Shown here piece by piece: positions 1 to 64,000 of a stretch of DNA of 64,000 bases. The notes beneath the pieces were generated by a model, which did no database searches, was not told where the DNA came from, and was given only the letters and a program-made list of their open reading frames with translations. The DNA is taken from NCBI RefSeq assembly GCF_001586785.1, contig NZ_LUFH02000002.1, positions 1 to 64,000 on the forward strand, in the 5' to 3' direction. The position numbers and the translations under genes are program-made. The stretch comes from Sphaerospermopsis aphanizomenoides BCCUSP55. Lineage in GTDB: Bacteria > Cyanobacteriota > Cyanobacteriia > Cyanobacteriales > Nostocaceae. How positions within the stretch are numbered: position 1 is the first letter of the stretch; the number at the start of each line of letters is the position of its first letter.

Positions 1-21
1 TGTGGGGTGTGGGGTGTGGGG
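1..21. repeat. Heptad tandem repeat GTGTGGG
   Basis: Three copies of a seven-base unit open the window. This is the first of many short tandem heptad repeats, a class common between genes of heterocystous cyanobacteria. It may extend beyond the window edge. Confidence 0.7.
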
Positions 22-173
22 AAAAAAAACTTACTACTGCCTCTTGCCCCTGCTCCCTCTCTTCTTTCCCGCTATCATTGTAAATTGATGGTGGGTGTTG
101 TTTATCTACAATTATCGCCAATTCAGACAATACAAAGAATTTTTGCCAACTTGATTTTTTGACGGAAGTTTTT

Positions 174-1550
174 ATGAAAATGGCTGGTCAAAACGCAATT
201 GTTATCGGTGCAAGCATGAGCGGCTTACTGGCTGCCAGAGCATTAGCGGAATATTATACACAAGTAACTATTCTTGAACGTGATATTTTCCCTGCTCATG
301 GCCATAGCCGCAAAGGAGTTCCTCAAGATCGTCATCCTCACGCACTCTTAGCTAAGGGTAAGGAAATCATAGAAGATTTTTTCCCAGGAATCACCCAAGA
401 GTTAATAGACCAAGGCTGCATTTCTGCGGAAATATCCCAAAATTCCCGCTGGGTTGCGGATGGTAAATATTTTTGTAGATATGATAATGGTTTGAGAGGA
501 TTGCTGGTTGGCCGTCCTTTGCTAGAAGCTCAAGTACGTCAACGTTTGTTGTCTTTACCTAATGTCCAAGCTATTCAGCAATGTCAAGTTTTGGGGTTAG
601 TGACCAATACAGATAATAGTTGTGTGACTGGAGTCCGCTATATAAATTTAGGTGAGGACAATTCAGAACTAGTCTTAAATGCAGATTTGGTGGTTGATGC
701 CAGTGGTAGAAATTCTAAAAGTTCGAGTTGGTTAGAATCTTTGGGTTATGAACAACCTCTAGAAGAAAAAGTCAAGATTGACATAAGTTATACTACTCGT
801 GTTTATCGTCGCCAAGCTGGAGAGTTGCAAGGTGATAACTTTGTGGTCGTGGGAGCGTCTCTTCCTAATTGGCGCAATGGAGTCATTTCCGCACAGGAGG
901 GCGATCGCTGGATTGTGAGTATCAGCGGTTACTTGGGTGATCATGCACCCACTGAAGAACAAGGATACCTAGAATTTGCTAAATCTATACCTGTTCCAGA
1001 TATCTATGATTTCCTCCAGCAAGCCGAACCTTTATCAGAATTTATACCCTACAAATTCCCCTCCAGCCAACGTCGCTACTATGAAAAACTCAAGCGGTTT
1101 CCTGAAGGTTACTTAGTATTTGGTGATGCCATTTGTAGTTTTAATCCTGTTTACGGTCAAGGAATGACGGTTGCAGCTTTAGAAGCAGTAGCACTGGGAA
1201 AATGTCTAGCCACAAAACCCAAAAATCTATCCCAGCGTTTCTTTGCGGCAATCAGTAAATTATTATATGTTCCTTGGAATTTGGCGGTTGGTGGTGATTT
1301 AAGAATACCTGAAGTTCAGGGTAAACGTAGTCTGATGCTGCGTTTTCTCAACTGGTATATCAGCAAGTTATACGTTGCAGCAGAGCATGATCCAAAGGTC
1401 GTAATGGCTTTTATCAAAGTCGTGAATTTAATGGCTAACCCTCAGAGTCTAATGCATCCAGAGATGATGCTGAGGATACTTTTAGGCAACTTGTGGGTTA
1501 AACCAATAGCCCAGCTATCTCCCATCAATGTGAAGCTGTCAGAGGTTTAA
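174..1550 (+). CDS. FAD-dependent oxidoreductase / aromatic-ring-hydroxylase-like monooxygenase
   Basis: This 458-residue protein has the layout of a PHBH-type flavoprotein. A Rossmann dinucleotide-binding motif (VIGASMSG) lies about ten residues from the N-terminus and is followed by the usual ERD at the end of the second strand. The second FAD motif, FGDAICSFNPVYGQGM, sits near two thirds of the length. Relatives are flavin monooxygenases, halogenases and geranylgeranyl-reductase-like enzymes; nothing visible fixes the substrate. The frame is open back to a TTG at 159, but the ATG codons at 174 and 180 are better starts because they place the Rossmann strand right at the N-terminus. The gene stands alone with repeats on both sides. 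I am confident of the flavoprotein class and not of the reaction. Confidence 0.8.
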   Translation: MKMAGQNAIVIGASMSGLLAARALAEYYTQVTILERDIFPAHGHSRKGVPQDRHPHALLAKGKEIIEDFFPGITQELIDQGCISAEISQNSRWVADGKYFCRYDNGLRGLLVGRPLLEAQVRQRLLSLPNVQAIQQCQVLGLVTNTDNSCVTGVRYINLGEDNSELVLNADLVVDASGRNSKSSSWLESLGYEQPLEEKVKIDISYTTRVYRRQAGELQGDNFVVVGASLPNWRNGVISAQEGDRWIVSISGYLGDHAPTEEQGYLEFAKSIPVPDIYDFLQQAEPLSEFIPYKFPSSQRRYYEKLKRFPEGYLVFGDAICSFNPVYGQGMTVAALEAVALGKCLATKPKNLSQRFFAAISKLLYVPWNLAVGGDLRIPEVQGKRSLMLRFLNWYISKLYVAAEHDPKVVMAFIKVVNLMANPQSLMHPEMMLRILLGNLWVKPIAQLSPINVKLSEV

Positions 1551-1630
1551 AATTACTATCAGATATAGCCGTGGACAGGGTGGTGAGGACATCAATTGAT
1601 AATGAAACTACCACTACAACAGGGTTTTAC

Positions 1631-1656
1631 TCCTGACTCCTGCCTCCTGCCTCCTG
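1631..1656. repeat. Heptad repeat CTCCTGC
   Basis: About four tandem copies of a seven-base unit lie downstream of the flavoprotein gene. The same motif recurs in other spacers of this window. Confidence 0.6.
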
Positions 1657-1664
1657 CTATAAAT

Positions 1665-1689
1665 CCCCAACTTATTGAATAAGTCGGGG
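1665..1689. repeat. Dispersed hairpin CCCC-ACTTATT / AATAAGT-GGGG
   Basis: A near-perfect inverted repeat has 12-base arms with one A-C mismatch and a one-base centre. It lies 115 bp after the flavoprotein stop. No T-tract follows, so it is more likely a member of the dispersed CCCC-GACTT-type palindromes of cyanobacteria than an intrinsic terminator. A related sequence appears near 63680-63740. Confidence 0.6.
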
Positions 1690-1759
1690 GTCTGGGTAGC
1701 AAAAATTTTGGGAAATGAAAAAATGACCGAGTTACATGAGATGCTATTAAAGCAATCCA

Positions 1760-1790
1760 TTTTTAATTTTTAATTTTTAATTTTTAATTG
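1760..1790. repeat. Heptad repeat TTTTTAA before thrB
   Basis: Four tandem copies of TTTTTAA end five bases before the thrB start codon, so the usual ribosome-binding region is made of repeat sequence with no purine-rich Shine-Dalgarno. The same heptad recurs at about 21905-21930, beside another gene end. Confidence 0.6.
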
Positions 1791-1795
1791 TCAAA

Positions 1796-2707
1796 ATGCC
1801 TGTAATTTCTACTGTTACTGTTAAAGTTCCCGCCACTACTGCGAATTTAGGCCCTGGTTTTGACTGCATTGGTGCAGCTTTAAGGCTCTACAACCAATTT
1901 CAGTTTACTCGTCATAACGATGGGTTAATTATTCAAGTCTCTGGGACAGAAGCTGAAAAGGTACAAAAGGATGAAAGTAATCTGTTATATCAGGCTTTTG
2001 TAAAGTTATATGAATATATTCAGCAGACACCGCCAGCTGTGAAAATAGAGATTAAGTTGGGTGTACCACTGGCGCGGGGTTTGGGGAGTTCGGCGACGGC
2101 TATTGTGGGTGGGTTGGTTGCAGCTAATGAGTTGGCGGGTTCGCCTTTGTCTGATTTGCAGGTGATGGAGTTAGCGATCGCAATGGAAGGACATCCTGAT
2201 AATGTTGTTCCAGCTTTATTAGGAGGATGCCGTCTGGCGGCTACTAGCAGCAGAGGTTGGGAAATTTGTGAGATTACCTGGCATCGGCATATACTTCCAG
2301 TGCTAGCAATTCCTGATTTTGAGTTGTCAACTTCAGAAGCGCGTCGAGTTTTACCCACAGAAGTAAGTCGAGCAGATGCAATTTTCAATACTGCCCATTT
2401 TGGTTTATTGTTGCGGGGTTTGGCAACTAATCGGGAAGAATGGTTAAGGGCAGCTTTAGAAGATAGGTTACATCAGCCCTATCGTCAAGCCTTAATTCCT
2501 GGTTACGATGAAGTAAATGCTGCGGCTATGGCGGCTGGTGCTTATGGCATGGTAATTAGTGGCGCAGGACCGACTTTATTAGCTTTGACAGATGAATTAC
2601 ATAGACAAGCCGTAATAACAGCGATAGCAGATGCTTGGAAGCAGATGGGAATCAAATCTGTAGTGCGATTGCTTCCCATTGATGTTCAAGGGGCAACTAT
2701 TTTGTAA
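1796..2707 (+). CDS. thrB: Homoserine kinase
   Basis: This 303-residue GHMP-family kinase phosphorylates L-homoserine with ATP, the step before threonine synthase in threonine synthesis, in the cytosol. It has the ThrB-type N-terminal motif VPATTANLGPGFD (residues 11-23), the GHMP phosphate-binding loop PLARGLGSSATA (91-102) and the late glycine motif VISGAGPT. Length is normal for bacterial ThrB. The ATG at 1796 fits the family N-terminus exactly. No classical Shine-Dalgarno is present because TTTTTAA heptads occupy that position. The gene appears monocistronic, with a repeat element downstream. Confidence 0.95.
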   Translation: MPVISTVTVKVPATTANLGPGFDCIGAALRLYNQFQFTRHNDGLIIQVSGTEAEKVQKDESNLLYQAFVKLYEYIQQTPPAVKIEIKLGVPLARGLGSSATAIVGGLVAANELAGSPLSDLQVMELAIAMEGHPDNVVPALLGGCRLAATSSRGWEICEITWHRHILPVLAIPDFELSTSEARRVLPTEVSRADAIFNTAHFGLLLRGLATNREEWLRAALEDRLHQPYRQALIPGYDEVNAAAMAAGAYGMVISGAGPTLLALTDELHRQAVITAIADAWKQMGIKSVVRLLPIDVQGATIL

Positions 2708-2830
2708 TGGGTAATTAACAAAATCTAGCTTTGCATAATTGTATAAAGAAACTAGCTAGGAAGGAGAGAAGCGATCGCTCTCGGCTTTTATGCAGTTGAT
2801 GAGTTCGCTAACTTAATCTTCATTTTTCAT

Positions 2831-2998
2831 TACGTTAACGTGAATTCGATAAACCTCTCCCCAACCCCTCTCCGACGCGGAAAGGGGCATTTTAACCCTT
2901 TATTACAAGTATGAAATCATGTTTTTAAGCCTCTCTCCTTTCAGGGGAGAGGTTTGGAGATGGGTTATATAAATTTCGTCGAACTCACGTTACGTTAC
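2831..2998. mobile_element. MITE-like element with inverted ends
   Basis: The element has imperfect terminal inverted repeats with the core TAACGTGAATTCGA at 2836-2849 and its complement with one mismatch at 2979-2992. Inside are the cyanobacterial palindromic sequences CCTCTCCCC and GGGGAGAGG. It has no coding capacity. Its right end overlaps the 3' end of the minus-strand HEPN-like gene and supplies that gene's stop codon. No clean target duplication is visible. Confidence 0.65.
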
Positions 2999-4289
2999 TT
3001 TTAAAATGTGGGTAGGGAGTAAAATCAAATTCCTCTCCATACAATTGAAAAATCTTCTCCTTGATTTCTTTGTGTTCTTCACTTGCTAATCCACGCCCAT
3101 ATACCTGTCTATTTAATTCTATTTTATTGACTAGAAATATGAGTTCTTCTTTATCAAATAATTCAAGATAAGGAGATACAGCTTGCTGAAATCGAGAATC
3201 TGCTTGATCGTAACTCCTGCTTGAACAGTAGTAGCTAGATACTATGCGACAAAACAAGTGTTGCCATTCTTCTGTATCAGATATCTCAAATAAGAACTTT
3301 AACGATAAATCCTCAAACTCATAAGTGTTACTCTCTACCAAGGATAAGATATCTTGATAATACTGCTCTAAACTATCCTTGAGAAGCCATCCACAAATTC
3401 TACCTATATTAGTATTTTCAACATGATGCTGTATTTTAATTTTAGCATCCTCATTAAGAAGATCATAAATTTTGTGATTCTTTGCTAGATACAAAACTAA
3501 GTAATTTAAGATTCTTGGATCTGATGAAACATTACTATAGTAGTCTTTCTCTCCTGATATTTTTTCTAAAATTCTTACAGAGTTTTGATTTCCAATTACC
3601 TGAAGTGTTCTGTGATTGATGTATCTATTTTTTCTACATTTATCGTTATCAAGTTTAAATACGAATTTCCACAAAGTTCTATAAATCGAGAGTTGAACTT
3701 CAGGTTTCAGTCTATTTAAGTATCGGCTATTGACATATTTTTGGACTTTTTCTAGGTTATTAAGTATTTCTGCTGATTCAGCGATATCAACCAAAAATTC
3801 ATCAATTATTTTTTGTGTGTAGAAAGGAGGCTTTATGAGTAAACCCTCCAGAGTATTTCTGATTAGCGATCTCACAGTTTCCTTATTTGGACTATGCAAT
3901 TCTCTGTCTGCATTTAATGTAGGGTGAGCAGACAAATGGCGTTGCTTTTGAAGATATCGTAAATTTTCATATTCTGAACCATCTAGCAGTTGTGTTTTGT
4001 TATGAGTATCTTCAATTAGTTTAAGTTCCCAAGAAGCTGATTTAGGATCATTTGTTTGCAATGCCGTAAGCTCATCAAGAATTGATTTTGCAACTGGATC
4101 TTGGTATAAATCAACAAGATTTTGAAGTTTATAAACTATGTCACAAACAGCAACAGACCAAAGCATCACTACCGCAGAACGATAATTACCATTGTGGTAT
4201 GAAGAGAGAACCTCTTGAAAATAATCCTTTGTTTTGCCGTAATGTATTCTTTCCGAAAAACTTTCTAAAGAGAATTCTGTCATCACCAA
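2985..4289 (-). CDS. Orphan protein with HEPN-like Rx4H motif
   Basis: This 434-residue protein is not a family I can name. The first 150 residues are helical and carry R117-HLSA-H122, the Rx4-6H signature of HEPN ribonuclease domains. It follows a helix (GNYRSAVVMLWSVAVCDIVY) of the kind found in the first HEPN helix. The remaining 280 residues are helical, rich in Tyr, Asp and Lys, and have no motif I recognise. HEPN proteins are often RNases in toxin-antitoxin, abortive-infection or CRISPR settings; that role is inferred here. A toxin-antitoxin pair is next door but divergent. The stop codon lies in the MITE end, so the native C-terminus may have been altered. The start could be Met1 or Met3. 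Confidence 0.6.
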   Translation of the reverse strand: MVMTEFSLESFSERIHYGKTKDYFQEVLSSYHNGNYRSAVVMLWSVAVCDIVYKLQNLVDLYQDPVAKSILDELTALQTNDPKSASWELKLIEDTHNKTQLLDGSEYENLRYLQKQRHLSAHPTLNADRELHSPNKETVRSLIRNTLEGLLIKPPFYTQKIIDEFLVDIAESAEILNNLEKVQKYVNSRYLNRLKPEVQLSIYRTLWKFVFKLDNDKCRKNRYINHRTLQVIGNQNSVRILEKISGEKDYYSNVSSDPRILNYLVLYLAKNHKIYDLLNEDAKIKIQHHVENTNIGRICGWLLKDSLEQYYQDILSLVESNTYEFEDLSLKFLFEISDTEEWQHLFCRIVSSYYCSSRSYDQADSRFQQAVSPYLELFDKEELIFLVNKIELNRQVYGRGLASEEHKEIKEKIFQLYGEEFDFTPYPHFKSNVT

Positions 4290-4331
4290 TAATTACTCCA
4301 CTCTATTCTTCCAGATAGTCAAATAGCTAAC

Positions 4332-4360
4332 TTGTAATTGTATCGCAGATGGGGTACAAT
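4332..4360 (+). promoter_or_regulatory. Candidate sigma70-type promoter of the DUF433/DUF5615 pair
   Basis: TTGTAA at 4332-4337 and TACAAT at 4355-4360 are separated by 17 bp, a good fit to the -35/-10 pattern. They lie about 95 bp before the antitoxin start. This rests on sequence only. Confidence 0.4.
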
Positions 4361-4455
4361 TATTTATGTATAATTAAGTTACCGCATAACCGTAGTGTGT
4401 TCGCCGCTCTTGTCGGTTGGGTTGACAAAAGAAATTTAATTTTCTCCGACTAATT

Positions 4456-4686
4456 ATGAACTACCGAGATTACATCACGATTGAACCAAATAAACGCGGT
4501 GGTAAGCCTTGTGTGCGCGGTTTGCGGATAACGGTTTATGAAGTGCTTGAGTACCTAGCTTCGGATATGACAGAAGCAGAAATACTTGAAGACTTTCCCG
4601 ATCTGAAGCGGGAAGATTTTAAAGCCTGTATCGCTTATGCGGCTGACCGCGAGCGTCGGTTTATGACTGTGCCAATATCCGCATGA
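4456..4686 (+). CDS. DUF433 antitoxin
   Basis: The 76-residue protein matches DUF433, a small winged-helix family that usually partners PIN-like toxins. The typical pattern is visible: ITIEPNKRGGKPCVRGLRITV near the N-terminus, then a helix with EILEDFPDLKREDF. It should bind and neutralise the downstream DUF5615 protein and probably repress their shared promoter. Its TGA overlaps the toxin ATG as ATGA (4683-4686), which implies translational coupling. The pair is typical of cyanobacterial chromosomes. Confidence 0.88.
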   Translation: MNYRDYITIEPNKRGGKPCVRGLRITVYEVLEYLASDMTEAEILEDFPDLKREDFKACIAYAADRERRFMTVPISA

Positions 4687-5015
4687 AATTACTTTTTGAC
4701 GAAAATCTCTCTCCCAAGTTGCCACTCCGTTTGACTGACCTTTTTCCAAATTCCCTCCACGTTCGAGATGTTGAGATGAAATCAACTATCGATCCAATAG
4801 TTTGGGATTATGCAAAGTCTAATGATTTGATGATTGTCTCAAAAGACGCGGATATGCACGACCTCAGTTTAGTATTTGGGAATCCACCGAAGGTTATTTG
4901 GATTCGGCTTGGTAACTGTTCGACTTCACAAGTTGAAAATTTGCTGCGTCGAAATTTTGACGCTATCGCCTTATTTTACCAAGATAAGTATTTATCACTG
5001 CTTGCCTTACCATAA
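4683..5015 (+). CDS. DUF5615 PIN-like toxin
   Basis: The 110-residue protein starts KLLFDENLSPKL, the hallmark of DUF5615 PIN-like proteins, with acidic residues D6 and E7. Further acidic residues follow in VSKDADMHDL, where PIN metal ligands are expected. The family is predicted to cleave RNA. It overlaps the DUF433 gene by four bases and forms a type II toxin-antitoxin module with it. All recognisable catalytic acids are present, so it looks intact. Confidence 0.88.
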   Translation: MKLLFDENLSPKLPLRLTDLFPNSLHVRDVEMKSTIDPIVWDYAKSNDLMIVSKDADMHDLSLVFGNPPKVIWIRLGNCSTSQVENLLRRNFDAIALFYQDKYLSLLALP

Positions 5016-5151
5016 AACTTTAGTTGGGTTTTGTACATCAAAAAAGCCTCTACATTTTAGTATATTTTTAGCCGACATTTTAGGGCGTTCGCCTAGTATT
5101 CTTTCTCTAATGTAATACCTGACTATTAAAGAAAAGGAGCATTTACTATCA

Positions 5152-5970
5152 ATGACCAATAAAGAAGATATGCTCGTCAGAACAGAGGCAATTTTTAATT
5201 CTGCATCTGATAACTTTGATGCTCCAGCATTATCATTTTGGAATCGCTTTGGACAACGAACAATTGATAGACTTGCTCTTCGTAATGGCGATCGCGTTTT
5301 AGATGTTTGTTGTGGAACTGGTGCTTCTGCAATTCCCGCCGCATTATCTGTAGGTTCGACAGGAAAGGTACTAGGAATAGATATTGCTGAATCTCTTCTA
5401 CAACTGGGACGGAATAAGTCAAAACAGCAATGTCTGGAAAATATCGAGTTTCAATATGGAGATTTTCAAAATCTCGGTTTACCAAATGAGAGTTTTGACG
5501 CTATTGTTTGTGTGTTCGGAATTTTCTTTGTTCCTGATATGGTTGCAGCGATTCGGGAACTTTGGCGCATGGTTCGTCCCGGTGGTAAACTAGCTATTAC
5601 TTCCTGGGGAAAAGATGTCTTTGAACCTGCTAATCAAATATTTTGGAATGCAGTGGAGGCTGAACGTCCAGATTTAGTTAAAAAATTTACACCTTGGGAT
5701 CGGATCAGTGATCCTGCTTCCCTCCAAGCATTACTAGAAGCTGGTGGTGCAACACAGGTAGAGGTGTTTGCAGAAGCAGGTATTCATGAACTGACTAGCC
5801 CTGAAGATTGGTGGACAATGGTTTTAGGTGGTGGACTAAGAGGTACAATTGATCAGCTTGATCCGGTGGTAAGGGAGCGTGTCCGACAAGCAAATGTGCG
5901 TTTCCTTCAAGCTAATGAAGTTCATGCACTCAAAGTCAATGTTTTATATGCTATCGCCCAAAAGCAATAA
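5152..5970 (+). CDS. Class I SAM-dependent methyltransferase
   Basis: The 272-residue protein has the UbiE/Methyltransf_11 layout. Motif I is VLDVCCGTGASA (49-60), followed by an acidic post-I strand (GIDIAESLLQLG), a motif II region (FDAIVCVFGIFFVPD) and motif III (MVRPGGKLAITSWG). It should transfer a methyl group from S-adenosylmethionine; the acceptor cannot be read from sequence. AAGGAG lies 12 bases before the ATG. It is separated from the upstream toxin gene by about 135 bp and may be transcribed with the coiled-coil gene 33 bp downstream. Confidence 0.85.
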   Translation: MTNKEDMLVRTEAIFNSASDNFDAPALSFWNRFGQRTIDRLALRNGDRVLDVCCGTGASAIPAALSVGSTGKVLGIDIAESLLQLGRNKSKQQCLENIEFQYGDFQNLGLPNESFDAIVCVFGIFFVPDMVAAIRELWRMVRPGGKLAITSWGKDVFEPANQIFWNAVEAERPDLVKKFTPWDRISDPASLQALLEAGGATQVEVFAEAGIHELTSPEDWWTMVLGGGLRGTIDQLDPVVRERVRQANVRFLQANEVHALKVNVLYAIAQKQ

Positions 5971-6003
5971 TGGCTTGTTCACCTATCCTTAATCATTATA
6001 TAT

Positions 6004-6516
6004 ATGGATAAAATTCAGATAGAGATTAAAGAACTCAATTCACAGATTCAATCATTACAGGCAGAACGCGCTAAACTCAGTAATAATCATGTAGAATCTG
6101 GAAATAATACTTCAAATTTAGCAATAGTAGAAGCTTATCGTCGTCAAGCTAGGGAAAACCCGGAAATTGCGGCAGAAATTCAAGGTATAGATAGTGCGAT
6201 CGCTTTTCTAGAACAACAAAAACAACAAAAACAAGCGCAGTTAAATAGTTCACTAACTTTTTCTCAACGTCTTTCTCAACAACAACAGGAATTGGAAGCA
6301 GCGAAAAAAGTAGCCCAAATTCATGCCCAGCGTGTGAATGAACTGGCACAAGAACTTGCCGAGGAAATTAAACTGCTCAAAGCCTGCGCTGATGAACTTA
6401 GCCCCATGTATTGGCAGGTTTACTATAAACCCTTTATTACCGGATTTAAAACCATCTCTGTTCCCCATGTACGTTCTGATGGGGAAGTGTGGACGATTGT
6501 CAACCGTATTGTTTAG
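6004..6516 (+). CDS. Coiled-coil protein of unknown function
   Basis: The 170-residue protein is not recognised. Residues 1-25 and about 55-130 are predicted to form coiled coils from heptad-spaced Leu/Ile/Ala with many Gln, Glu and Lys (for example [13 protein letters not shown]). A short C-terminal part (about 135-170) is rich in aromatic residues and ends VWTIVNRIV. There is no signal peptide or membrane segment and no obvious Shine-Dalgarno. It ends in front of a long heptad array and an intrinsic terminator. Confidence 0.7.
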
Positions 6517-6524
6517 GTATTATC

Positions 6525-6607
6525 AGGAGGCAGAAGGCAGGAGGCAGGAGGCAGAAGGCAGTAGGCAGGAGTCGGGAGGCGGGAGGCAGGAGGCAGGAGG
6601 CAGGAGG
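6525..6607. repeat. Heptad repeat array GGCAGGA/GGCAGAA
   Basis: Roughly eleven degenerate copies of a seven-base unit lie directly after the coiled-coil gene. Reading frames run through the array because seven-base units cycle through frames without fixed stops; these frames are not genes. Confidence 0.75.
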
Positions 6608-6685
6608 TAAATATTTTTCTCTGCACCGGTTAGCTGCTTTATTAAATCAACATCAAAATTTTAAACAAAAATTATAACTTAAATT

Positions 6686-6709
6686 GGCGGCAAATTCAGC
6701 CGCTTTTTT
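6686..6709 (+). terminator. Intrinsic terminator
   Basis: The stem GCGGC (6687-6691) pairs with GCCGC (6699-6703) around a seven-base loop and is followed directly by six T residues. It lies 170 bp after the coiled-coil gene and before the ndhD promoter. Confidence 0.75.
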
Positions 6710-6810
6710 GTTGACGTTACAAAATTTTACTCTTAGAATGGCTACGAGACGATGTTAGTAAGTATTTATTACTAAAAATTGTCTGATTTGAAAATATGTA
6801 AAGGAAATTG

Positions 6811-6840
6811 TTTACAAAAGTAACGATTCCTTAATATAAT
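6811..6840 (+). promoter_or_regulatory. Sigma70-type promoter of ndhD
   Basis: TTTACA at 6811-6816 and a perfect TATAAT at 6835-6840 are separated by 18 bp. This would give a short leader of roughly 30 bases before the ATG at 6880. Confidence 0.55.
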
Positions 6841-6879
6841 CTAATTAAAAGAAAAATCAAAAATTGATTGTCAACAGTG

Positions 6880-8484
6880 ATGAATCCGATACAGATTCCT
6901 TGGCTATCAGCCATAATTTTCTTGCCCTTGGTGGCAACCCTAGCTATTCCCTTTATTCCTGATAAAGACGGTAAAACAGTTCGCTGGTATGGTTTAGGAG
7001 TAGCCTTTGCGGACTTTGCATTAATGATTTGTGCCTTTTGGCAAGGTTACGACTTCCAAAGTTCAGCCTTGCAACTGACAGAGAGCTATGCTTGGGTTCC
7101 CCAAATTGGCTTGAACTGGGCAGTCGGGGTTGATGGTTTGTCAATGCCCCTCATCCTGTTAACAGGTTTAATCAACACACTTGCAGTATTCGCGGCTTGG
7201 AAAGTAACTAACAAGCCGCGTTTATTTTATGGGTTGATGCTGGTGATGTACAGCGCCCAATTAGGCGTATTCCTCGCCCAAGACTTGTTATTGTTCTTCT
7301 TAATGTGGGAAATCGAGTTAGTACCTGTTTATTTATTGATTTCCATTTGGGGAGGAAAAAACCGCCGCTACGCAGCTACCAAATTTATTATCTACACAGC
7401 CGCTGCATCTATATTTATTCTGGTAGCTGGTTTAACAATGGCTTTCTATGGTGATAACTTCACCTTCAACATGACAGAATTGGGATTGAAAGAATATCCC
7501 AAAGTCTTAGAATTGGCTCTATATGCAGGTTTCTTAATTGCTTACGGTGTAAAACTACCAATTTTCCCCTTCCATACCTGGTTGCCTGATGCCCACGGTG
7601 AAGCATCTGCTCCTGGTTCAATGGTATTAGCGGGTGTGTTGTTAAAGATGGGTGGTTATGCCCTGATTCGCTTCAACATGGAAATGTTAAGCGATGCCCA
7701 CGTTGTTTTTGCTCCAGTCTTAGCAATTTTAGGTGTAGTTAATATTGTTTACGGTGCTTGTTGCGCTTTTGCTCAAACCAACCTCAAACGCCGTTTAGCT
7801 TATTCTTCAATTGCTCACATGGGGTTTGTATTAATCGGGATTGCATCTTACACAGAAATTGGGATCAGCGGTGCTGTGTTACAGATGGTTTCCCACGGTT
7901 TAATTGCTGCTAGTTTGTTCTTCCTCTCTGGTGTAACTTACGAACGTACTCACACCTTGATGATGAATCAAATGGGTGGTATTGCTAAGGTAATGCCCAG
8001 AACCTTCGCTCTGTTTACTGCTGGTGCAATGGCTTCTCTAGCTTTACCCGGTATGAGTGGTTTCGTTGGTGAGTTGATGGTGTTCCTGGGTATTGGCACC
8101 AGCGATGTTTATAGTTCTAGTTTCAAAGTTGTAGTTATCTTCTTATCAGCAGTTGGTGTAATTCTCACACCTATCTATTTACTCTCTATGTTGCGTCAAG
8201 TGTTCTACGGCCAGCAAAGTGAAGAGTTGCATTTAGATGCTGTAGTCGCTGATGTTAGACCTCGTGAATTGTTCATCACTGCTTGTTTGTTGCTACCTAT
8301 CATTGGGATTGGTTTCTATCCTAAATTAGCTACACAAACCTATGATGTGAAGACTGTGGAAGTTGCTGCTCATGCTCGTCAAGTGTTACCAGTTGTAGCT
8401 CGTCAACAACCAGCTAACTTGTACTCACAAATCTTTACTGCACCAACTTTAGCTAGTTCTGAATTCGTTAATATATCTGAGTAA
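6880..8484 (+). CDS. ndhD: NAD(P)H-quinone oxidoreductase (NDH-1) subunit 4, NdhD
   Basis: This is the proton-pumping antiporter-like subunit of the thylakoid NDH-1 complex, which feeds electrons from ferredoxin into plastoquinone for respiration and cyclic flow. The protein is strongly hydrophobic with about 14 membrane spans. It carries family motifs [35 protein letters not shown] and [14 protein letters not shown]. The frame reaches back to a TTG at 6868, but the ATG at 6880 ([10 protein letters not shown]) matches the family start. No ndhF lies beside it, so it is not the standard ndhF1-ndhD1 pair; a stand-alone paralogue of NdhD1/D2 type is likelier, though I cannot assign the number. 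Intact. Confidence 0.92.
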
Positions 8485-8533
8485 TTATAAGGCTCGTCAA
8501 GGGCGCTGCTAAATCTTACATAAGAGGGGTTTT

Positions 8534-8558
8534 AGGGGTGGTTGTGAAAGCTGCCCCT
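8534..8558 (+). terminator. Candidate ndhD terminator
   Basis: AGGGGTGGT can pair with GCTGCCCCT, with three wobble pairs, around a seven-base loop. An AT-rich stretch follows rather than a clean T-run. Position, 50 bp after ndhD, supports the call. Confidence 0.4.
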
Positions 8559-8600
8559 ATAATTTTCTTATAATCTGACTTCTGGAAGAATTAGGGTATT

Positions 8601-8622
8601 TTTTACTACACAAGTAGTAAAA
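8601..8622. promoter_or_regulatory. Perfect inverted repeat before the acyltransferase
   Basis: TTTTACTAC and GTAGTAAAA form perfect nine-base arms around ACAA, ending 28 bp before the acyltransferase start. The symmetry and position suggest an operator, but a transcribed hairpin is equally possible. Confidence 0.4.
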
Positions 8623-8650
8623 TCTAATTTTCAGGACAATCAAAACAATT

Positions 8651-9706
8651 ATGAATACCAGACTACAGCATATAGATATAGCAAAAGGTATAGGCATATT
8701 GTTGGTTGTATTTGGTCATAACAATATAAAAGGTAAGTTATTCTACATCATATTTTCTTTTCATCTCCCATTATTTCTATTTTTATCGGGCTTGTTTTTC
8801 AATGCTGATGGCAAATTAAAAGAATTAATGTGGAGTAAATTTGACTCAATTATCAAGCCATATTTGACAACGTTGATAATTGTGTATCCTATGTTTCCGA
8901 ATAATTCAATTATTAATTATTTAGCTGGAATCATTTATAGTACCAGTTTTACCATTCCTCTTGTATGGGGACCTTTGTGGTTTCTTACTCATCTTTGGGC
9001 TGTTTGGGTGTTTTCTTGGTTGTTTGTCAGGGTAACAAAACTAAGTTCTATCAAAAGAATTTTCCAAGTTTTGCTGCTGTTGTTATTACTATTAATAGGT
9101 TTTTTAATTCGTCGTGTTTTTTGGCAAATCCCTATTCGTTTTGGTGGAGTTACATTTGATTTATTTAGTCAGAATTTTTTACTACCAGGTCTTCCCTTGA
9201 GCATTGATATTGTATTTATTAGTGGTTTTTTCTTTTTACTAGGATTTTTGTTAAAGCAAAAGATTTTTGATTTTAAAGTTAAATACAAATATTTGATATT
9301 TAGTTTATTATTATTTGGTTTTTGTCATTATTATTTTCAATATACGATTGATTTAAACTTGAGAAGATACGATCACTTAATAATATCAACGTTAGAGGCA
9401 ATTTCTGGAATATATATGGTTTTGTGTATTTCCAGTTGGATATCTAGATATAAGGTCATAGGAGAGATATTTGCATTTATTGGTACTGGTAGTTTATTTA
9501 TTTTAATCTTCCATTATATTTTCCAAAGCACAGCATATAATTTTTTGACAACATACTATGAGTCCAACTATTTCACTAAATTTTGTGCTTTTATTATTGG
9601 TTCTACGATTCCTTTGTTGATTTGGGAATTGGTCAAACGAAATGACTACTTGTCTTTGTTGTTTTTACCATTAAAATCTAATAAGTTGATGACAAAGAAG
9701 AAATGA
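8651..9706 (+). CDS. Acyltransferase family 3 membrane protein
   Basis: The 351-residue integral membrane protein belongs to the acyltransferase-3 (OafA/NolL-like) family, which O-acetylates sugars of polysaccharides or lipids. The start HIDIAKGIGILLVVFGHNN is the family signature, with the conserved His at residue 23 in the first membrane span. About ten hydrophobic segments follow. Composition is markedly AT-rich with many Phe and Leu codons, unlike ndhD, which suggests acquisition. It stands alone, facing the large minus-strand operon. Confidence 0.85.
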   Translation: MNTRLQHIDIAKGIGILLVVFGHNNIKGKLFYIIFSFHLPLFLFLSGLFFNADGKLKELMWSKFDSIIKPYLTTLIIVYPMFPNNSIINYLAGIIYSTSFTIPLVWGPLWFLTHLWAVWVFSWLFVRVTKLSSIKRIFQVLLLLLLLLIGFLIRRVFWQIPIRFGGVTFDLFSQNFLLPGLPLSIDIVFISGFFFLLGFLLKQKIFDFKVKYKYLIFSLLLFGFCHYYFQYTIDLNLRRYDHLIISTLEAISGIYMVLCISSWISRYKVIGEIFAFIGTGSLFILIFHYIFQSTAYNFLTTYYESNYFTKFCAFIIGSTIPLLIWELVKRNDYLSLLFLPLKSNKLMTKKK

Positions 9707-9974
9707 TTTAGGTTGTTAAGATTTATCGTCAGCAAATATGACTGAGTTCTTTGTCAGACTGTTTTATCCGACAGGGGGTTTGAATAATTGTATTGTTGGT
9801 TTTTCTTGTTTCAACTCAACCTACTACTATTTCTGGATGATAGTTACGCTTAAAAAGTTTTTATTTTGCTTATGCACAGAAGATAGTTCTTCCTCATCAA
9901 AATAAGTATAACAGGTTTTTAGGTCGGTGGAAATGGGTTTTGCTCTTATAAATGCGAAAAAATTAACATTAGGT

Positions 9975-12900
9975 TTAACAAGAAAGAATCAAATTTAAAA
10001 CATTCAACTCATTAGAATTTAACAGATATTTTTCTGTAAATATTTTGTTTCTAATTTCTTCTAAGCTATAACTTCTAAATACCACAAATGGGAATTCTTG
10101 ATAATTATGACCTATGGGTAAAACGTTACCAACAGGATATAATGAACGAATATATATAGATAAAATATCTTTAAAACGTTGATCTTCCGGTTCTTCTGGT
10201 TTAGTTTCAAAATATTCTTTCATCACTGCACCACTAATAAACGCAAATAATGGTAAAGCATAATATTGATCTGTGTGTTGACTACTCTGTTCAAGTCTTT
10301 GTGTTTTTTCTACCCCATCGCTTAACTTTTTCACCAATTCTATAACATCTTTAATAGCAGATCGTAAATTTTCTGGATAAGAAGATTTGCGACGGGTAAT
10401 TTCCTGCATATTTTTCCACAGTTCTTCATTAGCGTAGGTTGTTATATCAGCTAGTCGCATTTGATAAGTTTCTTCTAACTTATTAGCAATAGGAACTACC
10501 AGTAAAGCTCCACTCATATAACCAGATTCAAGTTTACCAAAATCTAGTAACTTATCGAGAGTATGAGCAATTTCTGAAAACTTACTGTTGAAAGACTTTT
10601 GTAATGCTAAATAATTAGACTCAGTTGCATTTTGAATTACAAAATCTGCTCGTCCTAGCAGGTTTTCTAAGTTTGTATAAACTTGTTTCAGCAATACATC
10701 GCTTTTAGTGCGTTGATATTCTGTTTTTAATTGACGGATAAGGTTGACCATTTGAGCAGAAAATGTTTCTCCAGCAGCAAAAACAGATTTTCCACCGATA
10801 GGAATCAGAATAAAATTATCTCGACCTATGCGACCATAACCAAAAATTCTGGTCATGATAGCAGCTTTTAAAATCAATAAAATATTTAACAGACTTAGCG
10901 CACTTTCTTGTAAAGATATTTCTGCGTCATCTTGATAATAAACTGCTCGTTCTGCTAAGTAAAAAATTAGTTCTTTATCCTGATTATCTATATTCTCATT
11001 TCCTCGACCTCTATAAATAACCTGAATTATTTCCATCAGGTTTTTTTCGATTTCAAATTTGGGAATTTCTACTAGAATATGTTTAGCTTTAGGAAAAGAT
11101 AAACCCCGACTACCGGAAGCAGTCATAAAAATGACTTTGACATTTTCCTGAAATTTTTTAATTTCTTTCTTTTCATTCTCAGAAATATTTGCGTGTATTT
11201 CTAAATAATCTATACATTTTTCAAATGTTCCCCTGTGTCGCTTAATTTTATCCATCAGTTCTGCTAATTTACGCTTGTTTTGAATATAAACAATTACCTG
11301 TTCCACATCTGATCGTTGAAGAAGAGATTCAATATCCATTAAAATTTCATTTTGTAATCCAGATTCTAAATTATATTGTTGCTTTAATCCGGATTTTTCG
11401 CTAAATTTAGAAGATTCAACCAATGCTTGATAACTTATAGATAAACTACTTGCTGGGTAAGAGTTAGTATTAATAACAGTTGATTCTAAACCTTTAAATG
11501 TCAATGGTTGAACAGAAAGAGGTTGAGCAGTATCTACAGCACGACGAAAATATATTTTATCTGGTTCTGGAGAAGTATCAGATAGGTGTTGAATAATCAC
11601 ATTTTTATCAACAATTGAAGCATCAGCGACAATTACTTTAGTATTAAAACCATGTTGAGAATCCATTAATTGATACTTTTCTATTATTTGATGGATTCCA
11701 TTTAAAAACTCTACACCTCCATCATCACCTGTAATTTCATCAATCATGATGAATAGATCCTTAATTCTCCCAGATATTTCTTGCATTTGTTGATGTAAAA
11801 CTATACCATCTGTGGTATTGTAAGCATTGTTAAATAACTGATCAAAATGCTTTAAGGTGTTACCCGCATCAGTTATTTTCAAGGATTGAATAGAAGCGGT
11901 TGCGATAATATTATTTGATATTTTTTGTTCCACAATTGTGGAAATAGCTTCGCAAATGCTATTGAGAACACCCTGCTTTTTTTGTCCAACATCTTGAATT
12001 ACATCTTCCTTCGTTCGCTGGAGTCTGTCCGCACGTCTGGCTTTTTGTTGTTCAATATCCCTACTATCGAGAAAGTGAACAGACTTTTTCGTAAATTTAC
12101 CCTGACGCTGGTTAGATGTGTATTGAACAGTGTAACGTCCAGGGTTATCTGTAAGTAGGTTACTGTTTGTATTTATAGCTAATAATTTGTCATCAGATAA
12201 TTTTCCAGTATTTTTATCTTTAAATTTTTCGATGATATCTAGATTAACTTGTTTGCGAGGACTGACATAAAAGAAAAGAAAACCTTCATCTATATGTGTT
12301 TTCAAGAAATCAACAATTGCGGTGGTTTTACCAATTCCCGGATTTCCAGTTAAAAATATATAAGTAGATTGAGAAACTAGAGCTTTTTTAATTAATTCAG
12401 CATGAGCATCTCTTAATGTTATAGTTCCAGTTAACCCTAACTCATTCATCAATTCTGAAGGAACTTCTCCGACAGAGTTCATAAATCCACTAATTTTCTC
12501 TGTGTGACGAGGTAAAATATTAATCTTGTCAGCAGGAATTTCTAAAAGAGAATCAACAAACTCTTTACCGCGTTCAAAACTCTTGTAAGCACTGTTTTTA
12601 ATTTTATTTAAAACTTGTTTGCGTGCTTGGGGAATTTCTTGAGGACTAGAATCATGTTTGTAAATCTGATAACAGGTTTTTAAGATATCTACATTTTCTT
12701 GTTGAATGGATATTGTGCTAATGCCGCGATCACTATATCCTATAGAATTGAAAACTACATTTGCTTTATCTGGGAGAATAGTAGTTTTTTGCAGAAATTC
12801 ATAGAAGCTATGGAGATAACAAGCAGCTTGAATTGATTTGGTACTTTCTTTATCTCTGTATTTAAAAGCAGTAAAGTATGTCTTTAACCCTTCCGAGAAT

Positions 12901-13586
12901 TCTAAACCAAAAGACTCAGTAACAATACGAAGAATAGAAAAGACACTTTTAAAACGTAAATAGCTAATATCACTCATTAAAAAACGTCGGATAATTGCTA
13001 TATAATCAATATCTTCAATATCTTCATTAGTAATAATAGAAAACACAGATAAATCAACACAAATAACTCGATATTCTCTACGATTACGTAATAAAATTAA
13101 AGTATCTGCATTCAGAAATTCACCTTTTTTCTTATAAGCTGTAATATATTGAGAGATGTTATCTAAGTTATCAAATTGAGTTAATACTTCACCAAACCAG
13201 TGAAAATCATCCTTGGTGTCATAAGTACCAATACTGTTATCACCATTAAACCGACATTGATAATATAATATTTCCACATTTGGTAACTTATGTGGTTTAT
13301 CCCAACCTGTGGATTTGATGTATTCTCGAAAGAAATTAAAACCACTTAAAAAACCCTTTTGAATAAAAAATATACTCCATTTTTTAGCCATTTCTCTTTC
13401 TACAGTGCTGATAACTTTATCAACAAATCGCTGTTGGATTTTCTGTAACTTTAGCTGCTGTAATTCTTGACGATATAAGTTACCAAATTTATGCTTAATT
13501 TTCTTTTCTTCAATATAAGCAAGAACCCCAACATTAAAACCTACTTCAAACAAACGTCCCAAATCTTCAGCTATTTTAGATTTCAT
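9975..13586 (-). CDS. Large helicase-like P-loop ATPase with degenerate nuclease-like N-terminal segment
   Basis: The 1203-residue protein matches no named family I know. Residues 1-400 contain NADTLILLRNRREYRVICVDLS (about 159-180), which resembles the D-x(n)-(D/E)-x-K core strand pair of PD-(D/E)XK nucleases but has Ser instead of Lys. Walker A is TGNPGIGKT (413-421), a Walker B-like strand is LFIMIDEIT (611-619), VIVADAS is at 651-657, and a late helicase-like block has MTASGSRGLSFPKA (821-834) then QVIYRGRG (855-862), resembling SF2 motifs V and VI. The last 300 residues are helical. The ATG has a good Shine-Dalgarno (GGAGAT). It follows the 996-residue gene by 36 bp, so the two form an operon. 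DNA or RNA remodelling is inferred. Confidence 0.8.
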   Translation of the reverse strand: MKSKIAEDLGRLFEVGFNVGVLAYIEEKKIKHKFGNLYRQELQQLKLQKIQQRFVDKVISTVEREMAKKWSIFFIQKGFLSGFNFFREYIKSTGWDKPHKLPNVEILYYQCRFNGDNSIGTYDTKDDFHWFGEVLTQFDNLDNISQYITAYKKKGEFLNADTLILLRNRREYRVICVDLSVFSIITNEDIEDIDYIAIIRRFLMSDISYLRFKSVFSILRIVTESFGLEFSEGLKTYFTAFKYRDKESTKSIQAACYLHSFYEFLQKTTILPDKANVVFNSIGYSDRGISTISIQQENVDILKTCYQIYKHDSSPQEIPQARKQVLNKIKNSAYKSFERGKEFVDSLLEIPADKINILPRHTEKISGFMNSVGEVPSELMNELGLTGTITLRDAHAELIKKALVSQSTYIFLTGNPGIGKTTAIVDFLKTHIDEGFLFFYVSPRKQVNLDIIEKFKDKNTGKLSDDKLLAINTNSNLLTDNPGRYTVQYTSNQRQGKFTKKSVHFLDSRDIEQQKARRADRLQRTKEDVIQDVGQKKQGVLNSICEAISTIVEQKISNNIIATASIQSLKITDAGNTLKHFDQLFNNAYNTTDGIVLHQQMQEISGRIKDLFIMIDEITGDDGGVEFLNGIHQIIEKYQLMDSQHGFNTKVIVADASIVDKNVIIQHLSDTSPEPDKIYFRRAVDTAQPLSVQPLTFKGLESTVINTNSYPASSLSISYQALVESSKFSEKSGLKQQYNLESGLQNEILMDIESLLQRSDVEQVIVYIQNKRKLAELMDKIKRHRGTFEKCIDYLEIHANISENEKKEIKKFQENVKVIFMTASGSRGLSFPKAKHILVEIPKFEIEKNLMEIIQVIYRGRGNENIDNQDKELIFYLAERAVYYQDDAEISLQESALSLLNILLILKAAIMTRIFGYGRIGRDNFILIPIGGKSVFAAGETFSAQMVNLIRQLKTEYQRTKSDVLLKQVYTNLENLLGRADFVIQNATESNYLALQKSFNSKFSEIAHTLDKLLDFGKLESGYMSGALLVVPIANKLEETYQMRLADITTYANEELWKNMQEITRRKSSYPENLRSAIKDVIELVKKLSDGVEKTQRLEQSSQHTDQYYALPLFAFISGAVMKEYFETKPEEPEDQRFKDILSIYIRSLYPVGNVLPIGHNYQEFPFVVFRSYSLEEIRNKIFTEKYLLNSNELNVLNLILSC

Positions 13587-13622
13587 GTTAATCTCCAGAT
13601 AATTTTTGTGTTAATCTTTGCT

Positions 13623-16613
13623 TTACTTTGCGTTTAAAATTGTTCTCACAAGAGTTAAAAATGCTAAAGAGTTAAATTCACCTTTTCCTTTAAAATGATT
13701 AAACAAAGAAAGCTTACCAACGGATTTATCTCCGATCAAATTTTCGTAAGGATCTAGTTTAATGTGAATTTGTTTGTCAGCTTTTTGGTAGCGCGAGAAG
13801 TGAAATAAAGTCAAATATTGCAAGATATCATCTTTTAATAAACCATCAAAAATAAGTCCTTTGTGGATATCTTCATCGTCAAGTATTCCTTGATAAATAT
13901 TTAACAGTGTCGCATAAGAAATCACACCTCTATAATATCTTTCTTCCTTTTTACCTACTGTTATTCCATTAAATAAATTGAAAAATACAACAGATTTTTT
14001 GCTAGGATCTTCGAGTAAATTAGTCAGTTCTGTTGTATCCTGAATATACAAAGAACTTGCTGCGATATTTTCTAGTTTAACCGCATAGTATTTATCAAAA
14101 AACATGGGATAGATTTTAATATCATGATATTCAGATTTTAAACCTCTAATTACATCTCTGGACATAAAGAAAAGACCATCATCATCTTCTGTCTGTGTTA
14201 GATGTAATGTACTGGTATAAGGTGCTTTAGCAATATAGACAATGTGCTTATATCCCATCCGATAAAGCTGAGTAACTTTATCGATAATCACACTGGGATT
14301 TGTAAACATTTCTTGGTTGTTACAGTTGTCAGAAAAAGTTGTAATTAACTGAAATCTAACAGCACTATCTTTCCTTTGTACACCTATAATTTCTCCCATT
14401 AAGTTGGATATTTTTGCAGAACCACTCCACCCTCGATCACTTTCACGACTGGAGACAATAATAATGGCTAATTTGTCTAATTGGGGAAATTTTGAGGAAC
14501 TATGGAAACTAAATTTTTTGGGTAAAACAGAGTACAAAGAACTCATGGTATTAGGAATTTTAAATCCCAAATCTCGGATATCAATTCCTTGTTCATTAGC
14601 ACGATGTGTTTCGTTAAATAAATGAGATAAAACAGCAGATAAAGAAACTATAAATTTTTCTATCGGTGCATCATCATCTTTACCATGTAGATGTAATCTG
14701 AGAATAGGAATAAATAATCTTTTCTGCTTGTCTAATAAAATTTTAAGACAGATATAAGCAAGCAAACCGTAAGTAAATTTATAAACGAAAGCTTGATGAG
14801 GTTCTAATTTTTTATCTTCTAAACGATAGGGAAATAATAAAAGTTGACTATTTTTGAAATGTTGACTGTAAATCTTTAAACATCTTGGATCATTTAAAGG
14901 TGCAAAAATTACTGGTAATGCACGAATACCATTTAAATCATATTCCATGCTAAAGGTTTCTTGATCATCTGTAGCAAAAAAGTGAATGTCGTTGATAGTA
15001 ACTTTAGCTGGTAGGGTACAAAGAGAATTTGTTTCTGTATTTGGTTTTCCTAAAGATATGTATTTTAGAACTTCTTTGGGATTTTTTCTCAGAACAGGTT
15101 TAAAAAATGTATTGTTATTGAAAATATTCTGGGTATCTTCTTCAAGAATGCCGTTTTTTACAGAAATATGTACAGGATAATCTCTTGTGGGAAAAGAAGT
15201 TTTGCGCTTGAGGATATTTTGCAGCACACCCTTGAGACGATTGATTTTAAAATGAACATTAAATTCAGTAAAATCTTCAAAAATTTTCCGTAATAAGTCT
15301 TGTTTTGCTATATCGTCAGAACCTTTAAGAATTGAAATTATTCCTTGTTCAAATCCTGCGATAGGATCATATTTTAATTCATCATTGAGATTATAGTCGT
15401 CTTTTTTTGGATCTTGGAGAGATGCAAATAAAAAGTAGTACAAAAACGCTATTCTTAAGACATTTTTTGCAAATGATTCTCGTTGTAAAGGATCTGCAAG
15501 TGCATCTTTATGTTCTTGACTATCTGGGTTAAGGATATTAAGACGATAATCAAAAACGCTTTTACCACCGTCAGTATGAACTTTACCATCAAACTTTAAT
15601 TTTAGTCCAAATACAAATTGAATTTCTCCCCCATTTTCATCTTTTGTTTCTCCCAAAAAACCTTCTACTATGGGAATAATTGGCAGCTTATCAAATGCTT
15701 CACCACGAGAAAAAGCATCTTTGTAATTAACTTCAGCACCTGCATAAGTGACGAGGTAATCACCATCAGCTTTGTTGCTATCGTTGATATATTCTTCTAT
15801 AAGTCTGAGTCTTCTAATCAAATCTTCTAAATAAATAGCACCTGCGGCATTTAGATTGCTAGTTTTGGTGTTAATATTTTCTAGCAGAAACTCTAAATAA
15901 TTTATTTGTGCTTGTTTTTTGAGTTTTCCTAATGTTTCTTTATTGACAACATCTCGCAAACGAAAAAGATCAGAATTTTTATCTTTTTCTAAATCTTCAA
16001 GAATGTATTCTAAGTCTTGTTTTTCTTCAGCATTTGCACCCGCAAATTTAATCCGACTATAATTTTCTAAACCCTTTCGCAATTCTGTATCAAAATCACT
16101 GGTTTTCTGGACAGAAATAGTTAGCTTATGAACTTTTAGTAATTCTCTGTTTTCAGGATTCTTTTTATTAAAGGTTAACCGTTGTTTTTGCAAATTGTCA
16201 TAACCAGGAAAAGTATAGGTAAAGTCTAATTTAGCTGTTGTCCCTTTAAATGTCTGTAAATCTGTAATTAATTTACTAATAAATTCCTCTATTGATTCCC
16301 TATTTCCTAATGATGATTCTAATATTTTCTCAACACAATCTTTAATTGCATGAATTTGAGTCCGAAACTTTGCTTCAGAACCTGGACTAATATTTACGGT
16401 AGCAGAACGGACGCTGTTTGCAGATGCTCCCAAGGGATTTTCTACCTGCAAATTAGCTATTTCAGTAGCTATCTGATCAATATTGATTCGTAACCGTTTT
16501 TTATCATCGGAAATTTTAAATATTTGCTGATTTGGTAATACTAATAAAATTTTCGTTAATAAATCAGTATAATCCACATTGGCTAAGTCTGGATTTATTG
16601 CTATTTTGTTCAT
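13623..16613 (-). CDS. Large protein with a possible PIWI-like (RNase H-fold) C-terminal region
   Basis: The 996-residue protein is the first gene of a two-gene operon; AAGGAAGG precedes its ATG. Residues 1-700 show no motif I can name, with a helical N-terminus and several beta-rich stretches. About 712-960 has a strand order like a PIWI module: LAIIIVSSRESD (about 715-726), then GEIIGV, a helix, YKHIVYIAKAPY, IKIYPMFFDKYYAVKLEN, VVFFNLFNGITV, YYRGVISYATLLN and LFHFSRYQKADKQIHIKL. The usual catalytic Asp of strand 1 is absent, so if this is PIWI-like it is probably inactive and would bind a guide or nucleic acid. It could also be an unrelated Rossmann-like fold. The partner helicase suggests a defence role. 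Confidence 0.75.
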   Translation of the reverse strand: MNKIAINPDLANVDYTDLLTKILLVLPNQQIFKISDDKKRLRINIDQIATEIANLQVENPLGASANSVRSATVNISPGSEAKFRTQIHAIKDCVEKILESSLGNRESIEEFISKLITDLQTFKGTTAKLDFTYTFPGYDNLQKQRLTFNKKNPENRELLKVHKLTISVQKTSDFDTELRKGLENYSRIKFAGANAEEKQDLEYILEDLEKDKNSDLFRLRDVVNKETLGKLKKQAQINYLEFLLENINTKTSNLNAAGAIYLEDLIRRLRLIEEYINDSNKADGDYLVTYAGAEVNYKDAFSRGEAFDKLPIIPIVEGFLGETKDENGGEIQFVFGLKLKFDGKVHTDGGKSVFDYRLNILNPDSQEHKDALADPLQRESFAKNVLRIAFLYYFLFASLQDPKKDDYNLNDELKYDPIAGFEQGIISILKGSDDIAKQDLLRKIFEDFTEFNVHFKINRLKGVLQNILKRKTSFPTRDYPVHISVKNGILEEDTQNIFNNNTFFKPVLRKNPKEVLKYISLGKPNTETNSLCTLPAKVTINDIHFFATDDQETFSMEYDLNGIRALPVIFAPLNDPRCLKIYSQHFKNSQLLLFPYRLEDKKLEPHQAFVYKFTYGLLAYICLKILLDKQKRLFIPILRLHLHGKDDDAPIEKFIVSLSAVLSHLFNETHRANEQGIDIRDLGFKIPNTMSSLYSVLPKKFSFHSSSKFPQLDKLAIIIVSSRESDRGWSGSAKISNLMGEIIGVQRKDSAVRFQLITTFSDNCNNQEMFTNPSVIIDKVTQLYRMGYKHIVYIAKAPYTSTLHLTQTEDDDGLFFMSRDVIRGLKSEYHDIKIYPMFFDKYYAVKLENIAASSLYIQDTTELTNLLEDPSKKSVVFFNLFNGITVGKKEERYYRGVISYATLLNIYQGILDDEDIHKGLIFDGLLKDDILQYLTLFHFSRYQKADKQIHIKLDPYENLIGDKSVGKLSLFNHFKGKGEFNSLAFLTLVRTILNAK

Positions 16614-16701
16614 TTACACCCTTCCTTGTTGTCTTGAAAATTACAATTGTTAAATAATAAACCTTTGCAATTTGACAAGTCAAGACACAATAAGCTTGAA
16701 A

Positions 16702-16730
16702 ATACCCGACTCCGCGATGAAGCCGGGTAT
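16702..16730 (-). terminator. purQ terminator
   Basis: ATACCCG and CGGGTAT form the stem of a hairpin that starts four bases after the purQ stop on the minus strand; the exit side runs into TTTTC. It also separates purQ transcription from the downstream operon. Confidence 0.65.
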
Positions 16731-16733
16731 CTA

Positions 16734-17408
16734 TTAAACCAAAGCTGCTACCTTCCCCAACAAACCCGCAAACAAGCGCAAACCATCGCTATTACCTAAC
16801 GCTTGATCTGCTGCTCTTTCAGGATGTGGCATCATTCCCAAAACATTACCTTCTCGATTACAAATCCCAGCAATGTTGTTTAATGAACCATTGGGATTTT
16901 CCCCGTGATAACGAAACAGAACTTGTCCGTTATCTTCAATTTCTGCTAAAGTCTTTTCATCAGCGTAAAATCGCCCTTCTCCGTGAGCAATGGGTAAAGT
17001 GATAATTTCACCTTCTGCATAACCATGAGTCCAAGGTAAATTATTACGCTCAACTTTCAACGGAGAGCGATCGCAAATAAAGTGCAAATTTTCATTTCTA
17101 GCCAAAGCCCCAGGTAATAAACCCGCTTCAGTTAATACCTGGAAACCATTGCAAATACCGATGACAAACTTACCTTTTTGTGAGTGTTCAATCACCTGTT
17201 GCATCACAGGAGAAAAGCGTGCGATCGCCCCACAACGCAAATAATCACCGTAACTAAAGCCACCAGGGACAATAATTACATCTATATCACTAATATCAGT
17301 CTCTTGATGCCAAACCATGCGCGTTGGTTGTCCTAGCAAATCTCTAGTAACATACGCAACATCACGGTCACAGTTAGACCCTGGAAAAACTAAAACACCG
17401 AATTTCAT
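16734..17408 (-). CDS. purQ: Phosphoribosylformylglycinamidine synthase, glutaminase subunit
   Basis: PurQ releases ammonia from glutamine for FGAM synthase (PurL with PurS) in the fourth step of purine synthesis. The 224-residue protein is a class I glutamine amidotransferase. The nucleophile elbow is GICNGFQVL with Cys86, and the His/Glu pair lies in MPHPER near residue 199. The frame is open 56 codons further upstream, but that extension is translated GGGAATA and GGTGACA repeat; MKFGVLVFPGSNCD at 17408 is the family start. It follows purS across 217 bp that are almost wholly heptad repeats. Intact. Confidence 0.95.
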   Translation of the reverse strand: MKFGVLVFPGSNCDRDVAYVTRDLLGQPTRMVWHQETDISDIDVIIVPGGFSYGDYLRCGAIARFSPVMQQVIEHSQKGKFVIGICNGFQVLTEAGLLPGALARNENLHFICDRSPLKVERNNLPWTHGYAEGEIITLPIAHGEGRFYADEKTLAEIEDNGQVLFRYHGENPNGSLNNIAGICNREGNVLGMMPHPERAADQALGNSDGLRLFAGLLGKVAALV

Positions 17409-17414
17409 AAATAA

Positions 17415-17613
17415 GGGAATAGGGAATAGGGAATAGGGAATAGGGAATAGGGAATAGGTGACAGGTGACAGGTGACAGGTGACAGGTGACAGGTGACAGG
17501 TGACAGGTGACAGGTGACAGGTGACAGTAAAAAGAAGAAACTCTACACCCCACACCCCACACCCTACACCCCACACCCTACACCCTACACCCTACACCCT
17601 ACACCCCACACCC
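17415..17613. repeat. Three successive heptad arrays between purS and purQ
   Basis: Six perfect copies of GGGAATA (17415-17456) run directly into ten perfect copies of GGTGACA (17457-17526). A 19-base gap follows, then nearly ten copies of CACCCTA/CACCCCA (17546-17613). Together they fill the purS-purQ spacer. Their perfect identity implies active slippage or recent spread. Confidence 0.9.
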
Positions 17614-17625
17614 AGTCCCCATTAC

Positions 17626-17904
17626 CTAAAAAACACCAGTTTGTGATTCCACTTCAATCAAATCAAAGCGATAATTTTCTATCACTGGATTTGCTAACAT
17701 TTGGTCACACATTTGGTTGAGGTCTTGACGTGCTTTCGTCTCATCAGGTGAGATGAGAGTTAGTTCTATGTACTTACCGATACGCACCTGTTCCACGTTA
17801 TCGTGTCCCATTTGCTTGAGGCTAGATTGTACAGCCACACCAGCAGGGTCTAAAACTGAAGGACGAAGGGTAACGAAAATTTTAGCTAGATACTTCCTTT
17901 GCAT
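17626..17904 (-). CDS. purS: Phosphoribosylformylglycinamidine synthase subunit PurS
   Basis: PurS is the small bridging subunit that joins PurL and PurQ in the multi-subunit FGAM synthase. The 92-residue protein has the family pattern KIFVTLRPSVLDPAG near the start and IGKYIEL in the middle, and is of normal length. The frame extends 17 codons upstream, but Met at 17904 (MQRKYLAKIFVTLRP) is the standard start. It is the first gene of a purS-purQ unit. Confidence 0.93.
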   Translation of the reverse strand: MQRKYLAKIFVTLRPSVLDPAGVAVQSSLKQMGHDNVEQVRIGKYIELTLISPDETKARQDLNQMCDQMLANPVIENYRFDLIEVESQTGVF

Positions 17905-18069
17905 TAGGCTTTTGCTGAATGCTGCGATCGCTATCCTATAACTTTTATGCTGCAACTGAGTGAAAATAAGATCACAAACTAGTTAGAGTTAATTTATCAG
18001 TGAACAGATCACAAATCCTCACTCTCAATTTCTCAGTCTAAAATTCTACACCTAAAATTCTAAATCGGT

Positions 18070-18465
18070 ATGAGAGCTATACGCACACGCAGTCAAGACC
18101 GGATATTGAACCTTCTAAAAAACCTTAAACAAGGCATTTCCGCACAGGATCTGTACATAGAACTACGTAATCGTAGTCAAAGCATGGGTTTAGCAACTGT
18201 TTACCGTTCACTAGAAGCCCTGAAACTGGAAGGGAAAGTACAAGTACGGACTTTGGCTAACGGTGAAGCCCTCTACAGTTTAACGCAGCAGGATAAACAT
18301 CATCTTACTTGCTTACAGTGTGGTCTTTCCATCCCCATTCATCAATGTCCTGTCCATGAACTGGAAACCGAGTTACAATCCAGCCATAATTTTAAAGTTT
18401 TTTACCACACCCTAGAATTTTTCGGCTTGTGTAGTCAATGTCAGGAAGAAGGGAATAGGGAATAG
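18070..18465 (+). CDS. zur: Fur-family metalloregulator, FurB/Zur type
   Basis: This 131-residue transcription repressor has an N-terminal winged helix with the recognition segment GLATVYRSLEALKLEGKV (about 40-57) and a C-terminal dimerisation domain. Two CxxC pairs, C81-C84 and C121-C124, form the structural zinc site, and HH (77-78) lies in the sensory region. The N-terminus RAIRTRSQDRILNLL and overall sequence look like Anabaena FurB, the zinc uptake regulator, from memory of that protein. The last residues (EEGNRE) and the stop codon are encoded by a GGGAATA heptad array, so the tail may differ between strains. Confidence 0.87.
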   Translation: MRAIRTRSQDRILNLLKNLKQGISAQDLYIELRNRSQSMGLATVYRSLEALKLEGKVQVRTLANGEALYSLTQQDKHHLTCLQCGLSIPIHQCPVHELETELQSSHNFKVFYHTLEFFGLCSQCQEEGNRE

Positions 18466-18803
18466 GGAATAGGGAAGAGGCAAGAGGCAAGAGGCAAGAG
18501 GCAAGAGAAGAAATTTCTCCCCTGTCATCTGTCACCTTTTACAGCTAAGTACCCAAGCAAAATTAATTTAACATATAGAGTGAAAACAAAAATGTTTGTA
18601 TTCCTTACCTGTTCCCTCTCCTAACTATAAAATTTATTTTGCACGACTACTTATTACTATAGTTGGTGAAAACCTGGTAGAGCAAATTCTGACGTAGAAT
18701 GTAGAATCTCCGTGGCTTTAGCCTGGAGAGTGTCAATTTGTGATTAACTACATCTAGACAATCACTATTTAAGGAAAGCTATTTTTTATTAATTTTTACA
18801 TTT
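18451..18803. other. Spacer with heptad arrays after zur
   Basis: GGGAATA copies overlap the end of zur (18451-18475) and continue into four copies of GGCAAGA up to about 18507. The remaining roughly 300 bp are AT-rich with no gene, RNA or clear promoter that I can support. Confidence 0.6.
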
Positions 18804-20762
18804 ATGATGATTTCTACTCAGCCAATCATGAATTGCTCAAATCCTGATTGTAATCAACCCATTAATAATATAGGCGATCGCTTATGTAAAAGTTGTCAAA
18901 CACCCCTAGTTTACCGCTATCTTTGGGCGACTGGTTCAATGGCAGCAGAAATTACACCAGGTACAAAAGTTGCGGACAGATATGAGGTAATAACTGAGCA
19001 AATTTGGCTAGATACCCAACCAGGACTAACACCAGAATTCCCGTCAGAATTGCCACCAACAGTTATTCCTTACCTAAAATTATATCCTGAACAATTACAC
19101 ATCCCCCAACCCTACGGCTTTACAAGTTCCTCACCAGAAGAGGTAGATGATATTCTGCTGCTAGAAAATGCACCCATAGATAGCACAGGAAATCTCTACC
19201 CCATCATTACCGAAGTTTGGGAAGAAGCAAAAGCAGTTAGACAAGCCTACTGGCTATGGCAAATTCTCCAACTGTGGACACCTTTATCAGAATTGGGAGT
19301 AGCCGCAAGTCTGCTATCACCAAATAACTTGCGTGTCCAGGGTTGGTGTGTAAAGCTACTAGAACTGCACCAAACACCAGAAACTCTTACTTTACAGGAT
19401 TTAGGTCATTCTTGGCAGTCGTGGGTACTAGTCGCAAAAGCAGAAATAGCCCAAGGAGTAGGTAGCATCATTCATCAGATGTGCCGGGGTACAGTAGATT
19501 TAGAGACAATTACCCATGAACTCAATCAATTATTACTAGCAGCAGCAGCAGAGTTGCCCTTAATGCTGACAGTGGCAGGAGTCACAGATAAAGGTGCGGT
19601 GATGAAGCACAATGAGGATGCCTGTCACCCCAGTAATTCTACTGTTTTAGTAGACAACAATTTAAACCCACATCTATCAATAGTTTGCGATGGCATTGGT
19701 GGTCACGAAGGCGGAGAAGTAGCCAGTCAATTAGCAGTGCAATCTCTGAAATTACAAACTCGTGCCTTGTTACAAAATTTGGCAGAACAAACAGAAATTT
19801 TCTCCCCCAGCTTGTTACAGCAACAATTAGCAGCCAGCTTGCGGGTAGTCAATAATATGATTTGGTCGCGCAACGACGAACAAAACCGCCAAGGTAGAGA
19901 ACGAATGGCAACAACTTTAGTCATGGCCATACAATTACCCCAGCGAATCATGACTAACTCCGGCTGGGAGTCAGAAAATACCCATGAACTGTATTTAGCC
20001 AATGTTGGTGATAGTCGTGCTTACTGGATAACTACCAATTATTGCCAGTTATTAACCATAGATGATGATATGGCCACGCGGACAGTTTGCTTAGGTCAAA
20101 GTTTGTATCGTCAAGCTATACAAACAAGCAATGCCAACGCCCTGACACAAGCACTAGGCACAAAAGAAGCGGAATTTCTCAACTTTGCCATTAAACGCTT
20201 AATTTTGGAAGAAGACGGCATTTTATTACTCTGTTCCGATGGTTTAAGTGATCATCACTGGGTAGAACAATCTTGGCAAGATTTTGCTGTACCAGTGTTA
20301 ACAGGTAAACTAAATTTAGAGGATGCTGCTCATAACTGGGTAAAACTGGCAAATGCAAAAAACGGTCAAGATAACATATCTGTTGTTCTCACCCTGTGCC
20401 GAATCTCCCAAGCCCATTTAGTTCCTGTTCCACCCGCATCAATAGTAGTTGAATCTACGGAAGAGGAACTAGCAATAACAGCACCACAGACAGAAACTTC
20501 AGAATTAGAAGTATCAACGACAGAAACATTGACTGACAGTTCCCAAGCTTTATTGAATTTGGATCTGGCAGAAAAACCAGCCCTTCCCCCAACCAAAGAA
20601 AGAAGTCGAGGCCGCTTAGTAGTGATGCTAGGAGGATTTTTGGTATTGCTGGTGGGGGGTACAGGTTTAGGTTTATTTGCTTGGTGGCAACTTCAGCCTG
20701 AGTCATTTGGGAAAGTTTGTCGCCAACTTCCCCCGCAATTAGAGAAATTCTGCCCGAAATAA
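18804..20762 (+). CDS. Zinc-ribbon, pseudokinase-like and PP2C phosphatase membrane protein
   Basis: This 652-residue multidomain protein starts with a four-Cys zinc ribbon (C11, C16, C28, C31). A middle part (about 55-245) runs like a protein kinase: RYEVIT at its start, then VRQAYWLWQILQLWTPLSEL and LLSPNNLRV where the catalytic loop would be. It lacks HRD and DFG, so I read it as a degenerate kinase fold. A PPM/PP2C phosphatase follows (about 255-520), with TDKGAVMKHNEDA, VCDGIGGHEGGEVAS, NVGDSRAYW and LLCSDGLSD; all metal-binding Asp residues are present. A single membrane span lies near 605-627. The role is probably Ser/Thr dephosphorylation in signalling at the membrane. No clear operon partner. 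Confidence 0.85.
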   Translation: MMISTQPIMNCSNPDCNQPINNIGDRLCKSCQTPLVYRYLWATGSMAAEITPGTKVADRYEVITEQIWLDTQPGLTPEFPSELPPTVIPYLKLYPEQLHIPQPYGFTSSSPEEVDDILLLENAPIDSTGNLYPIITEVWEEAKAVRQAYWLWQILQLWTPLSELGVAASLLSPNNLRVQGWCVKLLELHQTPETLTLQDLGHSWQSWVLVAKAEIAQGVGSIIHQMCRGTVDLETITHELNQLLLAAAAELPLMLTVAGVTDKGAVMKHNEDACHPSNSTVLVDNNLNPHLSIVCDGIGGHEGGEVASQLAVQSLKLQTRALLQNLAEQTEIFSPSLLQQQLAASLRVVNNMIWSRNDEQNRQGRERMATTLVMAIQLPQRIMTNSGWESENTHELYLANVGDSRAYWITTNYCQLLTIDDDMATRTVCLGQSLYRQAIQTSNANALTQALGTKEAEFLNFAIKRLILEEDGILLLCSDGLSDHHWVEQSWQDFAVPVLTGKLNLEDAAHNWVKLANAKNGQDNISVVLTLCRISQAHLVPVPPASIVVESTEEELAITAPQTETSELEVSTTETLTDSSQALLNLDLAEKPALPPTKERSRGRLVVMLGGFLVLLVGGTGLGLFAWWQLQPESFGKVCRQLPPQLEKFCPK

Positions 20763-21132
20763 GTACCGAGTACCGATTTCTGAGTAACGAGTGCTGAGTG
20801 CTGAGTGCTGAGTGCTGAGTAAGAATTTGCCTCCCCTGCTTCCCCTGCTTCCCCTGCCTCTTCTTCCTCTTCTTCCTCCACACCCTACACCCTACACCCT
20901 ACACCCTGCCCCATACCCAATTTCCTGTTTAAACCATTAGATTCTCGTATTCTGTTCCTCAATCTTACAAATATTTCGCCAACCGCGAGATATGGTAAAA
21001 TCAGCCAAAAGTGAAAAATCAGTAATAAAGTCCGCTTGGTGCTGAAGATGACCATCTAACTCTTGGTAGCAGCAATAGTCTATCTTGAGTAACAGTTCAT
21101 TAAAGCAATTTCAGTGACGGATAGCTGTAAAG
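20763..21132. other. Repeat-rich spacer before ftrV
   Basis: Four copies of GTGCTGA (about 20791-20820) are followed by CCCCTGCTT/CTTCTTCCT-type repeats (20826-20880) and four copies of CACCCTA (20881-20908). The remaining 220 bp before ftrV are unique. I see no gene or structured RNA. Confidence 0.7.
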
Positions 21133-21396
21133 ATGGTTTTGGAACAGCAAAAGTTAAGTGTAAGTAATGCTATGAAAGTTGGCGATCGCGTCCGTGTTAA
21201 AGAATCGGTAGTAGTTTATCATCATCCTGAACATCGCGGTCAGGCTTTTGACCTCAAAGGCACAGAAGGCGAAATTACTGCTATTGCCACCCAATGGCAA
21301 GGCAGACCTGTAAGTGCTAACTTACCGATATTAGTTCAGTTTAGTAAAAAATTTAAAGCTCATTTACGCGAGGGTGAATTAGAAGTTATCAATTGA
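21133..21396 (+). CDS. ftrV: Ferredoxin-thioredoxin reductase variable (alpha) chain
   Basis: FtrV is the small SH3-like subunit that stabilises the FeS catalytic chain of ferredoxin-thioredoxin reductase, which passes photosynthetic electrons to thioredoxin. The core KVGDRVRVKESVVVYHHPEH and the ending KFKAHLREGELEV match the family. The frame starts at ATG 21133, giving 87 residues, but Met14 (21172) gives the usual 74-residue form and is a plausible real start. The catalytic-chain gene is not adjacent. Confidence 0.9.
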   Translation: MVLEQQKLSVSNAMKVGDRVRVKESVVVYHHPEHRGQAFDLKGTEGEITAIATQWQGRPVSANLPILVQFSKKFKAHLREGELEVIN

Positions 21397-21422
21397 CAAT
21401 TGACAATTGACAATTGACAACT
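21391..21422. repeat. Heptad repeat TTGACAA
   Basis: About four tandem TTGACAA units begin at the end of ftrV. A palindrome-containing dispersed repeat (around 21434-21462, GCTTCCGCCGTGAGCGTCAG) follows. Confidence 0.65.
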
Positions 21423-21599
21423 GTTTCATTCAAGGCTTCCGCCGTGAGCGTCAGCCGAACGGTTTTAAACCTCTCCTTTCCAGGAGAAAAAAAGAAAAAA
21501 TTTCCTATGTCTCAAACATCTCACTGCCAAGACGAGGTAACTTTCTATTGTCAATTGTCAACTTTTGAACTACATCTATCCCAATTAATTTAAAAGTCC

Positions 21600-21818
21600 T
21601 TAGCGGCGAAGAAACCACCCCATAATATTTATTTCGCCGCGCATTTTTTCTAACTCTCTCCGGTTTTGGTCTGCGGTTTTGTAATACCATTCACAATAGC
21701 GTTTAAATTCGGAACGGGTCTCAACTTCGTGGTAAAATTCTACAGTTGTTTGGTGAACAGCAAAGATTTCTTGAGTTTCTGGTTGAGAGGAAGGGACGAT
21801 ATAGGGTAGTTCTTTCAT
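21600..21818 (-). CDS. Small conserved-looking protein
   Basis: The 72-residue protein is not recognised. It is polar, with a predicted long helix (EFYHEVETRSEFKRYCEWYYKTADQNRRELEKMR) and an aromatic-rich middle, and ends in an Arg pair. There is no signal peptide. No Shine-Dalgarno is visible because the upstream DNA is an ATTGATA heptad array. The amino-acid composition looks protein-like rather than random, which is the main support. Confidence 0.5.
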   Translation of the reverse strand: MKELPYIVPSSQPETQEIFAVHQTTVEFYHEVETRSEFKRYCEWYYKTADQNRRELEKMRGEINIMGWFLRR

Positions 21819-21930
21819 TGGTAATTGATAATTGGTAATTGATAATTGATAATTGACAATTGATAATTAGTAATTGTCCATTTTTGAAAATTCAGAAGTT
21901 TTTTAATTTTTAATTTTTAATTTTTAATTT
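21819..21930. repeat. Heptad arrays AATTGAT and TTTTTAA
   Basis: About eight degenerate copies of AATTGAT/AATTGGT lie at 21819-21876. Four copies of TTTTTAA follow at about 21903-21930, immediately before the 3' end of the YdcF-like gene. Confidence 0.65.
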
Positions 21931-22722
21931 TCAAAGCCAACCCCGTAAGCTATAAATAAAACTGCCAATATATTCTTTTAAAGCGTTGGTGAATTGGTGC
22001 AAATTATTGGCATCTGGTAATAAATTCAGGATAGCGCCTTTGGGAGTGCTGGTGAGTTCTTCCAGTTCCCCTTTGCTAACGAGAAAGTCAGTGGGTGCAG
22101 GAATTACATCCATACCTTGACGCTGAAATATTTTGAGCGATCGCGGTGTGTGCATAGCTGATGTCACCAACAGTACCTTTTTAATTCCCCGATTTGTGAG
22201 AATTTTTTTGACATTAACAGCATTTTGATAGGTATTTAAAGAATCTGGTTCTTGAATAATAGCCTCAGCAGGAATTCCAAGGGATATCAAAATATTAGCC
22301 ATATCAGCAGCTTCAGGAGAACCACTACCACGCCAATCAATGCGTCCACCACTCAAAACAATTATAGGCGCTTTTTTTTGGCGATAGAGTTGAGCGGCAT
22401 AAATAACGCGATCGCCAGATTCACTCAAATCTACAGTCGGACGAGGCCACACACCTGATTTTGTCGCACCACCCAATACCACAATAGCCTCAACTTGGGG
22501 TATTTCAGCCGAGGGGATATTTTGCCATTCTAGCGATCGCACCAAACTTTTAGCCACCCAGGCGTTACTGCAAACCAATAATAGAACTAAAGACAGAGAA
22601 ATACAAATCGCAGCAATCTTGGGACGTTTCCATAAAGTCACCAAAGCCACAATTAAACCCACACTAGCTAAACCCAAAGGATAAAAAAACAGAGGTAATA
22701 ATTTAGAAAGATATAGGAACAT
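21931..22722 (-). CDS. YdcF/ElyC-like DUF218 membrane protein
   Basis: The 263-residue protein has two N-terminal membrane segments (residues about 5-30 and 37-58) and a DUF218 domain in which EAIVVLGGATKSG, PIIVLSGGRIDWRG, EAADMANILISLGIP and KKVLLVTSAMHTPRSL are the family blocks. E. coli relatives (ElyC, SanA) affect cell-envelope carbon-lipid use and vancomycin resistance; the biochemical reaction is uncertain. An upstream in-frame extension of 37 codons is translated ATTCGTA repeat, so I start at Met 22722. Confidence 0.82.
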   Translation of the reverse strand: MFLYLSKLLPLFFYPLGLASVGLIVALVTLWKRPKIAAICISLSLVLLLVCSNAWVAKSLVRSLEWQNIPSAEIPQVEAIVVLGGATKSGVWPRPTVDLSESGDRVIYAAQLYRQKKAPIIVLSGGRIDWRGSGSPEAADMANILISLGIPAEAIIQEPDSLNTYQNAVNVKKILTNRGIKKVLLVTSAMHTPRSLKIFQRQGMDVIPAPTDFLVSKGELEELTSTPKGAILNLLPDANNLHQFTNALKEYIGSFIYSLRGWL

Positions 22723-22795
22723 AATTCGTAATTCGTAATTCGTAATAATGCCTCCGGCACGCTGCTGCGCGAACGTAATTCGTAATTCGTAATTA
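22723..22795. repeat. ATTCGTA heptads interrupted by a GC-rich dispersed repeat
   Basis: ATTCGTA units flank a 29-base GC-rich insert (22747-22775, containing CTCCGGCACGCTGCTGCGCG). Variants of that insert occur near 21436, 33250 and 57226. It seems to have landed inside a heptad array. Confidence 0.6.
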
Positions 22796-22836
22796 TTGAT
22801 TTTCTCCCCTGATCCCCCTGCTTGTTCTGTCACCTG

Positions 22837-23355
22837 TCACTTGTCACCTCTTTGCCAAAATCGAAAATTGAAACTGCCACTAGGACGACGGTAACGAGGG
22901 CTAGATATTCTTTTATTGCGTGCAACCTTTCTTTCATTGGGAAATTCAATATCTTCTTCCACCAAGTCATCTGGTAGTTGAGTTTTAGTTGCTTCCTTAC
23001 TTCTCCACCAAGCAATAATCCAACCTCCACCTACAGCAGCTATTCCCCCAAATAAAATACTTAGTGGTGCTGGATAACCCAGAAACACAAAACCAAACAT
23101 AAAAACTAACCAATATTTCAGTGCGGCATCAATGCCATCATTAGAAGCTACATCTGGTATTTGGGGATTCTGTTCATTGACTGTTGTAAACCAACCTAAA
23201 GCAACGCCTCCCATAATACCAAAAAACAAACTCAGTATTAATGAAGCTCCTGCAAAACTAGCAATAATGGCTAACAGAAAACCAAATACCAATTGAGAAA
23301 AAAAGTTTGGTGAAGAACCTAATATTTCACTGAGGATATTTTTGTTGGATGCCAT
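22837..23355 (-). CDS. Small integral membrane protein of unknown function
   Basis: The 172-residue protein is not recognised. Two hydrophobic hairpins, about residues 18-55 and 80-117, suggest four membrane spans. A basic, Arg-rich tail (RKVARNKRISSPRYRRPSG) would lie on the cytoplasmic side. It ends about 115 bp upstream of the YdcF-like gene with the same orientation and may share its transcript. Confidence 0.65.
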   Translation of the reverse strand: MASNKNILSEILGSSPNFFSQLVFGFLLAIIASFAGASLILSLFFGIMGGVALGWFTTVNEQNPQIPDVASNDGIDAALKYWLVFMFGFVFLGYPAPLSILFGGIAAVGGGWIIAWWRSKEATKTQLPDDLVEEDIEFPNERKVARNKRISSPRYRRPSGSFNFRFWQRGDK

Positions 23356-23383
23356 AATTTTAGGAATTCAAAATTTTAAAAAT

Positions 23384-23515
23384 AGGGAACAGGGAACAGG
23401 GAACAGGGAACAGGGAACAGAAGGCAAGAGACAAGAGGCAAAAGTTAATATTCTCCCCCTGCTTCCCCTGCTTCCCATGCCTCCCCTGCTTTCTTCACTG
23501 TCACCTGTCACCTAC
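23384..23515. repeat. Composite heptad cassette, copy 1
   Basis: The cassette begins with five GGGAACA units, passes through a GGCAAGA-type block and a CCCCTGCTTCC block, and ends with CTGTCACCTGTCACCTAC. It touches the stop codon of the neighbouring minus-strand gene. It is almost the exact reverse complement of 35528-35665, differing mainly in heptad copy number. Confidence 0.85.
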
Positions 23516-25041
23516 TATAATTGTGCATCTAGAGGTTGAGTTGTATCCAATATTTTAAGATAAGGTTGTTCCTGTTCTGTAAAAGCTTCAAATTGTTTAA
23601 TTTGAGATGCTAATAAATCCACAGTAGCATCAGCAATATCACCAGTACGGTTAACAAGGCGCTCTTGCAACACTTCTATTGGTGCAGTGCAGTGGATCAT
23701 CTGTAAAGGTAATTGATGTTTTTGTGCTTGAGATATCGCCTCCTGTCGCAAATGTTGACGGTCATATTTAGCATCTAAAATCACACACCAACCTTGATGA
23801 GCCAGTGAAATTCCCAATGACAACAACCTGTCATAAGTCTTCTGTGTCATCTCCGGTGTATATATTTCATCACTTCCTCGTTCCATAAGAGGAATACCCG
23901 CCAAATGTTTTCTAACTGCATCAGAACGGAGATGAACTGCATTTAATTTCCGCGCTAAATATTTAGCTGTTGTACTTTTACCAGCACCAGACAGACCAGA
24001 CATTAAAATCAATTGCCCCTGCTTAGGTTGAGTATAATCCCAGGCTTGTTGATAATATGCAGATGCCGTTTTTCCTGCTTCTTCCTTCACCGTTGCAGGT
24101 ATATTTGGATCATCCAATAAAAACGAAGTCACCTTAGCGCGAACATAGGCTTGACGACTTAAATACAAAGGTAAAACCTGTAAACCTTCCCAATCTCCCG
24201 TTTGTTCTGCATAGGCATTTAAAAAGGCATTTCCTAAATCTTGTCGCCCTTTTGCTTCTATATCCATCACTGTAAATGCCACATCATACATAACATCAAC
24301 AAACCGAAATGGCTCATTGAACTCGATGCAGTCAAACAACAAAATTTTGTCGTGCCATGTAGCAATATTTCTTAAATGTAAATCTCCATGACATTCACGA
24401 ATGCAGTTTTTAGCAATTCTACTAACAAACAATTCTGGGCATTGGTCAAAAAAGTTATCTGTATATGCTTTTGTTTGCTCAAATCTTTCTTGTGTCTGCG
24501 GACCACCTATATACTTAAAGGTTTGTTCATAATTTTCATCAATAGCTAACCGCACTTGTGACACTTCACCAAAACTACGAATATAATCATTTGTCTTTGT
24601 TTGAGCATGGTATTGAGCTACGACTTTACCCAATTCTGCCAAGTGCGTCTCGTTTAACTTATTTTGAGCAAAAAGTTCACTAAAGAGGGCATCTTGGGGA
24701 AATTGACGCATTTTGAGCGCATATTCAACAGCCTCTTCTGTACCTCCTAGATGATATTGTTCTCCATCTAAAAATACAGGTAAAACTTCCAAATATAATT
24801 CACCTGCTCCCCGTTGATTCAAGCGTAATTCTTGCTGACAAAAATGCTGGCGTTTTTCTAAAGTGGAATAGTCTAAAAAGCCAAAATCTACAGGTTTTTT
24901 CAGCTTATAAGCATAATCTCCAGTTAGCAAGACATAAGAAACATGAGTTTGAATTAATTCAATTGGTTCTGTAACTGGATGGGGATAGAATCCAGGTTGT
25001 AACATTTGCTGAATTAAAGCTGGAAGATTTGCTTCTGTCAT
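23515..25041 (-). CDS. Fusion of APH-like phosphotransferase and P-loop kinase
   Basis: The 508-residue protein has two parts. Residues about 30-320 are aminoglycoside-phosphotransferase-like, with the catalytic loop ECHGDLHLRN (His218-Asp220) and the metal motif FDCIEFNEPFRFVDVMYDVAF. Residues about 340-508 are a gluconokinase/zeta-toxin-like P-loop kinase with Walker A GLSGAGKST (349-357) and a lid region with Arg residues. This fused architecture is known as an uncharacterised bacterial family; the substrate is unknown. All expected catalytic residues are present. The stop codon lies inside the repeat cassette. Confidence 0.83.
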   Translation of the reverse strand: MTEANLPALIQQMLQPGFYPHPVTEPIELIQTHVSYVLLTGDYAYKLKKPVDFGFLDYSTLEKRQHFCQQELRLNQRGAGELYLEVLPVFLDGEQYHLGGTEEAVEYALKMRQFPQDALFSELFAQNKLNETHLAELGKVVAQYHAQTKTNDYIRSFGEVSQVRLAIDENYEQTFKYIGGPQTQERFEQTKAYTDNFFDQCPELFVSRIAKNCIRECHGDLHLRNIATWHDKILLFDCIEFNEPFRFVDVMYDVAFTVMDIEAKGRQDLGNAFLNAYAEQTGDWEGLQVLPLYLSRQAYVRAKVTSFLLDDPNIPATVKEEAGKTASAYYQQAWDYTQPKQGQLILMSGLSGAGKSTTAKYLARKLNAVHLRSDAVRKHLAGIPLMERGSDEIYTPEMTQKTYDRLLSLGISLAHQGWCVILDAKYDRQHLRQEAISQAQKHQLPLQMIHCTAPIEVLQERLVNRTGDIADATVDLLASQIKQFEAFTEQEQPYLKILDTTQPLDAQL

Positions 25042-25145
25042 AGGATTTACGTGATGGAAGGGTGTGGGGTGTAGAGAATAAATATCAGCTTGTTATTCTT
25101 ATAGCTTTTTCCTCCTCACTCCTGCCTTCTGCCTCCTGATAGCTT

Positions 25146-25174
25146 AACAAAAAACCAGGGATTAACCCTGGTTT
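25146..25174 (-). terminator. rplY terminator
   Basis: AAACCAGGG and CCCTGGTTT form a perfect nine-base stem around ATTAA. On the minus strand it is followed by a run of six T residues. It lies about 50 bp after rplY. Confidence 0.8.
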
Positions 25175-25226
25175 AATCAGCAATTATGACAAATTTTCAG
25201 TTCCAAAAAAGAACTAGTTTCAGATT

Positions 25227-25523
25227 TTAGTCTTTAGTAGCAAAGAAACTGAGATGATAAGGTGTTCCTTTTGCTGGATGAATTTGAACTTCGCGGAGTA
25301 CAGTTTTACCTGTCCACTCAAGGTCAGGAATATTGAGTTCAATTTCGGTTTTGTTGGGTGCTGCTTGTTTGAGCAGACGTTCAACCACTTTGGCATCAAC
25401 TACCAGAGAAATTGATTCTGTACCTTTGTGACCGTACAAATTAGCGGGGATTAAACCAGCACGACGTAAAGCTTTGGGTTTGCTTCCTTCTGGACGTTGT
25501 TGAGATTCTACTGCGATCGCCAT
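25227..25523 (-). CDS. rplY: 50S ribosomal protein L25
   Basis: The 98-residue protein is the short form of L25, which binds 5S rRNA in the large subunit. The family patterns [20 protein letters not shown] and the closing [14 protein letters not shown] are clear; the C-terminal CTC extension is absent. It lies between purA and an intrinsic terminator, same strand as purA, with 138 bp of heptad repeats between them. Confidence 0.88.
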
Positions 25524-25564
25524 ATTAGTTTTTATGTCTTAGTTGTGAGTTGTGAGTTGTCAGT

Positions 25565-25653
25565 GGCAAAAGGCAAAAGGCAAGAGGCAAGAGGCAAAAG
25601 GCAAAAGGTTATTCTTCCCTTACACCCCTACACCCTTACACCCCTACACCCTT
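25565..25653. repeat. Heptad arrays between purA and rplY
   Basis: Six GGCAAAA/GGCAAGA units (25565-25608) are followed by CACCCCTA/CACCCTTA units (about 25621-25653), which stop just before the purA stop codon. Confidence 0.7.
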
Positions 25654-25661
25654 TTCCCTGA

Positions 25662-27005
<1,344 letters not shown>

Positions 27006-27126
27006 TTAAAGGGTAAAGTTTCCACAAATATCAATTATTAACAGATTTTTTAGATTTTGTCAATAAATATCATCCAGGTTTTATTGCTGACTACTGGCTG
27101 CTGACCACTGAAAGCTTTTGTAAGTG

Positions 27127-29478
27127 ATGAAAAATCTATCTCTATTCCGATTTAAAAGTATTACCCAGCGGTTGATATTTAGTTGTGTGGCCGCAGCGAT
27201 CGCCATTTATGGGGTTTCCTATTGGCAAGCACGCCAATTGATGTACAAAACAGTAGGTACTTGGTTAATAGATTTATCTCAGTCTCGGATTGACACTGTA
27301 GCCAATGAGATAGAAGGAAAACTTCAAGCCATCGAGCGAAGTATTCTACTGTCAATTCACTCTGTAGAAAAATTAGCAACTAATTCCAATTCTGTTAATC
27401 AAAATGACCTCGTACCACCGCTAAAAAATCTACTTGATCAACAACCTCAACTCCAGGCAATTGCACTTATTAATCCCAAAAATATTTCTGCTCCTGGGTG
27501 GTACTATAACAGACAAAAAAAATATACAAATCTTAATCAGGCAGACACAAAAAATTGGTTGAATCGTTGCCAAATTAATAGTAATAAACCTGCTAATTCA
27601 CCATTTTGGACAGAACCATACTCTTTCAATAATTCCTCAGTTATTACTTATTGTGTGCCTCTATTGGCTGATAGTAATTCAGCAACTATGAGTTGGTTAG
27701 CAATTGAGGTAAATTTGGACTGGGTAGCTGCGACTATTACAGAAAAATTATCTTATTCAAATGAATTGCGTGGCATCGAATTGGGCAATTCCTTTATATT
27801 TTCACCATCAAATAAACAATGGATTGTTAAACCCACAAATCCGCAATTAGTTGCCTCATGGTTATCTCAGCAAAATAATATCTTAAATAACAACCAAAAA
27901 AGTCGGGAGTTGATTAACAACAGAAAAAATTTCCAAGGACTGTTGATGACGAAAACTGTCACCTCTACAGATTGGATAGTTGGCATCACATTTCCTGCTG
28001 CCAAATCAGAACAGTTACAACAACAATATCTGTGGTTGGTAATTGTCTCCATGTCTAAGGATATGGTGTTGATGTGTTTAGTGATTGCCTTCATTTGTCA
28101 ACTGACAATCCGCCCTCTGCGTCAACTCAACACCAGCACACAAGAAATGGCGCAGGGCAACTTAGATACCATTCTACCTGAAGTTACTTCCGATGACGAA
28201 GTGGGGCGGTTAACCCAATCTTTTCGGCGAATGCGGGACTGTTTGCAACTTTATATCCAAAACCTGCAAGAGACAACTGCGGCTAAACAAAAATTAGAAA
28301 GCGAACTTTCCATTGCTGCCCAAATTCAGCGCACAATGGTTCCTAAAACTACTGTAGATAGTAGTTGCAATTCACCATATCAGATATCTGCCCTGCTGAA
28401 ACCAGCCCGGATTGTGGGTGGTGATCTGTATGACTTTTTTCTCTTGGGAAGCGATCGCCTGTGTGTAATTATTGGCGATGTGGCTGATAAAGGATTTCCT
28501 GCCGCACTGCTGATGGCACGCACTGTCACCTTAATTCGCACTCTTACCAAACCTGTGTATACTCCCAGGGAAATTCTGTATACCGTTAATCAAGAGTTAT
28601 GTGCGGACAATGAAGAATGTTTATTTGTGACGGTGTTTTGTGGTGTGATTGATTTAAACAGTGGCAAATTTACTTACGCCAGTGGTGGCCATGATGCCCC
28701 TTTACTCATGCACAATCGACAAGTTCAATATCTAGAATTGGAAACTGGCCCACCCCTAGGACTATATGAAGATTCCGTATTTGAGCAAAGTGAATGTATA
28801 CTTACAGCTAATGATTTAATCCTGCTTTATACTGATGGTATTACAGAAGCAATGAACTCCCAGGGTGAGATATTCTCTGAAACACGGTTAATTGAAATGA
28901 TGACCTCCTATCCACCAAGCAACCCAGCCAGGGCAGTGCGGACAATTGTACATTTTTGCCAGCAGTTTGTAGGGGATGCACCGCAATCAGATGATATGAC
29001 ATTGTTAGCTGTGCAGTATTTACCGTCTGGTCCTTTTTCTCAAGTAGCAAATGTTATGGAATGGAATCTGACCATCAATAGCGAGTTAACCGAGTTAGAG
29101 GCAGTAAAACAAAAGTTAGGTGAGATTTTGCAGGCCGCTGAACTGACTGTGGAAGTGATTGAAGATGCCCAGTTAATTGTGGAAGAGGTTTTGGTCAACA
29201 TTATTGAATATGGTTATGAAAATAACAGTGATGCTTGCATAGATTTACGGATTGAGATGAATGAACAGCAGTTAAAAATGACCTTTAAAGATAGTGGTAA
29301 GCCTTTTAATCCCTTGACTGAAATTATGCCAGCAGATACAAGTATGGATGATGAGGAGCGATCGCAAGGAGGATTTGGTTTTTTCTTGGTGCAACAATTA
29401 GCACAGCAAGTAGACTATGCTTATCTGAATGGTAAAAATGTTTTAACAGTCCGGCAAGCGATCGCTCAAGCCGCTTAA
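27127..29478 (+). CDS. SpoIIE-type phosphatase with extracytoplasmic sensor, HAMP and C-terminal anti-sigma kinase-like domain
   Basis: The protein has a first membrane span (about 15-33), an extracytoplasmic Cache-like sensor (about 40-300), a second span (about 303-328), HAMP (about 328-380), a PP2C/SpoIIE phosphatase and a C-terminal HATPase of the RsbW type. The phosphatase shows GGDLYDFF, VIGDVADKGFPAALLM, ASGGHDAPLL, LYTDGITEA and QSDDMTLL. The last part has EEVLVNIIEYGYE (N box) and FKDSGKPFNP (G1 box). It should dephosphorylate an STAS antagonist in response to an outside signal; the adjacent STAS gene is the obvious substrate. The start is ATG 27127 or the GTG just before it. Confidence 0.9.
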   Translation: MKNLSLFRFKSITQRLIFSCVAAAIAIYGVSYWQARQLMYKTVGTWLIDLSQSRIDTVANEIEGKLQAIERSILLSIHSVEKLATNSNSVNQNDLVPPLKNLLDQQPQLQAIALINPKNISAPGWYYNRQKKYTNLNQADTKNWLNRCQINSNKPANSPFWTEPYSFNNSSVITYCVPLLADSNSATMSWLAIEVNLDWVAATITEKLSYSNELRGIELGNSFIFSPSNKQWIVKPTNPQLVASWLSQQNNILNNNQKSRELINNRKNFQGLLMTKTVTSTDWIVGITFPAAKSEQLQQQYLWLVIVSMSKDMVLMCLVIAFICQLTIRPLRQLNTSTQEMAQGNLDTILPEVTSDDEVGRLTQSFRRMRDCLQLYIQNLQETTAAKQKLESELSIAAQIQRTMVPKTTVDSSCNSPYQISALLKPARIVGGDLYDFFLLGSDRLCVIIGDVADKGFPAALLMARTVTLIRTLTKPVYTPREILYTVNQELCADNEECLFVTVFCGVIDLNSGKFTYASGGHDAPLLMHNRQVQYLELETGPPLGLYEDSVFEQSECILTANDLILLYTDGITEAMNSQGEIFSETRLIEMMTSYPPSNPARAVRTIVHFCQQFVGDAPQSDDMTLLAVQYLPSGPFSQVANVMEWNLTINSELTELEAVKQKLGEILQAAELTVEVIEDAQLIVEEVLVNIIEYGYENNSDACIDLRIEMNEQQLKMTFKDSGKPFNPLTEIMPADTSMDDEERSQGGFGFFLVQQLAQQVDYAYLNGKNVLTVRQAIAQAA

Positions 29479-29532
29479 ATCACTAAATTTCCGATAAACT
29501 ACCAGTAAATACTTAATCACAAAATAAAATCT

Positions 29533-29910
29533 ATGGCATTACAAATCCACGTAGAAAATACTAACTCCTGTACCTTGTGTATAGCCTTGGATGGTCGGTT
29601 GGATACTTTAACAGCAAATGATTTGGATCAATCTATTAACAGTAGCTTGACACCGGACACCCAAACTTTGATTTTAAATCTTCAGAACTTGAGTTTTATT
29701 TCCAGTGCTGGACTGAGAGTATTTGCCAAGGCGCGAAAAACCATGACATCAAGAAAAGGCAAGGTATACTTTACCCATCCTACCCCGCAAGTGAAGAAAG
29801 TATTTGATATTGTGAAAGCTGTGCCTGTGGCTGAAGTGTTTGCCAATACTCAGGAGTTGGATGCTTACTTAACAGCCATGCAAGCTGGAGTAGATGGAAA
29901 AGGTGATTAA
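29533..29910 (+). CDS. STAS-domain anti-anti-sigma factor
   Basis: The 125-residue STAS protein has the phosphorylatable serine motif FISSAGLRVFAKARK near residues 55-70 and LDGRLDTLTAND at the start. It should be switched between phosphorylated and free forms by the kinase-like and phosphatase domains of the protein encoded 54 bp upstream. Together they form a compact partner-switching module; no sigma factor is nearby. Confidence 0.88.
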   Translation: MALQIHVENTNSCTLCIALDGRLDTLTANDLDQSINSSLTPDTQTLILNLQNLSFISSAGLRVFAKARKTMTSRKGKVYFTHPTPQVKKVFDIVKAVPVAEVFANTQELDAYLTAMQAGVDGKGD

Positions 29911-29949
29911 TAACACGGACGAATAACAGTTTACGGATTTTTCTGTAGC

Positions 29950-31827
29950 TTAATTTTGGCTTTTCGCTGTTTCCACTTTCTCAACTTGCTTGGGCGCTTC
30001 CATTTCTTGATACAGTTGGATAGCTTTGTTAAAATTGGTGTTGCTGTTTTCAGTTTCACCCATTTTTTGATATGTTAATCCTAGTTGGTAGTATGCTTCT
30101 GCTAAATCACATTTAGCACCGATTTTATCTAATAGTTCAATAGATTCTGAATGATGAGAAAGTGCTTTTTCAAAATCATTCTGTATTCGGTATAGTTCTG
30201 CTAAACCAGTTAATGCTTTTCCTTTGACTTGAGGATAATTAACTTCTTCTGCAAAGTTAATCGCTTGTTGATAGCTTTCAAAACAATCATTGGTTTTCTC
30301 GATATTTTTACAAGTAAGAGCATAAAAAATATATGAGTAGCCTTTACCCCATAGTGATTCTTCATATAAAATGAACTCAAAGTTACATTGATTAAAATAC
30401 TTTAATGCTTCTTCGTAAAAAGACATTTGAGAATTCAAAAAAGCTAAAATAAAAATAGAGTTTTCTACAAGACGTTCCCTATATTTTAATTCTTTGCAAA
30501 GAGAAATCGTATTTTTAAAATATTCTATTGCTTTTTCAAAATCACACAAATCTATATAACAAAGACCAATATTAAATAAAGAAACAACATTAAAGTAATT
30601 AATTTTATGAATGTAATTAATTTGATAATTGTGATTACTCTGTTGTATTTTTTCTACTATTTCTCTACATTTTTCATGAGTTTCAATTGCATTATATAAT
30701 TCTCCTGACATCCAATATAAATCACCAAATATATTGTAAAGACGAGCAAGAGTATAACTTACTTGAATTTTGTTTATGATAATAGATATTGATATTTTTA
30801 TTTTTTCTAATAAACCGAAGTTATAAAAATTAACTCCAAGAGGAGCATTCTTTTCTATTCCATTATTTCTTTCTTTCGCAATAACATCACCCGCTCTATC
30901 ATAATCTTCAATATTCAGATAATGATGATACGCTTCAAAAGCTCTGTAAGCCTCATCCACATTTGTAATAGTCTTAACACGCTCAGTCCAAAACTCAGCC
31001 GCTTTACGATTTACCTCTTCCCATCCTCCACTTGCTTTTAACCTTTCTATACCCTGTTTCCTAATCACTGGATGCAACCAATATTCACCCTTTTCAAACT
31101 CCACTAAACGCAGATTTCGCAAATCTTTAATTACATCTCTTTGCTTCTCTTCAGGAACATCCCAAAGTAAAGCTAAAAGCGCATCAATAGAAACTCTGGA
31201 TACATCCTGATAACGAAAACACCCCAAACGACAAAGTAGTTTATATGCTTCCTTATCTAAAGTTTGTAAACGGTTAAACTGACTTTCAACTAAATTCTTT
31301 AATTCCGTTTCTACGCAAGTAGAATTTTCTAGCCAATAAGCGGACATATCTCCATCATAATCTTCTCTCATCACCCCAAACAGGATATCCATTGCTTTAG
31401 CATTACCACCATAAATTTGGTGCATTGCTTCCAGAGATGGGGTATCAATCTTAATTTTGCGAGTTCTAAAAAATTCTTTCCATGCTTCTACAGTTAACAC
31501 AGCTAAAGGATAATGATAAATACCATTCACACGCTCATCGCATAACCTTTCTCTACTGGTAATGAGGGTGAGAGACTGTACATTTTCATTAGCTAAAACT
31601 CGTAAGAGTTCCACATAAAGACTATGTTTTTCAAGTAATCTACCTTGTTTATCTAGTGCAGGTTCTAAGTTATCAATTAATGTGCCAACTCTGCGATTTT
31701 GCAATTGTTGTTTTAGCCTGGTTAGGGTAGTTTTAAAGTCTCTTCCTGGTTCTTCTTGAAAATATTGTTTTAGCCAGGTTTCAATTTCACTTTCAACAGC
31801 GGTAATATTTTCTGTATCCTTTGCCAT
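29950..31827 (-). CDS. 5'-truncated NB-ARC-like/TPR protein
   Basis: The readable protein starts MAKDTENITAVESEIETW and lacks a P-loop. What remains of the NTPase is the Walker B-like RVGTLIDNLEPALD, the sensor LTLITSRERLCDE, a winged-helix part (about 190-290) and then TPR repeats to the end, including NIGLCYIDLCDFEKAIEYF and AEAYYQLGLTYQKMGETENS. Intact relatives begin with a P-loop some 100 residues earlier. The frame runs 38 codons further upstream, but that part is antisense to the PPC gene. The 5' end is cut at 31827/31828. It is probably non-functional. Confidence 0.75.
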   Translation of the reverse strand: MAKDTENITAVESEIETWLKQYFQEEPGRDFKTTLTRLKQQLQNRRVGTLIDNLEPALDKQGRLLEKHSLYVELLRVLANENVQSLTLITSRERLCDERVNGIYHYPLAVLTVEAWKEFFRTRKIKIDTPSLEAMHQIYGGNAKAMDILFGVMREDYDGDMSAYWLENSTCVETELKNLVESQFNRLQTLDKEAYKLLCRLGCFRYQDVSRVSIDALLALLWDVPEEKQRDVIKDLRNLRLVEFEKGEYWLHPVIRKQGIERLKASGGWEEVNRKAAEFWTERVKTITNVDEAYRAFEAYHHYLNIEDYDRAGDVIAKERNNGIEKNAPLGVNFYNFGLLEKIKISISIIINKIQVSYTLARLYNIFGDLYWMSGELYNAIETHEKCREIVEKIQQSNHNYQINYIHKINYFNVVSLFNIGLCYIDLCDFEKAIEYFKNTISLCKELKYRERLVENSIFILAFLNSQMSFYEEALKYFNQCNFEFILYEESLWGKGYSYIFYALTCKNIEKTNDCFESYQQAINFAEEVNYPQVKGKALTGLAELYRIQNDFEKALSHHSESIELLDKIGAKCDLAEAYYQLGLTYQKMGETENSNTNFNKAIQLYQEMEAPKQVEKVETAKSQN

Positions 31828-31864
31828 CAGTCTGAATTTAACAGGTTTAAGTGCCGATGCGGAT

Positions 31865-32839
31865 GTGCAGTTACTCAATAGTTCCGGTGGTCTGATTACC
31901 AGTTCTGGTGCTGGTGGCACTACTTCTGAGTCTATTACCACTCAGTTAAACACTGGGACTTACTATGTGCGGGTCTATCCCTATGGCAGTGCCAACACTA
32001 ACTATAATCTCTCCCTAAATGCTACTGCTGTTGCACCTATTGATTATGCAGGAAATAGTACCAGTACAGCACGTGATATTGGGACATTAAATAGTCGTCG
32101 TAGTTTTAGTGACTGGGTAGGTACAGCAGATACCAACGACTACTATCGCTTCTATGTAGGAAGTCAAAGTAACTTCAGTCTGAATTTAACAGGTTTAAGT
32201 GCCGATGCGGATGTGCAGTTACTCAATAGTTCCGGTGGTCTGATTACCAGTTCTGCTGCTGATGGTAGTAGTTCTGAGTCAATTAGCACTCAGTTAAGTG
32301 CAGGTAATTACTATGTGCGGGTTTTTCCTTATGGCAGTGCCGAGACTAACTATAATCTAACCGTTTCTGCAACATCCGTTACATCTTCCCAAAATGAGAT
32401 TATGAGTTATGAATATTTTGTCAATAATTGGCAAAGTTTGTCATGGTATACGTCTCCTCAAAATCCATTTGTTAATTCATACACCGTAAACGGGCAATAC
32501 CATGATGGCAACTGTACTTGGTATGCCTATGGTCGTATGCTTCAGTTAGGGTATCAACAATCTACTCTAAACACAATGCTGGGAAATGCAGGTACTTGGG
32601 ATAATACGGCAGGTAATGGAGCCTCCATTTCTACAACTCCACAAGTAGGTTCAATTGCTTTGTGGGAAGCAGGTGTAAACGGCGCTGGTAGTGTGGGTCA
32701 TGTAGCTGTAGTGGAGAGGATAAATACAGATGGCACAATCACTATTTCAGAGTCTAACTGGGGTAGCCCTCAAAGGTATAGCACTCGCACTATTGCAGCT
32801 AACAATCCCAGTAAGTTCATTATTGTCCCAAGAGCCTAA
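31865..32839 (+). CDS. 5'-truncated PPC-repeat and CHAP-domain cell-wall hydrolase
   Basis: Homologous sequence begins at 31828, but the first in-frame start is GTG 31865. There are two bacterial pre-peptidase C-terminal (PPC) beta-domains of 116 residues; the segment at 31828 is repeated almost exactly at 32176. A CHAP amidase/peptidase follows, with GNCTWYAYGR (Cys nucleophile), VGHVAVVERI (His) and ISESNWG. Intact relatives are secreted, but no signal peptide is left because the 5' end is lost at the 31827/31828 junction. It is probably a remnant. Confidence 0.75.
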   Translation: MQLLNSSGGLITSSGAGGTTSESITTQLNTGTYYVRVYPYGSANTNYNLSLNATAVAPIDYAGNSTSTARDIGTLNSRRSFSDWVGTADTNDYYRFYVGSQSNFSLNLTGLSADADVQLLNSSGGLITSSAADGSSSESISTQLSAGNYYVRVFPYGSAETNYNLTVSATSVTSSQNEIMSYEYFVNNWQSLSWYTSPQNPFVNSYTVNGQYHDGNCTWYAYGRMLQLGYQQSTLNTMLGNAGTWDNTAGNGASISTTPQVGSIALWEAGVNGAGSVGHVAVVERINTDGTITISESNWGSPQRYSTRTIAANNPSKFIIVPRA

Positions 32840-33348
32840 TTCAGTCTAAAGCCTGTTCTTTTCATAGCTAAATACCCTGCATTTTCTCTTCAGTGTAGTT
32901 AGCTAAAAATTAAATACTGACCTATAGCGATAGCCCTTCCACCTCTAGCCACATTGACTTCACAAGAGCGATCGCTTTTCTCTTTCATGGTATTTAGCGA
33001 TCGCACTCTCTTCTCTAGCCACGTTGACTTCACAAGAGCGATCCAATACTTGTCGGTTAAGCTCAAAACATTAAATCAGGTAGGTTGGGTTGACGTGAGA
33101 AAACCCAACATTTACGGACTTTTGTTGAGTTGCGCTTTCTTTAAACCCAACCTACAAAAACTCTTAACCGAACAGTATTGAAGAGCGATCGCTGTTCTCA
33201 TTCATAATATTTAGCGATCGCCCTTCCACCTCTAGCCACGACTTCATCAGTGCGATACCTCCGGTAAGCTAACGCTAACGCTTTTCCGTATCTATGGAAA
33301 ATAGAAGGCGATAACAGTATAATATAAATAGCTTTACCCCTGATTTCT
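32840..33348. other. HIP1-containing repeat cluster with nested MITE
   Basis: At least three copies of a roughly 65-70 bp unit, containing CTCTAGCCAC, GACTTCA and AGAGCGATCGC, occupy 32927-33265; a further partial copy is near 33948-34010. A MITE (33044-33180) sits inside one unit. There is no gene; an open frame at 32954-33181 is made entirely of repeat and MITE sequence. Confidence 0.75.
33044..33180. mobile_element. 137-bp MITE with 18-bp TIRs and 10-bp flanking duplication
   Basis: The left end CAATACTTGTCGGTTAAG and the complement of the right end CAATACTGTTCGGTTAAG match at 16 of 18 positions. AAGAGCGATC is repeated exactly on both sides (33034-33043 and 33181-33190). Inside are the complementary TAGGTTGGGTTGA-type and AACCCAACCTA blocks. 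It is non-coding, so it must be mobilised in trans. A truncated relative lies at 56512-56610. Confidence 0.82.
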
Positions 33349-33633
33349 ATGACATTAACAGAAATTTTACCCTCACTGCAAAAATTATCTCATCAAGAAA
33401 AAATCAAAGCCATTCAATTTTTAGCTACAGAATTAGCTAAAGAAGAACAAATTTCATTAACAGAATCACTTGAGTATGGTCAGATAGATACAGAATTACA
33501 TTTTCAGCCTCTTAGTGAACAAGACATGATTGAACAAAGCAAATTTGCTTTAGAAACTTACCTAAGTACAGGTTCAGGAGTCAAACATGAACAAGTCCAG
33601 AAATGGGCAAATAATTTAATAATTCAACAATAA
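33349..33633 (+). CDS. Putative antitoxin of a ParDE/RelBE-like pair
   Basis: The 94-residue, acidic and helical protein (LTEILPSLQKLSHQEKIKAI) lies five bases before a RelE/ParE-like toxin. Position and length, not a recognised DNA-binding motif, support the antitoxin call. A shared promoter is expected upstream in the repeat-rich DNA. Confidence 0.7.
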   Translation: MTLTEILPSLQKLSHQEKIKAIQFLATELAKEEQISLTESLEYGQIDTELHFQPLSEQDMIEQSKFALETYLSTGSGVKHEQVQKWANNLIIQQ

Positions 33634-33638
33634 AACTA

Positions 33639-33929
33639 ATGTCAGAGATAGTTTGGACGGAAACTGCTATTAATGACTTAAATCGTCATTACGATTTTAT
33701 AGCATTTAGTAATGCTGATACAGCAGTCCGCGCCGTACAAGCAATTGTTTCTTCAGGTGAAAGCCTACAACAAAATCCGCGTCGTGGTGCGATTGTAGAT
33801 GAAATAGCAGGATTACGAAAACTTGTAGTTTCTTTTGGTAAGTATGGCTTTATAATTCACTACGTTATTCTTGAGGATGATGTAATTATTTTACGTATAT
33901 ATCATGGTCGAGAAAATAGACCTATTTAG
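33639..33929 (+). CDS. RelE/ParE-family toxin
   Basis: The 96-residue protein has the RelE/ParE pattern: VWTETAINDLNRHYDFIA at the start, LQQNPRRGAIVDEIAGLRKLVV in the middle and YVILEDDVIILRIYHGRENR at the end, with the usual basic and aromatic residues. It should inhibit translation (RelE) or gyrase (ParE); sequence alone does not say which. It is preceded closely by its likely antitoxin. Confidence 0.85.
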   Translation: MSEIVWTETAINDLNRHYDFIAFSNADTAVRAVQAIVSSGESLQQNPRRGAIVDEIAGLRKLVVSFGKYGFIIHYVILEDDVIILRIYHGRENRPI

Positions 33930-35665
<1,736 letters not shown>

Positions 35666-35668
35666 TTC

Positions 35669-36727
35669 TTATGGATAAAACCCAACTTTGGGCAACCCCA
35701 AGGTTTCATCCCAACCCATCATGATGTTCAGACATTGAATTGCTTGACCAGCTTGACCTTTAATCAAGTTATCAATGGCTGACATGACGATGACGCGGCC
35801 TGTACGGGGGTCAACTTCTAAGCCGATGTAGCAAGTATTACTGCCGCACGCCCATTTTGTTTGGGGATAAGTGCCGCTATTACAGATTTTTACCCAAGGT
35901 GAATTACGGTAAAATGCTGTGTAAATTGTGATTAAGTCATCGCGGACTAAACCGGGATCTCGCAGTGTGGCGTATACGGTGGCTAATATTCCCCGCACCA
36001 TTGGGATGAGATGGGGTGTAAACTGCACTGTCACTTCGTGTCCTGCTAATTCACTGCAAATTTGCTCAATTTCTGGAGTGTGGCGGTGACGGGCGACGTT
36101 ATAAGCGGCTAGAGAATTGTCTGCTTCAGCTAATAAGAGGTTAATTTTCCCTTGTCTACCACCGCCAGATGTCCCAGATTTAGCGTCAATTATTGCTGTC
36201 TCTGGCACAATTAAGCCTTGTTTGAGGAGTGGTGAAAGTGCAAGTAGGCTGGCTGTAGGATAGCAACCAGGACAGCCGATCAGTTGAGATTCGGCAATGC
36301 GATCGCGGTACAGTTCTGGTAAGCCATAAACTGCTGTTTCTGCAATGCTGCGATCGCTTCTTTGTGTTCCGTACCAAGTAGTATAAGTTGTTAAGTCGCT
36401 GAAACGATAGTCAGCACTTAAATCCAGTACCTTGCAGCCTTTTTCAATCAGATTAGGCGCAATGTCACAGGCTAAACCATTGGGAAGAGAAAGAAAAACT
36501 ACTTCACATCGACTAGCAATGATTTCTGGATCTACCTCTTCAATTTTTAAGTTAACTATATTACCCAGATGGGGGTAAAGATCCGCAAAAGACTTGCCGG
36601 CGCTACTTTCACCACCTAGATAAACCAGTTCAACTTCTGGATGATCCATCAGGAGTCGAACTAGTTGCACTCCGCCATAACCTGACGCGCCAACAATTCC
36701 AACTGGTACGCGCCTTAAATTACCCAT
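35669..36727 (-). CDS. argC: N-acetyl-gamma-glutamyl-phosphate reductase
   Basis: ArgC reduces N-acetylglutamyl phosphate with NADPH in arginine synthesis. The 352-residue protein has the Rossmann start [18 protein letters not shown], the active-site Cys in [15 protein letters not shown], and [12 protein letters not shown]. Length and start are standard. It converges on eno and lies divergent from ribBA with a 460-bp spacer. Confidence 0.95.
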
Positions 36728-37187
36728 GATCTGAAATCCTTATCCGCTTTTGTTAATTCGTTCTTAGCTATCAACAATCAAGCTATTACTTAATTGGTGA
36801 CAACTTATTATTATTGAACTTTCGCTGCATTGTATAGCAAAGATCCCCTTTTAGCGTACATATCAATTTATATTTGGGAAATATCTTTACCTAAAAATCA
36901 CACTTATAGTGTGTAGAAAACTAGTCCCAGTAAAGATTATGTTTTTTATGTGACAGAAAATTCTCAACTTCAAAGGTTTGTCAGTATTTATCGGTATTTA
37001 TCTGCGGTTAATTTTATCAGGGTAATTAGAACAATCTTCAATGGTGGAATCTTGGTTAGACAAGTGTTTAAAAAAGCTGACTGCTAACCACTACTGTATC
37101 TTGCATAATATCTAGTTCAGATAAACAGGCTACAATTTAAAATAAGAAATTGTTAAAAAAATTTACGTTGGTAGCTGGAAATTTTCT
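36728..37187. other. Divergent spacer argC/ribBA
   Basis: This 460-bp AT-rich spacer must hold promoters for both genes. I looked for an FMN riboswitch before ribBA and do not see its conserved GGGG(T)GAAA core or supporting hairpins. I see no repeat or RNA I can support. Confidence 0.5.
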
Positions 37188-38861
37188 GTGTCACAGCCTA
37201 ATAATAGCCAAACCTTTGAATTTGATTCTATTGATGCCGCTTTAGCCGACCTTAAAGCTGGTCGTGTCATCGTGGTAGTAGATGACGAAAATCGAGAAAA
37301 TGAAGGTGATTTAATTTGTGCTGCCCAATTTGCTACTCCTGACATGATCAATTTCATGGCGGTAGAAGCCAGAGGGCTGATTTGTCTAGCCATGACAGGC
37401 GATCGCCTAGATGAACTAGACTTACCATTAATGGTGAGTAACATTACAGATACTAACCAAACCGCTTTTACTGTCAGCATTGACGCTGGACCTCATTTAG
37501 GAGTGAGTACAGGTATCTCTGCTGAAGACCGCGCCCGCACGATTCAGGTAACTCTCAACCCGGCCACAAAACCTGAAGATTTACGCCGTCCTGGGCATAT
37601 TTTCCCAATTCGGGCTAAAGCTGGGGGTGTATTGAAGCGGGCAGGCCATACAGAAGCGGCGGTAGATTTAGCCAGATTAGCAGGATTATACCCCGCTGGG
37701 GTAATTTGTGAAATTCAAAATCCTGATGGTTCCATGGCAAGATTACAGCAACTAGTCGAATATGCCAAAGTCCATAAACTAAAAATTATTAGCATTGCGG
37801 ATTTGATCAGCTATCGTCTGCAAAATGATCGCTTGGTGTATCGAGAAATTGTCACCAAGCTACCCAGTCAATTTGGTCAATTTGATATTTATGGCTATCG
37901 CCACACCTTAGATAATACTGATCATGTAGCCATTGTCAAGGGCGACCCAGCCAATTTTCAAGATGAACCTGTAATGGTGCGGATGCACTCGGAATGTTTG
38001 ACGGGTGATGCTTTAGGTTCTTTGCGTTGTGACTGTCGAATGCAGTTAAATGCTGCATTGAAAATGATTGAAAATGCTGGTCAAGGTGTCGTTGTTTACC
38101 TGCGTCAAGAAGGACGAGGCATAGGTTTGATTAACAAGCTAAAAGCCTACTCGTTGCAAGATATGGGACTGGACACAGTGGAAGCAAATGAACGTTTGGG
38201 CTTTCCTGCTGATTTGCGCGACTATGGGATGGGGGCGCAAATTCTCATGGATTTAGGTGTCAAAAAAATCCGTTTAATCACTAACAATCCTCGTAAAATT
38301 GCTGGTGTTAAAGGTTATGGTTTGGAAGTTGTAGATCGTGTGCCGTTGTTGATTGAAGCCAATGATTACAACTCTTATTACCTAGCTACAAAAGCCAAGA
38401 AGTTGGGACATATGTTGTTACAAACTTATCTGGTGACAGTAGCATTACACTGGGAAGATGAACCGGAATTAGTAACGAAACGCTATGAGCGTTTAGAAAA
38501 ATTGCGGTTTTTAGCAAAAAATAATCATTTACTGCTACAGGAAGAAGCACGTCCATTAGGAACTGCTTTATTTGATCAGCCATCTTTAACAGTTCATTTG
38601 GGTTTTGACCAGGCCAATATTGCTGATACTAATTGGTATCAACAAAAAGGTCATCCTTACCTGCAAGCAATTGGTCAAATTCTCGATGATTTGGTAAATT
38701 TACCCTATGTCCATCAGCTAGATTTTCTCGTTTCTTCGGGTAGTGATCCTTTAAGTAATTTGCAAGTGCAACTGGATAGACAAGTATTCACTGCGGATAT
38801 ACTACCTTCATCTTTGAGCGATCGCTTTCAGACACAGCAGATTTATAGTTTTAGTAAGTAG
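37188..38861 (+). CDS. ribBA: Bifunctional DHBP synthase / GTP cyclohydrolase II
   Basis: RibBA supplies both precursors of riboflavin. The N-terminal RibB half has [15 protein letters not shown] and [13 protein letters not shown]. The RibA half has the zinc-binding region [16 protein letters not shown] and the [11 protein letters not shown] motif. A further 140 residues or so form the C-terminal extension typical of cyanobacterial RibBA, of unknown role. The start is a GTG (37188) that gives MSQPNNS; the total is 557 residues. A hairpin terminator follows. Confidence 0.94.
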
Positions 38862-38889
38862 AGGTTTGGGAATTTCAATAAATTGATAA

Positions 38890-38920
38890 AGCTCTAGTTT
38901 AATAGCTAGAGCTATTTGTT
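38890..38920 (+). terminator. ribBA terminator
   Basis: AGCTCTAG (38890-38897) and CTAGAGCT (38906-38913) form a perfect stem around eight bases, followed by ATTTGTTTATTTTT. It lies 28 bp after the ribBA stop. Confidence 0.7.
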
Positions 38921-39084
38921 TATTTTTGTTTATTATTTCTGTATGCTTGAGTAAGCCCACAAATAAAAGTAGATTGTTGAACAATTTACTATAAACCAGG
39001 CATTATTCCGCAATTAAATGTATAATTTATCCTGTTTATAACAATTTATGGGTAAAGTGCAGATAACGAATTAATCATAAAGTC

Positions 39085-39225
39085 ATGCTTGTAGAATTTA
39101 GCGCAGAAAATTATCGTTCAATCCAAGAAAAGCAAACATTGAGTATGGTAGCTGCTGAAGATGAAACCATGCTAAACAGTAATACTTTTCCTATGCCTAA
39201 TTCTCAGCACAGCCAAAGAATATAA
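39085..39225 (+). pseudogene. N-terminal remnant of an AAA/OLD-like ATPase
   Basis: A 46-codon open frame reads MLVEFSAENYRSIQEKQTLS and on, the typical N-terminus of AAA/OLD-like ATPases (first strand and the conserved N-[YF]-RS). It ends in a stop before any P-loop. Such ATPases are usually 400-600 residues, so this is a fragment. It may belong with the downstream fragment as the relic of one conflict-system cassette. Confidence 0.6.
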
Positions 39226-39340
39226 TTTGACCGTTATAACATCAATACCCTGTTTTGAATTTTGGTTTTTACTGCATTATTGCTATACTAGCAGTCCATT
39301 TAGCAGTTATAAAGAATGACGTCCAAAACTAGAAGCAGAA

Positions 39341-39550
39341 ATGAGAAAAGCAGGTGTTCTCCAACAGGGAAAAAACTATGATAAAAGTGATAAGTTGCTA
39401 TATGAAAAGTTTAAACCTAACCAAAAAATAGCAATAAATAACGCTATAAAATTAGAACAAAATCATCCTAATGAAGATGGGTGTACAAACCCATCAACAA
39501 AAGTACATCTTCTAATTGAAGAACTAGAAAAACAAAAAGACTTTAAATAA
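39341..39550 (+). CDS. Short orphan frame, probable C-terminal remnant
   Basis: The 69-residue frame (KLLYEKFKPNQKIAINNAIK, then NPSTKVHLLIEELEKQKDF) is not recognised. The coding-like sequence continues upstream of its ATG in the same frame (RPKLEAE) to a TGA at 39317-39319, suggesting the C-terminal end of a longer lost gene. The ATPase fragment 115 bp upstream supports a degraded two-gene cassette. Confidence 0.4.
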   Translation: MRKAGVLQQGKNYDKSDKLLYEKFKPNQKIAINNAIKLEQNHPNEDGCTNPSTKVHLLIEELEKQKDFK

Positions 39551-39558
39551 ATTCTTAT

Positions 39559-40440
39559 TTACCTTTTCGCAGTATTAACTGTTCTCAACTCCCGAAAACT
39601 ATGCAACTTATTAAAAAACTTATCAAAATCAAAACTTAACGGATCAACTTTACCATTACCAATATCTACAGCACGATGGGTAGTAATTCTGTCATCAGGA
39701 ACTTGACTTTGAGCAATTAACCAAGCTAAAGAATTATATTGGGCCTCAGTGTAACCGCTATGTTCCTCAATATTACTTTTTCCCCAAGCATCTGGAGGAG
39801 TTTCTAAAGAAACATGATAAGCAAAATTATTTACAGATGGTGGTAACTTAGGATTAGTCTGTACAGTTTCCACACCATTAGCACCCTTGAAAACGGAATT
39901 ACCAGCACCAAAAGCCCGTTTATCCGGTGGTACTAAATAAATCACTGTACCATCAAGTGCAATTAAAGCATGATAACTAGCTTGTACATCTTCATCATCA
40001 TGTGGTGTCTGAAAAAAATTAACAGCACTAGAAGCAGAATTAGTAGTTTCATGCAGTACAATCATGGGTTGATTACTGACTCTAACACCATTAACATCTG
40101 TGGTATATCGTTCTCCATAATTGCTAGGATCTACTTCTGCTTGAGCCAATTTGGGTTTATATTGGGAAAAAGCCACAGTAGTAGTATATTGAGTACGAAT
40201 TTTCGGAATTTTATTCTGGTTATTGACTGGTGCTTTGAGTAAATTTTGCTTGTTTTCTGCTTGAGTTATTATTGACTGAAATTGTGCCTGTGGATATTGA
40301 CTCCCAACAGTAGTTTCTGAATGTGAAGCAGTGCTATGACTTTGTGTCTGTCTTGAACCACCTATAAACACAGCCAAAATCAGACTCGCAAACAGGAAAA
40401 AAATGAACATGACTCTGGTTGCCCAGTCCCTAAATCTCAT
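39559..40440 (-). CDS. N-acetylmuramoyl-L-alanine amidase (Amidase_2 type)
   Basis: The 293-residue protein starts with a membrane anchor or uncleaved signal (about 9-27) and a low-complexity linker. An Amidase_2/PGRP domain follows, with VLHETTNSASS (zinc His), SYHALIALDGTVIYLVPP and ITTHRAVDIGNGKVDP (second His and Asp region). It should cleave the amide bond between muramic acid and the peptide in the periplasm. Convergent to its small upstream neighbour, it looks intact. Confidence 0.87.
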   Translation of the reverse strand: MRFRDWATRVMFIFFLFASLILAVFIGGSRQTQSHSTASHSETTVGSQYPQAQFQSIITQAENKQNLLKAPVNNQNKIPKIRTQYTTTVAFSQYKPKLAQAEVDPSNYGERYTTDVNGVRVSNQPMIVLHETTNSASSAVNFFQTPHDDEDVQASYHALIALDGTVIYLVPPDKRAFGAGNSVFKGANGVETVQTNPKLPPSVNNFAYHVSLETPPDAWGKSNIEEHSGYTEAQYNSLAWLIAQSQVPDDRITTHRAVDIGNGKVDPLSFDFDKFFNKLHSFRELRTVNTAKR

Positions 40441-40774
40441 ATATTTAATAATACTGATAAAATTGCTGCTATGAATAGTAATACTTTTAGTCCCAGAAAA
40501 AAAGGATACTGGTATACTAAAAATTAGCTTAAATAATTTTTTTTTACCTCTCCCTCTGTCTGTAGATTTATTTTAACATTGTCAATATTCAGGTTGTGGG
40601 AGATACAACACTAAATCAGCAGATGCAACGCATCATCACCAGGCTGTGCTGAAAGGCACTTTCAAAAATTACAACATTTTATTTCTGTCAATTTTACCTC
40701 AAGTATCAAAGTTTTGGAAAATAATAAATATAAGTCTATTATTACCAGATTAACTAAATCTTTTCTCAGAAAAT
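40441..40774. other. Spacer before metH
   Basis: This 334-bp AT-rich spacer must hold the promoters of metH and the divergent amidase gene. I see no cobalamin or SAM riboswitch core and no repeats. Confidence 0.5.
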
Positions 40775-43700
40775 ATGACACATCCCTTTCTAGAACGCTT
40801 ACATAGTCCAGAACGTCCAGTTATCGTCTTTGACGGGGCAATGGGAACTAACTTACAAACCCAGAACCTGACGGCCGCAGATTTCGGTGGCGCACAGTAT
40901 GAAGGTTGTAATGAATACTTGGTTCATAGCAAACCGGAAGCTGTAGCCAAAGTTCACCGTGACTTTCTCGCTGCTGGTGCTGATGTCATTGAAACTGACA
41001 CCTTTGGGGCTATGTCCATAGTTCTAGCAGAATACGACTTAGCAGACCAGGCTTATTATCTCAGTAAGAAAGCCGCAGAACTAGCTAAAAGCGTTGCGGC
41101 TGAATTTTCCACTCCCGAAAAACCCCGGTTTGTTGCCGGTTCTATTGGACCAACCACCAAACTCCCTACTTTGGGACATATTGATTTTGACACCATGAAA
41201 GCCTCCTTTGCAGAACAAGCAGAAGCCTTGTTTGATGGTGGTGTTGATTTATTTCTTGTGGAAACTTGCCAAGATGTCCTACAAATTAAAGCTGCTTTGA
41301 ATGCTATTGAGGAAGTTTTTGCCAAAAAAGAGGCTAGATTACCTTTAATGGTGTCTGTGACAATGGAAAGCATGGGGACAATGCTGGTAGGTACGGAAAT
41401 TGCAGCGGTACTCACAATTTTAGAACCTTATCCCATTGATATTCTTGGTTTAAACTGCGCCACAGGTCCAGACTTGATGAAACCACACATCAAGTATTTA
41501 TCAGAACATTCACCATTCGTAGTTTCCTGTATTCCCAATGCTGGTTTACCAGAAAACGTCGGCGGTCAAGCACATTACAAACTTACGCCTATAGAACTAC
41601 GGATGTCGTTGATGCACTTTGTTGAAGATTTGGGTGTCCAAGTGATAGGGGGTTGCTGTGGGACAAGACCTGCACATATTCAACAATTAGCAGAAATTTC
41701 TAGAGAGTTAAAACCGAAAGTTAGAAAACCGAGTTTAGAACCAGCAGCAGCTTCAATTTATACTACTCAACCTTATGAACAAGATAACTCTTTCTTGATT
41801 GTGGGTGAACGTCTTAACGCCAGTGGTTCTAAAAAATGCCGTGACTTACTGAATGCAGAAGACTGGGATGGTTTGGTGTCAATGGCCAGGAGTCAGGTAA
41901 AAGAAGGCGCACACATCCTTGATGTTAACGTTGACTATGTGGGACGGGATGGCGTGCGTGATATGCACGAGTTAGTTTCTCGCATTGTTAATAATGTCAC
42001 TTTACCTTTAATGCTCGATTCCACCGAATGGGAAAAAATGGAAGCGGGGTTAAAAGTTGCTGGAGGTAAGTGTTTACTAAATTCTACCAACTACGAAGAC
42101 GGCGAACCGCGATTTTTAAAGGTATTGGAACTAGCGAAAAAATATGGTGCTGGTGTAGTAATTGGTACAATTGACGAAGATGGCATGGCGCGGACAGCCG
42201 AGAAAAAGTTTCAAATTGCCCAACGTGCTTATCGTCAAGCGGTGGAATATGGTATTCCAGCAACAGAAATATTTTTTGATACTTTAGCTTTACCGATTTC
42301 TACAGGAATTGAAGAAGACCGGGAAAACGGCAAAGCAACAATAGAGTCAATTCGCCGCATTCGTCAAGAATTGCCGGGATGTCATGTAATTTTGGGTGTA
42401 TCTAATATATCCTTTGGTTTGAATCCAGCAGCGCGAATGGTGCTGAACTCGATGTTTTTGCATGAAGCGATGACTGCGGGAATGGATGCAGCAATTGTTA
42501 GCGCCAGTAAAATTTTACCCCTGGCTAAAATTGAACCTCAACATCAAGAAGTTTGTCGTCAGTTAATTTACGATGAACGGAAATTTGATGGTGATGTCTG
42601 CGTTTATGATCCCTTGGGAGAATTAACTACAATTTTTGCAGGAGTCAAAACCAAACGTCACACAGGCGTTGATGAAAGTTTACCGATTGAAGAAAGGTTG
42701 AAACGGCATATTATTGACGGTGAACGCATTGGTTTAGAAGCGCAATTAACAAAAGCTTTAGAACAATATCCACCATTAGAAATCATCAATACTTTCCTGT
42801 TAGATGGAATGAAAGTTGTTGGTGAGTTGTTCGGTTCTGGACAAATGCAGCTACCTTTTGTTTTGCAATCTGCGGAAACAATGAAAGCGGCGGTTGCTTA
42901 TTTAGAACCGTTCATGGAAAAATCGGAATCTGGGAATAATGCTAAGGGAATTTTTGTCATTGCGACGGTCAAAGGTGATGTGCATGATATTGGTAAGAAC
43001 TTGGTTGATATCATCTTATCTAATAATGGTTATAAGGTGATTAACCTGGGAATTAAGCAATCAGTAGAAAACATCATTCAAGCTTACGAACAGTATAAAC
43101 CTGATTGTATTGCTATGAGTGGATTGTTGGTAAAATCCACCGCTTTCATGAAAGAGAATTTGCAGGTTTTCAATGAAAAAGGAATTACTGTCCCTGTAAT
43201 TTTAGGTGGTGCGGCGTTAACTCCTAAGTTTGTTAATCAGGATTGCCAAAATACTTACAAAGGTAAGGTTGTTTATGGCAAGGATGCTTTCTCTGATTTG
43301 CATTTTATGGATAAGTTAATACCAGCCAAAGTAGCAGGTAATTGGGATGATTTGCAGGGTTTTTTGGATGAATTAGGAGAAGCTGAAGAATCAACCAATG
43401 GTCATAAAGAAACAGTAGATAACACTGTTGAAAAAGTGCCTGCTGAACCTAAAGAAATAGATACCTGTCGTTCAGAGGCTGTAGATGTGAATATTGAACG
43501 TCCTCAACCTCCTTTCTGGGGAACGCAATTTCTACAACCTGGTGATATTTCTTTGGAAGAGTTATTCTGGTATTTGGATTTGCAAGCTTTGGTGGCTGGA
43601 CAATGGCAATTCCGCAAACCCAAGGAACAATCTAAGGAGGAATATCAGGCGTTTTTAGATGAGAAGGTTTACCCAGTTTTAGAAGATTGGAAACAGCGAA

Positions 43701-44302
43701 TTATTGAGGATAATTTATTGCATCCTCAAGTCATTTATGGGTATTTTCCTTGTCAGTCTGAAGGAAATTCTTTACATATATATGATGTGGAAAATCAATC
43801 TCAACAAATTGCCAGTTTTGAGTTTCCCCGTCAGCGTTCTGGGAGAAGATATTGTATTGCAGATTTCTTTGCACCCAAAGATTCGGGAATAATTGATGTT
43901 TTCCCCATGCAAGCGGTGACTGTGGGGGAAGTGGCTACGGAGTTTGCACAAAAGTTATTTGCTGATAATCAATACACAGATTATCTGTATTTTCATGGAA
44001 TGGCGGTGCAGGTGGCGGAGGCTTTGGCAGAATGGACTCACGCCAGAATTCGCCGGGAGTTGGGTTTTGGTGATGCTGAACCGGATAATATTCGGGATAT
44101 TTTGGCGCAGCGTTATCAAGGTTCTCGGTATAGTTTCGGCTACCCTGCTTGTCCGAATATTCAGGATCAGTATAAGCAGTTGGAGTTGTTGGGTGCTGAC
44201 AGGATGAAGATGTATATGGACGAAAGTGAACAGTTATATCCTGAACAGTCTACGACGGCGATTATTGCTTATCATTCTGTAGCGAAGTATTTCACGGCTT
44301 AA
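40775..44302 (+). CDS. metH: Cobalamin-dependent methionine synthase
   Basis: MetH moves a methyl group from methyltetrahydrofolate to homocysteine through cobalamin. The 1175-residue protein has four modules in order. The homocysteine domain has GLNCATGP and the zinc ligands in [12 protein letters not shown]. The pterin domain runs from [15 protein letters not shown]. The B12 domain has [10 protein letters not shown] with the cobalt-ligating His. The activation domain has [13 protein letters not shown]. All key residues are present and the length is usual. A perfect hairpin follows the stop. Confidence 0.97.
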
Positions 44303-44313
44303 TTGTGAGATTT

Positions 44314-44346
44314 TATCCCCCTTCGTTAATTTGATGGAGGGGGATA
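44314..44346 (+). terminator. Hairpin after metH
   Basis: TATCCCCCT and AGGGGGATA form a perfect nine-base stem with a 15-base loop, 12 bp after the metH stop. The tract that follows is AT-rich but not a pure T-run; the sequence also resembles a dispersed CCCCCTTCGTTAA repeat. Confidence 0.5.
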
Positions 44347-44414
44347 TAATTCAATATTAATAGTGGGTTACGAGCCTAATTCAACCTACTAAATGCGCAC
44401 AATAAAATGTAAAC

Positions 44415-45230
44415 TCACTTTTTAAATCCTTTACCAATAAATTGTTTTATATCTTGGTATTTAGGCATATAAGCATAATTATCTTTTATTTCTAAACCTA
44501 AAAATTTAGCAAAACGCTCCGAGTCATTTCCCATTAACTCACCTTTTCGAGGTATACCTTTGTAGTCGGCTAATGCTTTCTTAGCTTTACGTAACGAACT
44601 CACAGCTACAAAAAGGTCTGTTTTATCGTAAGTCCAGATTTCAGATATCTTTTTAGCTGCGAATAATAGTTCACCTAAACCTTCATTTTTTATGTCTTGA
44701 TTGTATGTTAGAGCTAAATTAGCATCTAGATATATAACCCTACCAGAATTTATGTTTTCTATGATATCTAATGAATGATTTAACTCGAATAGACATTCTT
44801 TATATTTAGGGTAGATAGCAGCTAAATGCACAAGAATACCTACTACTAATCCTTGATCGCCAGTTTCTCTGTTAGTTTGATAGTTGTCATGTCCTTCTAT
44901 CAGCATTGGTAGATAAAATTCTTCAAAAGGCATTTTAAAATTTTCTTTTTGTAGCATTTGTTGTAAACAAAAAGCTAGTAAACACTTTTTAAATGATTTC
45001 GCCTGATTCATCTTTTTTAAAAAAGATGAATGATAGTATCGCTTGGTATCAGTTTGATATTTGTCCCATGAAACATAACATACATCTCTAAAATTTCTAC
45101 TAGTTTTTAATAAAAATTCATTTATTTTTTCCCTTCCATAAAGAGTAAAAAGTGTAATTTCCTCTCTACCGAATTTATGATTCGTTATGATTTCAGTTTT
45201 ACCAATACGAATTTTTCTGAGTACAGACAT
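44415..45230 (-). CDS. Orphan protein of unknown function
   Basis: The 271-residue protein is not recognised. It is strongly AT-biased, Lys- and Tyr-rich and mostly helical, with no membrane segment or signal peptide. ELNHSLDIIENINSG, VIYLDANLALTYNQD and ELLFAAKKISEIW are among its more ordered parts. It stands alone; a perfect 18-bp palindrome lies 80-100 bp upstream. AT-richness and isolation suggest acquisition. Confidence 0.6.
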   Translation of the reverse strand: MSVLRKIRIGKTEIITNHKFGREEITLFTLYGREKINEFLLKTSRNFRDVCYVSWDKYQTDTKRYYHSSFLKKMNQAKSFKKCLLAFCLQQMLQKENFKMPFEEFYLPMLIEGHDNYQTNRETGDQGLVVGILVHLAAIYPKYKECLFELNHSLDIIENINSGRVIYLDANLALTYNQDIKNEGLGELLFAAKKISEIWTYDKTDLFVAVSSLRKAKKALADYKGIPRKGELMGNDSERFAKFLGLEIKDNYAYMPKYQDIKQFIGKGFKK

Positions 45231-45311
45231 ACTTCACCTATATTATATTATTGTAATCAAATCAATCACACGAAAGTAGCTTGATACAACCGATTGTACC
45301 GAAAATTTTTT

Positions 45312-45329
45312 AGTAAACTTTAGTTTACT
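45312..45329. promoter_or_regulatory. Perfect palindrome upstream of the 44415-45230 gene
   Basis: AGTAAACT and AGTTTACT are exact complements around TT. It lies 82-99 bp before the start of the minus-strand orphan gene and could be an operator; no regulator is known. Confidence 0.4.
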
Positions 45330-45339
45330 TTGGCTATTA

Positions 45340-45361
45340 GCCCGGAAATTCATTTCTGGGC
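45340..45361. repeat. Dispersed hairpin GCCCGGAAAT / ATTTCTGGGC
   Basis: Ten-base arms with one mismatch surround TC. This resembles the short GC-capped palindromes scattered in Nostocales genomes rather than a terminator. Confidence 0.55.
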
Positions 45362-45439
45362 GGGTGTGGAAGCTAACAAATAAGCCATCTGTTACCTCAG
45401 TTGACACCAATGAACTTTTGCTTTACCCCTACCCCATCA

Positions 45440-45889
45440 TTATTCTTCCCAAAACTTCCTAGTCAACAAAGCATCTACATCGCTGGGAAATGGACAAACA
45501 TCAGAAAAATAAACATCAGGATAACCATCTCTAACATTTTCCAAAGCCATTTCGTAGCTTTTATCAAAAATCTCTAACACAAAACCTTTCAAACTTGGTG
45601 AGTCTTCTAACTCAATTTGTAAACGTTGTCGAAAATTTCTAATTTCAATTTCCCAACCGCGATAACAGTCTGACATGGGTACATAACACCGCTTTAACAA
45701 ATGTTCTAATAAACGTACCAAAAAACTCCTGACGGCTTTACGCTGACTTTTCCCCAAAGACTCTACCTCTTCAATTAAATTATCCCAATCTAAATTCTCA
45801 TTGTCTCTGGCTTTTAATTTATTTACTGTATCCTCAATCCAAAGATAAAAATCTTGTTCGTATAAATTTTTAACTGATGTTTTACTCAT
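45440..45889 (-). CDS. DUF29 family protein
   Basis: The 149-residue protein has the DUF29 signature: LYEQDFYLWIEDTVNKLK at the start, LDWDNLIEEVESLGKSQRKAV and LVRLLEHLLK. The family is almost confined to cyanobacteria and has no known biochemical role. It ends with an acidic tail. It precedes the Uma2 gene on the same strand only loosely, and both are probably transcribed singly. Confidence 0.88.
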   Translation of the reverse strand: MSKTSVKNLYEQDFYLWIEDTVNKLKARDNENLDWDNLIEEVESLGKSQRKAVRSFLVRLLEHLLKRCYVPMSDCYRGWEIEIRNFRQRLQIELEDSPSLKGFVLEIFDKSYEMALENVRDGYPDVYFSDVCPFPSDVDALLTRKFWEE

Positions 45890-45945
45890 ATTTCCTACTC
45901 GCTGTTTATCTTAACTTTATCGGATATTTGACCTAACCATCATCT

Positions 45946-46524
45946 CTACCAAATTTTCCCCATCTTCAAAACAAACCCCGGTAACACAGGTTCACAATTC
46001 ACAGTATCAGGGTTTTCCAAACATTCCTCTACTTCCCCAGGACGATAAATATAAACATGACGATTTTTTCTATCAATTAATAAACCTAATTGTATTCCTG
46101 GTTCTTGCATATATTCCAACATCTTATCTTTTAAAGGTTGCAAATTATCAGATGCTGACCTTAATTCAATGACAAAATCAGGACAAATAGGAGCAAACTT
46201 TTTCTGTTGTTCTGGTGTTAATGTATTCCATCTTTCTAATTTTATCCAGGAAGCATCAGGAGAACGTTCTGCACCTGTGGAAAGTTTAAACCCTGTACTG
46301 GAAGAAAATGCAATTCCTGTACCATCTTCATCTGTCCACACATATAGCTGTCCAATAATATTAAATTCCCGATTCCCCGTTTCTGAACCAATTGCAGCCA
46401 TAATTGAGATTTCTCCGTATTTATTTCTCTCAATTCTTAAATCACGGTTTAATTGACAGAACTCAAAAAATTGTTCATCTGTCATTGATGATGGCATTTG
46501 CAAGAATAAAGGAGATGAAAGCAT
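45946..46524 (-). CDS. Uma2-family (DUF820) endonuclease-like protein
   Basis: The 192-residue protein belongs to the Uma2 family, which has a PD-(D/E)XK nuclease fold and is greatly expanded in cyanobacteria. Visible motifs are FKLSTGAERSPDASWI, CPDFVIELRSASDNL and GLLIDRKNRHVYIYRP; the acidic residues expected at the active site are present, and no cellular role is established. GAGG eight bases before the ATG at 46524 decides the start over the longer frame. Confidence 0.88.
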   Translation of the reverse strand: MLSSPLFLQMPSSMTDEQFFEFCQLNRDLRIERNKYGEISIMAAIGSETGNREFNIIGQLYVWTDEDGTGIAFSSSTGFKLSTGAERSPDASWIKLERWNTLTPEQQKKFAPICPDFVIELRSASDNLQPLKDKMLEYMQEPGIQLGLLIDRKNRHVYIYRPGEVEECLENPDTVNCEPVLPGFVLKMGKIW

Positions 46525-46690
46525 AATTATTTCCTCTATCTGAATTAAAATTAATTTTAGCACAGGCTATTACTGAGAATAGTTAATATAAAATTACCAA
46601 CAATTGAATAATTAGAAGCAGAGTTCAGATGTAGTTGCTGTAGAAATTGCTGATGCGATATAAAATATAAGAGTTAAACAAAGGGTCAGT

Positions 46691-47083
46691 ATGCGATTAC
46701 TACACACCATGTTGCGGGTAGGCAACCTAGAAGAATCCTTAAAATTTTACTGCGATGTCCTGGGAATGAAATTACTCCGCCGTAAAGATTATCCAAATGG
46801 AGAATTCACTCTTGCTTTTGTTGGTTATGGAGATGAATCCGACCATAGCGTAATTGAGCTAACCTATAACTGGGGCGTAGAAAAGTATGATTTGGGTAAT
46901 GCCTATGGTCATATTGCCCTGGGGGTAGACGATATTTACGCCACTTGTGCAGAAATTAAAAATCGTGGCGGTAAAGTAGTAAGAGAACCAGGACCAATGA
47001 AACATGGTTCTACCGTAATTGCTTTTGTCGAAGATCCAGATGGTTATAAAGTTGAATTAATTCAGTTGGCAACTCTCAAGTAG
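46691..47083 (+). CDS. gloA: Lactoylglutathione lyase (glyoxalase I)
   Basis: The 130-residue enzyme turns the hemithioacetal of methylglyoxal and glutathione into lactoylglutathione. It has [20 protein letters not shown] (His5 ligand), VIELTYNWG (Glu ligand), [10 protein letters not shown] (His ligand) and [11 protein letters not shown] (Glu ligand). All four metal ligands of the Ni/Zn site are present. It appears monocistronic. Confidence 0.95.
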
Positions 47084-47156
47084 AACAATGGAAAAAATTA
47101 CCAGCATCATTGCTCATTCAGTAATTATATTCTGAATTTGTCCTATCTTGGAGTAG

Positions 47157-47173
47157 GGTGGGCAATGCCCACC
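47157..47173. repeat. Palindrome GGTGGGCA-A-TGCCCACC
   Basis: Perfect eight-base arms surround one base, 74 bp after gloA. A related imperfect hairpin follows acs at 61082. It may act as a transcript end, but it lacks a T-run. Confidence 0.5.
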
Positions 47174-47315
47174 AATATAATCTGCTTTTGGTTGGTATTG
47201 CGAAGTGGTTGTAAACCTACCAAATTCTCGAAGAAATGCGTGTTATTCTTTCCCAATGCCCAATTTATAACCGAAAATCACCAATCTAAACATCTAAAAA
47301 TCCAAAATTCTACAA

Positions 47316-49985
47316 ATGCAGCCTACAGATCCAAATAAATTTACTGATACAGCTTGGGAAGCAGTTACTAAATCTCAGGACGTGGTACGTGCTTATCAAC
47401 AACAGCAATTAGAAGTTGAACATTTAATTATTGCTCTTTTAGAAGAACCTACTAACCCAGCCATAGGTATTCTGTCTCGTGCTGAAGTTGATGTAAATCG
47501 CTTAAAACAGCAATTAGAAGCTTATACCCAACGTCAGCCAAAAGTAGGTAGAAGCGATCAGCTATACTTAGGTCGGAATTTAGATTTGATGCTCGATCGC
47601 GCCGAAGAAATTCGTGCCAGAATGAGAAGTGAAGAAATCTCAGAAGGGCATTTACTCCTAGCTTTTGCTGAGGATGAACGCATTGGCAGACGCATATTCA
47701 AAGGCTTAAATGTAGATGTTACCAAGTTAGAAGCTGCTGTTAAAACTGTTCGTACTCCTCAAAAACCTACACAAGCAAGCCCAGAAGCTCCCTATCAAGC
47801 TTTGGAACGTTTTGGCAGAGATTTAACAGAACAGGCAAAAGCCGGAAAATTAGACCCAGTTATAGGCCGAGATGATGAAATTCGGCGGGTAATTCAAGTT
47901 TTATCTAGGCGTAGCAAAAATAACCCAGTTTTAATTGGTGAACCTGGCGTTGGTAAAACTGCGATCGCCGAAGCCTTAGCCCAAAGAATGGTTAACGGTG
48001 ACGTTCCTGAGTCTTTGAAAAACCGTCAATTGATATCTTTAGATATTGGTAGTTTAATCGCTGGCGCAAAATATCGTGGTGAATTTGAAGACCGTTTAAA
48101 AAATGTTCTCCGGGAAGTTACGGAATCTAATGGGCAAGTAGTTCTATTTATTGATGAACTGCATACCGTTGTTGGTGCAGGTTCTAACCAACAAGGCTCA
48201 ATGGATGCAGGTAATTTGCTTAAACCCATGCTGGCGCGGGGTGAGTTGCGGTGTATTGGTGCGACTACCTTGGATGAATACCGCAAATATATAGAAAAAG
48301 ACGCGGCTTTAGAACGTCGTTTTCAACAGGTATTTGTTGACCAACCAACGGTAGAAAACACAATCTCGATTTTACGGGGTTTGAAAGAGCGTTATGAAGT
48401 GCATCATAATGTCAAAATTTCTGATTCTGCTTTAGTAGCTGCTGCAACTTTATCAGCGCGTTATATTGCAGACAGGTTTCTACCTGATAAAGCCATTGAC
48501 TTAGTAGACGAAGCCGCAGCGAAGTTAAAAATGGAAATTACCTCCAAACCTGCGGAATTGGAAACCATTGATAGACGCTTGATGCAGCTAGAAATGGAAA
48601 AACTGTCCTTAGCAGGAGAACAAAACGGTATTTCCCAAACTAAGGAACGTTTAGACCGAATTGAGCAAGAAATAGCCACTTTAACCGTTAAACAGCAAAC
48701 TTTTAATGAACAATGGCAAGGGGAAAAGCAGTTATTAGAAGCTATTAGTGCTTTAAAGAAAGAAGAAGATGCTTTGCGGGTACAGATTGAGCAAGCTGAA
48801 AGAGATTATGATTTAAACAAAGCTGCTCAATTGAAGTATGGCAAATTAGAAGGAGTGCAGAGAGAACGGGAAGTTAAAGAAGCCAAACTCCTAGAAATTC
48901 AAAGTCAAGGTTCTACCCTGCTACGGGAACAAGTCACGGAAGCTGATATTGCGGAAATAGTTGCCAAGTGGACTGGTATCCCAGTTAACCGACTTTTGGA
49001 ATCAGAACGTCAGAAATTACTGAAATTAGAAAGCCATTTACACGAGAGAGTAATTGGCCAAGAAGAAGCTGTTTCTGCGGTTGCAGCCGCTATTCGACGC
49101 GCCCGTGCGGGAATGAAAGACCCATCTCGCCCTATTGGTTCATTTTTATTCATGGGACCGACAGGCGTAGGTAAAACCGAACTCGCTCGCGCCTTAGCTC
49201 AATTTCTCTTTGATTCTGATGACGCTTTGGTGCGTTTGGATATGTCCGAATACATGGAGAAACACTCTGTTTCTCGGTTAGTAGGTGCGCCTCCTGGATA
49301 CATCGGTTATGAAGAAGGCGGTCAACTTTCCGAAGCTATTCGCCGTCATCCCTACTCTGTGGTATTGCTGGATGAAGTAGAAAAAGCCCATCCAGATGTG
49401 TTTAATATTTTACTGCAAGTATTAGATGATGGCAGAATTACTGACTCCCAAGGAAGAGTGGTAGATTTCCGAAATACAGTCATAGTCATGACTAGCAACA
49501 TCGGCAGTGAGCATATTCTCGATGTATCCGGTGATGATAGTAAGTATGATATGATGCGAAATCGAGTTATGGAAGGTTTGCGATCGCACTTCCGCCCCGA
49601 ATTCCTCAACCGCGTTGATGACCTAATACTTTTCCACACCCTCAGTCGTTCAGAAATGCGGCATATTATCCGTATTCAACTAAAACGGGTGGAAAATCTC
49701 CTGAAAGAACAAAAAATCTCCTTTGAGATATCCCAAGCAGCCTGTGACCACCTGGTAGAAGCTGGATATGACCCAGTTTATGGCGCACGTCCGCTAAAAA
49801 GGTCAATTCAACGGGAAATTGAAAACCCCCTTGCGACTAAGTTATTAGAAAATACCTTTATTTCTGGGGATACGATTTTTATAGATAAAGGTGAAAATGG
49901 TTTAACTTTCAGTAAGAAAGCACCTGTGAAAACTTTAGCAACTGCTAATACTGTGAAGTTGTTGGAAGCTTCTTCTGAAGTGTAG
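47316..49985 (+). CDS. clpB: ClpB disaggregase
   Basis: ClpB is the AAA+ hexamer that pulls proteins from aggregates together with DnaK. The 889-residue protein has the N-domain ([14 protein letters not shown]), the first NTPase with Walker [15 protein letters not shown], the long coiled-coil M domain (about 400-520) and the second NTPase with [14 protein letters not shown]. The IGF/IGL loop for ClpP docking is absent, as expected. It could be either the heat-inducible or the constitutive cyanobacterial paralogue. Confidence 0.95.
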
Positions 49986-50755
49986 GTTTTTGTCTCACGC
50001 AGAGGCGCAAAGGCGCAAAGAAGAATTCATAGGATGTTTGTAAAGTAAAAAAGTTTACTAAAAAACCTCTCTCCAAACCTCTCTCCTACAAGGAAAGAGG
50101 CTTTGACTCCCCATTCCCTTGTAGGGAAGGGGGTTAGGGGGGTTAGGTTTTTGAGGTTTATTTGTTTTTTTGGGCGATGCGTTATGAATGGATGATGGAA
50201 GTATTTTTATGTATTGTTGTCGGATGCTTCAAGAATAATTGTCTGATAGCGTAGCGTGGCGCAAGCCATATCAGGATATCCAGGATTATAGGATTTACAG
50301 GATGATAGATACAAGAGTGATTATTGTGGATGATTTATGGATTTCACTTGAATCACTGTGTCATTTTCTATCTAAGCAGGTTTATATTTATAGTTTGAGT
50401 AGTTGTTCTTAATGGTTTTTGGTAAGTTAATTATGAATTTTCCGGAAATTATACATACTTAGTTTAGTGAGAACTTCCCACAAAATCGCAATATATTGAT
50501 TTTACTCAAACATGATATTATTCAGGACTTGAGTAATTTATCAAGTATTTTGACACTTATAATCCTGTAAATCCTTAAATCCTGAACATCCTGATTCAGA
50601 CAATTGGTTTTGTGAGAATTTATCACAAAATCGCACTATATTTATTTGACTCAAACATGAATTATTCAGGATTTGAGTAATTTATCAAGTATTTTGACAA
50701 TTATAATCCTGTAAATCCTATCATCCTGGACATCCTGATTCAGACAATTTTATTA
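49986..50755. other. 770-bp repeat-filled spacer
   Basis: After clpB come GAGGCGCAAAGGCGCAAAG (about 50002), an inverted-repeat block with CCTCTCTCC and GGAAAGAGG (50065-50150), and a GCGTAGCGTGGCGCAAGCC-type dispersed repeat (about 50248-50275). An ATCCTG element (50275-50305) and two tandem 140-bp units (50468-50750) complete the spacer. No gene is supported. Confidence 0.75.
50468..50750. repeat. Two tandem copies of a roughly 140-bp unit (period 146)
   Basis: The first copy (about 50468-50606) and second (about 50614-50750) share blocks such as CACAAAATCGCA, ACTCAAACATGA, GAGTAATTTATCAAGTATTT and TCCTGATTCAGACAAT, with small indels. Each ends with the ATCCTG-family motif found elsewhere at 34028, 62284 and 63893. 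Confidence 0.75.
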
Positions 50756-53155
50756 TTACGTATCATCATCTGATGCTGCTGTTTGCTGTTGCAAAGACTC
50801 TCGAATAGATGACAATAACTCAGGATTGCTTTCTATCATTTCTAGTAAGGTTAATATTGCTTGTGTATTAAGTTCAGGAAGGTTTGCTTGTCGTGCAAGT
50901 GCTTTAAGAATGGTAAATAATTTTTCTTGATTACAATGCAGAAGTTGCATTATATATAGTAACTTTACTGTAGCTGCTGCATTTTGCGTATGAGGATATT
51001 CATTACCTAATCTGTTTTGATATATTACTAAAGCTTGGTTGGCTAAATCTTCAGCTTTCAAATATTTACCTTGTGATATATAAAATAATGCCAAATTATT
51101 TAAACTAGCAGCAACATCAGTATTATCATTACCTAATTGGCTTTTTCTGATATCTAAAGATTGTAAAAAAAGAAGTTCAGCATCATTATATCTTCCTTGA
51201 TTTCTATACAATAATGCCAAATTATTTAGACTAGTAGCAACTTTAGGATGATCATTACCCAATTGGTTTTTGATGATATCTAAAGATTGCAAAAAAAGAA
51301 GTTCAGCATCATTGTACTTTCCTTGCAATTGATACAATCCTGCTAAATTATTGAGACTTTGTGCAACATCAGGATGATCATTACCTAATTGGCGTTTTCT
51401 AATATCTAAAGATTGTAAAAAAAGAGATTTAGCATTATTATATTTTCCTTGCAATTGATACAACAATTCTAATTTAGTAAAACTGGTAGCAACATCAAGA
51501 TGATCATTACCTAATCGAGATTTATAGATATCTAAAGATTGTAAAAAAAGAGGTTCAGCATCATTGAATCTTCCTTGATTTCTATACAATAATGCCAAAT
51601 TATTAAGACTAGTAGCAAGATCAGGATGATCATTACCTAATTGAGATTTGTAGATATCTAAAGATTGTAAAAAAAGAGGTTCAGCATCATTGAATCGTCC
51701 TTGATTTCTATATAATACTGCCAAATTATTTAAACTAGCAGCAACATTAGGATGATAATTACCTAATTGGTATTTTTTGATATTTAAAGATTGTAAAAAA
51801 AGAGGTTCAGCATCATTATATCGTCCTTGTGAATAGTAAAGTAATGCTAAACCATTTAAACTGCGAGCAAATTTAGTATCTTCATTACTTGCACACAAAG
51901 TAATCATCTTTTTGAGATGTGGTTCAATTAAATTGAATGTTTCCAGATTGGTTGATTGATCAATATTACTAGCAACATTAGTCAAAACCTCACAAAATGC
52001 TTGTTTAATTTGGCTATAGTCAAAATGCTGTTTAAGATGTTCATTAAAATAATCGTGAATAAGTAAATGTAAGTTATAAATATTTTCTTCAACAGTTATC
52101 ACTAGATGCAGCTTGCGGAGAGATTTTAACCAACGGTCTTTTAAATTATCCTCACTAAATGACTCACCTTGCAGACGTTGATAAATTTCTGTAACAAAAC
52201 GCCAATAAATAGGAGAAGGTGCGAATGCTGCTAATACACAAGCAAGATGTTTAGCTTCTGGTTTTAATTCATCCCAACTTAAATCAAATGCAGCTTGCAG
52301 TCCTCTTTGTGCTTGCATTCCTCCCGGTACTTCTTCTGGTGACAATGAAGGATGTTTGATTTTTTCTTGCAACTTACCACGCATTTTTTCTAGCGTTAGT
52401 TCTTGATAGTCTTCATCATCTAAATAATATGCCACCAATTCTAAAGCTAAAGGCAAATATCCTAACTCATAACAAAGTAGTTTAGCTTGTTCTAGTTCTG
52501 CATCTATTCGTTCTTGTCCAATAATTGATGCTAATAAATCTACTGCTGCATCTTCTGATAATACTTGTAATTCTAATTTTTCCGCAATGCGTTTATCCGG
52601 TGTTTCCCGCGAAGTCATCAACAACCGCATGGAAACTAAATCTTTTGGTGGTAAATAGGGTTTGATGTTCTCCGCTAAATTAGAAACATCATCAAGAATC
52701 AATAATACCTTTTCTGTTTGATATTTCCATGCTTGCCAACAAGCCGTTACCATTTGTTGAGGTGTTAAATTTTTTGGTAATTCGCTTTTAAATCTCCACT
52801 CTGTCAATGCGACTATTTCCGCAGCTATATTTTGCCTATCTCTAGCATCAATATAATAGACTCCACCAGTAAAAAATGATGTGCATTCGGTGAGATTTGC
52901 ATATTCTTGCACTAATCTAGTTTTGCCAACTCCACCCATACCGGAAACAATGCAAACGTTTTTACCACTTTGCAATAATTGATGGAGTTCTTTTAATTCC
53001 TCTTTCCGTCCAAACAGTCTACCTTCACGGGGTTGGGGTGGTGTGAATGGGTTTGTTTCTAGTTGTTGTGGTTGGGAAGGAATGGTAATATTTATCTGAT
53101 TATCTTTTCCGTCTTGTGTGATATTTATTTGTTTATCAATGTTGTTAAAGTTCAT
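50756..53155 (-). CDS. NLR-like NB-ARC-TPR protein with N-terminal amyloid-type motif
   Basis: The 799-residue STAND protein has three parts. Residues 6-19 (IDKQINITQDGKDN) repeat the motif at the C-terminus of the first gene of the operon. The NB-ARC NTPase (about 45-380) has Walker A SGMGGVGKT (71-79), Walker B VLLILDDV, sensor LLMTSRE and LGYLPLALELV, followed by a winged helix. Seven 42-residue kinesin-light-chain-like TPRs (GRYNDAEPLFLQSL and on) form the sensor arm. It should oligomerise on ligand binding and pass the signal through the N-terminal motif. It is intact; the TPR DNA repeats are nearly identical, which suggests recent expansion. Confidence 0.88.
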   Translation of the reverse strand: MNFNNIDKQINITQDGKDNQINITIPSQPQQLETNPFTPPQPREGRLFGRKEELKELHQLLQSGKNVCIVSGMGGVGKTRLVQEYANLTECTSFFTGGVYYIDARDRQNIAAEIVALTEWRFKSELPKNLTPQQMVTACWQAWKYQTEKVLLILDDVSNLAENIKPYLPPKDLVSMRLLMTSRETPDKRIAEKLELQVLSEDAAVDLLASIIGQERIDAELEQAKLLCYELGYLPLALELVAYYLDDEDYQELTLEKMRGKLQEKIKHPSLSPEEVPGGMQAQRGLQAAFDLSWDELKPEAKHLACVLAAFAPSPIYWRFVTEIYQRLQGESFSEDNLKDRWLKSLRKLHLVITVEENIYNLHLLIHDYFNEHLKQHFDYSQIKQAFCEVLTNVASNIDQSTNLETFNLIEPHLKKMITLCASNEDTKFARSLNGLALLYYSQGRYNDAEPLFLQSLNIKKYQLGNYHPNVAASLNNLAVLYRNQGRFNDAEPLFLQSLDIYKSQLGNDHPDLATSLNNLALLYRNQGRFNDAEPLFLQSLDIYKSRLGNDHLDVATSFTKLELLYQLQGKYNNAKSLFLQSLDIRKRQLGNDHPDVAQSLNNLAGLYQLQGKYNDAELLFLQSLDIIKNQLGNDHPKVATSLNNLALLYRNQGRYNDAELLFLQSLDIRKSQLGNDNTDVAASLNNLALFYISQGKYLKAEDLANQALVIYQNRLGNEYPHTQNAAATVKLLYIMQLLHCNQEKLFTILKALARQANLPELNTQAILTLLEMIESNPELLSSIRESLQQQTAASDDDT

Positions 53156-53203
53156 AGGATAATTACACTTAAAAAGTATTCACATACTTGATAAATAAAA
53201 GAG

Positions 53204-53218
53204 TTTAGCAATGCTAAA
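53204..53218. repeat. Palindrome TTTAGCA-A-TGCTAAA, copy 1
   Basis: Perfect seven-base arms followed by CCCTTACT. The same element lies in the other spacer of this operon (53741-53755). Confidence 0.7.
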
Positions 53219-53237
53219 CCCTTACTTGCTATTTTAT

Positions 53238-53669
53238 TTAATTGGCATTTTCTAAAATTAAATCAATAGCTTGTTTTAATATCATTTCCTTATCTACCAT
53301 TACTGCTAATTCTTCAGTTTCATATTTACCTTCAAATGCTTCTTTTGCTGCACCATTCAATGACAATTCATAAGCATCTTCTAAAGTTTCTCGCAATTCT
53401 TCACTAGTAAAGTACATTCCTCCTGATTTACGACGCTTGTTTGTGCGTTGAATTTCTTTGACTGCATTAGCAATAGACAAATTCCATGATCTAGTGGTAC
53501 GTTTTTCCGCTGCTTGTTTAATTAGATGCAGAAGAATAATTTTACCAAAACTAAAAATTTTATTCAGCTTATCATCTTTACTCATTTCCGTCATTTCTTC
53601 AACTAGCAGCAATGCACCAGGAATATTGCCATTTATTAGTAATTGTTGAAGTTCTAGTAATTCTTCCAT
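53238..53669 (-). CDS. DUF29-like protein in the NLR operon
   Basis: The 143-residue protein is helical and begins MEELLELQQLLINGNIPGAL; HLIKQAAEKRTTRSWNLSIANAV and KRRKSGGMYFTSEELRE follow. I believe it belongs to the cyanobacterial DUF29 proteins of this second type, with moderate certainty. A very strong Shine-Dalgarno (AGGAGG, eight bases before ATG) suggests high translation. It lies between the candidate effector and the NLR, with spacers of 99 and 82 bp. Its role is unknown. Confidence 0.7.
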   Translation of the reverse strand: MEELLELQQLLINGNIPGALLLVEEMTEMSKDDKLNKIFSFGKIILLHLIKQAAEKRTTRSWNLSIANAVKEIQRTNKRRKSGGMYFTSEELRETLEDAYELSLNGAAKEAFEGKYETEELAVMVDKEMILKQAIDLILENAN

Positions 53670-53740
53670 AACTCAAACCTCCTGAACTGAATTGCTCAAT
53701 TTGATTATAAAATTAAAAACAATTAGTGTGAGAATGAGGA

Positions 53741-53755
53741 TTTAGCATTGCTAAA
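53741..53755. repeat. Palindrome TTTAGCA-T-TGCTAAA, copy 2
   Basis: Perfect seven-base arms followed by CCCCTACT, matching copy 1 at 53204-53218. Both lie inside the transcript of the NLR operon. Confidence 0.7.
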
Positions 53756-53768
53756 CCCCTACTGTTCC

Positions 53769-54155
53769 TTACATTGTGATGTTGTTAGTTTGAGTATTGC
53801 CTGAACCAGCTTGGGAAAGGTTAAGCTGTTTACCGATAATGTTAATTGTGCCACCAGCTTTGACTGCTTGATACTTTTCCTTAAATGTGGCATTTTTTTC
53901 TACATCAGCAGTAGCAACCAATTCTGCAAAAATCGGATCATCAGGAATTTGTTGTAAAACTTCTGGCTTGAGAGATAATACTTCTGGATTACCTGCTGCT
54001 AAAGCTGCTGCTGTGTCTGGGGAATGTTTGCGAATTACAGCAATTGCGTTTCCAACCTTTTGCATTAAAACATCACTAAAATTTTCACCCTGTTTTTGTA
54101 ACATTCCAGTGAGAAATATGGTAGCAATAGCAGTAGCTAAAGTTATGGGTTCCAT
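53769..54155 (-). CDS. Candidate effector with C-terminal amyloid-type motif
   Basis: The 128-residue protein is the first gene of the NLR operon. Residues 1-100 are helical with a hydrophobic N-terminus (LATAIATIFLTGML), and the last 28 residues are Q/N/G-rich: IGKQLNLSQAGSGN (107-120). This matches IDKQINITQDGKDN at the NLR N-terminus, with seven of 14 identities and three conservative changes. Such shared motifs in gene pairs mark bacterial amyloid-signalling systems in which the NLR templates the effector. GAGG precedes the ATG at 54155; an upstream TTG start is less likely. Confidence 0.75.
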   Translation of the reverse strand: MEPITLATAIATIFLTGMLQKQGENFSDVLMQKVGNAIAVIRKHSPDTAAALAAGNPEVLSLKPEVLQQIPDDPIFAELVATADVEKNATFKEKYQAVKAGGTINIIGKQLNLSQAGSGNTQTNNITM

Positions 54156-54426
54156 TGAACTATTCCTCAAGATAGTTGAATATACCCATTATCGTCATCA
54201 TTCCTGGAAATCATCAACTAAGCTGTTGTGTATTTGGTTGGTATAATTCTAGCGGGCAAGATGCCGGCACCACAATTTACTTAATTTTTCTACCCAGTCC
54301 CCTTACCCCTAACATGGTAGTGTAATCCGAATCATAATTTAGAGGTATTCCTTACCTCAAAAAAGACATACATAGCCGAAAATTGATCCTCAGAATGATC
54401 TCTGCCAGTAAAACAGACAGATAACT

Positions 54427-56394
54427 ATGCTAGAACAAGGCACTATCAGTATACATACTGAGAATATTTTCCCAATTATCAAGAAATCTCTTTATTCAGA
54501 TCATCAAATTTTCTTGCGGGAACTGGTATCCAATGCTGTGGACGCGATCCAAAAGCTGAAAATGGTCTCTCGTGCTGGTGAGTATAATGGAGACATAGGG
54601 GAACCCGAAATTACAATTGCCATTGATAAAGATAACAAAACTCTCTCCATCTCCGATAATGGTATCGGTATGACCGCAGAGGAAGTCAAGAAATACATTA
54701 ACCAAGTCGCTTTCTCTAGTGCGGAAGAATTTATTCACAAATATGAAGGAAAAGCAGACCAACCAATTATTGGCCATTTTGGTTTAGGTTTCTACTCCTC
54801 CTTCATGGTGGCGAAAAAAGTAGAAATTGATACCCTTTCCTACAAAGAAGGTTCTCAAGCGGTTCACTGGAGTTGTGATGGTTCACCAGAGTTTACCTTA
54901 GATGAATCTTCCCGCACTACTCGCGGTACTACTATTATCCTCACTTTAATGCCCGATGAGGAAGAATATTTAGAAGCTGCGAGAATTAAGAATTTAGTTA
55001 AAACCTACTGTGATTTTATGCCAGTTCCCATCAAATTAGATGGGGAAGTATTGAATCAACAAAAAGCTGCTTGGAGAGAATCTTCTCACAATTTAACTAA
55101 AGAAGATTATTTAGAATTTTACCGCTATCTCTATCCTTTCCAAGAAGAACCTTTGTTATGGGTGCATCTCAATACAGATTATCCCTTTATTATTAATGGG
55201 ATTTTGTATTTCCCGAAAATGCGTCCTGATGTAGATGTAACTAAAGGACAAATTAAGTTATTCTGCAATCAGGTGTTTGTGAGTGATAACTGTGATGAAA
55301 TTATCCCTCAATTTTTAACGCCGATGCGGGGTGTAATTGACAGTACAGATATTCCTTTGAACGTTTCCCGCAGTGCTTTACAAGGCGATCGCACCGTTAA
55401 AAAAATAGGAGATTACATCGCCAAAAAAGTCGGCGATAGACTTAAAGAATTATACCGCGATGACCGCGAACAATACATTAGTGCTTGGAAAGATTTAGGC
55501 ACTTTCGTTAAATTTGGTGTTCTCAACGACGATAAATTTAAAAAACAAGTCGAAGATATCCTCATCTTCCGTACTACCGCTAAATTAAACGAAAAACCCG
55601 CAGAAACACCCGCAGTTGAAGTCCAATCTTCAGAAGGTGATGTTTGGCAAGATGTGACTTCAGCAAACAGCAGCAGTTTACCTTATACCACCATCAAAGA
55701 ATATCTAGAACGCAACAAAGAACGCCACGAAAATAAAGTATTTTACAGCACAGACGAAGCGACTCAAGCCACATATATTGCACTGCACCAAAGTCAAGGT
55801 TTAGAAGTCCTATTTATGGACTCTTTCATTGATACCCACTTTATTAACTTCCTGGAAAGAGAATATCAGGATGTCAAATTTACACGGGTAGACTCTGACC
55901 TTGATAACACATTGTTAGATGATAAATCAGGGGAAATTGTTGACCCCACCACTAATAAAACCAAGAGTGAAATTATCAAAGAATTATTTGAACAATCACT
56001 CAACAAACCCAAAGTTAATATTCGCACCGAAGCCTTAAAATCAGACGATCCCCAAGGAACACCACCAGCAATGGTATTGTTACCAGAAATTCTCCGTCGT
56101 CTGCGGGAAATGAACGCCATGATGCAACAGCAAAATGCTGATTTTCCTGAAGAACATATTTTGTTAGTCAATACTGCCCATCCTTTGATTCAAAACCTTT
56201 TAACTATCAATCAAGGTAGTATTATTCAAGGTGATGGAGAATCACCCACCGCGCAGTTAACAAAAATGATTTGTCAGCACGTTTATGATTTAGCACTGAT
56301 GTCGCAAAAAGGCTTTGATGCTGAAGGAATGAAATCTTTTGTGGAACGTTCTAATGAGGTGCTAACCAAGCTGACAGAACAAGCGAGTAAGTAG
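54427..56394 (+). CDS. htpG: HtpG (Hsp90) chaperone
   Basis: HtpG is the bacterial Hsp90, an ATP-dependent dimeric chaperone. The 655-residue protein has the GHKL ATP site with LRELVSNAVDAI, ISDNGIGM and IGHFGLGFYSSF, the middle domain with the catalytic Arg in PLNVSRSALQGD, and a C-terminal dimerisation domain. The length and start fit the family. A hairpin terminator follows 40 bp downstream. Confidence 0.96.
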   Translation: MLEQGTISIHTENIFPIIKKSLYSDHQIFLRELVSNAVDAIQKLKMVSRAGEYNGDIGEPEITIAIDKDNKTLSISDNGIGMTAEEVKKYINQVAFSSAEEFIHKYEGKADQPIIGHFGLGFYSSFMVAKKVEIDTLSYKEGSQAVHWSCDGSPEFTLDESSRTTRGTTIILTLMPDEEEYLEAARIKNLVKTYCDFMPVPIKLDGEVLNQQKAAWRESSHNLTKEDYLEFYRYLYPFQEEPLLWVHLNTDYPFIINGILYFPKMRPDVDVTKGQIKLFCNQVFVSDNCDEIIPQFLTPMRGVIDSTDIPLNVSRSALQGDRTVKKIGDYIAKKVGDRLKELYRDDREQYISAWKDLGTFVKFGVLNDDKFKKQVEDILIFRTTAKLNEKPAETPAVEVQSSEGDVWQDVTSANSSSLPYTTIKEYLERNKERHENKVFYSTDEATQATYIALHQSQGLEVLFMDSFIDTHFINFLEREYQDVKFTRVDSDLDNTLLDDKSGEIVDPTTNKTKSEIIKELFEQSLNKPKVNIRTEALKSDDPQGTPPAMVLLPEILRRLREMNAMMQQQNADFPEEHILLVNTAHPLIQNLLTINQGSIIQGDGESPTAQLTKMICQHVYDLALMSQKGFDAEGMKSFVERSNEVLTKLTEQASK

Positions 56395-56432
56395 AAAAAA
56401 ACAATTAAATATAGGGAGTATCCTACAGTTGT

Positions 56433-56458
56433 TAGAGACGTTGTTGGCAGCGTCTCTA
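56433..56458 (+). terminator. htpG terminator
   Basis: TAGAGACG and CGTCTCTA form a perfect eight-base stem with a ten-base loop, followed by TTTG. It lies about 40 bp after htpG. Confidence 0.6.
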
Positions 56459-56511
56459 TTTGTGAGAATATCGACCTCGGCTGATTACTGGTAATAAACT
56501 TGTTACTATTC

Positions 56512-56610
56512 CAATACTGTTCGGTTAAGGATTTTTGTAGGTTGGGTTGAACAAAGTGAAACCCAACAAACTCTTGTAAATGTTGGGTTTCGTTCCTCAA
56601 CCCAACCTAC
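56512..56610. mobile_element. Truncated MITE relative flanked by 32-bp direct repeats
   Basis: The left end CAATACTGTTCGGTTAAG equals the complement of the right end of the MITE at 33044-33180. Internal TAGGTTGGGTTGA and AACCCAACCTAC blocks match as well, but the right end is missing. Perfect 32-bp direct repeats lie at 56481-56512 and 56610-56641. Confidence 0.7.
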
Positions 56611-56704
56611 TGATTACTGGTAATAAACTTGTTACTATTCCCCTTTCTCTGCCCAAACAGATATGATAAATATTTAGACGGACATGATATAGTCGCTAAA
56701 CAAC

Positions 56705-57139
56705 ATGAAAATGAGAATGGGTAAGATTAGATTAGGTAGTCAGAAATTACTATTGTCTCTAGCTGTGGTGTGTGGAATTGGTGTGCTGAATGCCGATACT
56801 GTGTTTTCTCAAACAACTCCTACATTTCGCATTTTAAGGGTTAAAGCTACTTCTGGAACTACTTTTAAGTCACGAGAAAGCTGGTACAAGCAATCAAAAG
56901 ATATCGCTAGTGATGAAAAATGTCCAGCTAAATCAGGTGAGAAATTTTTTGTTTCTTCTATTAGGAGAGTAATTCAAAATGCACCTGCACGTCCTAAAGG
57001 TAATACTGAAAAGTTGAGTGATTATTGGGAAGTGACATTTGAAAAACCACTTCCCTGTGAAGATACCATTGATAATAATCAAACCTGGTATGTTTATAAA
57101 TCTCACGTGCAAGAACTAAGAGGTGTACTTGTTCCTTAG
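56705..57139 (+). CDS. Secreted protein of unknown function
   Basis: The 144-residue protein has a classical signal peptide (basic start, LLLSLAVVCGIGVL core, likely cleavage after VFSQ or nearby). The mature part has two Cys (EKCPAK and LPCEDT) that could form a disulphide and an SH3-like pattern (TWYVYKSHVQEL at the end). I do not recognise the family. It stands alone. Confidence 0.7.
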   Translation: MKMRMGKIRLGSQKLLLSLAVVCGIGVLNADTVFSQTTPTFRILRVKATSGTTFKSRESWYKQSKDIASDEKCPAKSGEKFFVSSIRRVIQNAPARPKGNTEKLSDYWEVTFEKPLPCEDTIDNNQTWYVYKSHVQELRGVLVP

Positions 57140-57222
57140 AGACTTTTGATATTTGTAGGGTGCGTTAATTGTTAGCCCTAGAAATATTAGCAGCACAGCA
57201 ATACATTTCGGTTACGGTTTTG

Positions 57223-57312
57223 TTCGCGTAGCGTGCCGTAGGCAATCCCCCCAAACCCTCTGGAAAAGGGTGGCTAAAAATGCAGTTGTTTTTCCCTTTT
57301 TCAGGGGGGATC
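57223..57312. repeat. Dispersed repeats after the secreted orphan
   Basis: GTTCGCGTAGCGTGCCGTAG belongs to the GC-rich family seen at 22747. It is followed by a longer inverted repeat with CCCCCC and GGGGGG ends around 57247-57308. No coding sequence is supported. Confidence 0.6.
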
Positions 57313-57346
57313 ATGTTACCTCTGACTTCTAAATGCTGCGGTTATA

Positions 57347-57769
57347 TTACAACAACTTGTCTCGCAAACTACTGGCTAAATCAAATAAATCTATTTCACC
57401 AACATGAAGATAACGAGCTAAAATATCTCTCACAGCAAATGTTTTTTCACCTTCTCTAGAAATCCTCAAACATTCTTCCAAACTGATTGCTAAATCAAAT
57501 AGTGGCTGGTCTCTGATATTCTGTCTAATCTTGACAGCAACATCATCATTACTCACCAAAAATTCTTTAATAGTATCTAATAGAGAATCACCTAATATTT
57601 CATCATTTCCCCAGGTTTCTAACCAATCTCCTTCTACATCTTCAACATAAAGATGAACATAATTGACCCCATATTCTAGCCAGTCTTGCTGCATTCTGCG
57701 GGCTGCTGCTAAAATTTCAGCAAATTCATCTACTTGAGTAATGCTGTTCATTTCTTTTTGGTTAAGCAT
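57347..57769 (-). CDS. Orphan acidic helical protein
   Basis: The 140-residue protein is not recognised. It is acidic and helical, with the pattern QVDEFAEILAAARRMQQDWLEYGVNYVHLYVEDVEGDW and DPLFDLAISLEECLRIS. I start it at the ATG 57769 rather than the TTG 30 bases upstream. The start could also be Met 57751. It lies 69 bp after the gene at 57838-58530 with the same orientation, so the two may form an operon. Confidence 0.55.
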   Translation of the reverse strand: MLNQKEMNSITQVDEFAEILAAARRMQQDWLEYGVNYVHLYVEDVEGDWLETWGNDEILGDSLLDTIKEFLVSNDDVAVKIRQNIRDQPLFDLAISLEECLRISREGEKTFAVRDILARYLHVGEIDLFDLASSLRDKLL

Positions 57770-57837
57770 AAATGCTGTCGTAAGCAGGTAAGGATGCAAG
57801 GACTCAGGTGTAGGTGTTCAATATCAAAAATTTGATA

Positions 57838-58530
57838 TCAGGAAAAGTTGACATACTTTCCTTCAGCAAGATGATCACTGTTGTACAGCGCCACATTTAC
57901 CAACTGGTTGATAAAATCATTCTCGGCGGGATTGTAACTTAAGAACAATCCTCTCTCTATTTCCCACATTTGTAGAGCATTTTGCCACTTCTCATATTTT
58001 TGGACATGATATTCTTTGCTAACAGTGGTGACTTGAATACAAAGTGGTTTCTGTTGATGATTGCTGACAATTAAGTCTGTAGCCATAGAAAGGTCGGCAA
58101 TATAACGCTGCCAATAATTACCTTCACGACGTACAATATCTTGAGCTATTGATCTAATAATATCATCATCAAACTGATTAAACTCACCTGCCATCATTTT
58201 TTTCTTCCAAATATAAAATTTGGCATCTGTTGAGTTTATCCACTTAGGAAATAAATAACCATACCAATACCTTTCATTTCCCGTCATTTGGTTAAATTTT
58301 GCTTCTCGTGCTGCTTGGGAAGGTAAAGATTGAATGATTAGCCAAATTGTAGAGTCCGTAATCACTTCTAGGAGAAAGGCAAGGACAAATGGTTTAGCAG
58401 TTAGGGAACCAGGACGAATGTATTTGACCCAACGATAAATCTCATTTAACCTTTTGGCTAACTGAGGATCTATGGTTGAGGCTTTCTCGATCAGTGACTT
58501 TAGTTTATCCTTTATCTCTTTTGCTTGCAA
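57838..58530 (-). CDS. Orphan protein with a degenerate PD-(D/E)XK-like segment
   Basis: The 230-residue protein is not recognised. ATDLIVSNHQQKPLCIQVTT (about 151-170) has the D-x(n)-Q-x-[K] spacing of DUF4365-like nuclease cores, but Thr (QVT) stands where the catalytic Lys is expected. The rest is helical and rich in Trp and Tyr. If related, it would be inactive or structural. It precedes the acidic helical protein and may partner it. Confidence 0.55.
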   Translation of the reverse strand: MQAKEIKDKLKSLIEKASTIDPQLAKRLNEIYRWVKYIRPGSLTAKPFVLAFLLEVITDSTIWLIIQSLPSQAAREAKFNQMTGNERYWYGYLFPKWINSTDAKFYIWKKKMMAGEFNQFDDDIIRSIAQDIVRREGNYWQRYIADLSMATDLIVSNHQQKPLCIQVTTVSKEYHVQKYEKWQNALQMWEIERGLFLSYNPAENDFINQLVNVALYNSDHLAEGKYVNFS

Positions 58531-59072
58531 ACTACGCCCTACTTTTCACTAACTAAACATTTTGTTTTCAATTTATACCTTTGAAGACGAGTATCCTAAT
58601 CATGGTTGAAAGTTTAAATTTGGTTTAAAAAAGAAATTTCATTGACATTCTTTCCCCAGTCTTGTAAAGGCCAAATTTGGAGAATTTGACAACTCTGGTT
58701 TTGACCCAGTGAGTTGGAGCAAAATACCTACAGCAGCGGTCAGTGGTTAACAGTCAGCAGTACAATATTTTCGGTGTAAGGCTTTATCACTCTCATTGTT
58801 TACTTTCTGCAACCTGGGATACGCTTTATGAATTTAGCAATACACTGCTATATTACCGTTTAACAAGGTACAAGATGTACAGTTTTTGATTTCCTAAATC
58901 ATACTTAATATTTTCTTCAGCTTTCATCTATCTTAAGTTCCTCATTCTGGTGGCAATTATGCCAAGTGAGTAACTTGGATATCTATACCTAGCTTAACGA
59001 AAATCTAAATACTGTTTGTCAAAAGTTTGTTAACAATAGTTTTCAGTCACCATATCGTTTACATAAATCATC
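58531..59072. other. 542-bp spacer upstream of acs
   Basis: An AT-rich divergent spacer between acs and the minus-strand orphan. I see no gene, no RNA structure and no convincing promoter or regulator site. Confidence 0.5.
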
Positions 59073-61043
59073 ATGTCTCAACCGACTATAGAATCCATCC
59101 TACAGGAAAACCGTCTCTTTCATCCTGAGAGTAATTTTTCCCAACAGGCTCATATCAAAAGTCTGGCAGAATATCAGAGTCTCTGTGATCAGGCTAAGGC
59201 TGATCCACAAGCATTTTGGGCAGAATTGGCAGCCACTGAGTTAAACTGGTTTCAAAAATGGGACACTGTACTAGATTGGCAACCTCCTTTTGCTAAGTGG
59301 TTTGTGAATGGGAAGATTAATATTTCTTACAATTGTCTTGACAGACATTTGACTACTTGGCGTAAAAATAAGGCAGCTTTAATTTGGGAAGGTGAACCAG
59401 GAGATTCACGCACACTAACATACTCCCAATTGCATCGAGAAGTATGTCAATTTGCCAATGTGTTGAAGCAGTTGGGAGTGAAAAAGGGCGATCGCGTCGG
59501 GATTTATATGCCGATGATTCCCGAAGCTGCTATTGCTATGTTAGCCTGTGCGAGAATTGGCGCACCCCATAGCGTCGTGTTTGGTGGTTTTAGTGCTGAA
59601 GCATTGCGCGATCGCCTTAACGATGCAGAGGCTAAAGTAGTAGTCACAGCAGATGGTGGTTGGCGTAAGGATGCAATTGTACCTTTGAAAGAACAGGTAG
59701 ACAAAGCCTTAGCTGAAGGTGCTGTACCCAGCGTCAAAGATGTACTAGTGGTACAACGCACAAATCAGAAAACCCAGATGGAAGCTGGACGTGACCACTG
59801 GTGGCATGATTTACAAAAAGGTGTGTCCGCAGATTGTCCTGCTGAACCGATGGACAGCGAAGATATGCTGTTTGTCCTTTATACCTCCGGTAGTACCGGC
59901 AAACCGAAGGGTGTTGTCCACACCACAGGCGGTTATAACCTATACAGTCATATTACCACAAAATGGATTTTTGACCTCCAGGATACTGATGTATATTGGT
60001 GTACTGCCGATGTGGGTTGGATTACTGGACATAGCTATATAGTTTATGGTCCCCTTTCCAACGGTGCAACTACTGTGATGTATGAAGGTGCGCCCCGTGG
60101 TTCTAATCCTGGTTGTTTTTGGGATGTGATTGAAAAATACGGCGTGACGATTTTTTATACTGCACCTACAGCCATTCGCGCCTTTATTAAAATGGGTGAA
60201 CATCATCCTAAAACCCGCAATCTTTCTTCCCTGCGTCTATTGGGAACTGTAGGTGAACCTATCAACCCCGAAGCTTGGATGTGGTATCACAAAATCATTG
60301 GTGGTGAACGTTGTCCCATCGTGGATACTTGGTGGCAAACGGAAACCGGTGGTATTATGATTACACCTTTACCTGGTGCAATTCCCACCAAACCCGGTTC
60401 AGCTACTCTACCTTTCCCTGGCATTATTGCAGATATCGTGGATTTAGAAGGTAACTCTGTTCCAGAAAATGAAGGTGGTTATTTAGCTGTACGTCATCCT
60501 TGGCCGGGAATGATGCGGACTGTGTACGGTGATCCTGATCGTTTCCGTCGTACTTATTGGGAACATATTCCGCCCAAAGATGGTAATTATACGTACTTTG
60601 CCGGTGATGGTGCAAGGAAGGATGGAGACGGCTATTTCTGGGTAATGGGGCGTGTGGATGATGTGCTGAATGTGTCTGGACACCGCTTAGGAACTATGGA
60701 AGTTGAATCTGCGTTGGTGTCTCATCCTGCGGTTGCTGAGGCTGCGGTGGTAGGTAAACCTGATGAGTTGAAGGGTGAGGAAGTTGTAGCTTTTGTGACT
60801 TTAGAGGGGACTTATCAACCGAGTGAGGAGTTGAGTAAGGAACTGAAGAAGCACGTTGTCAGTGAAATTGGTGCGATCGCTCGTCCGGGTGAAATCAGGT
60901 TTACTGATGCACTGCCAAAAACGCGATCGGGTAAAATTATGCGTCGGTTGTTGCGGAATTTGGCTGCGGGTCAGGAGGTGTCAGGGGATACTTCGACTCT
61001 TGAGGATCGCAGTGTGTTGGATAAGTTAAGGGAAGGTGCATAG
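59073..61043 (+). CDS. acs: Acetyl-CoA synthetase
   Basis: Acs makes acetyl-CoA from acetate, ATP and CoA through acetyl-AMP. The 656-residue protein has the AMP-forming motif [50 protein letters not shown] (hinge) and the regulatory lysine in [12 protein letters not shown], which is acetylated in relatives. Length and start are standard. It is monocistronic, ending in a hairpin. Confidence 0.96.
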
Positions 61044-61081
61044 TTTGGAATAGTTTTTCATAACTGTGTAAAATCTGTATG

Positions 61082-61110
61082 GGGTGGGCAAAATTGCCTA
61101 CCCTATATTT
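61082..61110 (+). terminator. acs terminator
   Basis: GGGTGGGCA and TGCCTACCC pair (one wobble) around AAAT, followed by TATATTTT. It lies about 40 bp after the acs stop. Confidence 0.6.
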
Positions 61111-61158
61111 TGAGAAGAAGATGATAATTTGAATTAAAATAGGGATATACAGAACACA

Positions 61159-61644
61159 ATGAGGGATGCACTTGGACAGAGAGGTGAATGGCTATTTAGC
61201 CTTTTAATGACAGAATTTGACTCAGATGATGGTCCAATTTTTAAACCGCAGTTTTTAGGAGATAAATGGCAGTATGTTGATTTTATTGTTGAGTTAGTAG
61301 GTGCTGGTTCTTATATTCCCTATTTCTTTGTACAAGTCAAAACGACTAGACAAGGTTATACTAAAAAAGATAATCGTCTCAATGTGCAAGTAAAAAAAGA
61401 ATCTGTAATCGGTATAGCATCTTATCCAGCACCAACTTATATAGTTGGAATTGATGACATTCAAAAAACAGGTTATATAGTTTCTGCTAATGGAGAAAAT
61501 TTAAAATCTCTCTCAAGCCTATCTACTGAATTTCCTCTTGATAAACAAAATAGAGAAATCCTTTGGAATGAAGTCAATGATTTCTGGAAACCTTATACAC
61601 AGAATAAACAGAAAAATTTAAGTTCCAAGTTTAAATGGAGATAA
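61159..61644 (+). CDS. DUF4365-like PD-(D/E)XK protein
   Basis: The 161-residue protein resembles DUF4365 proteins, a PD-(D/E)XK nuclease-fold family: GQRGEWLFSLLM (E10), YVDFIVEL (D41) and PYFFVQVKTT (Q59, K61). These are the residues expected at a metal-dependent nuclease site. The substrate is unknown; the family turns up in conflict systems. The next gene starts four bases after its stop and carries a similar core. Confidence 0.75.
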   Translation: MRDALGQRGEWLFSLLMTEFDSDDGPIFKPQFLGDKWQYVDFIVELVGAGSYIPYFFVQVKTTRQGYTKKDNRLNVQVKKESVIGIASYPAPTYIVGIDDIQKTGYIVSANGENLKSLSSLSTEFPLDKQNREILWNEVNDFWKPYTQNKQKNLSSKFKWR

Positions 61645-61648
61645 AGCA

Positions 61649-62245
61649 ATGCAAACAGAACAACCTTGGTATATTGGTTTCCGTTCAAAAGCTTTAGCAA
61701 TAGTATCTTTAACTGAACGTGACGATTTGATTGTTTATAGAGACACAAAAGATTATGATTTAGACGTTCTAGTTTCCATTAGCAAAAATGGTGAAGATAT
61801 TAATAGGCTTTTTGGGGTGGAAATAAAAGCTGTAAAATCTACACCTAATATAATTCAAAATGATGATGTTTTCAATATAGAAGGAGCAGATATAAATGTT
61901 CTGCTATCACGATTTACAAAATGTAATTTCCCAATATGTCTATTTTTCTTTACCCTGGATAATGATAATGGATATTACAAATGGATTCTCGAACCAGTTA
62001 TTGATAACGAAAACGGTAACAAATTAAAACGTAATGTAAGTCCAGAATTTAGAAAATTAAACAATGAATCAATAAATAATATTGTTGATTTAGTGAATCA
62101 ATGGTACGATAATGCACCAATTGATTATAAAATACCTGATGTAATACCAAAACATAATCTATTATCAAAACGTAGAGTGTCTCGGTTAAGTAAGCTAGAA
62201 AAAATTACAAACCAGCAGAAATCACAAGATAATATCAATCATTAA
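61649..62245 (+). CDS. PD-(D/E)XK-like partner protein
   Basis: The 198-residue protein is not a named family I know, but YDLDVLVSI (D39) and RLFGVEIKAV (E58-x-K60) give a D-x18-ExK nuclease-like core. The second half is helical and ends in a basic tail (LLSKRRVSRLSKLEK). It lies four bases after the DUF4365-like gene, so the two are probably co-translated and may form a heteromeric complex. AT-rich composition suggests acquisition. Confidence 0.65.
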   Translation: MQTEQPWYIGFRSKALAIVSLTERDDLIVYRDTKDYDLDVLVSISKNGEDINRLFGVEIKAVKSTPNIIQNDDVFNIEGADINVLLSRFTKCNFPICLFFFTLDNDNGYYKWILEPVIDNENGNKLKRNVSPEFRKLNNESINNIVDLVNQWYDNAPIDYKIPDVIPKHNLLSKRRVSRLSKLEKITNQQKSQDNINH

Positions 62246-62283
62246 GTACATGATGTTAAACCATCTAAAAATTACCATACTGT

Positions 62284-62318
62284 TCATCCTTTAATCCTGG
62301 TTATCCTGATTCAGACTT
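62284..62318. repeat. ATCCTG-family dispersed repeat
   Basis: The sequence CATCCTTTAATCCTGGTTAT and following TCCTGATTCAGAC is a single copy of the family seen in tandem at 50468-50750. Further relatives are at 34028 and 63893. Confidence 0.6.
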
Positions 62319-62343
62319 AGTAATTTTCTATAACCCTTAAATA

Positions 62344-63636
62344 TTAAAATCTACAAGTCTCGACGCGAGAGAAGAAATAACACGCCCAACTCTTACAATC
62401 CCACCCCCACCCACACCAACACGGGAGGTGTCCTTCTGGTGCTAAAATTACTTGAAAATATTTCAGTACCACACCAACCCCCCATCCTACCGTCTCTTCA
62501 AAGGCTTCCCCAATTTTTGCATCGTAGCTTCTCGTTCCCCCCAAACCTTGATAAATCCGTTTCTGAACAGAAAAACCAAATTTACCATCACTATATTTTA
62601 CCCACAACTGATCAATGTTGCGGAGGTCTACACAGGGAAAATTATCAATGTGTTCTACTTCTAACCAACCTTCTTCTTCCCGTTTTGCAACTGCTAACAT
62701 TACCCTTGCTGTTTCCTCATCCGCTTCTTTCCAATTCCCTGCTTCGAGTAAGTCACGCAGTCTCCTATAATCCATCCCTACATCTGATTTTAATTCTACC
62801 GCATTACCATTATCCCCATGACTTGCACCAGGAAATAAACCCACCCATTCCTTCATACTTTGCGGACGATTTATAGGTTCTAATTCCAAACCTTTAATAA
62901 TCACTTGATTTAACCTATCACTAATCCTTGTGTTTATCCTTTTTGGTTCTATTAAATCATTATTTAACATCTTCCTGGCTAAACAAGGTGTGGGAGTATT
63001 TCCAGTCACCAAATAAAATAAAGAAGCAGCTAAAGTATAAACATCTATACTTGCTGATTTTTCCGTTTCTAACATTTGTTCCCAAGGTGCAAAAGCCATA
63101 TTAGCAGCTTGGTTAATACTTTGACTATTCACATTTCCTGCTAAACCAAAATCTATTAAAATTACAGTATTGCTATTTTCTCTCAAAATCATATTACCAG
63201 GATGTGCGTCCCGGTGAATAATGCCATTTTGATGACAGAGAGATAAAGCATCAGCAATTTGTTTAATATAATCAATAGCAATTTTTTCTGATAAAATACC
63301 TTTGTCTTGGATTAAATGATATAAATTTTCACCCTTCACAAAATCCATGACTAAACATGGTAAATTATCCTCTTCAAAAAAGTCTATAATTCTGACAATA
63401 TTGGGATGATGATTTTGAGAAATTTTAGCTAATGTTCTTCCTTCTTTGCGAAAACCTTCCACGTATTTAGGATAATTAGCATCTCTACACAACCGACTAT
63501 TAGGAGTTTTAATAACAACGGGAAAATTCAAATCTTTATGTTTAGCTTTATAAGTAATTCCAAAACCTCCTTCTCCAATTACTTTTTCTATGACGTATTG
63601 GGGACGTTGTTTTAATGTTTTTCCTGGTTGTAACAT
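62344..63636 (-). CDS. Ser/Thr protein kinase with GUN4-like domain
   Basis: The 430-residue protein has an N-terminal Hanks-type kinase with GEGGFGITYK (21-30), Lys43, IIHRDAHPGNMIL (catalytic loop) and VILIDFGLAG. It is followed by a GUN4-like domain from DVGMDYRRLRDLLEAGNWKEAD (about 285) to the end. In free form GUN4 binds porphyrins and activates Mg-chelatase; kinase-GUN4 fusions are common in filamentous cyanobacteria and have no settled function. All kinase motifs are present, so it should be active. There is no membrane span. Confidence 0.88.
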   Translation of the reverse strand: MLQPGKTLKQRPQYVIEKVIGEGGFGITYKAKHKDLNFPVVIKTPNSRLCRDANYPKYVEGFRKEGRTLAKISQNHHPNIVRIIDFFEEDNLPCLVMDFVKGENLYHLIQDKGILSEKIAIDYIKQIADALSLCHQNGIIHRDAHPGNMILRENSNTVILIDFGLAGNVNSQSINQAANMAFAPWEQMLETEKSASIDVYTLAASLFYLVTGNTPTPCLARKMLNNDLIEPKRINTRISDRLNQVIIKGLELEPINRPQSMKEWVGLFPGASHGDNGNAVELKSDVGMDYRRLRDLLEAGNWKEADEETARVMLAVAKREEEGWLEVEHIDNFPCVDLRNIDQLWVKYSDGKFGFSVQKRIYQGLGGTRSYDAKIGEAFEETVGWGVGVVLKYFQVILAPEGHLPCWCGWGWDCKSWACYFFSRVETCRF

Positions 63637-64000
63637 GATGAAATAGTATTTTGTCTAAATTAGGATTAACAGAATTTAGATCCCCGACTTTTTTGATCTA
63701 ATCATCCTGTATCAAAATCAATTATCCTAGAAGTCGGAGATATTTTAGATATGGGTAAAAATAATGATGCTAATAATACAAAATTTTACTATATATGCGC
63801 GCACAGATTCCCACTCATAACATAAGTATAATTTATTTTTCGCGTCTTGTCAAGACTTAAAGCAAAAAAATGAACCCCTAACAAAAACCCATATCCTGTA
63901 CATCCTTACATCCTGTACATCCTGATTCTTACAAAATTCATGAGTCCCCATTTTCTCCACTACTTTTCCACAATTACTTTGTACATTTAGAACAACCCTA
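63637..64000. other. Spacer at the window end with dispersed repeats
   Basis: It holds a CCCCGACTTTTTTGATC/GAAGTCGGAGAT inverted pair (about 63682-63745) and an ATCCTG-family repeat with CATCCTTACATCCTGTACAT (63893-63945). There is no gene; the spacer continues past the window. Confidence 0.55.

Follow-up and report, generated by a model that had tools for sequence, protein, structure and literature searches.

A two-gene unit encoding a predicted Argonaute-fold protein and an SF2 helicase with a nuclease-like front as a candidate immunity module

Two neighbouring genes on the minus strand of the window, the whole 64-kb stretch of cyanobacterial DNA analysed here, form one unit. One encodes a protein with a predicted Argonaute fold (P0002), the other an SF2 helicase that carries a nuclease-like region at its front (P0001). 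We consider it fairly probable that this unit is an immunity module in which a catalytically inactive, guided Argonaute-fold protein acts together with the helicase against foreign DNA. The immunity reading is supported by the part list, by the co-inheritance of the two genes and by their mobile, patchy distribution. It is limited by the absence of a defence-island signal near the cyanobacterial copies and by the nuclease, which is putative.

The two open reading frames were found with the lengths, the positions and the spacing of 36 bp that had been given in a sequence-only reading of the window (Table 1). Purine-rich, Shine-Dalgarno-like sequences precede both start codons as that reading had claimed, AAGGAAGG before the ATG of P0002 and GGAG before the ATG of P0001. 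The flanks that it had named were also found, purQ (coding for PurQ) on one side and the gene of an Acyl_transf_3 protein (acyltransferase-3) on the opposite side; purS belongs to the purQ side and the NDH-1 subunit 4 gene to the acyltransferase side. The AT-richness that it had noted was borne out, since the pair is the most AT-rich block of the window with a GC content of 0.312, against 0.387 in the remainder, and none of 220 equally long windows taken outside the pair fell below 0.349. The gap between purQ and the pair contains a promoter-like sequence, TTGACT-18-TATTAT, which is a candidate promoter of the pair, a consensus match being no proof of function. No terminator was found when this gap was scanned, and Rfam gave no match between positions 9500 and 17700. 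In each of 12 comparisons with relatives, the two genes had dN/dS ratios in the range 0.14-0.22. Because of these ratios, and because the gene order is kept across phyla, usually side by side, the pair is more than a chance arrangement.

Table 1. Features of the two-gene unit in the window
Feature	Position	Strand	Basis
Argonaute/PIWI-fold protein P0002 (predicted fold), 996 aa	13623..16613	-	ORF, AlphaFold2 model, Foldseek and VIA
SF2 helicase with N-terminal PD-(D/E)XK-like domain, P0001, 1203 aa	9975..13586	-	ORF, Pfam Helicase_C, fold searches
PD-(D/E)XK-like signature of P0001: D161, D/E178-x-S180, K246, K250, Q253xxxY257	12816..13106	-	45 aligned homologues
Walker A TGNPGIGKT of P0001, residues 413-421	12324..12350	-	Sequence and alignment
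Motifs V and VI of P0001, TASGSRGLSFPK ... QVIYRGRG, residues 822-862	11001..11123	-	Invariant residues, 45 homologues
Promoter-like TTGACT-18-TATTAT	16654..16683	-	10/12 consensus positions; 120-bp gap after purQ
Shine-Dalgarno-like GGAG ahead of P0001	13593..13596	-	Sequence

The nature of P0002 was first sought in sequence libraries. PADLOC and NCBIfam gave no match at E<=10, and the only Pfam match was Ermin at a chance-level E of 0.18. The Pfam Piwi family (PF02171) was unmatched even at E<=10 by P0002 and by eight divergent homologues, and the Pfam-type matches of these eight proteins all fell below the curated cut-offs. Ordinary pAgos exceed the Piwi cut-off in 14 of 146 cyanobacterial genomes. 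The pair adds a protein family of the Argonaute superfamily that was unseen by the libraries used, if the fold predicted below is accepted.

The structure of P0002 was predicted with AlphaFold2 from an alignment of 67 sequences (pLDDT 85.2, pTM 0.81) and the model was compared with the PDB. With Foldseek, named Argonautes or Argonaute complexes, one of them as SPARDA, occupied 24 of the first 26 rows. The other two were a chain of the CDK8 kinase module and 8jsi, which has an uninformative title. A PIWI module has been reported for the Med13 subunit of the CDK8 kinase module, as PMC3702460 has it, and the matched chain is presumably Med13. The best matches reached 6.9e-4 and 8.3e-4 with probabilities of 0.99-1.0. 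As these two rows were the only ones at E<=0.001 and unrelated proteins followed from row 27 on, the Foldseek support is modest by itself. With VIA-align, 49 of 50 entries were named Argonaute, PIWI, SPARTA or SPARDA (Z 10.1-11.6), the remaining entry being 8xih, titled 'protein-DNA complex', and the top match had a Z of 11.6 and an rmsd of 4.6 over 342 residues. According to the documentation of the tool, the best Z is typically 7-8 when a model has no clear match, so the predicted Argonaute fold of P0002 is well supported. A SPARTA short pAgo aligned to residues 544-990, and most archaeal and short-pAgo chains to about 542-991. The model accordingly places a MID-PIWI (RNase H-like) region at about 550-991, with a PIWI-like core at about 712-950. 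The sequence-only reading had called the C-terminus PIWI-like and had named structure prediction with Foldseek as the check; Argonautes lead the resulting list, and the fold predicted for this region is that of Argonaute/PIWI and not an unrelated one.

The PIWI-like domain had also been called inactive, and the catalytic positions were therefore inspected, placed by strand order and not by superposition. At residues 794-798, the strand end where the second catalytic Asp of PIWI is expected, no D or E was present in any of the 44 homologues aligned, which come from Cyanobacteriota, Chloroflexota and Pseudomonadota. Near the first catalytic position, residue 721 (S721 in P0002) was acidic in 1/44. 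D726 is D in 40 and N in 4 of the 44 sequences, and since it stands at the end of the same predicted strand (714-728), the first catalytic Asp is possibly retained and could be D726. H938, conserved in 44/44, could be the last member of the catalytic tetrad. The DED[H/D] set as a whole was not found at the positions assigned by strand order. Because the inferred second catalytic position bears no acidic residue, P0002 is probably catalytically inactive. The sequence-only reading had called the first catalytic Asp missing, which is less sure; the loss of the second Asp is clearer.

The MID-like QG of P0002 is nearly invariant, with Q675 in 43/44 and G676 in 44/44 sequences. Among the 13 alignment rows shown, a Y-x3-K before the QG is present in the Acetobacter protein (L164) only, and the proteins of the divergent clade B and of Cupriavidus mostly have Y-x3-Q. 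The P0002 of the window, which belongs to clade A, has neither.

The motifs that had been claimed for P0001, TGNPGIGKT, SRGLSFPKA and QVIYRGRG, are all present, as is DEIT. Pfam matched Helicase_C above the cut-off (E 2.3e-9), and the libraries otherwise gave ATPase matches below the cut-offs and chance matches. SF2-type helicases led the fold searches with the structure model (pLDDT 82.6, with a numbering three lower than that of the protein) and match its core at about 380-930. Invariant in 45 sequences were GxPGIGKT, SPR, DE, DAS, R-G-x-S-x-P and Q-x2-YR-x-RG, including R827, P832, Q855, Y858, R859 and R861 with 45/45 each, and Cyanobacteriota, Chloroflexota and Pseudomonadota share the key motif residues without change. 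With a Walker A, a DExx, motifs V and VI and two RecA-like lobes, P0001 is an SF2 helicase.

The RecB-type PD-(D/E)XK pattern is D...(D/E)xK...QxxxY. In front of the helicase core of P0001, the residues D161, S180, K246, K250, Q253 and Y257 were identical in 45/45 aligned homologues, and residue 178 was D in 32 and E in 13. In the model one strand begins with D161, the following strand ends with 178-180, and K246-Y257 open a later helix. Judged from this signature, the front of P0001 appears to be a nuclease-like PD-(D/E)XK domain with a Ser in the usual place of the Lys, and the invariance of the signature in all 45 sequences agrees with the sequence-only reading, which had proposed such a Ser-for-Lys core. 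The missing catalytic Lys could be supplied by K246 or K250. If the domain were dead, which we regard as rather unlikely, it would hold nucleic acid or a partner, and the pair would work by guided binding and translocation, stripping replication or transcription complexes, or would recruit a host nuclease. A dead domain is compatible with the Ser instead of the catalytic Lys in 45/45 sequences, and mutation of the nuclease site of ApsA had only a partial effect according to PMC11096173; the remaining signature positions are nevertheless invariant across phyla, and K246 and K250 are invariant within the QxxxY helix, where either would be a plausible relocated Lys.

Ten N-terminal parts of P0001-like proteins gave no Pfam match above the curated cut-offs; the best match in the Pfam-type searches of these parts and of the divergent P0002-like proteins was BrxC at 2.2e-4, below the cut-off. 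Behind residue 930 no conserved D...(D/E)xK was found in the 45 sequences, and among D, E, K and H only E1020, E1039 and E1193 reached 80% there. No Cys column of P0001 was conserved at >=80% in the 45 sequences. Profile-profile comparisons gave no match for the P0001 N-terminus with 20 PDDEXK_1 proteins, nor for P0002 with 14 long pAgos or with seven true pPIWI-RE reading frames. The positive control, ordinary pAgos against pPIWI-RE, gave nothing either, so these tests, the one with the pPIWI-RE frames included, have no power and were not counted.

Whether the two genes belong together was followed in other genomes. In 292 cyanobacterial genomes searched at E<1e-20, P0001 was present in 41 (single-protein query) and P0002 in 42 (profile query), broken copies included. 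All 41 genomes with P0001 also hold P0002, and the additional P0002 genome contains a fragment of 209 residues. In a separate collection of 80 loci the partner gene was located upstream of the helicase gene on the same strand in 71. The gap was at most 252 bp in 58 of these, 24 of which overlap, and 474-5713 bp in 13. For the other nine loci, six helicases begin at a contig edge, the partner ends about 9 kb upstream of the helicase in L093 and is encoded on a different contig of the same genome in L143, and no partner was found within 8 kb in L100. At L052 and L061, ORFs are inserted between the two genes. The nine loci of clade B, where P0002 has 15-17% identity, show the same order with adjoining genes in 9/9. 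In the Chloroflexota a strong match was obtained in 7 of 251 genomes, each with a P0002-like stretch within 1.5 kb upstream (7/7); three weaker matches were one fragment and two short matches to the ATPase region.

Tree distances of P0001 and P0002 correlate with 0.995 for 43 pairs and 0.957 for the 30 clade A pairs, values that are not corrected for species relatedness. The Cupriavidus pair is the sister of the cyanobacterial clade B on both trees. Both trees also put the Ktedonobacter pair within clade A, where its exact position is poorly supported (0.51 on the P0001 tree). The sequence-only reading had staked the pairing on the co-occurrence of homologues in other genomes, and this was found in 41/41 helicase genomes and, as an upstream partner, in 71/80 loci. 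The genes for P0001 and P0002 form one unit, and wherever both were sought in cyanobacteria a helicase partner accompanies the P0002-type protein.

Several variants of the arrangement were observed. L091:4954-14665 and L133:4966-14656 contain three genes in the order Argonaute-like, helicase, second Argonaute-like, and the two Argonaute-like proteins of L091 are 47% identical. L090 has a tandem of two pairs, the second cut by the contig end. In L063:4787-8137 a single ORF joins an Argonaute-like front to a helicase back, a natural deletion remnant.

The distribution of the pair on replicons was analysed with plasmid, phage and viral records. P0002 matched six plasmid records, all cyanobacterial and all predicted to be conjugative. 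P0001 matched 11 and a clade B query four, with Acinetobacter, Cupriavidus and Acetobacter among them. Eight plasmid regions were inspected. The pair of Acinetobacter PK01 is placed between HipA/Fic and DUF4011/HigB genes, toxin-antitoxin genes among them, that of A. piscicola among HNH and WYL genes, and that on plasmid C of the laboratory strain Trichormus variabilis ATCC 29413 near a helicase and a cytosine methyltransferase. In a Nostoc plasmid the gene of a CBASS-type cyclase lies about 10-12 kb from the pair, accompanied by an E2-like gene and by genes of a kinase and a PLD protein. Nothing clearly defensive was seen in the Acetobacter and Aulosira plasmid regions, the Cupriavidus record is unannotated at the pair, and the Stanieria plasmid holds the rear half of the helicase only, adjoining a transposase. 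Downstream of the pair on the Trichormus plasmid C (L166:15689-23736), two large genes with sacsin-type domains stand before a DEAD helicase gene, and the group may be a further defence operon without a name. Phage records gave no match to a P0002 query and viral contigs none to the P0001 profile, which speaks against the immunity reading.

A module for competition between plasmids or other elements, which mobile elements would carry to their own benefit, would agree with the predicted conjugative nature of 6/6 plasmid records and with the integrase or transposase genes within 12 kb of the plasmid copies. At least nine of the 30 loci listed, however, are in contigs over 3 Mb, i.e. chromosomes, and we consider such a module unlikely. 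Since its molecular mechanism would be the same, it differs from the immunity reading in the beneficiary only.

Near the chromosomal cyanobacterial copies no excess of defence genes was detected, with 105 PADLOC families for 140 neighbours versus 132 for 140 controls. The neighbours were 140 ORFs from 25 hand-picked loci off the purQ site, with most same-site repeats dropped; L060 and L070 share a site, and the contigs of L056 and L076 belong to the same genome. The controls were 140 of 143 ORFs taken from the same genomes at arbitrary, non-random positions, with regions below 10 kb dropped. The commonest Pfam family of the neighbours, counted there without a control, was Uma2, a putative restriction endonuclease (10/140).

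The site beside purQ is variable. Of 30 purQ loci, obtained from 60 genomes searched, 7 have P0002 downstream of purQ and 5 have a different gene there, whereas the other 18 have neither of the two. The alternative gene is HSDR_N_2-like, matching above the Pfam cut-off in one of four loci, below it in two and not at all in one, and similarity served to assign the fifth. In these loci (L224, L229, L230, L233 and L245) an AT-rich gene akin to the N-terminus of the type I restriction R subunit occupies the place beside purQ that elsewhere belongs to the pair. Another site is flanked by an AAA gene and a polA-like gene. In the genome of the window it is occupied by a clade A pair (L060), and in a different genome by a clade B pair of opposite orientation (L070). 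This second, divergent pair of the window's genome (G000:C195, L060:4289-11108) has one in-frame stop in its Argonaute-like gene. Broken copies were also found in G051 with many stops, in G127, in G262 as a chimeric remnant and in G199 with a truncated helicase. Because of the exchangeable sites and the broken copies, the pair fits an exchangeable cargo under changing selection.

A housekeeping or regulatory role outside defence, for example in R-loop clearing or transcript silencing, was weighed against these observations. Stable inheritance would also explain why the pair recurs beside purQ in Nostocaceae, and both the purifying selection on the two genes and the missing excess of defence genes near the 25 pair loci are in line with such a role. 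We nevertheless judge it very improbable, given the patchy presence in 41/292 genomes, the plasmid copies, the relatives in other phyla and the wrecked copies in several genomes.

For the immunity reading a mechanism can be drawn by analogy to DdmDE and ApsAB. P0002 would probably bind a short guide through its MID domain, and the guide-loaded protein would find the foreign DNA, presumably that of a plasmid or phage if the analogy holds. The target would then be handed to P0001, which would be recruited, load on the displaced strand and translocate, and the element would be cut or stripped. It is possible, although we hold this only tentatively, that the pair represents a further lineage of Argonaute-directed helicase-nuclease immunity, the third beside DdmDE and ApsAB and built separately from them, that spans at least three phyla, carries the nuclease ahead of the helicase with the Lys moved into the QxxxY helix and, in clade A including the window, is without a Tyr-Lys guide pocket. 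On this reading clade A would have lost the canonical pocket, and its guides would either have an unusual 5' end or be absent altogether. If the pair is DdmDE-like, it would show that a helicase-nuclease has been combined with an inactive Argonaute on more than one occasion; it would also be a new source of DNA-targeting proteins that can be programmed, and gene transfer in cyanobacteria would face a new barrier.

The pair was finally compared with known systems. Ordinary long and short pAgos of the Pfam Piwi family share the predicted MID-PIWI fold, but P0002 has no Pfam Piwi match. The pPIWI-RE systems likewise link a PIWI-fold protein to an SF2 helicase and a restriction-fold domain, and are described in PMC3702460 as three genes in the order REase, DinG helicase and pPIWI-RE, with a Cys-rich iron-binding region in DinG. 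An assignment to pPIWI-RE was rejected, since P0002 has no match to PF13032 (RNaseH_pPIWI_RE), the unit has two genes with the PIWI gene first, and the DinG Cys cluster is absent. The sequence-only reading had already set the pair apart from pPIWI-RE, and the same genome encodes a separate, true pPIWI-RE protein. The latter is found at G000:C6:11363-12322 (L171) and scores 181.9 bits to PF13032.

The nearest analogues are DdmDE and ApsAB, neither of which the sequence-only reading had named. In DdmDE, from VPI-2 of Vibrio cholerae, a long Argonaute-fold protein that is catalytically inactive is combined with an SF2 helicase bearing a PD-(D/E)XK-type domain (PMC12409362). The pair would follow the same plan, an inactive Argonaute-fold protein and an SF2 helicase in a two-gene unit, and the likeness is one of plan only. 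In DdmD, as PMC12409362 describes it, the helicase is N-terminal and the nuclease C-terminal, whereas the nuclease-like signature of P0001 is N-terminal and without the Lys. ApsAB of E. coli ST38 also combines an Argonaute-like partner that has a MID QG with a helicase-nuclease. According to PMC11096173, ApsA has the motifs GFGKS, DELH, SAT and QAVGRVER and a C-terminal D...DVK nuclease, and ApsB has a MID motif Y-x3-K...QG...K in which the K is required. P0001 differs from ApsA by GNPGIGKT, DEIT, DAS and QVIYRGRG and by the nuclease-like signature before the helicase, and the PIWI RNase H fold, which is not conserved in ApsB according to the same paper, is predicted in P0002.

The pair might still belong, as a highly diverged branch, to the DdmDE/ApsAB family, the helicases of which are said to extend into cyanobacteria. 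Such membership would account for the common two-part plan, for the QG of P0002 and for the Y-x3-K...QG of the Acetobacter homologue, which resembles ApsB, and ApsAB-like systems are reported in cyanobacteria in PMC11096173. The helicase motifs and the C-terminal D...DVK of ApsA described there do not agree with P0001, whose nuclease-like signature stands ahead of the helicase and which has no conserved D...(D/E)xK after residue 930. The sequence matches to the PDB (seven with the P0002 profile at E<=10, 10 with P0001 at E<=1) included no chain labelled DdmD or DdmE, in a library that may contain none. Membership is quite unlikely in our estimate. No description of the pair was found in the literature searched, which left supplementary files and most subscription journals out of reach. 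In conclusion, the pair combines a probably inactive Argonaute with a helicase and a putative nuclease, a design already known from DdmDE and ApsAB; compared with the published descriptions of these systems, its motif order and its helicase motifs suggest that it is neither an ordinary DdmDE nor an ordinary ApsAB.
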